From Myxococcales bacterium (GTDB lineage: Bacteria > Myxococcota_A > Polyangia > Polyangiales > Polyangiaceae): a stretch of 49,365 bases of DNA. The translations under genes and the position numbers were made by a program. Positions 1 to 49,365 of the stretch are shown piece after piece. The notes under the pieces were generated by a model. The model was not told the DNA's origin and searched no databases. It saw nothing but the letters and a program-made list of their open reading frames with translations. The stretch is taken from the NCBI GenBank assembly GCA_012514535.1, contig JAAZAA010000119.1, positions 1-49,365 of the forward strand, written 5' to 3'. The first letter of the stretch is position 1. The number at the start of each line of letters is the position of its first letter.

Positions 1-792
1 ACTGCCCTGAAGGGCTGCCCTGAAGGGCTCCCGTGAGGTGCTGCCCCGAGATGTTGCCCGGAGGGGCGACGTCGCTGGGGAGCGCCGTCCACCCGTGAGC
101 GGTCGTAGAGCGTGGCGGTGGCCCGATGAGGTGTCCGTGGGCGCCGCGCGGTCCGATGAGCCCTCGCAGGCTTTCGACGGTTGGCCCCGTGGGCCCCTCT
201 TTGGCGCTCCACTCCTGCGCGGCGATTGAGCCTGCGCGTTGCTCGACGAGGCGCTTCGTCGCGCCGTCGCGACCGGGATCCGAGCGGCGGCGTCCTTGTG
301 ATGCGGGGGCCGTCCGCGATGGTGCGGCGCCCGTGGACTCGCCTCTGCATCGACGCGCGAAGCACCCCCAACCGCGACTCCGCGGAGGTCGCGGACGCTT
401 CAGCGACACCTCGTCCTCGCCAGGACGTTCGTCGTGCAGCCGTGGCGCACCGTCCTCGGCGCCGAACGAGTCACCCCACCGGGGCCTGCTTCGACGGTGC
501 TGACGGGGCGGAGCGAACGCCGTCGGGTGCCTCCCCCGCGCGGTGCGAAGTGGTAGGACCATCGGCCCTTTCGACGCGAAGGGCGTTGCGCCCCATCCCC
601 CCGGTTACGCGCGAACATCGCTACGCGGACACGCCCCCTCGAAAGCGTCGGGGACCCATATCGTGCCGCTTTCCTCGGGCGTTCAGCAGGGGACGTCGCT
701 CGAGTCGACCTGCTTGGGCTGCCCTGTGGAGGGGGCGACGAGGCCGGCACTCTTCTTGTATGACTGGTGTGAAACTTTTAGGCAGACTGAAC
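1..792. other. Stretch with no supportable gene
   Basis: Open frames exist on both strands here, but they overlap one another, are Arg/Pro/Ser-rich and show no recognisable domain. That is what random GC-rich DNA gives. The left edge holds a short tandem repeat. AT content rises only at about 750-790, just before the small gene at 793, which fits a promoter zone there. No tRNA or rRNA signature was seen. Confidence 0.6.
2..27. repeat. Tandem 13-bp repeat, two copies
   Basis: The unit CTGCCCTGAAGGG occurs at 2-14 and again at 15-27. Each copy contains the short inverted pair CCCT/AGGG. It touches the window edge, so the array may continue to the left. Confidence 0.8.
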
Positions 793-1212
793 ATGAGCCA
801 TCTCAGCAACGCACAAGTCAGCCCGGTCTCGCGCCCGGTTCCTTCGAGCGCGGGCCCGACGAACCCCGGTCTCACCATCGCCCGGACCGCCAAGGCCCCG
901 GCGACCGGAGCTCCGGCCAGCGTCCCCGTTGCTGATACCCCGTCGGTCCGCCCGGAGACGCGGGCAGGTCACCCGGCGACGGGCGCCCCGGGACCTGACG
1001 CTCGTCAGGGAACCTCCGCGCGGATGAACGGAGGAGGGACCCTCGGGGGAATCGTCGGGGTAGAGAACGAGACGGAGACGCCCGAGGTGGTCGCCCAGAC
1101 GATCTACCGGCAGCTCCGTCAGGCAGGTTACTCCGAGCAGCAGGTCATCGCGCTGGCGGGCGAGCTGCTGTCCCTCGTGACGGCAGACGTACGGAACCAA
1201 AACCCGGGCTGA
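793..1212 (+). CDS. Small protein of unknown function, 139 aa
   Basis: I do not recognise a family. The first ~95 residues are Pro/Thr/Ala/Ser-rich and look disordered. The last ~45 residues look helical, with a conserved-looking segment (VVAQTIYRQLRQAGYSEQQV) followed by a hydrophobic stretch, so this end is probably the folded part. I chose the ATG at 793 because an AGG lies about 10 nt upstream and the region before it is relatively AT-rich. An in-frame ATG at 760 would add 11 residues. The gene stands alone, with non-coding DNA on both sides. No signal peptide is visible, so a cytoplasmic location is inferred. Confidence 0.55.
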   Translation: MSHLSNAQVSPVSRPVPSSAGPTNPGLTIARTAKAPATGAPASVPVADTPSVRPETRAGHPATGAPGPDARQGTSARMNGGGTLGGIVGVENETETPEVVAQTIYRQLRQAGYSEQQVIALAGELLSLVTADVRNQNPG

Positions 1213-1539
1213 GCCCACGACGTGAGCTGACGTCTCGCGGGCGAGCTCGTCGGCGGTCCTTCGAGCAGCGGAGGAGCGGGCCATCGGGAGACGGCCCGCG
1301 CGCGGTGGCGCCACGGCATCCGCGGGCAACGGTGGGTTGGGGCGGCTCCCGATGGGCTACCGAGTCGCTACCGCCGGGGACGCCGGCGGACCCCGATGCA
1401 CCGACTCATTCATCCATGAACCGGGAATTTCGGTTCATCTTTCTCGTACGAAGATCTTTGCTTTGGGTGTGGATGTGAGCGCGGACGAGCGCCGATTGAC
1501 ACGAGGGGCGACCCCTGGGAAACGTAGGGTCTGACCGTC
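1213..1539. other. Intergenic region upstream of the FHA gene
   Basis: This 327-bp stretch holds no credible gene. Its second half (about 1405-1470) is clearly less GC-rich and contains a perfect dyad (1416-1438) followed by short palindromes around 1443-1460. It probably carries the control region of the FHA protein gene. Confidence 0.5.
1416..1438. promoter_or_regulatory. Perfect 8-bp inverted repeat, operator candidate
   Basis: ATGAACCG at 1416-1423 is mirrored by CGGTTCAT at 1431-1438 around a 7-nt AT-rich spacer. It lies about 100 bp upstream of the FHA gene start, in the least GC-rich part of the region. The size suits a dimeric repressor or activator site. No T-run follows, so a terminator is less likely. 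Which protein binds is unknown. Confidence 0.45.
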
Positions 1540-3303
1540 GTGATGCCGGAGTCGTCCCAGCAGGAGAGCCCCGTTTACACCGTCATTGTCAGTGAGAAGG
1601 GCGGTCACGAGCGGCGCGAGGTGTTCCGTTCCGGAGAGGTGACGGTCGGACGGGTGCACGGCAACGACCTCGTGCTGCCGCGCGGCAACGTCTCGAAGCG
1701 GCACGCGCGGGTGCTCTACCGTGAGGGGCGCTTCATCGTCACCGACCTGAACAGCACCAACGGCACCTACGTCAACCGGCGGCGGATCGCCCAGGCGACG
1801 ATCGTCCGGGAAGAAGACAAGATCTACATCGGCGACTTCGTGCTGCGCGTCGAACCCGGCGCGCACGAGGCGGTGGCGGAGGGGCGGGGGACCCAGCCCG
1901 ATCGGGAGCCGAACGAGGGCCGGATCAGCAGCATCGACTGGGATCGTCCCTCGAGCTTCGACAGCCAGCGCGTCTCCTCGGGTCCGCCGGCCCGAGCCAG
2001 TGTCTCCGAGGCGCCGGCGGCGGATCGGGTCTCCACGGTCGGCCAAGGCCCCGACGAGCACATGGCGCCGCACCTGCACGCGGTCGCGGAGGTGATCCGC
2101 GCCGTCAGCGGCGCGTTGGGGGACATCCCCGTCGCCTGGTCGGAGGACGTGCGGCAGCGGGTGAACGCGATCGTCAACGAAGCAGCCGACGATCTGATGC
2201 TCCGCGGGGCGGTCCCCGCCGGGACGTCTCTGGAGGCGATCGTCACCCAGGCGCGGGGCGAGCTGTTCGAGTTGGGGCCCCTCGACGAGCTGCTCGATGA
2301 CCCGGCGGTCACGACCATCTCCGTCTCCCGATACGACGACGTCGCGGCGCGCCGCGACGATCGGCTCGTGCGCGTCTCGCCCGGCTTTTCGTCGCCTGCC
2401 TCCCTCGAGCTCGCGGTGCGCCGCTTGTGCGCTCGCGGGGGCGCGCCGGTGCGCCAAGGGGAGGCGCTGGTCGAGCGACGTCTCCCGCAGGGGACCCTGT
2501 CGGCGCTGCTCGGCGCGGTCACCTCGAGTGGGCCCTTGCTCGTGCTGCGTCGCCCTCGTCGGGTCGCTGGGTCCCTCGATGCCCTGGTGCGCCGCGGAAC
2601 CGTGTCCCGCGCGATGGCCACGTTCCTGAATTACTGCGTCTCCTGCCGCATCAACATCCTCGTCGTCGGGGCCGCCGACGACGGCGCCTCCACCGTGATG
2701 AGCGCCCTGTGTGGTGCCGCGTCGCGGGAGCGCATCGTGACCCTCGCGGAGGACGATGACTTCGCTCCGGAGGCAGCCACCCGACTCTCCCTGAGCGGGG
2801 AGGTCGATGCCAGCCGCGCCCTCCAGATAGCGGCCGCCATCCCGGAGGGGCGCCTCGCCCTGCAGCTCTCGAGTCCGGCCATCGCCCTGGCTGCCCTCGA
2901 AGCGATGGGGCACGGGGCGAGCGGCGTGCTCGCGTCCCTGGCGTCATCGGATCTGCGCCGCGCGCTCATCCGCTTGCCCGCGGACATCTGCGCGCTGCGG
3001 CCGGGGATGAGCCTGCAGGCGGCCAGCGCGTGGGTGCAGGGCTCCTTCGACGTGCTCGTCGAGGTCGCTCGCTTGCGCGATGGCCGACCGCGCACCCTGC
3101 GGGTCGCGGAGGTGGGCTACAGCGACCAATCGGCGCCCGTGCTCCACGACATCTTCCGCTTCAACGTGCAGCGCGTCGCGGTGGGCGGGAGCGTCGAGGG
3201 GAGCTTCGGACCCACCGGGTACGTGCCGCGCGTGGCCGCCCAGCTCCAGGCCCTCGGCGCGAACGTCGAGAGCTCCATGTTCAGCCGTCCGCCGTCCCGC
3301 TGA
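1540..3303 (+). CDS. FHA domain fused to a degenerate CpaF/TadA-type secretion ATPase
   Basis: Residues ~12-105 form an FHA phosphothreonine-binding domain, with the NVSKRHA and NSTNGTYVN motifs intact. After a linker, residues ~220-580 follow the CpaF/TadA type II/IV secretion ATPase plan: an LLDDPAVTTISV segment, then the NTPase fold. The catalytic sites are lost. The P-loop position reads GAADDGAS at 377-384, with Ala383 where the invariant Lys should be. The VGE catalytic-Glu motif reads LQL, and the His box is gone. I infer a pseudo-ATPase with a scaffold or sensor role. GTG at 1540 and ATG at 1543 are both possible starts. The upstream dyad may regulate it. Confidence 0.8.
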   Translation: MMPESSQQESPVYTVIVSEKGGHERREVFRSGEVTVGRVHGNDLVLPRGNVSKRHARVLYREGRFIVTDLNSTNGTYVNRRRIAQATIVREEDKIYIGDFVLRVEPGAHEAVAEGRGTQPDREPNEGRISSIDWDRPSSFDSQRVSSGPPARASVSEAPAADRVSTVGQGPDEHMAPHLHAVAEVIRAVSGALGDIPVAWSEDVRQRVNAIVNEAADDLMLRGAVPAGTSLEAIVTQARGELFELGPLDELLDDPAVTTISVSRYDDVAARRDDRLVRVSPGFSSPASLELAVRRLCARGGAPVRQGEALVERRLPQGTLSALLGAVTSSGPLLVLRRPRRVAGSLDALVRRGTVSRAMATFLNYCVSCRINILVVGAADDGASTVMSALCGAASRERIVTLAEDDDFAPEAATRLSLSGEVDASRALQIAAAIPEGRLALQLSSPAIALAALEAMGHGASGVLASLASSDLRRALIRLPADICALRPGMSLQAASAWVQGSFDVLVEVARLRDGRPRTLRVAEVGYSDQSAPVLHDIFRFNVQRVAVGGSVEGSFGPTGYVPRVAAQLQALGANVESSMFSRPPSR

Positions 3304-3456
3304 TGGCGCACGGCGGCGCCCGGAGTCGCGTCGCGCCAACGAGGGGGTCGCGCGACCCCGCGGCGCCTGCGCCGGTGAGAGCCTCCCGTCAGCTAGTCGG
3401 AGACGATCGAGCGCGACGGCCGCGCCCGCACCTGAGCCATCGGGAATGGCTGCTCC

Positions 3457-3969
3457 TCAAACGGTGGCTTCTTGGCGGATGCGCGCCATCTGTCGCCCGA
3501 TCTTGCGACGAGCGATCGCGCCCACCTTGTCGATCATCAGCACGCCGTTGATGTGGTCGTTCTCGTGCTGGATGGCGACCGCGAGCAGCCCGGTTGCGTG
3601 CAGCTCGAACGGCTCGCCGTTGGCGTCGAGGGCGCGCACACGTACGGACTCGGCCCGCTTGATGTCCTCGCGTGCACCAGGGAAGGAGAGGCACCCCTCG
3701 CTGAAGGTCTGGGTGCCGTCGGTCTCGAGGATCTCGGGGTTGATGAACACCTTGAGATCGCTCGGCTCGTCTTCTCCCGCGATGTCGATCACGAAGATGC
3801 GCTTGAGCACCCCGATCTGGTTGGCTGCGAGGCCCACGCCCTCCGCGGCGTACATGGTTTCGGCCATGTCCTCGACGAGCTGTCGGATTTCGTCGTTCAC
3901 CTCGGCGACGGGCTCGGCCGGGGTGCGAAGGCGCTCATCGGGGTACGTCAGGATCTCGCGCAGTGCCAT
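3457..3969 (-). CDS. def: Peptide deformylase
   Basis: Removes the N-formyl group from nascent proteins. All three metal and active-site motifs are present: GVGLAANQIG at residues 44-53, EGCLS at 91-95 (metal-binding Cys93) and HENDH at 135-139 (two metal-binding His and the catalytic Glu). At 170 aa it has the normal family length. I chose the ATG at 3969 because MALREILTYPD is the usual family start; a TTG four codons further upstream is less likely. It ends a long run of minus-strand housekeeping genes, about 110 bp after ribD, so it may share that transcript or use its own promoter. No methionyl-tRNA formyltransferase gene lies beside it. Confidence 0.96.
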   Translation of the reverse strand: MALREILTYPDERLRTPAEPVAEVNDEIRQLVEDMAETMYAAEGVGLAANQIGVLKRIFVIDIAGEDEPSDLKVFINPEILETDGTQTFSEGCLSFPGAREDIKRAESVRVRALDANGEPFELHATGLLAVAIQHENDHINGVLMIDKVGAIARRKIGRQMARIRQEATV

Positions 3970-4078
3970 TCTCGGGACCAATTTATCACGTGGTCGGGCC
4001 CGGGCAACCGACGCCGGTGGGCCGTCGCACGAGCAGGGAATTGGGGGAACGGGCCGTGGGCGGGGCAGGCCGTGGGGG

Positions 4079-5209
4079 TCAGTCGTCGGTCCGCGCCACG
4101 TCGGGGCGCTTCGGCGGGTAAATCAGCTTCCCGGTGACGTAGGCGTCGTCTCCGTAGAGCTCCCAGCGCGGAGCGGCGATCCGCGGCGCCTCCGCGGGAG
4201 ATTCTGGACCAGCCCAATCGACCGCGCCGGGGCGCCCCCGAGGTCCGAGGAGGATCGGCGCGATGAAGGCGTGGAGTTGATCGACGAGCTGGTTGGCCAG
4301 GAGGCTCCCCGCGAGCTCGGCGCCGCCCTCACAGAGCACGCTGACCACCTCGCGCTTGGCGAGCTCGTGCATCGCCGCGCGCATGTCACAGCGCCCCTCT
4401 GCGGTGGCGGCGACGCGGATGACGCTGATCTGAGCCGCCTCCAGGGCCGCGGCCGCTTCGGGGGAGGCCGTCGGCGTCGTCAGGATGCAGGTCGGGATCT
4501 CGTTGGCGGTCTGCACGATGCGCCGATCCAGCGTCATGCGCAGCTTGCTGTCGACGATGATCCGGACCGGGTTGCGGCCGTGCGCTTGCCTCACCGTGAG
4601 CAACGGGTCGTCGGTGATGACCGTGTTGATGCCGATCATCACGGCGTCGTGCTTGGCGCGTAGGTCGTGCCCGCAGCCGCGGGACTCGGTGCCCGTGATC
4701 CACTTGGAGGCGCCGGTCCGCGTGGCGATGCGCCCGTCGAGGGACAACGCCAGCTTGAGGGAGAGAAAGCTGCTCGACCGGGTGATGTACTTCACCCAGG
4801 GCTCGATGAGGAGGCGTGCCCGGTCCTCGAGCACGCCGACGTCGACCTGGATCCCGGCGGCGCGCAGGCGCTCGATGCCGCCGCCCTTCACGTGGGGGTT
4901 GGGGTCCGGGCAGCCGATCACCACGCGCGCCAGACCCGCGTTGAGCAGGGTGTCCACGCAGGGCGGCGTCCGCCCCTCGTGGTTGCATGGCTCGAGGGTG
5001 ATGTACGCCGTAGCGCCCCGGGCGCGCTCACCCGCCGCTCGGATGGCGACGATCTCCGCGTGATCCCGGCCGACGGCCTCGTGGTGTCCCTCGCCGACGA
5101 TCTCGCGTCCCTGGGCGATCACGCACCCGACGTGAGGATTCGGTGAGGGATCACCGAGCTCCGCGAGCTCGATAGCGCGGGACATCAGTTCGCGGTCGAT
5201 ATCCACCAC
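4079..5209 (-). CDS. ribD: Riboflavin biosynthesis bifunctional deaminase/reductase RibD
   Basis: Catalyses two successive steps of riboflavin synthesis: deamination of the pyrimidine made from GTP, then NADPH-dependent reduction of its ribosyl chain. The N-terminal deaminase carries the zinc site His50-Ala-Glu52 and PCNHEGRTPPC at 74-84. The C-terminal reductase runs from about residue 145, with the typical SLDGRIATRTG segment and CEGGAELAGSL near the end. The 376-residue length is normal. The GTG at 5209 lies 9 nt after the nrdR stop, indicating coupling; an ATG eight codons downstream (MSRAIELAE) is an alternative start. The nrdR-ribD pair is common in proteobacteria. Confidence 0.95.
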   Translation of the reverse strand: MVDIDRELMSRAIELAELGDPSPNPHVGCVIAQGREIVGEGHHEAVGRDHAEIVAIRAAGERARGATAYITLEPCNHEGRTPPCVDTLLNAGLARVVIGCPDPNPHVKGGGIERLRAAGIQVDVGVLEDRARLLIEPWVKYITRSSSFLSLKLALSLDGRIATRTGASKWITGTESRGCGHDLRAKHDAVMIGINTVITDDPLLTVRQAHGRNPVRIIVDSKLRMTLDRRIVQTANEIPTCILTTPTASPEAAAALEAAQISVIRVAATAEGRCDMRAAMHELAKREVVSVLCEGGAELAGSLLANQLVDQLHAFIAPILLGPRGRPGAVDWAGPESPAEAPRIAAPRWELYGDDAYVTGKLIYPPKRPDVARTDD

Positions 5210-5218
5210 GCCGCCAAC

Positions 5219-5683
5219 CTACTCCTCTGGGCGAGCCCGAACAAGGCTTCCCATCTCACGCATGAACTCGTCGATGTCTCGGAAAGACTTGTAGACGCTC
5301 GCGAAACGCACGTAGGCGACGTCGTCGAGCTCCTTCAAGCGCGTCATCACCCGCTCCCCAATGGTGTGGGTGCTGACCTCCTTGTCGCCCAACAGCGCTA
5401 GCTCACGCTCGATGTCGTCCGCCGTCTCCTCGAGACGGTCCGCCGAGACCGGCCGCTTGTTGCAGGCGATTTGCAAGCTGCGCAGCACCTTCTGCCGATC
5501 GAAGGGCTCGCGATCGCCGTCCTTCTTCACCACCGTAGGCAGGGTGTGCTCGACGCGCTCGTAGGTGGTGAAGCGGCGCTTGCAGACGTCGCACTCGCGG
5601 CGACGCCAGGTGACCGTTCCCGCTCCGGCGAGGCGTGAGTCGATCACGCGGCTATCCATGCCCTTGCAGAAGGGACACTGCAT
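5219..5683 (-). CDS. nrdR: Transcriptional repressor NrdR
   Basis: ATP/dATP-responsive repressor of ribonucleotide reductase genes. The 154-residue protein opens with a zinc ribbon (Cys3, Cys6, Cys31, Cys34) containing the family hallmarks SRVIDSR and RFTTYER. An ATP-cone follows (VVKKDGDREPFDRQKV, about 51-66). I chose the ATG at 5683 because MQCPFCKG is the conserved NrdR N-terminus; the much longer open frame upstream is only the shadow of fabF. It sits 29 nt after the fabF stop and 9 nt before ribD. No ribonucleotide reductase gene is in this window, so its targets lie elsewhere. Confidence 0.97.
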   Translation of the reverse strand: MQCPFCKGMDSRVIDSRLAGAGTVTWRRRECDVCKRRFTTYERVEHTLPTVVKKDGDREPFDRQKVLRSLQIACNKRPVSADRLEETADDIERELALLGDKEVSTHTIGERVMTRLKELDDVAYVRFASVYKSFRDIDEFMREMGSLVRARPEE

Positions 5684-5712
5684 CGTGCTACCGCCCTCGC
5701 GAGTGTCGCATC

Positions 5713-6960
<1,248 letters not shown>

Positions 6961-7089
6961 GGAATTCGGCTCCGTTCGTGCTTCGTGGTGATGGATCGAG
7001 GTGGAGTCGAGCGGGCCGCGCGGCGCGGAAGACGGAGTACCCCGAGGGGGGTGCGGCTTCCTCGCGCGTCGGCCCGCCCGAGAGGGGAC

Positions 7090-7338
7090 TCAGCTGTTGG
7101 CGTTCTTGTTGATGTAGTCGACAGCGTCCTGAACGGTGCGGATCTTCTCCGTATCCTCGTCGGGGATGTCGATCTCGAAAGCTTCCTCGAAGGCGAGCAC
7201 GAGCTCGACCAAGCCGAGTGAGTCCGCACCGAGATCGTCGATGAACGACGACTCCGGCTTGATGTCCTTCTCGTCGACATCGAGCTGTTCTTTGATGATG
7301 CGCTTGACCTCGGCCAATACGTCGCGACCCTCTGACAT
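7090..7338 (-). CDS. acpP: Acyl carrier protein
   Basis: Carries growing acyl chains on a phosphopantetheine arm. The 82-residue acidic protein has the attachment motif [10 protein letters not shown] with Ser40, in the normal four-helix arrangement, and ends in a short KNANS tail. It lies between fabG (73 bp upstream) and fabF (129 bp downstream) on the same strand. The larger gaps on each side leave room for its own processing or promoter signals, as ACP is usually far more abundant than its partner enzymes. None was identified with confidence. Confidence 0.97.
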
Positions 7339-7411
7339 TGTTGCCTCCAGAGCCCCATACGAGCGGGCCCGTTGACTGTTCTTCTATCCCAACCAGAGAG
7401 CCCCGGAGGGC

Positions 7412-8158
7412 TCACATGTACATGCCACCGTTCACGCGGAGCGCCTGTCCGGTGATGTATCCGGCCTCTTCGGAGGCCAAAAAGGCGATCGTCGCCGCCA
7501 CCTCGGCGGCCTGCCCCGGGCGCCCCATGGGGACCCCCTGGAGCATCGCGGCGCGCTGCTCCTCGTTGAGCGCCGCGGTCATGTCCGTCTCGATGTACCC
7601 GGGGGTCACCGCGTTGACGGTGACGTTGCGCGACGCGTACTCGCGGGCGAGGCTCTTCGCCACGCCGAGCAGGGCCGCCTTCGAGGCCGCGTAGGCCGTC
7701 TGTCCCGCGTTCCCCGTCTCGCCGACCACGCTCGAGAGGAAGATCACGCGGCCCCAGCGCTGGCGCATCATCACCTTGAGCGCCGCGCGGGCGCAGGCGA
7801 TGGAGCCCTTGAGGTTCACGGCCAAGGTGCGGTCCAGGTCCTCCTCCTTGAGGCGGAGCATCAGACCGTCGATGGAGATGCCCGCGCTGGAGACCAGGAT
7901 GTCGATGCGACCGAGGCGCTTGGCCACGTCCGCGAGGGCGGCCTCGCAGGCGCCGTAGTCGGCGACGTCGAACTGGCAGAGCTCGGCTCGCCCGCCGGCG
8001 GCTTCGATCTCCTGGGCCGTAGCGCGGGCAGCTTCCTCACCGCGGACGTAGCCGATGACCACGTGGGCGCCCTGGGCCGCGAGGGCCAGAGCAGCGGCGC
8101 GGCCGATGCCTCGAGAGCCGCCCGTGACGACTGCTATCTTTCCGCTCAGTTCGAACAT
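7412..8158 (-). CDS. fabG: 3-oxoacyl-ACP reductase
   Basis: NADPH-dependent reductase of the fatty acid elongation cycle, a classical short-chain dehydrogenase. It shows the cofactor loop GGSRGIG at 13-19, NSAG-like SSAG at about 90-93, the catalytic serine region LSSVVGE (142-143), and Tyr156/Lys160 in YAASK. The 248-residue length and the ending in VNGGMYM are typical of FabG. The start is the ATG at 8158. It sits between fabD and acpP, which separates it from the many other SDR enzymes of similar sequence. Confidence 0.96.
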   Translation of the reverse strand: MFELSGKIAVVTGGSRGIGRAAALALAAQGAHVVIGYVRGEEAARATAQEIEAAGGRAELCQFDVADYGACEAALADVAKRLGRIDILVSSAGISIDGLMLRLKEEDLDRTLAVNLKGSIACARAALKVMMRQRWGRVIFLSSVVGETGNAGQTAYAASKAALLGVAKSLAREYASRNVTVNAVTPGYIETDMTAALNEEQRAAMLQGVPMGRPGQAAEVAATIAFLASEEAGYITGQALRVNGGMYM

Positions 8159-8321
8159 CCCGTGATCCTCAATCGCTCTTGCACGAAGCCTCCCCCCCCG
8201 GGCGGCCGTGTTTAGCCATCGACCGCGCCGAAAGAAAGGAAAAAGCGACCCTTGGGCGCGTGCGATGGGGAGTGGTTTTACCAGTTTGGGTCTCCGCCCG
8301 GAGCGCGCCGGGGGAAGAAGG

Positions 8322-9290
8322 TCACGACGCAGCGGCCTCGGCCTGGCCCGACGCCGTGAGGGCGAGCCCTCGGGCGTCCTGCAGCTGCTGGGGCTCGCCG
8401 ACGCTCACGACGGTGATGCTCTTGGCGATTCGCTTCACCAGCCCAGCGAGCACCTTGCCCGGCCCGAGCTCGAGGGCGCCGGTGACGCCGGCCTCTGCGA
8501 GGGCCGTGATGCTCCGATCCCAGAGCACCGGCGAGTCGACCTGGCGGACCAGGAGCTCCGGCACCCGCTCGGCGGCCGCGTTCGCCCGGGCTTCGACGTT
8601 GGATACGACGGGGATCTCGAAGGGGTGGACCGTGACGCTCTGGAGGGCCTGCTCCACCGCGCGGGCGGCGGGCTCCATCAGGGCGCAGTGGAAGGGGGCG
8701 CTCACCTTGAGGGGAATCGCCTTCAGGCTCTTCGACTTCGCCAGGGCGACGGCACGCTCCACGGCGGGGGCCGTCCCGGCGATCACGATCTGCCCGGGGG
8801 CGTTGAAGTTGGCGGGCTGCAGCACGTCGCCCTCGCTGGCTTCCTCACACAGGGACCGGACGGCCTCCTCGTCGCCTCCCATGATGGCGGCCATCGCGCC
8901 ACGCCCCGCGGGCACCGCCTGTTGCATGGCCTCGCCGCGCACGTGCACCGTGCGCACGGCGTCCTCCAAGGACAGGGCGCCGACGGCGACCAGGGCGCTG
9001 TACTCACCGAGGGAGTGCCCGGCGGCAAAGGCGGGCGGCGGGAGGTCCGGATACGCCTCGCGCAGGGCCTCGAGGGCAGCGACGCTCGTCGTCACGATGG
9101 CGGGCTGCGTGTTCTTCGTGAGGATCAGCTCCTCGTCGGGGCCCTCGAAGCAGAGCTTGGAGAGGGACCAGCCCAGCGCGGCGTCGGCGCGCTCGAACAC
9201 GCGGCGCGCGGCGGCGCTGGCTTCACAGAGTGCCTTGCCCATACCGACGGCCTGAGCACCCTGCCCGGGAAACAACCATGCGTAGCTCAT
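8322..9290 (-). CDS. fabD: Malonyl-CoA:ACP transacylase
   Basis: Loads malonyl groups onto ACP. The N-terminus MSYAWLFPGQGAQ matches the family start. The catalytic pair is Ser93 in GHSLGEYSAL and His201 in APFHCALMEP, and Gln-rich oxyanion positions are present near the N-terminus. The 322-residue length is normal. The next gene, fabG, starts 163 bp downstream, a fairly long gap with no gene seen in it. On its upstream side rpmF is the nearest gene; plsX and fabH, which often sit between rpmF and fabD, are missing here. Confidence 0.96.
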   Translation of the reverse strand: MSYAWLFPGQGAQAVGMGKALCEASAAARRVFERADAALGWSLSKLCFEGPDEELILTKNTQPAIVTTSVAALEALREAYPDLPPPAFAAGHSLGEYSALVAVGALSLEDAVRTVHVRGEAMQQAVPAGRGAMAAIMGGDEEAVRSLCEEASEGDVLQPANFNAPGQIVIAGTAPAVERAVALAKSKSLKAIPLKVSAPFHCALMEPAARAVEQALQSVTVHPFEIPVVSNVEARANAAAERVPELLVRQVDSPVLWDRSITALAEAGVTGALELGPGKVLAGLVKRIAKSITVVSVGEPQQLQDARGLALTASGQAEAAAS

Positions 9291-9416
9291 CGTACCCTAC
9301 TCATCGTTCCGTGCTGACCGCTGCCGCTCGTCACGTCGTCGGAGCACTCGCCCCCGGCGCGCCGCGGATTTCAGGCTCGCCGTTCGACGGGCAAATGCAT
9401 CGACGCGCTGCACTCC

Positions 9417-9456
9417 CTCCAGCCGGAGCCAGTAAGCTCCAGCCGGAGCCGGTAAG
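9417..9456. repeat. Tandem 20-bp repeat, two copies
   Basis: CTCCAGCCGGAGCCAGTAAG (9417-9436) is followed directly by the same 20 bp with one change (9437-9456). Each copy contains CTCC..GGAG inverted arms. It lies 27 bp past the rpmF stop, in the gap where plsX-fabH would be expected. Confidence 0.8.
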
Positions 9457-9483
9457 CGCAGCGCGTAACGACGACGAGAGGAC

Positions 9484-9675
9484 TCAGCTCTCGCCCTGAC
9501 TCTGTCCGATGACCTGACGACCATCATAGTGCCCGCACGAAGGGCACACGCGGTGGGGGATCATCGGCGCGGAGCAATTCGGACAGGGCGAGATGTTGGG
9601 GCGGCTCACCTTGTCGTGCTGGGACCTGCGCATGTCGCGCCTGCTGCTGGTTTTACGTCGCTTGGGTACGGCCAC
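9484..9675 (-). CDS. rpmF: 50S ribosomal protein L32
   Basis: Small zinc-ribbon protein of the large ribosomal subunit. The 63-residue sequence starts MAVPKRRKTSSRRDMRRS, the standard L32 N-terminus, and carries a four-Cys zinc ribbon (Cys31, Cys34, Cys44, Cys47), so it is the zinc-binding form. Gly-Ser-rich residues end it. It follows the yceD-like gene by 5 bp, a gene order (yceD-rpmF) conserved across many bacteria. Confidence 0.97.
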   Translation of the reverse strand: MAVPKRRKTSSRRDMRRSQHDKVSRPNISPCPNCSAPMIPHRVCPSCGHYDGRQVIGQSQGES

Positions 9676-9680
9676 GGGGG

Positions 9681-10541
9681 CTACTCCTTCTTTTCGAGGC
9701 GGGCTTTCAGCTCGGCGAGGGGGGACAGCCTCGGATCCACGGGCTTCTCCCCGTCGAGCTGGGTCGCCCCGGCACCGTTGCCGCGGGCGCCGCTGGGCCC
9801 TGCGTCCGAGGGTCCTGCGTCCGAGACCCCTGGCGAGGCCCCTGGTTCCGAAGGGAGCGCAGAGCTAGCCCGTGCCGCGTCCGAACGCAAGTCCTCGCGC
9901 AGCGGGAACATCGGGAACTCCAAAACGATGAATTCGCGAATGAATCCATCGAGATGCAGGTAGTCCCCCGCGTAGGTGTCCAGCGCGGCGGCCTCGTCCG
10001 TGAGCTCCGGGTCCTCCGACCAGTCGCCGCCGCGGCGCTTGCCCTTCTTCGAGGTGGCCGAGATCCCCTCGGCGGCCTTCCCGGATTTGCCGCGCTCGCG
10101 TCCTGCGGGACCTTTGCCTGCCTGGCGATCCCTGCTCGCGTTGCGCGCGTCGGGGGAGAACTTGTCGCGCTGAGTCGTGTCGCGCTGGGTGCGTCCTCGA
10201 GCGGGTCCCTCGGAGCGTCCACGCCCCTGGGTCGGCTCCTCCGCGCTCGGCTCCAGCAGCAGGAAAACCTCGGGCTCGAGTTCGTAGTGCGCGGGATCCA
10301 AGGTCCGGGCGCAAGGGAGGGTGATGCGGGCGCGGACGTGGCCGCGGACCAAGATCTGCCGGCCGTTCTTCGACACGGTCAGGTCGAGCTCGCCGGCGGT
10401 CTCGCTGCCCGTGGACGCCCACGGTTCCCCGTCGGTGTCCGCCAAGGCGCGCGCGAGCCACTCCGTGCCGATGGGCTGACGCAGGTGCCGGGGGCCGACG
10501 TCGAGGTCGGCGATACGTACGACGAAGTCCTCTGTGCTCAC
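9681..10541 (-). CDS. YceD/DUF177 family protein with long disordered inserts
   Basis: DUF177 proteins are usually encoded just before rpmF and have been linked to 23S rRNA accumulation. Here the rpmF start lies 5 bp downstream. The N-terminal half shows the family's GHVRARITLPCARTLDP segment at about 67-83. The C-terminus has the expected YLHLDGFIREFIVLEFPMFP region (about 194-213) and ends with DPRLSPLAELKARLEKKE. At 286 residues it is much longer than the usual ~170. Residues ~101-180 are a Lys/Arg/Gly/Ser-rich insert, and ~220-265 a second Pro/Gly/Ala one. The start is a GTG at 10541. Confidence 0.85.
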   Translation of the reverse strand: MSTEDFVVRIADLDVGPRHLRQPIGTEWLARALADTDGEPWASTGSETAGELDLTVSKNGRQILVRGHVRARITLPCARTLDPAHYELEPEVFLLLEPSAEEPTQGRGRSEGPARGRTQRDTTQRDKFSPDARNASRDRQAGKGPAGRERGKSGKAAEGISATSKKGKRRGGDWSEDPELTDEAAALDTYAGDYLHLDGFIREFIVLEFPMFPLREDLRSDAARASSALPSEPGASPGVSDAGPSDAGPSGARGNGAGATQLDGEKPVDPRLSPLAELKARLEKKE

Positions 10542-10590
10542 TGCGTGAACCTACCCCTGGTGTCGTCGTCCGGCAAAGGGCGCGTGACGC

Positions 10591-11385
10591 TCACTTCTGC
10601 CGCTCGATGGTGACGCGCTCGATGCGCGGCGGGTCGACGGCGCGGTCGCCTCGGGTCTTCACGCTGGCGATCTTCTCGATGGTCTCGGGAGGAGAGCACT
10701 TGCCGAAGATCGTGTAGCCGCCATCCAGGTGGGGTGCGGCGCCGTCGAGGATGAAGAACTGCATGCCGTTCGTGTTGGGACCGCGGTTCGCCATGCAGAG
10801 CAGGCCGCGCTCGTCATGGGCGGCGCCGGGCCAAATTTCGTCGGGGATGACGTAGCCCGGCTCCCCGGCGCCGGTCCCCTTCGGATCGCCGCCCTGGATC
10901 ATGAAGCCTTTGATGATGCGGTGGAACGTCGTCCCGTCGTAGCCGGGCTTCTTCTCCCACTGACCGCTGGCGCCCTTGAACGGACGCAGGCCGCGCGCCA
11001 GCCCGACGAAGTTGGCGACGGTGATCGGGGCCTTGTCCTCGTAGAGCTCGCAGCTCAGAGAACCCAGTGAGGTCTTGATGAGAGCGACGAGCTTGCCCTC
11101 CCCAGGCAATCCCTCGAGGGCGTCTTCCAGCGTGAACTTTCCCTGCAAGGGATCGTCCGGGCTCACGGGCACCTTCGCCACGGGGCGCGTTCCGGAAGCG
11201 CCCTGGGGCGCCGGCTTTTCCGCCGGCTTCGTTGCGGAGTTCGCGCCGCGCACCTCTCGTGGCTCGGGTTCCGGGGGGACGGGCTGCTCACAGGCGGGCA
11301 GCGCGAGGAGCGCTCCTGCGAGCCCCCAGAGCAGGGGCGCGGCGCCGCGGCGCGAAGACCCGGCGCGGGCGGGCGCAGGAGCCAT
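10591..11385 (-). CDS. Cyclophilin-type peptidyl-prolyl isomerase, predicted lipoprotein
   Basis: Prolyl isomerase likely to act at the envelope. From the ATG at 11385 it begins with an Arg-containing n-region, a Leu/Ala-rich core and the lipobox LPAC, then a Pro/Glu-rich linker. The last ~165 residues are a cyclophilin domain with FHRIIKGFMIQGGDPKGTG, ANRGPNTNGMQFFI and HLDGGYTIFG, so the catalytic Arg and substrate-binding residues are kept. A GTG at 11436 in the same frame would place 17 residues before the signal peptide and is unlikely. It lies 49 bp upstream of the yceD-like gene on the same strand and may head that operon. Confidence 0.88.
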   Translation of the reverse strand: MAPAPARAGSSRRGAAPLLWGLAGALLALPACEQPVPPEPEPREVRGANSATKPAEKPAPQGASGTRPVAKVPVSPDDPLQGKFTLEDALEGLPGEGKLVALIKTSLGSLSCELYEDKAPITVANFVGLARGLRPFKGASGQWEKKPGYDGTTFHRIIKGFMIQGGDPKGTGAGEPGYVIPDEIWPGAAHDERGLLCMANRGPNTNGMQFFILDGAAPHLDGGYTIFGKCSPPETIEKIASVKTRGDRAVDPPRIERVTIERQK

Positions 11386-11466
11386 TCCCTGGAGAGGAGG
11401 ATTCTTCGGGCGAGGGCAGGAAGGCGCGGAGGTCACGGCGCTTCGATGCCAGAAATGCCCGGCGTG

Positions 11467-12153
11467 TCAATCGCCGTCGCCACTCGATCCGTCGAGGGCA
11501 GTGTGGATGAGCACCCGCTGGCCCGGCGCGACCCCATGCGCCCTCACCCAACCCGCCCGCAGCTCGAGGACGTGTCGCGCGGGGCAGGGGATGGATCGCG
11601 GCGCGTCGTTCATGGGGGGGACCTGCTCGAGCACGCCGAGCACGGTGCCGTCATGGGCGAGGAAGAGCATGTCGAGGGGCAAGCAGGTGTTGTGCATCCA
11701 GAAGGACCGCGGCGCCTCGGCGTCCCACGAGAACAACATGCCCTCCTCGTCGGACAACGCGCGGCGATACATCAGGCCGTGGCTGCGGTGTTGGGGCGTA
11801 CGGGCCAGCTCCACCTGGACCCGCGGGGCTCCGGGCGCGTCCGGGAACACGACGGCGCCCCGGGGCATCTCCGGCGGCGGCGCGGGCGCCGCGGGACAGT
11901 CGAGGGCGGGCTGCTGGGGAGGGGGGGGAGGATCGGCGAGGGGAACGGGGCAGGGGGACCGCGACAAGCCGGTCCAGGCTGAGGGGGTCGAGCTCGCGTC
12001 CAGGGGCTTCTCCGATCCTCGACTCGACGCTCGGGAGGCCGCGGTCGTTCGCGGGAGCGGCTCCGGTTCGACGGCCCGATCGCAGCTGGCGGCGGAGCAC
12101 AAGAAAGCGCAGGCGAAAACGATCGGTCGACCTCGGCGCGGCTCTGAAATCAT
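11467..12153 (-). CDS. DUF192 domain lipoprotein
   Basis: Function of DUF192 proteins is not established. The N-terminus has a short signal ending in the lipobox SAASC. Residues ~25-95 are Pro/Ser-rich linker. The C-terminal ~130 residues form the DUF192 domain, recognised by RSHGLMYRRALSDEEGMLF, FWMHNTCLPLDMLFL and the final turn before HGVAPGQRVLIHT. Envelope location is inferred from the lipobox. The start is the ATG at 12153 with only a weak ribosome site. It lies 81 bp upstream of the cyclophilin gene on the same strand. Confidence 0.82.
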   Translation of the reverse strand: MISEPRRGRPIVFACAFLCSAASCDRAVEPEPLPRTTAASRASSRGSEKPLDASSTPSAWTGLSRSPCPVPLADPPPPPQQPALDCPAAPAPPPEMPRGAVVFPDAPGAPRVQVELARTPQHRSHGLMYRRALSDEEGMLFSWDAEAPRSFWMHNTCLPLDMLFLAHDGTVLGVLEQVPPMNDAPRSIPCPARHVLELRAGWVRAHGVAPGQRVLIHTALDGSSGDGD

Positions 12154-12330
12154 TTGCCGTGCTCATAACACGTCAGGGCGCGGGCGTTGCAGCGTTCGGC
12201 GGACTTCCCACAGGACCCCCGGGCGGCTTCGGTGCCCGCGGAGATTCCTCGGCAGGTCCTCGGCGGCGCCTCGCCGGAGTCCTCGATCGGGGGGCGTCGT
12301 TTGGCGAGTAGACCCAAGGCCACTGTCGAC

Positions 12331-12336
12331 TATGCT
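12331..12336 (+). promoter_or_regulatory. -10-like TATGCT box just before a lipoprotein start
   Basis: TATGCT is followed after exactly 8 nt by the ATG at 12345, and no Shine-Dalgarno sequence lies between. A weak -35 candidate (TAGACC) sits 16 bp upstream. The spacing would place transcription start at or next to the ATG, giving a leaderless mRNA. The same layout occurs at 17485 and 30381. Confidence 0.45.
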
Positions 12337-12344
12337 CCGTGACC

Positions 12345-12923
12345 ATGCTGCGTCGCTCTGCCCTGGTCGTGTGCCTCGCCTGCGCGTGTGGAGGAACGGT
12401 GGAGACCGTCCACCAGGATCCCGCGTCTGGCGGGACCGGAGACAGCGGCGGGAGTAGCTCCGGAGGCGTGGGCGCGGGAGGCAGCCCGGCGGGTGGCGCG
12501 CCGACCGGCGGAGTCGGGGGGACCGCGGGCACGGGGGGAGGGACGACGACCGGAGGCAGGTCGGGGGTGGAGCCGCAGTGCCCGGACATCGAGCCGCCGC
12601 CGCCCGCCTACGAGTGCGATCCCCTCGACCCCTACGCGGACTGCGGGCCCGGGGAGGCTTGTTATCCCTATGTGAGTCACCCCTTCGGGACGGGCTGCGG
12701 CACGCAGCAGTTCGGGTCGCTGTGCCTGGCGGAGGGGACGGGCACGCACGGTGACCTGTGCGGCGACGGCCATGGGCGCTGCGCGCCCGGTTTCTTGTGC
12801 GTCGTCGGGGCGGGGCCGGGCAAGCGCTGCGCCGCGCTGTGTCCCCTCGATGGGGATCACGAATGTCCGCCTGGGCTCATCTGCGGCGAGACCGACATCG
12901 CGGGGTACGGAGTATGCTACTGA
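12345..12923 (+). CDS. Gly-rich, Cys-rich predicted lipoprotein
   Basis: I recognise no enzymatic domain. The 192-residue protein begins MLRRSALVVCLACACGG with a lipobox (LACAC). A ~55-residue Gly/Ser/Thr linker follows, of the kind that tethers many myxobacterial surface proteins. The C-terminal ~115 residues hold about 14 cysteines in patterns such as CGPGEAC, CGDGHGRCAPGFLC and CPPGLICG, likely disulfide-bonded outside the cytoplasm. I preferred the ATG at 12345 to the GTG at 12339. The end overlaps the next gene by 10 nt, so the two are probably translated together. Confidence 0.78.
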   Translation: MLRRSALVVCLACACGGTVETVHQDPASGGTGDSGGSSSGGVGAGGSPAGGAPTGGVGGTAGTGGGTTTGGRSGVEPQCPDIEPPPPAYECDPLDPYADCGPGEACYPYVSHPFGTGCGTQQFGSLCLAEGTGTHGDLCGDGHGRCAPGFLCVVGAGPGKRCAALCPLDGDHECPPGLICGETDIAGYGVCY

Positions 12924-14509
12924 AGTCGAGGCGCGGAGCCCGTCGACGAGGCTTTCTGGGCCACGTCGCGGTGACCTTCGCGGGCACGCTGCTGACGTTG
13001 GGATGCGGCTCCCGCTCGGGGTTGAGCACGGAGGAGGAGGTGGCGCTGGCGGACGAGTGCACGACGGACGAGGACTGCGCTCGCCCGTGCATGGTCACCT
13101 ACTGCGCGGCGGGACAGTGCGTCACCACCTCGGAGGTCCGCTGCGACGACGGCGATCCGTGCACGATCGACACCTGCGACCCCGGGACCGATCAGTGCGT
13201 GTTCACGATGCGCACGCCGGACGCGGACGGAGATGGTCACCACGCGCCGCTGCCGGGCTTCTTGCCCGGGGAGCCGGGGTCCTGCGGCGACGACTGCGAC
13301 GACACCAGCGCGCTGGCCTACCCGGGCAACGTCGAGCGCTGTGACGGGCGCGACAACGACTGCGATGGCGTGGTCGACAACGGCGCCCAGTACCTGACCC
13401 CCATCCTCCCCGAGCCGGTCCGCGTGGGCCAGGCGGATCTGGCGACCTCCCGCGGTACGGGGCTGGCGTTCGGGCGCGGCGTGTTCGCCACCAGCTACGG
13501 GGGCCGGACGACGCTGTCGCAGAGCTACGTGCGCGGGCTGGACGTCCACGGGAAGCCCGCCTTCGAGCAGCGGCCCCTCACGAACGTGAACGTGATGTCC
13601 TTCGGCGCCGCCCTCCAGTGGTCCGGCAACGCGTTCGGAGCCACCTGGGCCGATCCGCGCGTCGACGGCAACTACGAGGTGTACTTCAGCCTCTTCGACC
13701 ATCAGGGGCAGCGCCTGAGCTCGGACGTACGAGTCAGCGACGCGCGCAACTTCTCGATCCACCCGTGGATGATCCACGATGCAGGGCGCTTCGTCGTGGT
13801 GTGGGACGATCGCCGTGACAACGTCTCCGACGACAACTCCGCGGTCTATGGGCAGCTCATCGACAACGACGGCCGGCTCATCGGAGAGAACCGCCGTCTC
13901 TCTCCCCTCGGCACCGTAGCCGAGTACCCGCGGCTCGCGGCGGGCGAGCGTCGCTTCGGCTTGGTGTACACGCTGCTCGAGGTCGACGGGGTGCACCTGC
14001 TCTTCCAGAGCTTCGACAAGATGCTCGACGATCCCGGCGCGCTGGTGCACCTCGACGCCCGTGACGTCATGCGTCCGCGCATCGTGGCCCTGGGCGATCG
14101 GTTCGTGGTGACGTGGACGACCTACGGCGAGGAGCCAGGACCCGAGGTGTTCGGCGTCGTGCTCAGCGAGCAGGGGGAGATCCTCGTGGGGCCCGAGGCG
14201 CTGACCACGGGGGCGGAGTTCGCGCGCAGCCACACCACCGTGTCCCTCGGCGATCGCTTCGTGCTCCTCTGGACCGACACCTTCGACGGAAACTACGAGC
14301 TCTACGCCAAGACCCTGAGCCCGGCGTTCGAGGAGCTCGAACCCCGGACGCGTCTCACCTTCGACGACGCGGACACGACCGATCCCCAGGCGGCGCTGTC
14401 GGAGGACGGCACCCTCGGCGTGCTGTTCGACGACTGGCGTAGCGGCAGCCGGCAGGCCTACTTCACGGCGTTGGGCTGCTCGATCGCCCCGGACGAGCCC
14501 CTCCGTTGA
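12914..14509 (+). CDS. Predicted lipoprotein with MopE-type metal-binding motif and repeat-rich C-terminus
   Basis: From the ATG at 12914 the protein (531 aa) has an Arg-rich start, hydrophobic core and lipobox LTLGC. Residues ~35-90 are Cys-rich (DEDCARPCMVTYC, CDDGDPCTIDTCD). Next comes a putative metal-binding motif like that of the copper protein MopE: DADGDGHH followed by CDDTSALAYPG and CDGRDNDCDGVVDNG. The remaining ~370 residues show recurring VVWDDRR / LLWTDTFDGNYELY type segments about 50-60 residues apart, suggesting a beta-propeller. Partner and substrate are unknown. The 10-nt overlap with the preceding lipoprotein gene suggests joint function. It ends convergent to the HMG-CoA lyase gene. 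Confidence 0.78.
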   Translation: MLLKSRRGARRRGFLGHVAVTFAGTLLTLGCGSRSGLSTEEEVALADECTTDEDCARPCMVTYCAAGQCVTTSEVRCDDGDPCTIDTCDPGTDQCVFTMRTPDADGDGHHAPLPGFLPGEPGSCGDDCDDTSALAYPGNVERCDGRDNDCDGVVDNGAQYLTPILPEPVRVGQADLATSRGTGLAFGRGVFATSYGGRTTLSQSYVRGLDVHGKPAFEQRPLTNVNVMSFGAALQWSGNAFGATWADPRVDGNYEVYFSLFDHQGQRLSSDVRVSDARNFSIHPWMIHDAGRFVVVWDDRRDNVSDDNSAVYGQLIDNDGRLIGENRRLSPLGTVAEYPRLAAGERRFGLVYTLLEVDGVHLLFQSFDKMLDDPGALVHLDARDVMRPRIVALGDRFVVTWTTYGEEPGPEVFGVVLSEQGEILVGPEALTTGAEFARSHTTVSLGDRFVLLWTDTFDGNYELYAKTLSPAFEELEPRTRLTFDDADTTDPQAALSEDGTLGVLFDDWRSGSRQAYFTALGCSIAPDEPLR

Positions 14510-14527
14510 GCGCCTCCAGGTGACGTC

Positions 14528-14556
14528 GCCGGCCTCCCGTGCCCGTGGAGGCTGGC
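14528..14556. terminator. Hairpin between convergent genes
   Basis: GCCGGCCTCC (14528-14537) pairs with GGAGGCTGGC (14547-14556) with one G-T wobble around a 9-nt loop, 18 bp after the lipoprotein stop. No T-run follows on the plus strand, so termination is only suggested by position. Confidence 0.35.
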
Positions 14557-14622
14557 GGTGGCGGGTCGGCGAAACGCCGCGAGCGTGTCGCGAGCCGTGG
14601 TGTCGCGTGCGGGGGAGGGGGG

Positions 14623-15549
14623 CTATCCGGTGGGCGAGAGGCGCGGGCGGAAGAGCCCTGCCTGGTGCATCTTCCCGGGCAGGGGCCGCCCGACGATCCG
14701 CTCCGCGGTCTTGCCGGCTTGCACCAGCGCCTCGAGATCGACCCCCGTGGAGACCCCCATGCCCTCGAGCATGTAGACGAGGTCCTCCGTGGCGAGGTTG
14801 CCCGCCGCGCCCGGGGCGTAAGGGCAGCCGCCGAGCCCGCCCACGGACGCGTCGAAGGTCGTGATGCCGAGGGTGAGGCCGACCAGCGCGTTGACGAGCG
14901 CCTGGCCGCGGGTGTCATGGAGGTGGAGCGCGAGGCGCTCGGCCTCGACCTCACGGAGAAACAGCTCACAGATTTGCCGCGTCTGCAGCGGGGTCCCGAC
15001 GCCGATCGTGTCTCCCAGGGAGATCTGGTAGCAGCCGAGCCGGAGCAGCTCCCTCGTGATGTCGAGAGCCGCGTGGGGATCGACGGCGCCTTCGTAGGGA
15101 CAGCCCCAGACGGTGGAGACGTAGGCGCGCACGCGCATGCCCGAGTCGATCGCCGGCGGGACGATCTCACGGAAGGTCTCCAGGGAGCGCTCGATGCTCT
15201 TGTGAGTGTTCTTGCGGTTGTGGGTCTCGCTCGCCGACATGAAGACGGCGATCTCGCGGAGCCCGACGCTCCGGGCACGCTCGAAGCCGAGCGCGTTGGG
15301 CACCAACGCGCTGGTGATGATTCCCTCGGGGACGACCACGCTGCGGGCGAGCTCCTCCGCGTCAGAGAGCTGGGGCACCCACTTCGGAGAGACGAAGCTC
15401 GTGAGCTCGATGCGTTGCAGACCCGTCCGGAACAGCGCGTCGGCGAGCTCCACCTTCGCAGAGGTGGGGATCGGGCGCTGCTCGTTTTGCAGGCCGTCCC
15501 GGAGAGAGACCTCGTAGATCGAGGCGCGCTTGGGTAGCTCGGTCCACAT
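14623..15549 (-). CDS. mvaB: Hydroxymethylglutaryl-CoA lyase
   Basis: Splits HMG-CoA into acetyl-CoA and acetoacetate, the last step of leucine breakdown. The 308-residue TIM-barrel protein begins EVSLRDGLQNE (catalytic Arg-Asp region), has HLHDTRGQA with the metal-binding His pair at about 220-224, and contains the family signature GGLGGCPYAPGAAGN with its active-site Cys. I chose the ATG at 15549 because the family starts a few residues before this motif; the longer open frame upstream is the shadow of purF. No other leucine-degradation gene is nearby, so it seems to stand alone. In myxobacteria leucine breakdown also feeds branched-chain lipids, which is context rather than evidence. Confidence 0.94.
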   Translation of the reverse strand: MWTELPKRASIYEVSLRDGLQNEQRPIPTSAKVELADALFRTGLQRIELTSFVSPKWVPQLSDAEELARSVVVPEGIITSALVPNALGFERARSVGLREIAVFMSASETHNRKNTHKSIERSLETFREIVPPAIDSGMRVRAYVSTVWGCPYEGAVDPHAALDITRELLRLGCYQISLGDTIGVGTPLQTRQICELFLREVEAERLALHLHDTRGQALVNALVGLTLGITTFDASVGGLGGCPYAPGAAGNLATEDLVYMLEGMGVSTGVDLEALVQAGKTAERIVGRPLPGKMHQAGLFRPRLSPTG

Positions 15550-15632
15550 CCGAGGTGGGAGTGTAGCCCAGGCGAGGTGCCGGGGCCTGCGGCGGTGTGG
15601 CAGGCCGGCCGGCAGCGGGACCCGCGAGGGGC

Positions 15633-17132
15633 TCAGAGGTGGAGCAGGCGCAGCTGCAGCTTCTTCGGGGCCGGGGTGAAGCGGATGGGGTACTCCCCGC
15701 TCCAGCACGCGTGGCAGAATGAGCCGTGGTCGAGGGGGCGAGCCGCCGAGGCCTCGGCGCCGTCGGCGGACGTCTCGCCGGGGCCGCGGGCGTCGTCGTC
15801 CGTGTGCACCGGGAGGTGGGTTCGGCCCCGGGGCGCTACGCGCGCGGAGATGACCGCCTCCTTCAGCCCGGCGAGGGAGAGATAGCCGAGGGTGTCGCTG
15901 GTGATGTACTGGTTGATCTCGGGGATCGAGTGCGAGGAGCCGATCAGCTCGGCGCGGGTCGGGGTGTCGATCCCGTAGTAGCAAGGCCACTGGGTCGGCG
16001 GGCTGGAGATGCGCATGTGCACCTCCTTGGCGCCCGCGTCGCGCACCATCTTCACAATCTTTCGGCTCGTCGTGCCGCGCACGATGCTGTCGTCCACCAC
16101 GACGACGCGCTTCCCCTTCAGGATGTCGGCGATGGGGCTCAGCTTCAGCTTCACGCCGAAATGGCGGATGCTCTGCTCGGGCTCGATGAACGTGCGTCCC
16201 ACGTAGTGGCTGCGCACCAGCCCCATCTCGAAGGGGATCTTCGACTCTTCCGCGTAGCCGATGGTCGCGGGGACCCCGGAGTCGGGGACCGGGATCACCA
16301 CATCTGCGTCGACGGCGTGCTCTTTCGCCAGCGCCCGGCCGAGGTTCTTGCGGGCCTCGTAGACGTTGATGCCGTCCAGGGTGGCGTCGGGGCGCGCGAA
16401 GTACACGTACTCGAAGATGCAGGTGCGCCGCGGCTCCGCGGCGAAGGGCATGGCGCTGCGCAGGCCGCGCTCGTCGATCACGACCATCTCACCGGGCGCG
16501 ACGTCGCGGACGAACTCCGCGCCGATGAGCTCGAAGCTGCTCGGCTCGCTGGACACGACGTAGCTGTCGCCATCCGGGAGCCGACCGAGGCACAGCGGGC
16601 GGATCCCCATCGGATCGCGCGCCGCGATCAAGGTGCGCTCGGTGAGACAGAGCAAGGAGTAGGCGCCGCGCACGCGGGCGAGGGCGTCCGCGAGGCGATC
16701 GACGATGTCCTTCTGGGCGCTCTTGGCGATGAGGTGGACGATCACCTCGGTGTCCGCGGAGGACTGGAAGATCGAGCCCTTCTCCTCCAGGTCTTCGCGG
16801 AGCGGCTCGGCGTTCGTGAGGTTGCCGTTGTGTGCGACGGCGACGGAACCCCGCGAGTAGTTCACGGCGATCGGCTGGGCGTTGCGGAGGCCGGAGCCGC
16901 CAGCAGTCGAGTAACGCACGTGGCCGATGGCGTGGATCCCTGCGAGGCGATCGAGCTGGCCTTGGGGGAAGACGTCGATGACGTGTCCCATGCCCCGGTG
17001 CGTGACCAACTGCTGATTGTCACTGGTGACGATGCCGGCGCTCTCCTGACCGCGGTGCTGCAGCGCGTGCAGCCCGAGGTAGGCGAGCTTGGCGGCTTCG
17101 GGGTGCCCGTAAATTCCGAAGACTCCACACAT
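15633..17132 (-). CDS. purF: Amidophosphoribosyltransferase
   Basis: First committed step of purine synthesis, making phosphoribosylamine from PRPP and glutamine. The nucleophile is Cys2, exposed after Met removal, at the start of [13 protein letters not shown]. The glutaminase half has HRGQESAG and HNGNLTN. The synthase half has the PRPP loop [16 protein letters not shown]. The 499-residue length is normal; the final ~45 residues after the SLAGLKEA motif are Asp/Ala-rich and end in a Cys-His segment. The start is the ATG at 17132. It lies 83 bp upstream of the HMG-CoA lyase gene on the same strand. No other pur gene is adjacent, so purine regulation is not visible here. Confidence 0.96.
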
Positions 17133-17498
17133 GGGTCGGTGACTGGATGGGGGAAGCGGCGGCGGGGGTTGGAGCGGGGGTCACTGTGACCCGATGTGCG
17201 ACGAAGCGCTAGGGAGGCGTACCTCGTGTCTGGGTCCGCTCGAGGCGGGGCCTACATAGCGCATTGGCCCCGGGACAGAACACCCTGCGTGAGGTGAGCC
17301 CAAATTGCGTGGCTTTGTCGTCCTCTTCCCGCGCGTGCCCTCGAGACGTCGAAGGATTCCGGCTCCCCGCGGCGCGCGGAGACGTCGGACGAGACACCCG
17401 CGCCGTCCTTGCACTTCGTGTGCTCGCGCGAGTGCGTGTGTGACTCTTTTTGACACGATGCGATGGGTTTGTCGCGCGCTTGGTTATGCTCGGGGCAG
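17133..17498. other. Divergent intergenic region between purF and the TPR gene
   Basis: 366 bp without a credible gene. It must hold the promoters of both flanking genes. A TTGACA occurs at 17450-17455, but no good -10 sits 16-18 bp after it. TATGCT at 17485-17490 lies 8 nt before the TPR gene start. No purine riboswitch aptamer was recognised. Confidence 0.5.
17485..17490 (+). promoter_or_regulatory. -10-like TATGCT box just before the TPR gene
   Basis: TATGCT is followed after 8 nt by the ATG at 17499, the same layout as at 12331. A GGGG within those 8 nt could also act as a weak ribosome site. No convincing -35 is seen at the right distance. Confidence 0.4.
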
Positions 17499-20189
17499 AT
17501 GAGCGCGCTCGACGAGCTGTTGCGGTCCTGGCGGGCGAACCCGGACGCGGAGGCGACGATCGCCCTGTGCACTGCCCTGGGAGGGGCGAACCGCCCCGAG
17601 CTCATGGAGGAGGTGCGGGGAGTGGCCCAGCAGTGGCACGCGACCGACGCGCGGGTGCTGCTTCGCCTGGGTTTGATGTTCCTCGAGGCAGGAGCGCTGG
17701 TCGAGGCGCAGGCCGCCTTCGTCTCCGCGGGGAGGGCGGACGGCACGCGACCCGATGCGTTCCGCTACCTCGGCGAGGTGTTGCTGCGGCGCGGCGACGC
17801 GCTGCGTGCGTCGAAGGTCCTGGAGCGGGCTCTCGGCTTGGTGCCGGGCGATCCGGAGCTCGGGCGTTGGCTCGAGCGGGCGCGCATGTACTCGACGCTG
17901 CAGTCGCGGGTGGGCATGGAAGCGGTCGCCAAGGAAGTGGCGCGCACGGTGCCTCTCGCGTTCTCGGCACCACCTCCGGCGCCGCCGAAGGCCACGGCTC
18001 CCCAGGTTGCCGGGAGCTCTTTCGTCCAGGCGCCCGTCGCTGCGTCGTCGCCCGTCGCTGCGTCGCCCGCGGCGGCGGTGTCCGCGGCCTCCGTCCCTGC
18101 GGCGCCGGCGGGACCTGGTTCCGCAGACCTCAGCCTCGGAAAGTCCGGCTCCGTGGGGCTCGGCTCCGTGGGGCTGGGTTCGGCGGGGCTGGGTTCGGCG
18201 GGGCTGGGTTCGGCGGGGCTGGGTTCGGCGGGATGGGACGCAGCAGGGGGCGTCGCGGAGCGAGCCCCCGGGCCGCGCGTCGACGGCTTGGCTGGAGCTG
18301 CCGAAGCGGGTGACGTCCGCGCGGAAGAGATTCTGTCGCAGCTCGCGCTCGTGGGCGTGTTCGACGAGGTGTCCGACGGGGCGCTTGGAGAGCAGCTCCA
18401 GTGGGAGCGCCCGCCACGACAGCGGAGCCGCAGCCTTTGGGTGCTCGTAGGGGGGGCGGTTCTCGTGGTCGCCGGCGCCTTCGGAGGCGTCAGCTACGCG
18501 CGCACCGTCGCGGAGGCGAAGGTCGCCGAGGCGACGTCGCTCTGCGAGGAGATCGCCGCCACCTTGCGCGCCGGAGATCCCGACGCGATCGCCGCCACCG
18601 ACGAGCAACTCTCGCGCGTCTTCGAGCTGGATCCGAACAGCGGCCGCGCGGCGCGGCTCTGGCTCGAGAACCGCGTGATGCACTGGCTCGTCCGCGGCAC
18701 CTCCGACGGCATCGAGGGGGCCATCCAGCGGCTCCGGCGGCTCGGCGCGTCCACGGAGGAGGTGGCCACCGGCACCCTGGCGGTGCGCCTCGCCGAGGGG
18801 GACGTCCCCGGTGCGCTCGCGACGCTGCCCGAGGCGGACGCAGTGGCAGCGGGCGACCCGCTCTACCAGCTCTTGGCGGGCATCGCCCTGGAGCGGGTGG
18901 GGGACGCACGCAGCCTCGAGCGTTACGAGGCGGCGGCGACCGGAGAAGGGGCGTTGCGCGTCGGTCGGGTGTTGCGTGCTCGCGCCTTGTTGGCCATGGG
19001 CCGCACCGACGAGGCAAGGGCCGCGGTCGAGGCGGTGGAGGTAGGCAGCGTGGAGCGTCGCGCCCTGGAGTCGTTGGCGGAGGCCCTCGCGTCGACGAGT
19101 GATGAGCCGGCGCCGAGCAAGGGGGGCTCCGAGGTGCCGTCGGCGGCGGAGCTGCCGGCGCTGCTCCGCTGGATCCCGTCCCTGGAGCAGGCGCGCCGGG
19201 CCTCGAGGGACGGCTCCCGCGAGGACGTCGAGCGACATCTGAAGGAGGGCCTCGAAGCGGCGGACACTCCCGACGCCGCCGTGCGGTTCGGTGAGCTCGC
19301 GCTGGTCGCCGACGCCCCTGCGCTCGTGCGGCAAGCGGCGCTCCGAGCCGTGTCCCTGAGCTCCGTCCATCGGGGCGCGCGCCTGCTAGCCGCACGGGCG
19401 GCCCTGGATGCGGGACGCTACGACGAAGCTCTCCAGAGCCTCGAGGGCGTCGATCCGGCGGGGGGCCACGTGCTCGCCCTCCGCGCCGTCGTTGCCTACG
19501 AGCGCGGTGACGCCGTGGGGCTCGGTGACGCGGTGGACGCGCTCCGCGCTCAGGAGGGCGGAGCGGGCGCGCACCCTGCGGTCGAGCTCTTCCCCGCGTT
19601 GCTGCTCGGGGCGTCGCGCCTACGCGAGCTCCCCGCGGAGGTTCTCGCCCGCCCGGAGACGCTCTGGGGACGCCTCGCCCTCGCCGATGCTGCCCTGCTC
19701 CAGGGGCAGCCCGCGCGGGCCAAGGAGCACCTGAGCGCCTTGCCGCCTCAGTCGGCCCCCGTGGCGCGGCGTTTGGCGCAAATCGCCCGCCTCGAAGGCG
19801 CCCTCGAGGAAGCCAACGAGCACGCCGCCCGTGCCCTGGGCGACAGCCCCACGAGTCTGGCGCTGATCGAGAGGGTGCTCGCTCTGGTGAGCGCCGCGCG
19901 CGTCGACGAGGCCCGCGCGGTGATCACGGAGCGGGGCTCCTTGCTGGGTCCGCTGTCGCAGTGGCTGTCCGTCCTCGCGGACCTCGAACAAGGGGCGCTC
20001 CCCCGCGCCAAAGCCCGCGCCGCCGCGCTCGCGGAGCCGCCCACGGAGTCCCCCCTGGCCTTGCGCGTCGTGGTGACGCGCGCCCTCGTCGGGATCGGGG
20101 ATCGGAGCAGAGGCGCGCCAGCGCTGGCCCTGTTGCGCCAGCAGGCGCCGCGGCACCCCGACGTGGCGGCGCTCCCCGCGCGGTTGTGA
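17499..20189 (+). CDS. Large TPR-repeat protein with one membrane segment
   Basis: The 896-residue protein has an N-terminal TPR block (about 1-150, e.g. RYLGEVLLRRGDALRASKVLERAL). A low-complexity linker follows (about 165-250), including five-residue repeats of the GSAGL type. One transmembrane helix (WVLVGGAVLVVAGAFGGV, about 314-331) comes next, then a ~560-residue region of helical repeats with typical TPR spacing (ARALLAMGRTDEARAAVEAV, LAARAALDAGRYDEALQSLE). The likely topology is N-terminus inside and repeats in the periplasm, acting as a protein-protein scaffold; the partner is unknown. I preferred MSALDELLRSW at 17499 to the in-frame ATG at 17463, whose 12 extra residues look non-coding. 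Confidence 0.8.
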   Translation: MSALDELLRSWRANPDAEATIALCTALGGANRPELMEEVRGVAQQWHATDARVLLRLGLMFLEAGALVEAQAAFVSAGRADGTRPDAFRYLGEVLLRRGDALRASKVLERALGLVPGDPELGRWLERARMYSTLQSRVGMEAVAKEVARTVPLAFSAPPPAPPKATAPQVAGSSFVQAPVAASSPVAASPAAAVSAASVPAAPAGPGSADLSLGKSGSVGLGSVGLGSAGLGSAGLGSAGLGSAGWDAAGGVAERAPGPRVDGLAGAAEAGDVRAEEILSQLALVGVFDEVSDGALGEQLQWERPPRQRSRSLWVLVGGAVLVVAGAFGGVSYARTVAEAKVAEATSLCEEIAATLRAGDPDAIAATDEQLSRVFELDPNSGRAARLWLENRVMHWLVRGTSDGIEGAIQRLRRLGASTEEVATGTLAVRLAEGDVPGALATLPEADAVAAGDPLYQLLAGIALERVGDARSLERYEAAATGEGALRVGRVLRARALLAMGRTDEARAAVEAVEVGSVERRALESLAEALASTSDEPAPSKGGSEVPSAAELPALLRWIPSLEQARRASRDGSREDVERHLKEGLEAADTPDAAVRFGELALVADAPALVRQAALRAVSLSSVHRGARLLAARAALDAGRYDEALQSLEGVDPAGGHVLALRAVVAYERGDAVGLGDAVDALRAQEGGAGAHPAVELFPALLLGASRLRELPAEVLARPETLWGRLALADAALLQGQPARAKEHLSALPPQSAPVARRLAQIARLEGALEEANEHAARALGDSPTSLALIERVLALVSAARVDEARAVITERGSLLGPLSQWLSVLADLEQGALPRAKARAAALAEPPTESPLALRVVVTRALVGIGDRSRGAPALALLRQQAPRHPDVAALPARL
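18147..18236 (+). repeat. In-frame 15-bp tandem repeat, six units
   Basis: Six 15-bp units fill 18147-18236: two of GGCTCCGTGGGGCTS, three identical GGTTCGGCGGGGCTG, and a diverged last copy. They encode GSVGL/GSAGL five-residue repeats in the TPR protein's linker. The identical central units point to recent slippage expansion, so copy number probably varies between strains. Confidence 0.9.
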
Positions 20190-20231
20190 GCGTTTGCGTG
20201 GCCGAGAACCAACCTGCATGAGCTCGGCGGC

Positions 20232-20261
20232 GGTTCCCCAGGGAACGGTTCCCCAGGGAAC
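20232..20261. repeat. Tandem 15-bp palindromic repeat, two copies
   Basis: GGTTCCCCAGGGAAC occurs at 20232-20246 and 20247-20261. Each copy holds GTTCCC/GGGAAC arms, so the pair can fold on itself. It lies about 45 bp past the TPR gene stop and before the convergent porin gene end, where it could help terminate transcription. Confidence 0.8.
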
Positions 20262-20314
20262 GGATCGCGCGGGGGCCTCCGGTGGAGCCGCGGGTCGAGA
20301 GGGGGGCGGAAGGA

Positions 20315-21631
20315 TCAGCCGCTGTAGACGATGACGCCGAGGGTCGTCGTGAACTGGTGCGCCCGCGCGTCCCGCGGACCGTTCGCGTCGGTCACGCCGA
20401 TCGGGAAGACGTCCCGGTTGCCCTCCGCGTCCACGAGGGCGTCGAAGCGGTTGTCGAGGCGGAGCTGGAGCCAGCCGGTGACGTGCGCGTCGAGGGTGAG
20501 TGTGCCGCTCACCAGCTGAGCCTCGGGCACGCCCGTCAGGTGCCCGTCACGATCGTAGAGGTACTCGCCGCGCAGCCCGATCCCCCACCGCGGCGATGGG
20601 GTCAGGTAGACGAGCCCGGCGCCTCCGAACCAGCTGCGTCGTTCCACCTCCGAGGTCGCCAAGCTGGTGCGGACTCCCTCCGTCCCGGCGATGGCGTTCA
20701 GGGCGAGCGCGACGTCGCTGCTCGGATAGTGGGTCACCACCAGGTCGCCGTGGTGGCGCCAGGCGCTGAGGTCGTTGGCTCCGCCGCGATTCAGTCCGTA
20801 CCGACGCGCCTCCACGGCGCTCGGATCCGGAGTGCAGGCCGCTGCGTCCGGGGCGTAGGAGGTCCCGGCAGGGCATGTGACGAACGCCGTGTCGTCGCTC
20901 TCGGGCCCCCCGAGCCACCCCAGCCGGATGCTGAGCGCGGGACCCGGCAGGTACACGATCTGCGCGCCGAACGTCTTCCCCAGGTTGTTGTCGAGCGTGG
21001 CGTTCTGTCCGTTGACGGCGAGGAAGTTCAGCTGAAGCTGACGGTGCAGATCGAGGTGCGCCCGCAGGCCCGTGTGGAACAAGGGTTGGGCGAGGGAGAA
21101 GAGCAGGCCCCGCGTGTAGTTCGTGTTGCGGTGCGCTTCGGCGCGCTCGATGCCGTAGATGGAGTCGAACTTGCCGAAATCGAGGCGGAGCACTCCTTCG
21201 GCGCCGCCGGGCGCCCAGGAGCCGAAGGCCTGCTGGAGGACGTGCAGGCCGAGGTCCGTGTCGCAGGGGTTCGCCTGCCGATCCTCGTGCAGACAACGGT
21301 CCGCCAGGATCTCCGCGCTCGGTCCGTAGCGGAGGCTCAAGGTCCCGCCGATGGGATCGGGCTGGAAGCTCGCGTCGACGCCGACCCAGGACAAGGCGAA
21401 CCCCGTCGTGGCGTCGAAGGACCGGAACGTCTCGTTCCCCCACTGGGGCCGCGGGAAGTTGTAGTTCACGCTCGCGTAGGCATCCACGAAGGCGTGCAGC
21501 TCGAGCATCTCGTACCAGGGGATCTCGGGCAACGGCGGATCGGGAGCGTAGTACTGCGCCTGCGCCGCCGACGTCGCCAGCCACGCGGCGCACCCCATGA
21601 CCGCCGCCCGGCGGCCCACCCTCCATCCCAT
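20315..21631 (-). CDS. Outer-membrane beta-barrel porin, BBP2/OmpL-like
   Basis: From the ATG at 21631 there is an Arg-rich start, a hydrophobic stretch and a cleavage site near SAAQA-QYYAP, so it is exported. The mature protein begins LHAFVDAYASVNYNFPRP, close to the BBP2-type putative porins. It is full of alternating polar/hydrophobic strands (LELHAFVDAY, LGLHVL, AHLDLHRQLQLNFLAVNGQNA, TLDAHVTGWLQLRLDNRF), consistent with a beta barrel. Substrate is unknown. An upstream ATG at 21640 has AAGGG directly against it, whereas that AAGGG is 9 nt from the ATG at 21631, which I therefore chose. It starts 16 bp after the pilT stop and probably shares the pil transcript. Confidence 0.78.
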   Translation of the reverse strand: MGWRVGRRAAVMGCAAWLATSAAQAQYYAPDPPLPEIPWYEMLELHAFVDAYASVNYNFPRPQWGNETFRSFDATTGFALSWVGVDASFQPDPIGGTLSLRYGPSAEILADRCLHEDRQANPCDTDLGLHVLQQAFGSWAPGGAEGVLRLDFGKFDSIYGIERAEAHRNTNYTRGLLFSLAQPLFHTGLRAHLDLHRQLQLNFLAVNGQNATLDNNLGKTFGAQIVYLPGPALSIRLGWLGGPESDDTAFVTCPAGTSYAPDAAACTPDPSAVEARRYGLNRGGANDLSAWRHHGDLVVTHYPSSDVALALNAIAGTEGVRTSLATSEVERRSWFGGAGLVYLTPSPRWGIGLRGEYLYDRDGHLTGVPEAQLVSGTLTLDAHVTGWLQLRLDNRFDALVDAEGNRDVFPIGVTDANGPRDARAHQFTTTLGVIVYSG

Positions 21632-21647
21632 GTGTGCCATCCCTTCG

Positions 21648-22763
21648 TCAGCGCTGCTGCGCTTGCGCGGCTCGCTGCGCGCCTTGTTCGATCATCATCC
21701 GCAGCTCCTCCACGTCGTTGGAGCGCCCCATGGCTTCCTCGAGCGAGATCAGTCGCCGCGCGTAGAGGGAGAACAGCGATTGGTTCAGGGTCTGCATCCC
21801 GTGGCCGAGCTGACCGACCTGCATCTGCGTGTAGATCTGATGGATCTTGTCTTCCCGGATCAGGTTGCGGATGGCGGCGTTGGGGACGAGCACCTCGAGG
21901 GCCAACACGCGGCCCGGTGCGCCCGCTCGCGGCAACAGCAGCTGGCTGATCACGCCCTCGAGCACGAAGGAGAGCTGCGCGCGGACCTGGGACTGCTGGT
22001 GCGGCGGGAAGACGTCGATGATGCGGTTGATGCTCTGGATGGCCGAGTTCGTGTGCAGCGTCGCGAAGACCAGGTGCCCCGTCTCGGCGATGGTCAGCGT
22101 GGCCTCGATGGTCTCGAGGTCGCGCATCTCGCCGACGAGGACCACGTCCGGGTCCTGCCGCAGCACGTACTTGAGCGCCGCCTTGAACGCGTTGGTGTCC
22201 GCGCCGACCTCGCGTTGGTTCACGATCGAGCGCTTGTGCGGATGCAGGTACTCGATCGGATCTTCGATCGTCATGATGTGCTGCCGCCGCTCGCTGTTGA
22301 TCTTGTCGATGATGCTGGCCAGCGTCGTGCTCTTGCCCGAACCGGTCGGGCCCGTCACGAGCACGAGGCCCCGCGGTTTGTTGGCGAGGTTGGCGATCAC
22401 CGGAGGGAGCCCGAGCTCGTCGAAGCTCAGGATCTTGAACGGAATGGACCGGAACGCGCCCGACACCGCGCCGCGCTGGAGGAAGATGTTGGCGCGGAAG
22501 CGCGAGAGGTTCTTCACGCCGAAGGAGAGGTCGAGCTCCTTGTTCTTCTCGAAGGCGATCTTCTGCTCCTCGGTGAGCACGGAGTAGCAGATCTGCTTGG
22601 TCTCCACTGGAGAGAGCGGCGGCAGCTTCAGCGGCACCACCTGGCCGTCGATGCGCAGCAAGGGCGGTGAGCCCGTCGTGATGTGCATGTCGCTGGCGCC
22701 CTTCTCGATCATGGCGCGCAGCAGCTGGTGGAGGTTGACCTTGACGCCCGTCCCTTGGTCCAT
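21648..22763 (-). CDS. pilT: Type IV pilus retraction ATPase PilT
   Basis: Hexameric motor that pulls type IV pili back, driving social gliding in myxobacteria. The 371-residue protein has Walker A GPTGSGKST at 138-146, the Asp box MTIEDPIEY at about 164-172, Walker B VLVGEMRDLETIE with the catalytic Glu, and His box TGHLVFATLHTNSA. The AIRNLIRE motif at 297-304, needed for retraction in PilT proteins, is intact and separates it from PilB. The start is the ATG at 22763, 12 bp after the pilB stop. Confidence 0.95.
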   Translation of the reverse strand: MDQGTGVKVNLHQLLRAMIEKGASDMHITTGSPPLLRIDGQVVPLKLPPLSPVETKQICYSVLTEEQKIAFEKNKELDLSFGVKNLSRFRANIFLQRGAVSGAFRSIPFKILSFDELGLPPVIANLANKPRGLVLVTGPTGSGKSTTLASIIDKINSERRQHIMTIEDPIEYLHPHKRSIVNQREVGADTNAFKAALKYVLRQDPDVVLVGEMRDLETIEATLTIAETGHLVFATLHTNSAIQSINRIIDVFPPHQQSQVRAQLSFVLEGVISQLLLPRAGAPGRVLALEVLVPNAAIRNLIREDKIHQIYTQMQVGQLGHGMQTLNQSLFSLYARRLISLEEAMGRSNDVEELRMMIEQGAQRAAQAQQR

Positions 22764-22775
22764 CGTCGTCCTTTC

Positions 22776-24479
<1,704 letters not shown>

Positions 24480-24791
24480 GTTGCCTCGGATGTGCTCTCA
24501 CGTTCGTTCGTCCGCGTCCGAGCGAGCTGGCTCGGACGTCCTCTGCCCGCTCCCGGGGGCTCTGAACCTCGCCGGGAGCCACCGAGCCCGCCCCGCGCGG
24601 GAGCGGAGGTCGGCCGGTCCACTGTACCAGGGCATTCGCGCGACAAGCCAGGCCGGCGCGCCCCGGTCCCGCCGGAGTCCCGGTCGCGCAAGGGCCCGAG
24701 AGCAGTAGGTTTTTTGGAGGGCGGGGTGGACGGCTGTCGCTCGGTGTAGGCAGACTCCCGCCCGGGCGCGCCGCGCCTCCCACCGGGACCC

Positions 24792-24819
24792 TTGACGGCC
24801 CGGGCCCCGGTCCAATACT
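24792..24819 (+). promoter_or_regulatory. Sigma-70-type promoter candidate for the rhodanese-ThiF gene
   Basis: TTGACG (24792-24797, 5 of 6 to consensus) and AATACT (24814-24819, 4 of 6) are 16 bp apart. The predicted transcription start is near 24826, just before the dyad at 24831. Confidence 0.5.
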
Positions 24820-24830
24820 AGGGGCCTGGC

Positions 24831-24860
24831 TGATTGTCACATCGGGAAATGGGACAATCA
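24831..24860. promoter_or_regulatory. 8-bp dyad at the start of the rhodanese-ThiF leader
   Basis: TGATTGTC (24831-24838) is mirrored exactly by GACAATCA (24853-24860) around 14 nt. Placed just downstream of the predicted transcription start, it could be a repressor operator or an mRNA hairpin. The ligand or protein is unknown. Confidence 0.45.
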
Positions 24861-24959
24861 ACGGGAGCCGCGGCTCCCCAGGCCGAGCCGAGAAGCCCGG
24901 TCGACGACGACCGAACGAACGAGCCCGCGCCCGTCGCGGCGCGAGAACCCCGTACCATC

Positions 24960-26132
24960 ATGGCCAAGACCTACAGCGACCTATTTGCCGACGTCCGCAG
25001 CAGCGTGCGTACCATCTCCCTCGAGGACCTCAAGGCGCGCCTGGACGACACCAGCCGCCCGCGACCCGTGCTCGTGGACGTACGCGAGAAGGACGAGTTC
25101 CGAGCCGGGTACATCCCGGGCGCGATCCACTTGCCCCGTGGCTTCCTGGAGATGCAGGCGGAGCAGAAGCTGCCGGACAAGGGCGCGGAGATCGTCGTCT
25201 ACTGCGCGGGCGGGACGCGGAGCGCCTTCGCAGCGAAGACCTTGAGCGATCTCGGCTACGAGAACGTGCTCAGCGCGAACCCCGGGTTCGTGCGCTGGAA
25301 GGACCTGCGCTTCCCGATGGAGGAGCCGCCGAAGTTCACGGACGCGCAGCTCGAGCGCTATTCGCGGCACCTCCTCTTGCCCGAGGTCGGTGAGAAGGGA
25401 CAGGCGAAGCTCCTCGGGTCGAAGGTCCTGCTCCTCGGGGCGGGCGGGCTCGGCTCACCGGCGGCGCTCTATCTGGCGGCGGCGGGTGTCGGCACCATCG
25501 GGCTCGTCGACGCGGACGTGGTCGACGCCTCGAACCTGCAGCGACAGATCCTCCACGCGACCTCCCGGGTGGGGATGCCGAAGGTGGAGAGCGCCGAGAA
25601 GGCGATCAAGGATCTGAACCCCGACGTCAAGGTGCTCTCCTACCGGGAGCGCCTGCTCAGCGACAACGTCGACCGCATCTTCGGTGAGGGCTGGGACGTC
25701 ATCGTGGACGGCTGCGACAACTTCCCGACCCGTTACCTCGTGAACGACGCGTCCCTCTTCCACAAGGTCCCCGTCGTGCACGGCTCCATCTTCCGCTTCG
25801 AGGGGCAGGTCACGACGTTCCAGCCCTTCGAGGGGCCGTGCTATCGCTGCCTCTATCCGGAGCCGCCGCCCGCTCACCTCGCGCCGTCGTGCGCGGAGGC
25901 GGGGGTGCTCGGGATCCTCTGCGGGATCATCGGGACCCTGCAGGCCACCGAGGCCATCAAGCTGATCCTCGGGCAGGGCGATCCCCTGGTCGGGCGTCTG
26001 CTGACCTATGACTCATTGCGGATGACCTTCCGTACGCTGAAGCTGCGACGCGACAAGACGTGCCCGGCTTGTGGGGAGAACCCCACGATCCGTGAGTACA
26101 TCGATTATGAGGGGTTCTGCGCCGGGGCCTGA
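24960..26132 (+). CDS. Rhodanese fused to a ThiF/MoeB-type E1-like adenylyltransferase
   Basis: E1-like enzymes adenylate the C-terminus of a ubiquitin-like sulfur carrier (MoaD, ThiS), and rhodanese domains supply the sulfur. Residues ~18-118 are a rhodanese with active-site Cys82 in YCAGGTRS. Residues ~127-390 are the E1 domain, with GAGGLGS at 160-166, DGCDNFPTRYLVND, GPCYRCLYPEPPP and the zinc Cys pair in CPACGENPT. The rhodanese is N-terminal, the reverse of MoeZ/MOCS3. I chose the ATG at 24960 because the domain begins right after it; ATG 24849 or TTG 24834 would add a disordered leader. No moaD or thiS gene is nearby, so the carrier is unknown. Confidence 0.88.
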   Translation: MAKTYSDLFADVRSSVRTISLEDLKARLDDTSRPRPVLVDVREKDEFRAGYIPGAIHLPRGFLEMQAEQKLPDKGAEIVVYCAGGTRSAFAAKTLSDLGYENVLSANPGFVRWKDLRFPMEEPPKFTDAQLERYSRHLLLPEVGEKGQAKLLGSKVLLLGAGGLGSPAALYLAAAGVGTIGLVDADVVDASNLQRQILHATSRVGMPKVESAEKAIKDLNPDVKVLSYRERLLSDNVDRIFGEGWDVIVDGCDNFPTRYLVNDASLFHKVPVVHGSIFRFEGQVTTFQPFEGPCYRCLYPEPPPAHLAPSCAEAGVLGILCGIIGTLQATEAIKLILGQGDPLVGRLLTYDSLRMTFRTLKLRRDKTCPACGENPTIREYIDYEGFCAGA

Positions 26133-26148
26133 GCGCCGGGGCCTGAGC
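26121..26148. repeat. Tandem 14-bp duplication spanning the stop codon
   Basis: GCCGGGGCCTGAGC occurs at 26121-26134 and 26135-26148. The first copy contains the real TGA stop of the rhodanese-ThiF gene, so the duplication carries a second, out-of-use stop. Confidence 0.85.
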
Positions 26149-26203
26149 GCCTCGACGCGCAGAGAGCCTCGAAGCTGCCGTGGGGGGACCGCGGGGCAGG
26201 TGA

Positions 26204-26239
26204 CACACAAAGGCGGGTTTTCGAGCCCGCCTTTCGTGT
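26204..26239 (+). terminator. Strong hairpin terminator after the rhodanese-ThiF gene
   Basis: AAAGGCGGG (26209-26217) pairs perfectly with CCCGCCTTT (26226-26234), and ACAC/GTGT arms outside extend it. It lies about 75 bp past the stop. It lacks a long T-run, but the stem is very stable. Confidence 0.7.
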
Positions 26240-26351
26240 ATGCTCCCGCCTGGCCCGCGGGCGCGGTCGCACAGTGTGACCGGCGGCGGGTGATCCCACG
26301 CGTGTCAGCTGGAGCCTTCCCCGGAAGGCGTTTCGTAAAGGGAGTGGATGA

Positions 26352-27047
26352 ATGTACCGACGCATTGACCTGTTCGTAGCCGCCTGCGCCGCAGCGGCCG
26401 CCGTCGCGTGCGGTGGTGACGACAAGGAAGCGAATACGGGGGCAGCCCCCGCCGTGCAGTGCCCGCCCGGACAGTTCTTCGACGGACAGTACTGTCGGAT
26501 GGCCAGCCCGACCGCAGGAGCGGGAGATCCCAACGCGGCGCCCGGGGCCTATCCGCCCGCGCAGCAGGCACCTGCCCCCACTCCGAGCGCGGTGCCGCCC
26601 CCCGTGCCCGTCGCCACCGCGACGGCCGGTCCCGTCGCGACGCCGGTGGACGCAGCCATGGCCGCCGCCGCGACTCCGCTCCTCCAGCCCCTCGCCAACG
26701 AGCACATCGTGAGCGGCGCCCAGCCCGTCGGTTCGGCCATCGCCGGCCAGTTCCAGCAGGGGCAGTCCCTGGAGCATCAGATCCAGATGCAGCCGGGCAA
26801 GTGCTACACGATCGTCGCCGCGGGCGCTCCGCCCGTCGCCGACATCACGCTCCAGCTCGTTCCCGTCACGCCGATCCCCGGGATGCAGCCCGTCCTCGCC
26901 CAGGATCAGGATCAGGGTCCCACCGCCGTCATCGGCAAGAAGCCGAACTGCTTCAAGTGGGCCTTTCCTGCTCCCGCGGCCATGAAGCTCATCATGACCG
27001 TCAGCAGCGGGCAGGGGGTCGCCGCCGCCCAGGTGTACGAGAAGTAA
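26352..27047 (+). CDS. Predicted lipoprotein of unknown function, 231 aa
   Basis: Residues 1-20 form a signal (MYRRIDLFVAACAAAAAVAC) with a lipobox at AVAC and Gly-Gly-Asp-Asp after the Cys. A short CPPGQFFDGQYC loop and a long Pro/Ala/Val linker (about 50-110) follow. The C-terminal ~120 residues, with GKCYTIVAAGAPPVADITLQLV and KPNCFKWAFPAPAAMKLIMTV, look like a beta-sandwich; two cysteines there may pair. I know of no named family. A GGAG lies 8-11 nt before the ATG. It stands alone between two strong terminators, so it is monocistronic. A TATGCT box at 26239-26244 could be its promoter, giving a ~100-nt leader. Confidence 0.75.
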   Translation: MYRRIDLFVAACAAAAAVACGGDDKEANTGAAPAVQCPPGQFFDGQYCRMASPTAGAGDPNAAPGAYPPAQQAPAPTPSAVPPPVPVATATAGPVATPVDAAMAAAATPLLQPLANEHIVSGAQPVGSAIAGQFQQGQSLEHQIQMQPGKCYTIVAAGAPPVADITLQLVPVTPIPGMQPVLAQDQDQGPTAVIGKKPNCFKWAFPAPAAMKLIMTVSSGQGVAAAQVYEK

Positions 27048-27074
27048 GCGAGCGGCCGCGCCCTGCGCAGATCG

Positions 27075-27107
27075 ACGGGCATCTCACGGTGGTGGGATGC
27101 CCGTTTT
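27075..27107 (+). terminator. Intrinsic terminator after the 231-aa lipoprotein gene
   Basis: ACGGGCATC (27075-27083) pairs with GATGCCCGT (27096-27104), and a T-run follows directly. It lies 27 bp past the stop codon, a classic rho-independent terminator. Confidence 0.85.
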
Positions 27108-27419
27108 CGTTGCGTGCCGGTGGTAGCGCAACCCGGCGCGGAGCGGTGCTCACCGAGTGCCCTGGCGAGCCGTTCGACGAGGACGCAGCGCCTTCACCGG
27201 AGGCGCGCTGCGCGCCGAGGCGAGCCGTTGGACCGAGACAGCGCCCTTCATGGCGGCGCGTCACCGAAGACGCAGCGCTGCCCGTCGCCGGTCGCCGTGA
27301 GGGCCCGCCGCGCCGTCATCACCGGGCGCGCACCGGGCGCGCAGGCCGCCCGGTGCCGCGCGCCGTGACGAGCGCGCAGCAAGCCGCGTGGGCCGATCGG
27401 AGCGCTCTTCTCGCGCTCC
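27108..27419. other. Stretch with no gene, containing degenerate repeats
   Basis: About 310 bp between the terminator and the convergent PAP2 gene. It contains an 11-bp tandem pair ACCGGGCGCGC (27321-27331 and 27332-27342), and two diverged copies of GGCGAGCCGTT about 55 bp apart (near 27164 and 27219). No reading frame shows a domain. Confidence 0.5.
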
Positions 27420-28487
27420 TCAGGCCGCCCGCTGGAGCGGCGCGTCCGCCTGGGGCGCCTGGGGCGCGCCCCCCGGTGCCCCACGGAGCATGGGGGGCCA
27501 GCTCTCGCTGAGGCCGAGGGCGACGCGGCGTCCGAGTTCGAAGCGCGTGACCGGGACGGTCGCCCAGAGGGCCGTCGCGCCCAGGGTGAGGCCCGCCAGC
27601 ACGTCGATCAGGTAATGCCAGCGGAGGAACATCGTCGCGCCGATGATGTTCAGTACGAAGAAGCTCACCGGCAGCCAGGTGTACTTGAAGGGGATGCGGT
27701 GCCGGTGGCGGAACGAGAACAGCGCGATGAACGTGGGCGCCGCCGTGTGGATCGACGGGAAAATGTCCTTTTGCGCACCCCCGGAGTCGACCGTCGTCAA
27801 CACCAGGTCCATCCACACGCCCTGGGGCAGCTGGCGCTCGAACTCGTCGGCCATCGCCAGGAAGGGACCGTAGCCGGGCACCAGCATGTAGAGGAGGTGT
27901 CCCGTACAGAAGACCACCAGCAGGCCGAAGGTGAACTCACCCAGGAGCTGCCGCTGGCGGCTGAGGAGGACGATCGGCAGGATGTGCGCCGCGAGGAGGA
28001 GGAAGTACCCGAAGTAGAAGAACGCGAACCACTCAGTCGTGGCCGGTGTCACCCAAGCGTCGAAGGCCATCGCTGGCTCGACGCCGAACAAGGCGAGGTC
28101 GAGGTGGTACAGGTCCCAGTCGAGGGTGTTCGGGTTCGCCACCGGGAGCAGGCGCCGCAGCATGAAATAGCTGAGCTGGACGACGCCGGTGATCGTCAGG
28201 CGGTAGAGGAGGCCCGCGGCGAAGGTGTTCTTCACCAGCTGCCCGCGGACCAGGACGAGCCCGAAGATCACGAAGGCCAGGAGCGTGGAGGTCTCCTGGA
28301 TGCAGATGTCCCGCTCGCGCCCGGGGACGCCCTGGAGCGCCGCGATGCAGAGGCACAGGACGTAGCCGAGGACGACGTAATCCTGGACGGCGAGCTCCCG
28401 CACGAGTCGCACCAGGCGACTGCTCTGGCTCAGGCCGTTCAACGCGCCCGCAGCGCGTGTGACAGGGGAGGGACTGGTGGAGTTCAT
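27420..28487 (-). CDS. PAP2-family membrane phosphatase / inositolphosphotransferase-like enzyme
   Basis: An integral membrane lipid-phosphate enzyme. The 355 residues contain about six hydrophobic helices. The acid phosphatase motifs lie between the last ones: FPSIHTAAPT (PSxHT box) at about 245-255 and RWHYLIDVLAG (His and Asp of motif C3) near 290-300. This layout matches the PAP2 branch related to Aur1/Ipt1 inositolphosphotransferases, so it may either release phosphate from a lipid or transfer a head group; sequence alone does not decide. The C-terminus is a Pro/Gly/Ala tail. No Shine-Dalgarno is seen before the ATG at 28487. Confidence 0.85.
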   Translation of the reverse strand: MNSTSPSPVTRAAGALNGLSQSSRLVRLVRELAVQDYVVLGYVLCLCIAALQGVPGRERDICIQETSTLLAFVIFGLVLVRGQLVKNTFAAGLLYRLTITGVVQLSYFMLRRLLPVANPNTLDWDLYHLDLALFGVEPAMAFDAWVTPATTEWFAFFYFGYFLLLAAHILPIVLLSRQRQLLGEFTFGLLVVFCTGHLLYMLVPGYGPFLAMADEFERQLPQGVWMDLVLTTVDSGGAQKDIFPSIHTAAPTFIALFSFRHRHRIPFKYTWLPVSFFVLNIIGATMFLRWHYLIDVLAGLTLGATALWATVPVTRFELGRRVALGLSESWPPMLRGAPGGAPQAPQADAPLQRAA

Positions 28488-28838
28488 CGGGAGGGGGGGC
28501 CCGGAACGAGCTTTCGGGACTTTGGGTCAGGACCCCCCGGGCGTCCAGGGCAAAACAGGCTTCGCCCCGTGTGTCCTACGTCGACTGTCGCGAGGGGTCG
28601 AGGTCGCCGTGTCGGTGCTCGAAGAGGCGGTCACGGAGGCCCTGTGGAGGAGACCCGATGGGGCGAGCCCCGTGGGTGACGTGCCGCGATCCACTCTCAC
28701 TCGACTAGAGCGGATGGGCTCGCCCATCGGGGGCCTCGTCCCCGCCTGAACTCTGCTCACGGAGCGACGCTCGCGCGTTCTCCTGGTCGAAGCGCGGCTT
28801 TCAGGCGAGCCGCCTGCCCTCGCGGGGCGTCTGCGGAG
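28488..28838. other. Intergenic stretch with a large inverted repeat
   Basis: About 350 bp upstream of the PAP2 gene and downstream of the zinc-ribbon gene, both on the minus strand. A frame on the plus strand is open for 96 codons but shows no domain and overlaps the PAP2 start. The main content is the inverted repeat at 28654-28731. Confidence 0.5.
28654..28731. repeat. Long inverted repeat with nested hairpin
   Basis: CCCGATGGGGCGAGCCC (28654-28670) is mirrored by GGGCTCGCCCATCGGG (28716-28731) with one extra G on the left arm and about 45 bp between. The right arm also folds by itself (GATGGGC/GCCCATC). It could be a terminator of the zinc-ribbon/Nudix operon or an mRNA structure upstream of the PAP2 gene. 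Confidence 0.6.
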
Positions 28839-29570
28839 CTATCGGTTGGCGCCTTCGTCCTGGGCGCGCTGAGCGCGGAGGCGCGCCGCCTCCTCGTCCT
28901 GTTCGTGCGCGTCCAGATCGTCGTGGATCTCGTCGAGGTCGGTGTCCGGAGCGACGCGGGTGGGGCCGAAGCTCTCATCGACGCGGAGGCGCAGCGGAGC
29001 GAGGCGATAGGTCACCTCGCCCGCGTCGGTGACCTCGCTCACGATCGAGTCATCCACGTTCAGCTCCGTCAGCAGCTGCTCCGTCTGGGGCAGGGGGAGC
29101 TCGAGATAACGAGCGATGTCCTGAGCCGTGAGATCCCGCCGGGCTCCGCCGAGCACGTCGCGGGCGGCGCTCAGCTGGGCGCGACGCAGCGCTTCGTTCC
29201 CTGCGGCGAGGGCGCGGCGCCGCCGACGCCAGGCCAAAAACGCCGCGACCCAGGGGATGCTGCCGAGCAGGAGGAAGATCGCGCTGGTGAGGGTCGACGC
29301 GCTGAACACGAGCAGGCCGATCGTGACCAGGAGCAAGAAGATCGATCCGATCGCCCCCGACAGGAGGGCGAGCCCCAACCACAGCCAGGCCACGCGGCGG
29401 CGCTGACGTGCCTCGACGAGGTGAGCCACCTCGTTGCCCCCCAGCACCATGCGCCGATCCCGGATGACGACCCGCGGTCCTCCACAGATCCGGCAGCGCA
29501 GCCCGCCCTGACGAGCGGGCACGACGCCGACGCTCGCGCGGCAGTGGGGGCAGCGATCTTGCCCGCTCAT
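28839..29570 (-). CDS. Membrane protein with zinc ribbon and winged-helix-like domain
   Basis: No known function. Residues 1-30 hold a four-Cys zinc ribbon (CPHC ... CRIC). Two or three transmembrane helices follow (about 60-115: WLWLGLALLSGAIGSIFLLL and following hydrophobic stretches), then a basic RRRRR turn. Residues ~140-195 look like a winged helix (LTAQDIARYLELPLPQTEQLL, then strands VSEVTDAGEVTYRL). The tail is acidic. I infer a membrane-bound protein with both ends in the cytoplasm, perhaps a regulator. Its ATG overlaps the end of the Nudix gene by 4 nt (ATGA), so the two are translationally coupled. Confidence 0.72.
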   Translation of the reverse strand: MSGQDRCPHCRASVGVVPARQGGLRCRICGGPRVVIRDRRMVLGGNEVAHLVEARQRRRVAWLWLGLALLSGAIGSIFLLLVTIGLLVFSASTLTSAIFLLLGSIPWVAAFLAWRRRRRALAAGNEALRRAQLSAARDVLGGARRDLTAQDIARYLELPLPQTEQLLTELNVDDSIVSEVTDAGEVTYRLAPLRLRVDESFGPTRVAPDTDLDEIHDDLDAHEQDEEAARLRAQRAQDEGANR

Positions 29571-30313
29571 CGCGGCGGCTCCTCGGATAGGGCCTCTCGA
29601 CCCGGGCCGGGCGCTGCGCCGTCAAGCACCTCGAGGAAGGTCGAAATCATCCGGTGGGTGAGCCCCCAGACCACACGCCCCTCGACGCTCCAGGCGGGCA
29701 GACGCGCTCGTGCGTTGCGGCTGCCTGGGATCGGGTAGTCGACGACGGTGTCCCACGCGCCGCTGGCGAGCCCCGCGAGCGGAACCCAGAGGGCCTCGGC
29801 GACCTCGTAGTTCGTGCAGAGGGGCGCCTCGTCCAGAAGATGGAAGATCAACGGCACCACCGTCATCCCGACGCTGCGGCCTCGGGCCATGGCGGGTACG
29901 GGGGGGAGACGCCCGATGAGCCGCGCGCAACGGTCCAGGGAGAGGCCCACCTCCTCGAAAGTTTCTCGTACGGCCGTATCCAGGATGGTGGCGTCGCCGG
30001 GATCTTCGCGCCCGCCGGGCAGCGCCATTTGGCCTGACCAGGGGTCGTTGGGGTGCTCCGCCCGGCGGATGAGCAGTAGCTCCGCGCCTGCCGCCTCTGG
30101 CGCGCGGAGCTCGACCGGGCGCTCGAAGACGCTCTCCTCGAGGGCGCCCCGCTGCTCCCGAACGACGAGGGCGACGGCCGCTCTCGAGCCGCTCGCGCCG
30201 ACCTCCTGAGGCCGGAGGAGGGTCGGCGCGAGGGCGGCGCAGATCCGGTCGAGGGTCGGCGCGCTCGAAGGGACGAGCGAGGGCGCTGGAGGGTTTCCAG
30301 CCGCTACAACCAT
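29567..30313 (-). CDS. Nudix hydrolase, CoA pyrophosphatase-like
   Basis: Nudix enzymes split nucleoside diphosphates linked to another group. The Nudix box is complete at residues ~100-122: GGREDPGDATILDTAVRETF followed by EEVGL, with all metal-binding Glu in place. The sequence before it (HPNDPWSGQMALPGG) resembles the CoA-pyrophosphatase branch (NudL), which hydrolyses CoA to 3',5'-ADP and phosphopantetheine. The substrate is not proved. At 248 residues it is slightly long, with a Pro-rich N-terminal ~20 residues. It is the upstream member of a two-gene operon with the zinc-ribbon membrane protein, overlapping it by 4 nt. It is divergent from the DUF2330 gene. Confidence 0.88.
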   Translation of the reverse strand: MVVAAGNPPAPSLVPSSAPTLDRICAALAPTLLRPQEVGASGSRAAVALVVREQRGALEESVFERPVELRAPEAAGAELLLIRRAEHPNDPWSGQMALPGGREDPGDATILDTAVRETFEEVGLSLDRCARLIGRLPPVPAMARGRSVGMTVVPLIFHLLDEAPLCTNYEVAEALWVPLAGLASGAWDTVVDYPIPGSRNARARLPAWSVEGRVVWGLTHRMISTFLEVLDGAAPGPGREALSEEPPR

Positions 30314-30380
30314 GGTCCTGCCATCGTGGCCCGGCTGGGGTGCGGCGGCAATCGGACGTTTTCGTCTGCGGAAGTTCTGT

Positions 30381-30386
30381 TAGCCT
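30381..30386 (+). promoter_or_regulatory. -10-like TAGCCT box just before the DUF2330 gene
   Basis: TAGCCT is followed after 8 nt by the ATG at 30395, with no Shine-Dalgarno between. This copies the spacing at 12331 and 17485. A TTTTCG at 30359-30364 is a weak -35 candidate, 16 bp upstream. Confidence 0.35.
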
Positions 30387-30394
30387 CGGCCCCG

Positions 30395-32170
30395 ATGTCG
30401 AGGACGACTGCCACGGGCCCGTCACACGAATCTCGCTCCCGGAGGAGGGCGCTGCTGCGTCCTGCGCTCACGCTCCTCGGGCTGGGGGCTCTGCTTGGCG
30501 CACCCCGAGTGGCCGAGGCGACCCCCGTCCTGTTCGCGGGCAAGGGGGAGAAGCTGGCGAACCACTCGGCCCACGTCGTGATCATGAAGAGCGGCAAGCT
30601 CACTGCGGTCACGGTGATGCCGGACTACGAGGGGCCCATCCAGCCCTTCGCCTTGATCAGCGTCGTGCCCGGCGACGTGACCGCGGATCGCCTGACCACC
30701 CTCAAGCGTGAGTTCGTGGATCGGGTCGACACCGTCAGCGCGCCCCGCTTCGCGGAGTTCTGGGAGATGGATCCCTGCGAGAGCGGCAAGGCCGAGCAGG
30801 AGTGGGAGCGGGACCTCACCGCCAGCGACTCCGGGGCGTTCCTCGGCGTGCTCAAGACCGATCCCACGAAGAAGGTCGCCAAGGAGCTGCTGCTCGACGT
30901 CGATGCGCAGCAGAAGGAAGGCGAGTATCAGCTCGACGTGCTCTCCTCCTGGGAGGAGCTGTCGAAGTGGCTCGGCGCCAAGGGCTTCCAGGCGCCGGCG
31001 GGGGCCCAGGAGGCGCTGCAGCCGTACCTCGCGGCGGGCCAGAAGATCCTGGTGGCCAACGTGGACTCGAACCGCATCGAGCTCGTGGGTGGTGATCGGG
31101 CACAGCTGTCTCCCGTGCGTTTCTGGACGGAGCAGCCCTACGACACGGTCCCCGCCCGCCTCGGGATCCCCTCGAGCCCCGGGAAGCAGGAGCTGTTCCT
31201 CTATGTGCTGGCGCCCGACTCCCGCTACCAGGTGACGAACTACCCCACGAAGTTCGCGCCGACCAACCTCACCGTCGACTTCAAGGTGAAGGAGCGGATG
31301 GGTGAGTTCTACGCGGGGCTCCACGACCTGTTCTTGGAGAAGAACCCGGGGACGTTTCTGGCGGAGTTCGTGTGGGACTCCCGCGGTTGCGGGCAGCCCT
31401 GCGCGGGAGACGCGCTGCTGCCCCACGAGCTCCTGAGCCTCGGCGGAGACGCCTTCGACGCGAAGCTGCCGGAAGCGGACGTCCGTCCCGATCCCGGACC
31501 GCCCAGCGACGAGGAGCAGCAGGCCTTCGAGGCGACCCTCGCGGGCAAGTCCGCCAAGGAGAAGGCGGAGGCCAAGAAGGCGTGGGAGGAGGAGCGCAGG
31601 GAGCTCGCCGCTCGCCGCGCGCTGCTCGAACGTCATCAGTACGTGCTCACGCGCTTGCACTATCGCTACGGCAAGGAAGAGCTCCCGAAGGATCCCGCGC
31701 TCGGCGCGAGCTCGGGCGCCATCGAGGGAGGCGTCGCGCTCCCCGAGGGCAAGGAGGGAGCGGCCAGCACGGACGTGAAGTCCGCGGAGCGCAATCGCTT
31801 CCAGACGCGCTACAACAGCCTGCACCCGAACATCAAAGTGGTGGAGTGTGAGAACCCCGAGCCCTACCGCTGGGGGAAGGCGCCGCGCACCTACCGCGGC
31901 CTCCGCAAGATCTGGGTGGCCGAAGATCTGACCCGGAAGAACCGCACGCAGATCGATCCGACGGAGGTGGTGCTCACCAGCGTGGCCGAGCTCGGGCTCG
32001 GCGCGAAGGGCGCGGAGCCCGCGTCGGTGGAGACGCCCGCGGACGCCGAAGAGAAGAAGGAGAGCGCCTGCGGCTGCCGCACGGTGGGCGGGGGCGCAGG
32101 GGGCTTCGGCGCCATCGGTGCTGCCGGAGCGGGGCTCCTGGCCTGGCTGCGGCGGCGCCGAGCGCGCTGA
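30395..32170 (+). CDS. DUF2330 domain protein with MYXO-CTERM-like sorting tail
   Basis: The function of DUF2330 proteins is unknown. From the ATG at 30395 (591 aa) there is an Arg-rich start and a signal peptide (LLRPALTLLGLGALL, cleavage after VAEA). The DUF2330 region begins at the mature N-terminus with VVIMKSGKLTAVTVMPDYEG and IQPFALISVVPGDV, and continues for ~350 residues. An Ala/Glu/Lys-rich helical stretch (about 390-440) follows. The C-terminus has ESACGCRTVGGG, a Gly/Ala-rich hydrophobic helix and RRRRAR. This Cys, helix, Arg-cluster pattern is that of MYXO-CTERM, believed to sort and anchor proteins at the cell surface. An upstream in-frame GTG at 30326 is unlikely. Confidence 0.87.
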   Translation: MSRTTATGPSHESRSRRRALLRPALTLLGLGALLGAPRVAEATPVLFAGKGEKLANHSAHVVIMKSGKLTAVTVMPDYEGPIQPFALISVVPGDVTADRLTTLKREFVDRVDTVSAPRFAEFWEMDPCESGKAEQEWERDLTASDSGAFLGVLKTDPTKKVAKELLLDVDAQQKEGEYQLDVLSSWEELSKWLGAKGFQAPAGAQEALQPYLAAGQKILVANVDSNRIELVGGDRAQLSPVRFWTEQPYDTVPARLGIPSSPGKQELFLYVLAPDSRYQVTNYPTKFAPTNLTVDFKVKERMGEFYAGLHDLFLEKNPGTFLAEFVWDSRGCGQPCAGDALLPHELLSLGGDAFDAKLPEADVRPDPGPPSDEEQQAFEATLAGKSAKEKAEAKKAWEEERRELAARRALLERHQYVLTRLHYRYGKEELPKDPALGASSGAIEGGVALPEGKEGAASTDVKSAERNRFQTRYNSLHPNIKVVECENPEPYRWGKAPRTYRGLRKIWVAEDLTRKNRTQIDPTEVVLTSVAELGLGAKGAEPASVETPADAEEKKESACGCRTVGGGAGGFGAIGAAGAGLLAWLRRRRAR

Positions 32171-32203
32171 GCGAGCAGGGCACCGTCTACGAGCAGGCCC
32201 CCC

Positions 32204-32237
32204 CACGGAGACGCCACATCAGCCGGGCGTCTCCGTG
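32204..32237. terminator. Perfect 12-bp hairpin between convergent genes
   Basis: CACGGAGACGCC (32204-32215) pairs exactly with GGCGTCTCCGTG (32226-32237) around a 10-nt loop; outer GCCCCCC/GGGGGC tracts could lengthen it. It lies 33 bp past the DUF2330 stop and may serve both that gene and the minus-strand small lipoprotein gene. Confidence 0.65.
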
Positions 32238-32328
32238 AGGCATGGGGGCGACACGAGCGCGAGGGCCGCGGCGGACGTCGCACGGGGAGGCGGGCGCCAG
32301 GGACGCACCTCCCCGCGGTCGGAGCAAG

Positions 32329-32637
32329 TCAGTGGTGGTGGTCGTGGCCGCCCTGGCCGCCTTGCCCGCCCTGACCGCCAGCGCCGCCGTTCCCCTGGAC
32401 CTTGGCCGTGCAGAAGTCGACGCACTCCTGGCGTCGTGCTCGGCACACGGCGTCCTCGTTGTCGTGGGCGACGAGGTGACACTCGGCGGCGAGATCGTCG
32501 CTGCCGTCATCGGCGTCGTGGCACACCTCGTTGATGTCCGCGCAGGCCGACTCCGTCCCGACGTGGGGGTCGTCGTCGTTCGAGCAGGCGAAGACGCTGA
32601 GCAACAGACACAGGGGCAAGAGGCGTAGACGAGACAT
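32329..32637 (-). CDS. Small Cys-rich predicted lipoprotein with His tail
   Basis: The 102-residue protein begins MSRLRLLPLCLLLSVFAC with a clean lipobox. The mature part is acidic and carries five cysteines spaced for two disulfides (ACADINEVC ... ECHLVAH ... CRARRQECVDFC), with His among them. It ends in GGQGG repeats and the tail GHDHHH. Cys/His spacing and the tail suggest metal binding, which is inference only. A GGAG lies 7 nt before the ATG at 32637, so the start is well supported. It is monocistronic, convergent with the DUF2330 gene. Confidence 0.75.
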   Translation of the reverse strand: MSRLRLLPLCLLLSVFACSNDDDPHVGTESACADINEVCHDADDGSDDLAAECHLVAHDNEDAVCRARRQECVDFCTAKVQGNGGAGGQGGQGGQGGHDHHH

Positions 32638-32814
32638 GAGACAGCTCCAGTTGGCCCCGGAGGGGCGATTGAACTCGAGGGGCGCGCGGAGCCTCGAGGG
32701 GAGGCCTCCGCGCGCCGCACGTGACGGAGGTGCCGTTGCAGGGTCACCTCGAACCTGTCCCGTCTATGCGAGATCGGGGGATGACTCAATGCGACAGGAT
32801 GTCGCAGCGCGGCG

Positions 32815-33960
32815 TCACAGGGGCGCGGTGACCCCGGGCGTGCCCTTCTGGTGGAAATACGCGCGCAGGAGGTCGCGGGCGACCTGGTTGGCCTTTCGGT
32901 GCCACTCGTCGGGGTTCTGCAGGAGCACGCTCACGATGATCTCGGGGCTGCGGCTCGGTGCGAATCCGACGAACCAGCTGGAGGTGGGGCTCGTCGCGGT
33001 GGGCTTCAAGGTCCCCGTCTTGCCAGCGACCTGGACGCGGCCGAGGTAGCTACGCCCACGCTCGTCCTGAAACGCCTCGGCGGACGTGCCGCTGCGCACG
33101 GTGACCTCGAGCATGCGCGTGAGCTGCTGCGCGGTGCGGGCGCTGAAGGCCGTCCGCAGGGAACCGGGGGGCTCCTCCGCGGGCTCCGAGGGCGCGGTGA
33201 GGTGGAGCGGGAGGACCTGCCCGCCTCGGGTGATCGTGTACATGATCTGCGCCGCCCCGAGCACCGACAGGTGGCTGTTCTGGAAGCCCGCGGCGGTGCG
33301 CGCGAACGCCAGGTCGTTGTAGGGGACCTCCAGCTTGCCGAGGCGCGCGGGAGCGTCGAAGGGGAGGGGCTGGTTGAAGCCGATGGCCTCCGCGACCTCG
33401 AGGAGGTCGGTGCGCATGAGCTTCTGCGTGGCGAGCTGGGCGAAGACGGCGTTCCTGCTGTGCCCGAGCGCCTGCGACAGGGGCGAGCACACCGCGCCCT
33501 TGCCGCGGGCGGGCTCGAGGTGTTTGCGCTCGATGCGGCGCAGGCCTCCATCGATGCACACGCTCTGCGTCGGGGAGACCGTCGTCCGCTCGTAGAGGGC
33601 CGCGGTGGTCACGATCTTGAACACGCTGGCGGCGGGCGCGACCGGATCGAACAACAGGCTGCCCCCCGAAGACGAGCCGATCTCCGCGAGGGCCAGGACG
33701 GCTCCGGAGGTGGCGTCGATGAGCGCGGCCGCTCCTGCTACGGGGCGGGCATTGCGGAGCAGCTGCTTCGTCGTCCGCTGCAGCCCGGGCTGGAGCGTCA
33801 GGGTGACCTGCTCTCCGTCCACACGGCGAGCGAGGGCCACGTCGCCGCTCCACTGCGTCGTGCCCCAGCGGATCTGCTCCGAGGGCGGGGCCGCGGCGGC
33901 GCCGAGGCAAATTCCACCCCATGCGACGAGCAGCCGGAGGGTCGGCGCGCGGAGCTTCAT
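32815..33960 (-). CDS. Penicillin-binding transpeptidase-domain protein, exported
   Basis: A D,D-transpeptidase-like enzyme of peptidoglycan crosslinking. From the ATG at 33960 (381 aa) there is a signal (LRLLVAWGGICLGAAAA), then directly the transpeptidase domain. All three active-site motifs are present: Ser112-Val-Phe-Lys115, Ser167-Arg-Asn169 and Lys313-Thr-Gly-Thr. It resembles the catalytic half of class B PBPs, but the N-terminal dimerisation domain and the membrane anchor are absent, so it may be a free or loosely bound periplasmic protein. A class D-like penicillin-recognising enzyme is an alternative. A longer frame starts at 34089 but adds only non-signal residues. No cell-division gene lies beside it. 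Confidence 0.83.
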   Translation of the reverse strand: MKLRAPTLRLLVAWGGICLGAAAAPPSEQIRWGTTQWSGDVALARRVDGEQVTLTLQPGLQRTTKQLLRNARPVAGAAALIDATSGAVLALAEIGSSSGGSLLFDPVAPAASVFKIVTTAALYERTTVSPTQSVCIDGGLRRIERKHLEPARGKGAVCSPLSQALGHSRNAVFAQLATQKLMRTDLLEVAEAIGFNQPLPFDAPARLGKLEVPYNDLAFARTAAGFQNSHLSVLGAAQIMYTITRGGQVLPLHLTAPSEPAEEPPGSLRTAFSARTAQQLTRMLEVTVRSGTSAEAFQDERGRSYLGRVQVAGKTGTLKPTATSPTSSWFVGFAPSRSPEIIVSVLLQNPDEWHRKANQVARDLLRAYFHQKGTPGVTAPL

Positions 33961-34208
33961 GGCTACTTGGTACGTAGCGCACCGAAATGGGCCAACTTCT
34001 CGGGCGAGGAGGTTCTTCGGAGCGACGCCTCCCCGGGCCGGGCAGCGCACGAAGCCGTCTGCGGGGAGGGAGGCCGCGGCGCACTTCATGAAGTGAAGCG
34101 GTCTTCGGCCGAATGGAGGTGAAGGTATGGAGGTGTGGTTGAGTGTGTGCGAAGTTGGCCCCGCTGGGGCGCTCGCCCCAGGATCGGCGACGAAAATGGA
34201 GGTCGAGG

Positions 34209-34544
34209 ATGGAACGCAGGGTAGGTCTACGCGGCCGGACGGATTTCCAGGTGCTGGCCCGCAGCGGGGAGCTGGGTCAGCTGTGTCGGGGGATTGAGAT
34301 CTCCCCCTCGGGCATCGTCATCTGCCGGGGGCGCCCCGTGGACCGATGGCGTGACGAGCCCCTCTATCTCCAGCTCGAGCTGCGCCTCCCCGAACGGGTC
34401 GTACCTCTCCGGGCCTTGGCGCGCCCCGTCTGGTCCTTCGGATCCCATCAGGCCCTGCGTTTCGTGCGCATCTCCGACGTGGACCGCCTCACCCTCGCGG
34501 AGCACCTCGACCTCTTGCATCACCGTGGCGTCCCGCTCAACTGA
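34209..34544 (+). CDS. PilZ-like domain protein, 111 aa
   Basis: PilZ domains bind c-di-GMP and pass the signal to motility or secretion machines. The fold is suggested by the N-terminal Arg-rich stretch (MERRVGLRGRTDFQVL), then RGIEISPSGIVICRG, which stands where PilZ has (D/N)xSxxG but with Glu in the first position, and the following strands. The key residues are thus only partly conserved and c-di-GMP binding is uncertain. GGAGG lies 7 nt before the ATG at 34209, which fixes the start. A coiled-coil lipoprotein gene follows 31 bp downstream. Confidence 0.6.
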   Translation: MERRVGLRGRTDFQVLARSGELGQLCRGIEISPSGIVICRGRPVDRWRDEPLYLQLELRLPERVVPLRALARPVWSFGSHQALRFVRISDVDRLTLAEHLDLLHHRGVPLN

Positions 34545-34575
34545 GCGGAGCCGACCCCCCCTCCAGAGAGACCGC

Positions 34576-35280
34576 ATGCGTCATTTCCTCCACTCGACCT
34601 CTCCCCTCCTCCCACTCCGCTGGATGGCGTCGGGGGTGCCCAGCGCGCTCCACAGGTTCCTCGTGGTGCGCAGCTTGTCCGCGGCCGTCGTCCTGGCCGG
34701 CTGCGTCCCGGTGGCGAAGTACGAAGAGGCCCAGTCCGCGACGGAGGTCGCCCAGGAGGCGGAGCGCCGGACGGCGGCGCGGCTCGCCGAGGTGGAAGCC
34801 GCTCTGGAGGCTCTCCAGGAAGCACACGCCGCCGCGCAGGGGCGCTTGGCCGAGTACGACGCCGAGGCGTCCCAGGCCGCCCTGGACCGGGCCCACCTCG
34901 AGCAACAGCGCGACGAGCACGCGGAGCTGGTGAACCAGCTCCGCTCCGAGCTCGAGCGGGTGGGGGAGCACCTCCGCGTCTACTCGCAGGATCGCACCGC
35001 CTTGAGTGAGCGCCTCGAAGCGGCCCAGACGGAGATCGAACGCCTTCAGACCCGCTTGGAGGAGCTCCGAGAAGCGTCGCGGCCGACCGCCGAGGAGGAG
35101 CAGGGCGTCCACGACCCCTCCGAGCCCGACGGCCCCGCCGGGACGTCGCCGCAGGCCCCCTCGACGGCGGGCTCGCGCGCTCCCCAGCCGCCCCCCGAGA
35201 GCGTCTCACCCGAGAGCGTCTCACCCGAGCAGCGGCCGCGCAGCTCGGACGCGGCCCAGGGCCCGGCGAGCGAGGGCTGA
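34576..35280 (+). CDS. Coiled-coil predicted lipoprotein
   Basis: From the ATG at 34576 (234 aa) there is a long signal with a hydrophobic core (LVVRSLSAAVVLAGC) ending in a good lipobox; an in-frame ATG at 34624 would shorten the leader. Residues ~50-160 are an almost unbroken heptad coiled coil rich in Ala/Glu/Arg (RRTAARLAEVEAALEALQEA, SERLEAAQTEIERLQTRLEE). The C-terminus is a Pro/Ser/Glu tail with the short repeat ESVSP. I infer a periplasmic rod or spacer, similar in plan to small coiled-coil lipoproteins of the envelope. No enzymatic motif. Its stop codon lies inside a tandem duplication. Confidence 0.72.
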   Translation: MRHFLHSTSPLLPLRWMASGVPSALHRFLVVRSLSAAVVLAGCVPVAKYEEAQSATEVAQEAERRTAARLAEVEAALEALQEAHAAAQGRLAEYDAEASQAALDRAHLEQQRDEHAELVNQLRSELERVGEHLRVYSQDRTALSERLEAAQTEIERLQTRLEELREASRPTAEEEQGVHDPSEPDGPAGTSPQAPSTAGSRAPQPPPESVSPESVSPEQRPRSSDAAQGPASEG

Positions 35281-35309
35281 GGCAGGTGCCGGCGAGCGAG
35301 GGCCGAGGC
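35263..35309. repeat. 21-bp direct duplication spanning a stop codon
   Basis: CCGGCGAGCGAGGG plus 7 nt at 35263-35283 recurs at 35289-35309 with one change, offset 26 bp. The first copy carries the TGA stop of the coiled-coil lipoprotein gene; the change turns the corresponding TGA into CGA in the second. Confidence 0.8.
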
Positions 35310-35392
35310 CCTGGTGACTCAGCGTCCGTTCAGCGCCGGCTCACCGCGGCGCCGCGGGAGCGACGCTCCGACGAGCTCGGTGCGCCCGCGGG

Positions 35393-36112
35393 TCAGCTGC
35401 GCCCGCCGTCCACCACGAGCTCCTGGCCCGTGACGAAGGGCGAGTCGTGCAGGTACAGGACCGCGCGCACGACGTCCTCCGGGGAACCGATGCGCTGGAG
35501 CGGCACGGCGCGCGCCAGCTTGTCGATGGCCGCCGGCGTGTAGGACGTCGGCGGGAGCACGGTCCCCGGCGCGACCGCGTTGACGCGCACGTCCGGCGCG
35601 AGCTCCAGGCTCAGGGTGCGCATCAGGTGCCGCAGCGCCGCCTTGGAGACCGTATAGGGGAGGTAGTTCCGGTAGGGGGCCGTGGCGCTGGAGCAGGTGA
35701 TGAACACGATGTTCCCGCGGCTCGCGCGCAGGGCGGGTGATGCCTGGTGCGCCAGGGCGAAGGGGCCCGCCAGGTTGAGCCCGAGGGCTCGCTCGAGGGC
35801 GTCGTCGTCGAGGTCGTCGTAGGGGATGCGCTCGAAGTTCGCCGCGCTGGGGACCAACAGATCCAGGCCCCCGAGCACCTCGACGGCTCGATCGACGAGC
35901 TCCCGCGCCGCGCGGGCGTCGCTCAGATCCGCCTGCAGGAGATCGGCGCGCCCGCCGCGGGCGTGGATCGCCGCTGCGGTCTCCTCCGCGCCGGTGCGGC
36001 TCCGGTGGTAGTGGACCACCACGTGGGCGCCCCGCTGCCCGAGGGCGAGGGCGATGGCCTGGCCGAGCCGCTGCCCTGCGCCGGACACCAGCGCGCGCAA
36101 AGGAGTCGTCAT
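35393..36112 (-). CDS. Short-chain dehydrogenase, FolM/pteridine reductase-like
   Basis: An NAD(P)H oxidoreductase. The 239 residues have the cofactor loop SGAGQRLGQAIA with HYHRS further on (about residues 34-38), both typical of the FolM/PTR1 pteridine reductases that reduce dihydropterins. The catalytic set is ITCSSATAPY and YTVSK (Tyr/Lys about 153-157), and it ends VTGQELVVDGGRS. Other SDR substrates are possible. It starts 10 nt after the stop of the AgmX-like lipoprotein gene and is probably its operon partner. No folate gene is adjacent. Confidence 0.82.
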   Translation of the reverse strand: MTTPLRALVSGAGQRLGQAIALALGQRGAHVVVHYHRSRTGAEETAAAIHARGGRADLLQADLSDARAARELVDRAVEVLGGLDLLVPSAANFERIPYDDLDDDALERALGLNLAGPFALAHQASPALRASRGNIVFITCSSATAPYRNYLPYTVSKAALRHLMRTLSLELAPDVRVNAVAPGTVLPPTSYTPAAIDKLARAVPLQRIGSPEDVVRAVLYLHDSPFVTGQELVVDGGRS

Positions 36113-36122
36113 GAACGGCAGC

Positions 36123-36893
36123 TTAGCGCCGGAAGCTGACCTTTGCCGGCCAGCTCCCGGGGGAGCCGAAGGTGGCGTTCTTCACGGTCTCGACGAGGCA
36201 GCGCGCGGTGGCGTCCCCCTGCTCGTCGCTGTGGGCGACCCCGACGCTGAGCACGCCTCCGTTGGTCTTCACGTACGCCGTGAGGAAGAACGGCCCCCCG
36301 CCGCCGCAGGCCGACAGGTCGGAGCTCAGGGTGCCGAGGACGCGCTGGATGTCCTGATCGGACCAGGCCACGGGCGGGCGCACGTCGCTGGGGGGATCGA
36401 AGCCGATGGAGCTGCGCGCGAGGCCGATGCGCCCCCCGACGGGCTTGGGCCAGCGGTGGCTCTTGAGCGCGTCGAGCATGCACTGCTCCGTCTCGTAGTC
36501 GCCGAGGTTCGACTCCTCGATGTGGGCGTGGCGCGCCTTGCCGGTCATGTCCACCTTGACCAGGAACTGCACGTCGCCACCCAGGAACTTCACGCGGCGC
36601 TGCCCTTCCATGAGGCACTGGGCCAGGGCGGGGTAGGCCTTCTTGAAGGTCCGATCGACCTTCTCCTGGTTCATGCCTCCGAACTCCTGCATCACGTCGA
36701 GCTCTTCGTGGGTGTCCGTGTCGTCCTCCACGACCCACTCCGAGTTCGGCGACTCCGCCGGCTTGTCGCTGCCGCCACAGCCGACCAGGCCGAACAGTCC
36801 GGTGAGCAGCGCGCCGAGGAGAGCGCGCGGCGCGCGGGTGGGGGACGCGGACGTGGTGAGGGGAGAGGTGGCAAGGACCGGAAACATAGTCAT
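36123..36893 (-). CDS. Predicted lipoprotein with two AgmX/PglI C-terminal-like domains
   Basis: AgmX (adventurous gliding) and PglI proteins of myxobacteria share a small C-terminal domain with TonB-C-like looks. Here two copies follow each other: residues ~75-165 (TFKKAYPALAQCLMEGQRRV ... KVDMTGKARHAHIEESNLGD ... CMLDALKSHRWPKP) and ~180-255 (VLGTLSSDLSACG ... YVKTNGGVLSVGVAHSD ... CLVETVKNATFGSP). Each keeps two cysteines in matching places, probably a disulfide. The start is a lipoprotein signal ending LVGC. I chose the ATG at 36893, which has AAGGG about 9 nt upstream; the frame also offers ATG at 36887. A gliding or envelope role is inference. Confidence 0.75.
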   Translation of the reverse strand: MTMFPVLATSPLTTSASPTRAPRALLGALLTGLFGLVGCGGSDKPAESPNSEWVVEDDTDTHEELDVMQEFGGMNQEKVDRTFKKAYPALAQCLMEGQRRVKFLGGDVQFLVKVDMTGKARHAHIEESNLGDYETEQCMLDALKSHRWPKPVGGRIGLARSSIGFDPPSDVRPPVAWSDQDIQRVLGTLSSDLSACGGGGPFFLTAYVKTNGGVLSVGVAHSDEQGDATARCLVETVKNATFGSPGSWPAKVSFRR

Positions 36894-36968
36894 CGCGAAT
36901 GGCCCTTTACCCAATGTCCAGGGACCTCGCCAGGGGTCACAGGATCGGAATGTGTGTCGCGCCCGGCT

Positions 36969-37862
36969 TCAGGGGTGGTGCGGCGGCGCGTCCGCGAAGA
37001 GAACCGCCCGGCGGAGCTGCCCGAGCCGATCGAGCAAGGCCGGGCGCGGCCGCACCAGCACCGGAAGTTTGCTCTCCGAGAGCATCTCCGCGTCGAAGTC
37101 GCTGTCGCCGAACGCGGCCAACCAGGTCACGTTTCCCAACAGGCGCTTACCCGCGCGCACCTTGTCGGGCCCGTAGGGCAGGGAACCCGCGAGCGCGGGG
37201 AGGAACACGCCGTCTGCCGCCTGTGCCCGCCCCGCCACGATGTCGTCGGGCCCAAAGCCGAGGTCCCGCGCCGCCTCGTCGACGACGAGCTGCGGCGACG
37301 CGGAGACGATGACGGCGCGCAGGCGCGCCTCGCGAGCCCAGAGCATCACCGGAAGCAGCGTGTGATGAATCTGTGAGAGGTGTTCGCGCCGCTTCAACGT
37401 GCGGCGCGTGTGCTCCCGCAGCTCCGCCTCCGTCCAGCCCGCGTAGGCCCAGACCTGCATCTCGCTGGTGGCGCGCTCCGGGTAGCGCCCCTCGGAGAAG
37501 GCCCGCTGCAGCTCCTGCGCGAGCAGGTTCGCGTCCGCGTCCTCGGGGCGCGTGCCCTGGAGCTCGAGCTCGGCGCCGAGTCCGTGGGCCTCCACCTCGG
37601 CGAGCAACGCCGGGCGGGCGTCTTCCCGGAGCAGCCCCTCGGTGAAGGCGTGGACGAATGCGTCGCTGCCCACGTCGCCCGTCCAGAGCGTGCCGTCCGC
37701 GTCGAAGATCACCGCCGCCCGCCCCTTCGCGTCCGCGGCGAGCCGCTCCAACCGCCGGATCAGCTCCCAGGCGTCGACGGACTCGGGCCCGGACGCGCTG
37801 CTCGGCGTGTCGAGGAGCAGGGAGCCGTCGGGGGCGGTCACAGGGGTCGAGGAGGACTTCAT
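36969..37862 (-). CDS. HAD-superfamily phosphatase, phosphoserine phosphatase-like (HAD-IB)
   Basis: Soluble phosphomonoesterase. HAD motifs are complete: FDADGTLW (nucleophile Asp54 and Asp56), IVSASP (motif II Ser), GPDKVRAG (motif III Lys) and FGDSDFDAEM (motif IV Asp pair). A ~100-residue helical cap sits between motifs I and II, the type 1 plan of PSP-like enzymes. I chose the ATG at 37862, with GGAGGG 6 nt upstream; the ATG at 37868 would overlap the upstream gene's stop as ATGA. It follows the LicC-like gene immediately, so the substrate may be a phospho-alcohol such as phosphocholine. That is inference from context. Confidence 0.82.
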   Translation of the reverse strand: MKSSSTPVTAPDGSLLLDTPSSASGPESVDAWELIRRLERLAADAKGRAAVIFDADGTLWTGDVGSDAFVHAFTEGLLREDARPALLAEVEAHGLGAELELQGTRPEDADANLLAQELQRAFSEGRYPERATSEMQVWAYAGWTEAELREHTRRTLKRREHLSQIHHTLLPVMLWAREARLRAVIVSASPQLVVDEAARDLGFGPDDIVAGRAQAADGVFLPALAGSLPYGPDKVRAGKRLLGNVTWLAAFGDSDFDAEMLSESKLPVLVRPRPALLDRLGQLRRAVLFADAPPHHP

Positions 37863-37864
37863 CG

Positions 37865-38650
37865 TCATCCCTCCGGAGCTCGAGCCCTCGGTCGAGACGC
37901 CCACCAACGCGCTGCCCACTCGAGATCTTCGAGGGTGTCGATTTCCATGTACGCGCCCTCGGTCGACTCGCGGTGCATCGGGGTGCCCGCCTCGAGCATG
38001 TCTTGAAGGAGATCGATCAGGTACGCCTTCTCGAAGGTGCGCCCCTCACGAAACTCTCCCTCCGCGAACCTCTCCGCGGCGCGATCGAAGGCCTCGACGA
38101 GCTGTCGCGCGCCCGCGGGGGACGCCTTCATCACGCCGATGAACTCCCCCTGGGCCGCGTCACTGTCGATGCGCCGACCGAGCTCGAGCACGCGGGACCC
38201 GTCGGCGCGCAGCTTCTCCGCGTCCGTCTCGGGGTGCTGCGAGCGATTCACGTAGCGACGCCGCCAGGCCGTGTCGCAGCCGAGGGTGATGTCGTGAGCG
38301 CTCTGGGCCACGCGCCGCGCGATGGCCCCGTCGTAGACGATGTCCGCGTAGGTCGACACGAAGCCGTCGGCGAGGTGAGCCCGCGCGCACAGGAGCGACG
38401 CCAGGATGTTGTTGTGCTCCCAGCGCTCGTTCCGAACGAACGTGAGCTGGGGGTAGCGCTCCCGGACGACCTCCTCGCGGTACCCGGACACGAACACGAT
38501 GTCGCGCCCCGAGAACCCCGCCTCCTCGAGGGCCTCGAGGATCCAGTCGAGCATGGGTCGTCCCATCACGGGCACCAGGGTCTTCGGCACCTCGTCCGTC
38601 TCCGGTCCGAGTCGGCTCCCGCGGCCCGCGCCGATGATGATGGCCTTCAT
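37865..38650 (-). CDS. LicC-like sugar/choline-phosphate nucleotidyltransferase
   Basis: Transfers a nucleotidyl group to a phosphorylated acceptor. The 261 residues begin MKAIIIGAGRGSRLGPETDE and PKTLVPVMGRPMLDWIL, the loop and Lys shared by sugar-1-phosphate and LicC-type choline-phosphate cytidylyltransferases. HNNILASLLCARAHL and STYADIVYDG (metal-binding Asp) match LicC more than the longer RmlA-like enzymes. The acceptor cannot be read from sequence. It starts 7 nt after the acs stop and ends against the HAD phosphatase gene, so the three form one transcript. CDP-linked head-group synthesis for a lipid or polymer is one possible role. Confidence 0.8.
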   Translation of the reverse strand: MKAIIIGAGRGSRLGPETDEVPKTLVPVMGRPMLDWILEALEEAGFSGRDIVFVSGYREEVVRERYPQLTFVRNERWEHNNILASLLCARAHLADGFVSTYADIVYDGAIARRVAQSAHDITLGCDTAWRRRYVNRSQHPETDAEKLRADGSRVLELGRRIDSDAAQGEFIGVMKASPAGARQLVEAFDRAAERFAEGEFREGRTFEKAYLIDLLQDMLEAGTPMHRESTEGAYMEIDTLEDLEWAARWWASRPRARAPEG

Positions 38651-38657
38651 GCTTTGG

Positions 38658-40631
<1,974 letters not shown>

Positions 40632-40796
40632 GGCCTTCCCCGCTGGCGGTGGTCTCCCCAGTCTAGGGCCCAACCCTCTGGCGGAACAGCAGGCCTTCGC
40701 GTCGCCGCCCGAAAGCGCCGCCCCCCACTGGAAAGGCGGAGAGTTTCCCGAGGAGGACCTCCTCGAAGGAGGCGTGGCCCCGGACAAAACGCACGA

Positions 40797-40829
40797 AGGC
40801 CGCACGAGACGGGTGTCTTCGTGCGGCCT
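40797..40829 (-). terminator. Terminator of the rpsT transcript
   Basis: AGGCCGCACGA (40797-40807) pairs exactly with TCGTGCGGCCT (40819-40829) around an 11-nt loop. Read on the minus strand, the stem is followed by TTCGTGCGTTTTG, a T-rich tail. It lies about 180 bp after the rpsT stop. Confidence 0.7.
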
Positions 40830-40897
40830 CGAGGGCCTCTTCCCAGGCGGAGCCCAGGAGCGTGGTGCGAGGACGGCGGCTGGGCTGGTCCAGACTG

Positions 40898-40927
40898 GCT
40901 CAGAGGCTGCCTGCTCAGAGGCTGCCT
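40898..40927. repeat. Tandem 15-bp repeat, two copies
   Basis: GCTCAGAGGCTGCCT occurs at 40898-40912 and 40913-40927, identical, about 80 bp downstream of the rpsT stop. Confidence 0.85.
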
Positions 40928-41007
40928 GCTCCGGAGGCCGGATCGGGGGGAGCGGGGGCCAGGTGGAGCACCGTCCGTCGCGGGGAGGGCGGCGCCGCTG
41001 GTCGAGC

Positions 41008-41274
41008 TCAGCCCGAGATCTTCTGCAGCGCCGAGGCGATCCGAGAGGTCGTCCGCGAGGCGGTCTTCTTCGGGAGGATGCCCTTGCTCGCGGCGCGGGC
41101 CAGCGCGGAGGCCGCGAGGCGCACGGGCTCGGCGGCAGCCTGGGGATCTCCGCTAGCGATCGCTGCACGCGCGCGCTTGACGGCAGTGCGAACGGCAGTG
41201 CGGACGGGACGATTGCGAGCCGTACGCTTGATGCGCTGACGGTTCCTCTTTTCGGCGGAGACGTGGTTGGCCAT
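41008..41274 (-). CDS. rpsT: 30S ribosomal protein S20
   Basis: 16S rRNA-binding protein of the small subunit. The 88 residues begin [21 protein letters not shown], the family N-terminus, are about a quarter Lys/Arg, and end in the typical [13 protein letters not shown] helix. The start is the ATG at 41274. It is preceded 55 bp upstream by a 52-residue basic protein gene on the same strand, and both probably share the promoter at 41550-41578. Confidence 0.96.
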
Positions 41275-41329
41275 GAATGTGCTCGTAACTGGGGACGCGA
41301 GTGACTAGGACGCGATGAGGAGGCGACGG

Positions 41330-41488
41330 TCAGCTCTTGCGAGCGTCGGGCGCCTTGGGGTCATACCCCTCGGGGTGGATCGGAAACTCGGGGGTACCGG
41401 CCTTGGAGCGAGCGCGCTTCGCGGCGCGGCCAGCGGCCTTGGCGCGGATCTCGCGGCGGGTCTGCGTCTGCCTGGTGTTGGAAACCAT
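41330..41488 (-). CDS. 52-residue basic protein upstream of rpsT
   Basis: Unrecognised small gene. Translation from the ATG at 41488 gives [20 protein letters not shown], then a basic helix ([11 protein letters not shown]), then a Pro-rich end ([21 protein letters not shown]). It has 8 Arg and 5 Lys against 5 acidic residues. The basic half and the shared promoter with rpsT suggest a ribosome- or RNA-associated protein, which is inference. Support for coding: it sits 62 nt after a near-consensus promoter, ends with a clean stop 55 bp before rpsT, and shows a two-part composition (basic helix, then Pro-rich end) unlike a chance frame. Confidence 0.65.
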
Positions 41489-41549
41489 GATGAACTCGAC
41501 GGGCTAGAAAGGTGCCTCCGGAACACCTTGGGCGGCCCGGGGGGCGGGG

Positions 41550-41578
41550 AATATGGGGGAATCGAATAGTCTTGTCAA
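41550..41578 (-). promoter_or_regulatory. Sigma-70-type promoter for the small basic protein and rpsT
   Basis: On the minus strand a perfect TTGACA (41573-41578) is followed after 17 bp by CATATT (41550-41555, 4 of 6 to consensus). Transcription would start near 41543, about 55 nt before the ATG at 41488. It is the clearest vegetative promoter in the window. Confidence 0.72.
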
Positions 41579-41664
41579 CGCGCGGCGGCGAGGCTGGCGA
41601 CCCGGTCGCCGTGGTCGAGGGCGCCCCCGCGATCCAGCGGCGCCCCGACCAGAAGAAGAGCCGC

Positions 41665-43602
41665 TCAGCCGCCGCCGAGCTTGCTCTTCAGGAGGTCCCC
41701 GAGGGTGCCGAAGTGCGCCTCGGCCTTGAGCTTCTGGCGGTACTCCTTGGCCGCTCGTCGCTCCTCGTCCTGGGCGAGCTTGGTGATGCTGAGCTTGGGC
41801 TCACCGCGCTTCGGATCGAAATCGATCACCTTGGCCTCGAGCTGGGCTCCCAGCTTGAAGTGCTTGGCGAGATCCGTGCCCCGAGGCGTCCCCGTCTGAC
41901 CGGCGGGGATGAAGCCGCGGGCATGACGTCCCGTGGCGCCCAGCACGCGCACCTGCAGGCCCGGCGGGGCGGCCTTGACGACGGCCACCTGCAGGCTCGC
42001 GTTCTTGCCCACCCGCTGCCGCGGTTCCTCGGCGCGCTCGGGGGGCAGGGCAGGGTGGAGGGCGATCCGGCGCGAGCGGGGATCGAGGTGATGCACCACC
42101 ACCCGCAGCGGGTCACCGGGCTTCACGACCTTGGAGGCGTCATCGACGCGCTCGAAGGAGAGGTCCGACACGTGGCAGAAGCCCTCGAGCTCGTCGTCGA
42201 GCTTGACCACCGCGCCGAAGGGCTCCACGCGGGTCACCACGCCGTCGATCTCTTGCCCCGGCTTGACCTTCTCGAGGAGGCTCGCCCAGGGATCTTCGAT
42301 CAAGGCCTTGCGGCTCAGCCAGATCTTCCCCTTCTCGTCGATCTTGAGGATCTTCACGCGCAGGCGGTCGCCCGCCTTGAGCACGTCCGTGATCTTCTGA
42401 CGCGGGTCGTGGGAGGCCTCGCTGATGTGCACCAGCCCTTCGAGGTTCTCCGCCTGGGGGAGGGCGACGAAGGCGCCCCACTCGACGACGGTGCGCACGA
42501 CGCCGTCCATCTCGGCGCCCTCCTGGAGAACCTCCAGGGCCTTCTTGCGCCGCTCGTGGGCTTCCTTCTCGAGCATGGGGCGGCGCGTGACCACGACGTC
42601 CCGTCCACCCTTCTCGTACTGGGTGACCTTGAAGTCGAGGCGCTGCCCCACGAGCTGGGTCAAGTTGGCGTTCTGCGGGTGCAGATCCACGCCCGAGGCG
42701 GGCGCGAACGCGCGCAAGCCGTCGAGCATGACGTCGAGGCCGCCCTTGATGACGCCCGTGACGAGGCCCTGCACGAGGGTGCCGTCCTTCGCGGCTTGCT
42801 CGATCCGCGGCTTCGTCTCCTCCTCGCGGAGGGGCTTGCGGGTGAGCACGACGAGCCCGCCGCGCCCCCCGTCCGTGAGCACTTGACCCACGAAGCGATC
42901 ACCAACGGCGGGGATCAGATCGTCGGGCTCCATCTCCCCGCGATCGAAGATCGCCAGCGCCTTGCCGGCGAGGTCCACCATGATCGCCGTCTCGAGGACC
43001 GCGGTGACCTTGCCGAAGACCTCCTCGCCGACGTGGAAGGGGGTGCGGTCGGACGCGCGCGCCTCGCCGTCGCTCGGCTTCTTTTTCTTCTTCCGGCGTC
43101 GCCGCTTCTTCTTCGGCCCGTCGGCGCCCTCCTCACCGGTGGCGCTGGCCTGCTCGGTGCCGGTCTGCTCCGCGCTGGCGCCTTCGCCTTCGCCGCTCTC
43201 GGACGAGGCTGCGCTGGCTTGCTCCGCGCTGGCGCCCTCGCCTTCGCCGCTCTCGGACGAGGCTGCGCTGGCTTGCTCCGCGCTGGGTTGGTCCGCGTCC
43301 GGTGCAGCCGTGCCCTCCGGAGGGGTCACGTCGCCGTCGCCACCGACGGAGACGTCGGCCTGCGGCGCGGGCGCGTCCGCTGGCGCGGCAGAGCCGTCCG
43401 CTCCTGCGGCGGAGCCGTCCTGTGGCGTCGACATCGCGTCGCCCGTGTCGCTCGACGCACCTGCGGGCTCCGAGCCCTGGGGCGAAGACCCCTGACTCGT
43501 CGAGGCGGACGTGGCGGACTCTGCGGGTGCCGTGTGTTCGGCAGCGCCACTGTCTGCAGTTGTTTCTTCGGAGCTCTTCGGCTCCGTCTCCTCAGATGCC
43601 AT
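41665..43602 (-). CDS. Ribosomal protein S1-like protein with long N-terminal extension
   Basis: S1 domains bind single-stranded RNA, and S1 helps mRNAs onto the ribosome. Of 645 residues, the first ~165 are Ala/Ser/Glu/Gly-rich and acidic and contain a duplicated 18-residue segment. A basic run KKKRRRRKKKKK (about 166-177) follows. About five S1-type domains then run to the C-terminus; the third and fourth are the clearest (GVVRTVVEWGAFVALPQAEN...LVHISEAS; GVVTRVEPFGAVVKLDDELE...CHVSDLSF). The end reads GTLGDLLKSKLGGG, similar to known S1 C-termini. Whether this is the main rpsA or a second S1-domain protein cannot be told here. The 54-bp repeats lie in the extension. Confidence 0.85.
   Translation of the reverse strand: MASEETEPKSSEETTADSGAAEHTAPAESATSASTSQGSSPQGSEPAGASSDTGDAMSTPQDGSAAGADGSAAPADAPAPQADVSVGGDGDVTPPEGTAAPDADQPSAEQASAASSESGEGEGASAEQASAASSESGEGEGASAEQTGTEQASATGEEGADGPKKKRRRRKKKKKPSDGEARASDRTPFHVGEEVFGKVTAVLETAIMVDLAGKALAIFDRGEMEPDDLIPAVGDRFVGQVLTDGGRGGLVVLTRKPLREEETKPRIEQAAKDGTLVQGLVTGVIKGGLDVMLDGLRAFAPASGVDLHPQNANLTQLVGQRLDFKVTQYEKGGRDVVVTRRPMLEKEAHERRKKALEVLQEGAEMDGVVRTVVEWGAFVALPQAENLEGLVHISEASHDPRQKITDVLKAGDRLRVKILKIDEKGKIWLSRKALIEDPWASLLEKVKPGQEIDGVVTRVEPFGAVVKLDDELEGFCHVSDLSFERVDDASKVVKPGDPLRVVVHHLDPRSRRIALHPALPPERAEEPRQRVGKNASLQVAVVKAAPPGLQVRVLGATGRHARGFIPAGQTGTPRGTDLAKHFKLGAQLEAKVIDFDPKRGEPKLSITKLAQDEERRAAKEYRQKLKAEAHFGTLGDLLKSKLGGG
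43166..43288 (-). repeat. In-frame 54-bp tandem repeat, two full copies and a partial third
   Basis: Copies begin at 43166, 43220 and 43274, exactly 54 bp apart, and the two full copies differ by very few bases. They encode an 18-residue SAEQASAASSESGEGEGA unit in the S1 protein's extension. Copy number is likely to vary. Confidence 0.88.
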
Positions 43603-43743
43603 GCGTCGGGATCTCCCAGGGCCCGGCAGTGTGTCACGTACGGGCTGGGGCGCCTATAACTCGCCTTGCGGTGGAAGCCAACTGGCCGCGCTCCGGGGGC
43701 GGCTCGCGGGTCAGGTCGAACCGGGACCCGAGGGGTTTCACCC

Positions 43744-43767
43744 GGAGGACGGTTCGGAGGACGGTTC
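43744..43767. repeat. Tandem 12-bp duplication abutting the mrp stop
   Basis: GGAGGACGGTTC occurs at 43744-43755 and 43756-43767. The second copy overlaps the first two bases of the mrp stop codon (TCA on the plus strand, 43766-43768). Confidence 0.8.
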
Positions 43768-44701
43768 AGCTCCGGGTGATGGGGAGGTGCCGGTTCACCC
43801 CGCCGCTGCGGTCGATGGACAGGTCGGCGCCCGCCTGCCGGTTTTGTTCGTCGAGGCGTTCTACGAGCTTGCGGGAGATTTCCAGGAACGCCTCGGCCAC
43901 CGGCGAGCGCGGCGCGGCCTGGACGACCGGGGTGCCCGCGTCGCCCCACTGACGCACCTGGGGATCGAGGGGGAGCTGACCCAGCAGGGGCGCTTCGGCC
44001 ATCTCGGCGATCTTCTGGCCGCCGCCGCTACCAAACAGCTCATGGCGCTTGTCGCAGCCATCGCAGATGAAGTAGCTCTCGTTCTCGATGACCCCGGTGA
44101 TGGGGATGCCGACCTTGCGGTTCATCGACACGGACTTGTAGACGTCCTGCAGGGCCACCTCTTGGGGCGTCGTGACGATGACCGAGCCGTTGCTCCGGAC
44201 CTTCTGGGAGAGGGTCAGCGCCACGTCGCCCGTGCCGGGCGGCAGATCGAGGAGCAAGAAGTCGAGCTCGCCCCAGTCCACCTCGCCGAGGAACTGCATC
44301 AAGGCGCCGTGGAGCATCGGGCCGCGCCAGACCACCGCGGCCTTGGGATCTTCGAGCAAGAAGCCCAAGCTCATCAGCTTCAGGCCGAAGCGCTGCAGCG
44401 GCTGGATTTTCTTGCCGTCGCTCAGGGGCTGGCCGGTGATGCCCAACATGGTGGGGATGCTCGGCCCGTACATGTCCGCGTCGAGGAGCCCCACCCGGTA
44501 GCCCTGGCGAGCCAGGGCCAAGGACAGGTTGGTGGCCACGGTGCTCTTGCCCACGCCACCCTTGCCGCTCATCACGAGCAGCACGTTCTTCACCCCGGGC
44601 ACGGGATCGTCGGGGGCTGGATTCCTGCTGGAGACCTCGGGCGGCGGCGCGTTGCGCTGGGGATCGCTCGGGTGGGCGTCGCTGGACTGGGAGTCGCTCA
44701 T
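43766..44701 (-). CDS. mrp: Mrp/ApbC family iron-sulfur cluster carrier ATPase
   Basis: A P-loop ATPase that holds and hands over Fe-S clusters. The 311 residues have the deviant Walker A GKGGVGKST at 46-54 (the two Lys of MinD/Mrp enzymes), LLDADMYGPSIPTMLG, LLLDLPPGTGD and ENESYFICDGCDKRHELFG with the CxxC pair that binds the cluster at the dimer interface. The first ~35 residues are a Ser/Pro/Asp-rich extension. No DUF59 domain is fused in front, unlike many Mrp proteins. The start is the ATG at 44701. The S1 gene follows 163 bp downstream on the same strand. Confidence 0.94.
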   Translation of the reverse strand: MSDSQSSDAHPSDPQRNAPPPEVSSRNPAPDDPVPGVKNVLLVMSGKGGVGKSTVATNLSLALARQGYRVGLLDADMYGPSIPTMLGITGQPLSDGKKIQPLQRFGLKLMSLGFLLEDPKAAVVWRGPMLHGALMQFLGEVDWGELDFLLLDLPPGTGDVALTLSQKVRSNGSVIVTTPQEVALQDVYKSVSMNRKVGIPITGVIENESYFICDGCDKRHELFGSGGGQKIAEMAEAPLLGQLPLDPQVRQWGDAGTPVVQAAPRSPVAEAFLEISRKLVERLDEQNRQAGADLSIDRSGGVNRHLPITRS

Positions 44702-45194
44702 CTCTCCGCTCAGGTACGGCGAGGTGGGAGGACTGTCAAACTCGGGGGTGATCGCTGCCGGGAGCCGCGTCGCGGCGCCGGCCCGCGCCGCAGGTCGACC
44801 GACGCGTCTCGGCTACGGCTCCGTGCGTTCGCCGGCGGCTCCTGCGGGGCGCGGAGCGCGCTGGTGGGAGCCGTGGATCGCGCGGTCGCGGCGGCTCGAG
44901 GTGCCCATCAGGCCCGTTGCGGCGCGCTCTGCTTCCCGCTCTGCGACGCACGAGTGGTGCGCCGCAGCGGGCTCTGCTTCGCGTGGGCTCTGCTTCGCGT
45001 GGGCTCTGCTTCGCGTGGGCTGTGGTTCGCGCGGGCTCTGCTTCGCGCCGAGTGGTGCGCCGCAGCGGGCTGTGGTTCGCGTGGGCTCTGCTTCGCGCCG
45101 AGCGGTGCGCCGCGGGCTCTGCGACGCACCGGGCTTTGCGCGCCATGGGGGCGAGTGCGCCAGGTGGCGGACTGGTGGCGAACCGATCGCCGCT
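44702..45194. other. Intergenic region with minisatellite
   Basis: About 490 bp between the mrp start and the VWA gene end, both on the minus strand. Open frames here on either strand are only translations of the repeat: the 16-bp period is not a multiple of three, so no frame gives a stable protein repeat. About 44925-45145 is repeat-like. The part next to mrp (44702-44900) should hold the mrp promoter, but none was assigned. Confidence 0.6.
44969..45048. repeat. 16-bp tandem minisatellite, five units, with outlying copies
   Basis: GGGCTCTGCTTCGCGT repeats head to tail at 44969, 44985 and 45001 without change, then GGGCTGTGGTTCGCGC (45017) and GGGCTCTGCTTCGCGC (45033). Diverged units and a second element CGAGTGGTGCGCCGC (near 44951, 45048 and 45098) continue to about 45145, forming a higher-order pattern. 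Confidence 0.85.
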
Positions 45195-46364
45195 TCAGCG
45201 CACGACGACGTAGCTCTCGCAGGGGAACGTGATGTACAGGTCCGGGCGGATCGTCGTCTTGATCGTGGTGCAGGCGTCCCCGACGAGCTCGAGATCCGTG
45301 GGGGACGTCATGCGCCAGCCGTTGGCGTCGTCGTAGGGGAGCCCCTCGCAGTCGAGCAGGACCGTGCCCTTGTCCGCCTTCTCCAGGTCGACCTCTTCGC
45401 TGAGCTTGAACTCGCAGCTGCGCACGCCGCCGACGATCCGCCCGATGTCGTCGCGGAGATCGGCGGGGTTCTCGGGTCGGTAGTAGCGCGCGTCACCGCC
45501 GGAGGGCTCGTAGCTCCCGAGGGTGGGCGGATCGCAGTCCGCCTGGGGCGTGCGCCGCTGCACCGGCTGCCCCGCGCCCGCGTTGGCGAGATCCTGCAGG
45601 TGATCGCGGCCGATCTCACCGACCCCGATGACGAAGGTCCGGATGTTCTTCGCGAAGGCCTCCTGCACCGCCGCGATGGCCTCGTCCTGTCCGCACTGGG
45701 GATCGGGCTCCGCGCAGGTGTCCGGCTCTCCGTCGGTGACGAGCAAGAGGAACTTGGGCCCGGGCGCCTGGTCCGCCTCGAGCACGGGGAGCACCGCGCG
45801 GATGGCGGCGCCCGTCGGCGTCTCTCCCTTGTAGGTGAGGGGGTTCGAGCCGGTCGTCGCCGGGTCGACGCTGACCTCGTCGTAGAGGTTCACGATGCTG
45901 TCGAAGCTGTCCGTGGCCGTGGCGATGTCGATGACATCCATCAGGGGGCACGCGGCCGCGCCGTTCACCTGCTGGTGCGTGTAGGTGGCGAAGCCGAAGC
46001 GCACCGCGCCGTGCAGCTCCCGCAGAACGCCATTTTCGCCGATGAGCGCCTCCTTCAAGGGCTGCCAGCGGTTCGGGCTGTTGCCGAAGGGGGTGTCGAA
46101 CATGCTCGAGGAGCGATCCACCAAAATCATCACGGTCGGCACGACCGACTCGAACTCCACCTGGAGATCGTTGCAGCCGGGCTGGGGATTGCACTCGCGC
46201 TTCTTCGTGGGACCGGCGCCCTCGCCGCCGTCGTTGGGGTCGAGGATCGTGTTGCCACCCGCGCCATCCCCGTTGGCCGCTCCATCGTCCTTGTCGGACC
46301 CGCAGCCCACCATCGCGCCGACGACCACCAGCGCCAGCCCTGTAAGCAATCCCATGGCCTTCAT
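45195..46364 (-). CDS. von Willebrand factor A domain lipoprotein
   Basis: VWA domains bind metal and partner proteins. From the ATG at 46364 (389 aa) there is a signal MKAMGLLTGLALVVVGAMVGC with a clear lipobox, then a Gly/Asp-rich linker. The VWA domain (about 70-275) keeps the MIDAS motif: ILVDRSSSM (DxSxS), TPTGAAI, and LVTDGEPDTC. After it come a Cys-rich part (CDPPTLGSYEP, RSCEFKL) and a last ~90-residue domain ending YITFPCESYVVVR. Envelope surface is the likely site; partner unknown. TACGCT lies 7 nt before the ATG, another possible leaderless start. The longer frame from 46484 lacks a signal. Confidence 0.85.
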   Translation of the reverse strand: MKAMGLLTGLALVVVGAMVGCGSDKDDGAANGDGAGGNTILDPNDGGEGAGPTKKRECNPQPGCNDLQVEFESVVPTVMILVDRSSSMFDTPFGNSPNRWQPLKEALIGENGVLRELHGAVRFGFATYTHQQVNGAAACPLMDVIDIATATDSFDSIVNLYDEVSVDPATTGSNPLTYKGETPTGAAIRAVLPVLEADQAPGPKFLLLVTDGEPDTCAEPDPQCGQDEAIAAVQEAFAKNIRTFVIGVGEIGRDHLQDLANAGAGQPVQRRTPQADCDPPTLGSYEPSGGDARYYRPENPADLRDDIGRIVGGVRSCEFKLSEEVDLEKADKGTVLLDCEGLPYDDANGWRMTSPTDLELVGDACTTIKTTIRPDLYITFPCESYVVVR

Positions 46365-46542
46365 GGCCGGGAGCGTACCTTGAGTGTGGGGAAACGGCTC
46401 ACAATTCGTGCTTGGGAGATTTTTGTTGTGTGACTGTCGGTTTGCCGAGGGCGGTGAAGGCTCGGGCGCGCGGACCACCCTCAAGGAGTTCTTGGAAGGC
46501 CTGCCCTCCTCCCGGTCGCTCTTGTGAACGTCGACGTGGGCC

Positions 46543-47310
46543 TCAGCCGCGTTTGGCGGCGAAGTCCGCCGGGGGCTTGCACATCCACGTCTGGCCCAGG
46601 AGCTTCAGGAACCTCTGGATCGTGCGGGCGTTTTCGCCGAAGTCGCCGGTCGCGATGTTCGAGCGCGAGCGGACCTCGAGGACGGATCCCGTCTTCTCCG
46701 GGCGCACGGTGACGACGATCTGGCTCTCGAAGCCGAGCCGCGTGCGGGTGGTCCCTTCGAACCGCCGCTCGCGTTGGCTCATGTGCTCGAGGTGCCAGCC
46801 CGGGAGCCCTCCCGCAGCGACGACCGCGTGCCCGAAGGTCCGCTCCGGGCGGCTCGACAAGCGGACCGGTTGCAGAGACGGATAGCGGGTCCGGAGCGTC
46901 TGCGCCTGGGCTTCGTCGTAGACGTCCGCGCCGTCGGGCTCGGCGGGGGCCAGCCAGCGAAATGTCGGAGGTCGCTCAGCGGCCGCGACGTCGTGCAGCC
47001 ACGGGAAGCGAACGGAGGTCCAGGCGGCGAGGGCGAGGACCAGGACGCCCAGGGGAGCGGCGGCGAGCAGGGCGTTGTCCGCGACCTGCCTCTGGCCCCA
47101 GTGCTGGTAGGCTGCCCACAGCCCCATGCCGAGGGCGACGAGACCGGCGGCCGCGATCCCGAAGAGCGCGACCTCGAAGGGGAGTCGCCCGGTGCGCCCC
47201 AGCACGAAGGCGAGGAAGCTCAGGGTCCACAGCCCGCCGCTGAGCACCGGTGTCCAGCGCGGGGCGGGGCCGGGGGCGGCAGGGAGGGTTTCCGCATCGG
47301 AAGAAGCCAT
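46543..47310 (-). CDS. DUF1499 domain membrane protein
   Basis: Function unknown. The 255 residues have three hydrophobic helices in the first ~100 (LWTLSFLAFVLG, VALFGIAAAGLVALGMGLWA, LGVLVLALAAWTSV). The C-terminal ~145 residues are the DUF1499 domain, seen by RYPSLQPVRLSS, GWHLEHMSQRERRFEGTTRT and the conserved end VLEVRSRSNIATGDFGENAR. The start is the ATG at 47310. The gene lies between the VWA lipoprotein and the Cys-rich lipoprotein on the same strand, but a terminator (47369-47398) separates it from the latter. Confidence 0.8.
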   Translation of the reverse strand: MASSDAETLPAAPGPAPRWTPVLSGGLWTLSFLAFVLGRTGRLPFEVALFGIAAAGLVALGMGLWAAYQHWGQRQVADNALLAAAPLGVLVLALAAWTSVRFPWLHDVAAAERPPTFRWLAPAEPDGADVYDEAQAQTLRTRYPSLQPVRLSSRPERTFGHAVVAAGGLPGWHLEHMSQRERRFEGTTRTRLGFESQIVVTVRPEKTGSVLEVRSRSNIATGDFGENARTIQRFLKLLGQTWMCKPPADFAAKRG

Positions 47311-47368
47311 GGCGGCCTGAATTTGCGCGGTGGAGGTCGGCCTCGCAAGGTCGCAGAGCGCAAAGAGA

Positions 47369-47398
47369 GAGGGCCGCCAACTTGCGTCAGCGGCCCTC
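47369..47398 (-). terminator. Terminator of the Cys-rich lipoprotein gene
   Basis: GAGGGCCGC (47369-47377) pairs exactly with GCGGCCCTC (47390-47398). On the minus strand the stem is followed by TCTCTTTGCG. It lies about 20 bp after the gene's stop. Confidence 0.7.
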
Positions 47399-47416
47399 GC
47401 TCAGGGGTAGCTCGAC

Positions 47417-48760
47417 TCAGAGATCGAGCGCGGCGGTCACCGACACGGAGCCCTTGATGGCGGCCTCCATGTTGGCGAAGGCCGTGGCACCGGCGGACAT
47501 GATCGCCGGGGCGCAGACGACGGCCTTGCCGCTCAGCTTGCCCAGGTCGCCGCCGATCTTCATGCCGGCGTCGAGCGAAGCGTCGAGGCCGTCGAGGAAC
47601 GCCTGACCACGAGCTTCCACGGCGACCAGGATGTTCGGCAGGTTCGCCTTGAGGGAGGCGATGGCCGTGTTCAGCTGCGCCTGAGCGTCCGCGTCGAAGC
47701 TGGCGCCGCCGCTGGCCTCGAACTTGATGGCCACGCTCGGGGGATGGCACTCCGCCTTGGCGCTGGCGCTGGCCTCGCAGTTGGCGTTGCAGTCCGCCGC
47801 GGCGTCGCACTCGCAGCTCGCCTTGAGCGTACCGCCCTCGCACTTGAGGGGCTCGACCTCACCGTCGCAGGAGCCGTCGCACTTCACGCTGGCGCTCCCC
47901 TCGGCGGTGCAGGCAGCGTCGCAGGAGCCCTGGCAGCTACCTTCGCACTCGATCTCGGCGTCGGCCGACATCTCGCAGGTGCCCTCGCACTCACCCTTGC
48001 AGGTGCCGTCCGCCTGGATGCCCGTCTCGTCGGCGCTACCGCCGGCGGTGCAGGTGCCGTCGCACTTGCCGTCGCACTTCACGCTCGCGCCCACGTCGGC
48101 CGTGCAGGACCCGGTGCACTTGCCCTCGCACTTGCCCTCGCAGGCGACGCTGACGCCGGCCTCGGCCTCGCAGGAGCCCGAGCAGGAGACCTGCATCTTG
48201 CCACCCTCGCAGGTGGGCGGGTTGGCCTCGACGTCACACTCGCAGCCCACGGACGCCGTACACTGCGCGGAACAGTCGGCGCTGGCGCTCACGGAGGCGG
48301 AGCACTTGGGAGCCTCGTAGTCGATCTTGAGAGATCCTTCCGCGCCGAACTCGCCCTCGGCGCCGAAGTACGCGTCGATGCGGGCGGCCGCGAGGGAGCA
48401 GAGTCCCTGGACCTTGGCGCCACCGCTCTTCGCCCTCTCGGCGGCGAGGTCGTCCTTGCTCGCGCCCAGATCGGTCGCGATGTTGGTGCAGGCGATCTCG
48501 ATGTCGCCGAGGGTGGCCGCCGCCACGCCGGAGAGATCTGCCATGGCCTGGGCGAAGACCTTGAACTGGCCTTCCATCTCGGCCTCCATCCCGAAGTCGA
48601 CGCCGCTCAGGTCCGCGCCGACCTCGAAATCGTCGCAGCACAGGCCGCCTGGGAGCCCGCCGCCAGGGCCGTCCTCACCACAACCCGTCGTTGCGGCGGC
48701 GCCCGTCAGGGCCACGAGCATGGGGGCCGCGATGTACGTAAGTCTCTTGGAAAATGCCAT
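47417..48760 (-). CDS. Cys-rich repeat lipoprotein
   Basis: No named family. From the ATG at 48760 (447 aa) there is a signal MAFSKRLTYIAAPMLVALTG ending in the lipobox TTGC. Residues ~30-145 are a helical N-domain with few cysteines. Residues ~145-330 hold nearly 30 of the ~36 cysteines, as recurring CxGxCxGxC blocks joined by short acidic segments (CEGKCEGKCTGSC, CDGKCDGTC, CKGECEGTC, CEGSCQGSC). The last ~100 residues are an Ala-rich helical domain without such repeats. I infer an extracellular disulfide-rich stalk between two helical ends; metal binding is possible. GGAG lies 12 nt before the ATG. It ends at a clear terminator. Confidence 0.8.
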   Translation of the reverse strand: MAFSKRLTYIAAPMLVALTGAAATTGCGEDGPGGGLPGGLCCDDFEVGADLSGVDFGMEAEMEGQFKVFAQAMADLSGVAAATLGDIEIACTNIATDLGASKDDLAAERAKSGGAKVQGLCSLAAARIDAYFGAEGEFGAEGSLKIDYEAPKCSASVSASADCSAQCTASVGCECDVEANPPTCEGGKMQVSCSGSCEAEAGVSVACEGKCEGKCTGSCTADVGASVKCDGKCDGTCTAGGSADETGIQADGTCKGECEGTCEMSADAEIECEGSCQGSCDAACTAEGSASVKCDGSCDGEVEPLKCEGGTLKASCECDAAADCNANCEASASAKAECHPPSVAIKFEASGGASFDADAQAQLNTAIASLKANLPNILVAVEARGQAFLDGLDASLDAGMKIGGDLGKLSGKAVVCAPAIMSAGATAFANMEAAIKGSVSVTAALDL

Positions 48761-49365
48761 TTGGATGAAAGCTCCTCTTGATGGTCTGGGGGCGTACCGC
48801 ACCCGGGATCTTCAGTCTGTCGTGATTCGTTGGGGGGGGACCGTTCTTCCCTCCGAGTGCTGCCGACCTTCGACGTGAGCCGTCTCTCTCGCTTGCCCCC
48901 TCGGAGGCGACGTTTGGCGATCGAGCTGGATGCCTAGGTCGAACGAACTTCTACAGGGAACCTATCGCGGTGTTAAGAGGCCTTTGTTTGCACGCGCTGG
49001 GCCAGCCCACGGCGGAGTCGTTCGTGAGGCGTCGAGGAGGTCTCCGCGGTAGTCCGCCCGGGCTGGAACATCCGAAAACCAGGCAAAAACAGCTTTGATT
49101 TGCGGGTGTCGACTGTGGGATGCGCCCCGACAAAGCGGGACGAAGAGGGAGACCTTCGCACAGACGAAGGGCCCTCGGGGTGCGGCGTCCACTTCCCGAC
49201 CGCGACAGAGATGTCAGGGAGTGCGCGCGTCCCTGAACCGGTGGCCGATCGACCTCCTGGGTCGGCGCTACGCTCTGAACGGAACGCCCGCGGCCATCGC
49301 GGTCTGCTGCGTCGACCGCGCCTCGACCCGCGCGTCGACGTCGTGACCGCCGCTCGCTCCCAAGG
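48761..49365. other. Upstream region with no supportable gene
   Basis: About 600 bp to the window edge. Frames on both strands are short, overlapping and without domains. A promoter candidate for the Cys-rich lipoprotein is at 48948-48976. A short hairpin CCTTCG/CGAAGG lies at 49153-49170. The stretch 49065-49105 is noticeably AT-richer. Confidence 0.5.
48948..48976 (-). promoter_or_regulatory. Promoter candidate for the Cys-rich lipoprotein
   Basis: On the minus strand TTAACA (48971-48976, 5 of 6) is followed after 17 bp by TAGAAG (48948-48953, 4 of 6). This would give a leader of about 180 nt before the ATG at 48760. Confidence 0.4.

Follow-up and report, generated by a model that had tools for sequence, protein, structure and literature searches.

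The FHA-IDR-CpaF architecture is already known from class III CpaF (PMC12019362) and from KilF of the Myxococcus Kil apparatus (PMC8460266). In CpaF the residues K287, T288, E312, R347, E357, R359, H382, R217 and R223 have been described as catalytic or nucleotide-contact residues (PMC12019362, PMC11300603). The K287A mutation abolishes the ATPase activity of CpaF (PMC12019362), and the E357A mutation abolishes its function (PMC11300603). The present analysis deals with a gene in which an FHA domain and a linker precede a CpaF-like body. It lies in the window, which is the whole stretch of 49,365 nucleotides that was analysed. The initial annotation had read its product, here called P0001, as an FHA protein carrying a catalytically dead CpaF/TadA-type ATPase. 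The features of the gene are as follows.

1540 to 3303, plus strand: gene of the putative FHA-linker-CpaF-like pseudo-ATPase P0001; intact frame of 587 aa, start at GTG 1540 or ATG 1543, stop at 3303; long orthologues in almost all Polyangiaceae genomes
1573 to 1857, plus strand: FHA domain, aa 12-106, with the GR, SKRH and STNG phosphothreonine-binding motifs intact
1858 to 2061, plus strand: disordered linker, about aa 107-174, with pLDDT below 50 for residues 109-173
2062 to 3300, plus strand: CpaF/TadA-type body, aa 175-587, made of a three-helix bundle, an N-terminal domain and a RecA-like C-terminal domain
2665 to 2694, plus strand: former P-loop VGAADDGAST (SGGTGSGKTT in CpaF), with the codon of Ala383 at 2686-2688
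2866 to 2868, plus strand: Leu443, by alignment at the position of the Walker B catalytic Glu (E357 of CpaF)
2941 to 2943, plus strand: Ala468, by alignment at the position of the His-box His (H382 of CpaF)

The CpaF fold and its former active site

The AlphaFold model of P0001 has a mean pLDDT of 86.8, and its best Foldseek matches are 8rjf, 9e24 and 8rkd, which are CpaF/TadA structures. VIA-align gave a Z of 31.4 over 406 residues against 8rjf, and phmmer matched residues 206-562 to 8rkd at 7.5e-18. P0001 scores below the TIGR03819 cut-off (86.2 versus 373.15 bits); it should be noted here that the intact FHA-CpaF on contig C179 of the same genome is also under it, with 334 bits. The fold on which the initial annotation depended is thus the one seen in the predicted structure.

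The alignment with CpaF puts A383 of P0001 at K287, S384 at T288, L443 at E357, S445 at R359 and A468 at H382. The loss of the P-loop Lys, the catalytic Glu and the His-box His, which had been claimed from the sequence alone, is therefore borne out at all three sites. P0001 carries at the K287 position the same residue as the inactive K287A mutant of CpaF. Beyond these three losses the trans Arg finger is also absent from P0001. R347 corresponds to A433 and R223 to T319, and only R217 is kept among the Arg fingers, as R314. E312 aligns with D407, an uncertain assignment in a loosely aligned stretch. Among 79 family-level sequences the K287 column has no Lys at all and holds mostly A, T, V, L, H or G, while Glu stands in the E357 column of one sequence and His in the H382 column of three. 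We infer that P0001 does not hydrolyse ATP, and its reading as a pseudo-ATPase with a CpaF fold is supported.

Loss of hydrolysis would leave room for P0001 to bind ATP or ADP and to act as a nucleotide-state switch for an FHA partner. Some relatives do have a glycine-rich loop (GPxGSGVTT, SGRTT), and the residue equivalent to R217 is often kept. However, the loop of P0001 itself, GAADDGAS, lacks the Lys and most of the usual glycines, and the equivalents of E357, R223 and R347 are lost, which makes such a switch quite improbable.

The FHA domain had been described as having its motifs intact, and this holds. It scores 64.5 bits with Pfam PF00498 (cut-off 20.7), the residues of the GR, S-K-x-H and STNG motifs are invariant in 48 orthologues, and FHA structures match the N-terminal part of P0001 with a Z of about 15.8 in VIA-align.

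Selection and loss of the lysine within the family

The CpaF-like part might be regarded as a decaying remnant that does nothing more than carry the FHA domain. Its dN/dS is 0.04-0.35 in 16 close pairs that have no Lys. Its evolution is therefore more rapid than that of the FHA domain (dN/dS below 0.1 in 14 of the 16 pairs, with one outlier at 0.58) and than that of the same domain in f23, a lineage that keeps the Lys (0.035-0.041 in three pairs). These values are nevertheless well under 1, and in 14 of the 16 pairs they are lower than that of the linker of the same gene; the surveyed orthologues have long intact frames. In addition, a number of positions are conserved in the P0001 group but not in true CpaF, including S356, R357, E508, R516, R521 and D537, and residues 570-579 show stronger conservation in the P0001 group than in true CpaF. 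We consider mere decay to be extremely improbable. The sequence comparisons support a dead CpaF-like domain that is maintained by purifying selection, that is, a retained pseudo-ATPase. Together with the occurrence of orthologues across Myxococcota, they agree with the selection for a non-catalytic role that had been suggested at the outset.

The long orthologues are found in nearly all Polyangiaceae genomes and through the order, with Sorangium, Polyangium, Minicystis and Labilithrix among the named records. A profile search extends the family to many other families of Myxococcota. In the scan of contig peptides P0001 alone gave no matches, and matches were found when the alignment was used as the query. 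A sequencing error or a frameshift is ruled out as the source of the losses, because orthologues in many genera have the same ones.

Whether the three sites are lost in all homologues of the phylum had been raised by the initial annotation. The losses hold nearly throughout the 79 sequences but they are not universal. The outlying family f23 has retained a P-loop GPxxxGK(T/S), and the Glu and the His as well apart from single exceptions. The activity of f23 is itself uncertain because its E312 and R347 columns are altered. Intermediate lineages carry SGRTT, SGVTT, GKA, or GPKHSGKT with an altered Glu. The initial annotation had also named, as grounds against itself, homologues with intact P-loops together with a sequencing error at this locus. 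The former do exist in f23, but f23 is another lineage of the same tree and there is no sign of the latter.

In a tree built after masking of the active-site columns, the family forms one clade against the GGTGSGKT proteins with a support of 100. This was a quick tree, in which several rows have long branches and KilF of M. xanthus is absent. With the same caution, an AU test rejected a single clade of all the rows without Lys (p-AU 2.0e-6), and with it a single loss of the Lys. As the outgroup carries the Lys and one clade without it is rejected, the simple reading of these sequences is that the Lys was lost more than once within the family.

Tad, Kil and other motors

A Kil/Tad-like cluster is present in the same genome at C179:1-14000, and it includes CpaB, a secretin, an FHA-CpaF, a second CpaF-type ATPase and a Ser/Thr kinase.

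The initial annotation had proposed that the pseudo-CpaF may regulate a true CpaF of the Tad/Kil type by joining or blocking its hexamer, and had suggested a look for a true CpaF in the same genome. One is indeed there, since the FHA-CpaF on C179 is intact and is accompanied by the second CpaF, with CpaB and the secretin, and the fold is in common with P0001. The wider distribution speaks differently. The C179 protein was used as a query over 64 genomes with a family member, and matches with E below 1e-90 were taken as true CpaF. A true CpaF was found in 28 genomes, and in 36 it was not, the query matching at 1e-30 either the family member alone or nothing. The absence is threshold-based in genomes that are partly fragmented, although 32 of these 36 are at least 90% complete and at most 5% contaminated, and the near-complete, few-contig genomes G020, G029, G037 and G040 weigh most. 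CpaB was not found in 19 of the 23 genomes tested, and a CpaB match was obtained in exactly those four that have a true CpaF. In the loci examined, none of the genes beside the P0001-family gene was recognised as a Tad gene. Because so many genomes are without a true CpaF or CpaB, regulating a true CpaF is ruled out as the general role of the family. Hexamer control thus fails as a general account; it could apply in this genome, with the CpaFs of C179, and on the whole we find it very unlikely. Membership of P0001 in a Kil/Tad system was rejected on the tree, the locus and the absence of CpaB.

P0001 could still serve a motor of another kind, because these genomes retain motors for type IV pili or type II secretion. 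It would then be a non-catalytic adaptor of PilB/PilT of the type IVa pilus or of GspE of type II secretion. The window contains a PilT-like gene (21648-22763, minus strand) and a PilB-like gene (22776-24479, minus strand) with the intact P-loops GPTGSGKS and GPTGSGKT, respectively. Motor-ATPase matches are also found about 15-25 kb from the family gene in genomes G001, G008, G010 and G029. A precedent exists in the cooperation of PilU and PilT, in which PilU is reported to depend on PilT (PMC6762196). On the other hand, the region also carries def-ribD-nrdR-fab genes, so the linkage to pilT and pilB may be plain regional synteny, and G037 has a single weak motor match besides the family member. 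An adaptor role of this kind seems rather unlikely.

Neighbouring genes and a possible scaffold

In 24 genomes from 11 outer families, the family gene is followed on the same strand by a tandem-FHA gene, with a gap of -20 to 112 bp. Its product has two FHA domains and is a shorter protein in 2 of the 24 genomes. A membrane helix was predicted in all 13 of the adjacent tandem-FHA proteins examined, and some have TPR-like repeats. In Polyangiaceae this gene is absent beside the P0001-family gene; the genes downstream there lie on the opposite strand and were identified by eye, from their sequences, as def, ribD, nrdR and fab genes. The genome under study has a tandem-FHA paralogue of the same architecture, with a membrane helix, on contig C40 (679-2157, minus strand, of the extracted locus L228), and matches to it occur in every one of the 23 family-f1 genomes searched. 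It was not accepted as the adjacent partner missing here, because the adjacent gene coexists with a C40-type protein encoded elsewhere in f23 genomes, for instance in G192 and G064. In several of the closest relatives an FHA protein with a sigma-54 activator-like domain (by eye) is encoded about 3-5 kb upstream of the gene (L039, 280-1665, minus strand; L086, 941-2344, minus strand).

Upstream of the P0001 gene there is a further small reading frame.

1025 to 1212, plus strand: small upstream ORF, 62 aa or shorter, start uncertain, with the conserved motif VVAQTIYRQLRQAGYSEQQVIALAGELLSLVTADVR

It is present in most family-f1 loci that have enough upstream DNA, where its motif reads ILAKTIYRELRxSGYxExDVMALAGELLxxVTxEVKxRR. 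No credible Pfam family was obtained for this protein, which might be a partner of P0001.

Our data indicate that P0001 is probably an FHA-CpaF paralogue, distinct from the Tad/Kil motor, that has lost its ATPase active site and is kept as a phosphothreonine-reading scaffold. Control by phosphothreonine is suggested by the intact FHA domain, the retained fold and the FHA-rich neighbour. The CpaF body could still self-assemble or dock partners, and the FHA domain could be binding a protein that a Ser/Thr kinase of these bacteria has phosphorylated. Phosphorylation, and not ATP turnover, would then time the gathering of clients by the scaffold at the inner membrane. The membrane-anchored tandem-FHA protein encoded by the neighbouring gene would be the likely client in the outer lineages; for Polyangiaceae, a candidate is the small helical protein encoded upstream.

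It is possible, and we put it forward tentatively, that a Myxococcota-wide, Tad-independent FHA-CpaF family has repeatedly been converted from motor to kinase-controlled scaffold, with a tandem-FHA membrane partner in the outer lineages and a small-protein partner in Polyangiaceae. If true, this would be a signalling complex built from the body of a pilus motor. Kinases and phosphatases provide familiar examples of pseudo-enzymes. In the present case it is the fold of a secretion motor that seems to have lost its catalytic function repeatedly in one phylum, and yet it is conserved, unlinked from the pilus and accompanied by half-decayed intermediates that are still extant. The family thus forms a graded set, occurring in nature, in which the role of a motor body without ATP turnover can be studied, and it suggests a phosphothreonine pathway that has so far escaped study in myxobacteria. 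A phylum-wide FHA-CpaF branch that has repeatedly lost catalysis and persists without Tad is apparently new, as no description of it was found in the open-access literature searched.

The likeness to known systems is of four kinds. With the CpaF/TadA motor (8rjf, 8rkd, 9e24), P0001 shares over aa 175-585 the same three-helix bundle, N-terminal and RecA-like domains at about 20% identity. Unlike that motor it is without the Walker A Lys, the Walker B Glu, the His-box His and the equivalents of R347 and R223. Tad genes were not recognised next to it, and its family is retained in genomes in which searches gave no Tad motor. KilF (PMC8460266) and the class III proteins (PMC12019362) have the FHA domain, the disordered linker and CpaF in the same order, but the P0001 family is a clade separate from the GGTGSGKT proteins, and the KilF-like protein of its own genome is the intact one on C179. 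PilU and PilT of type IVa pili form a pair of related motor ATPases in which one is dependent on the other (PMC6762196); in the P0001 family the active site has been lost in evolution and a partner motor is hypothetical. Finally, the phosphothreonine readers GarA, OdhI and EmbR have the FHA fold and the phosphothreonine-contact motifs in common with P0001, whereas in P0001 the FHA domain is fused to a motor-like body.
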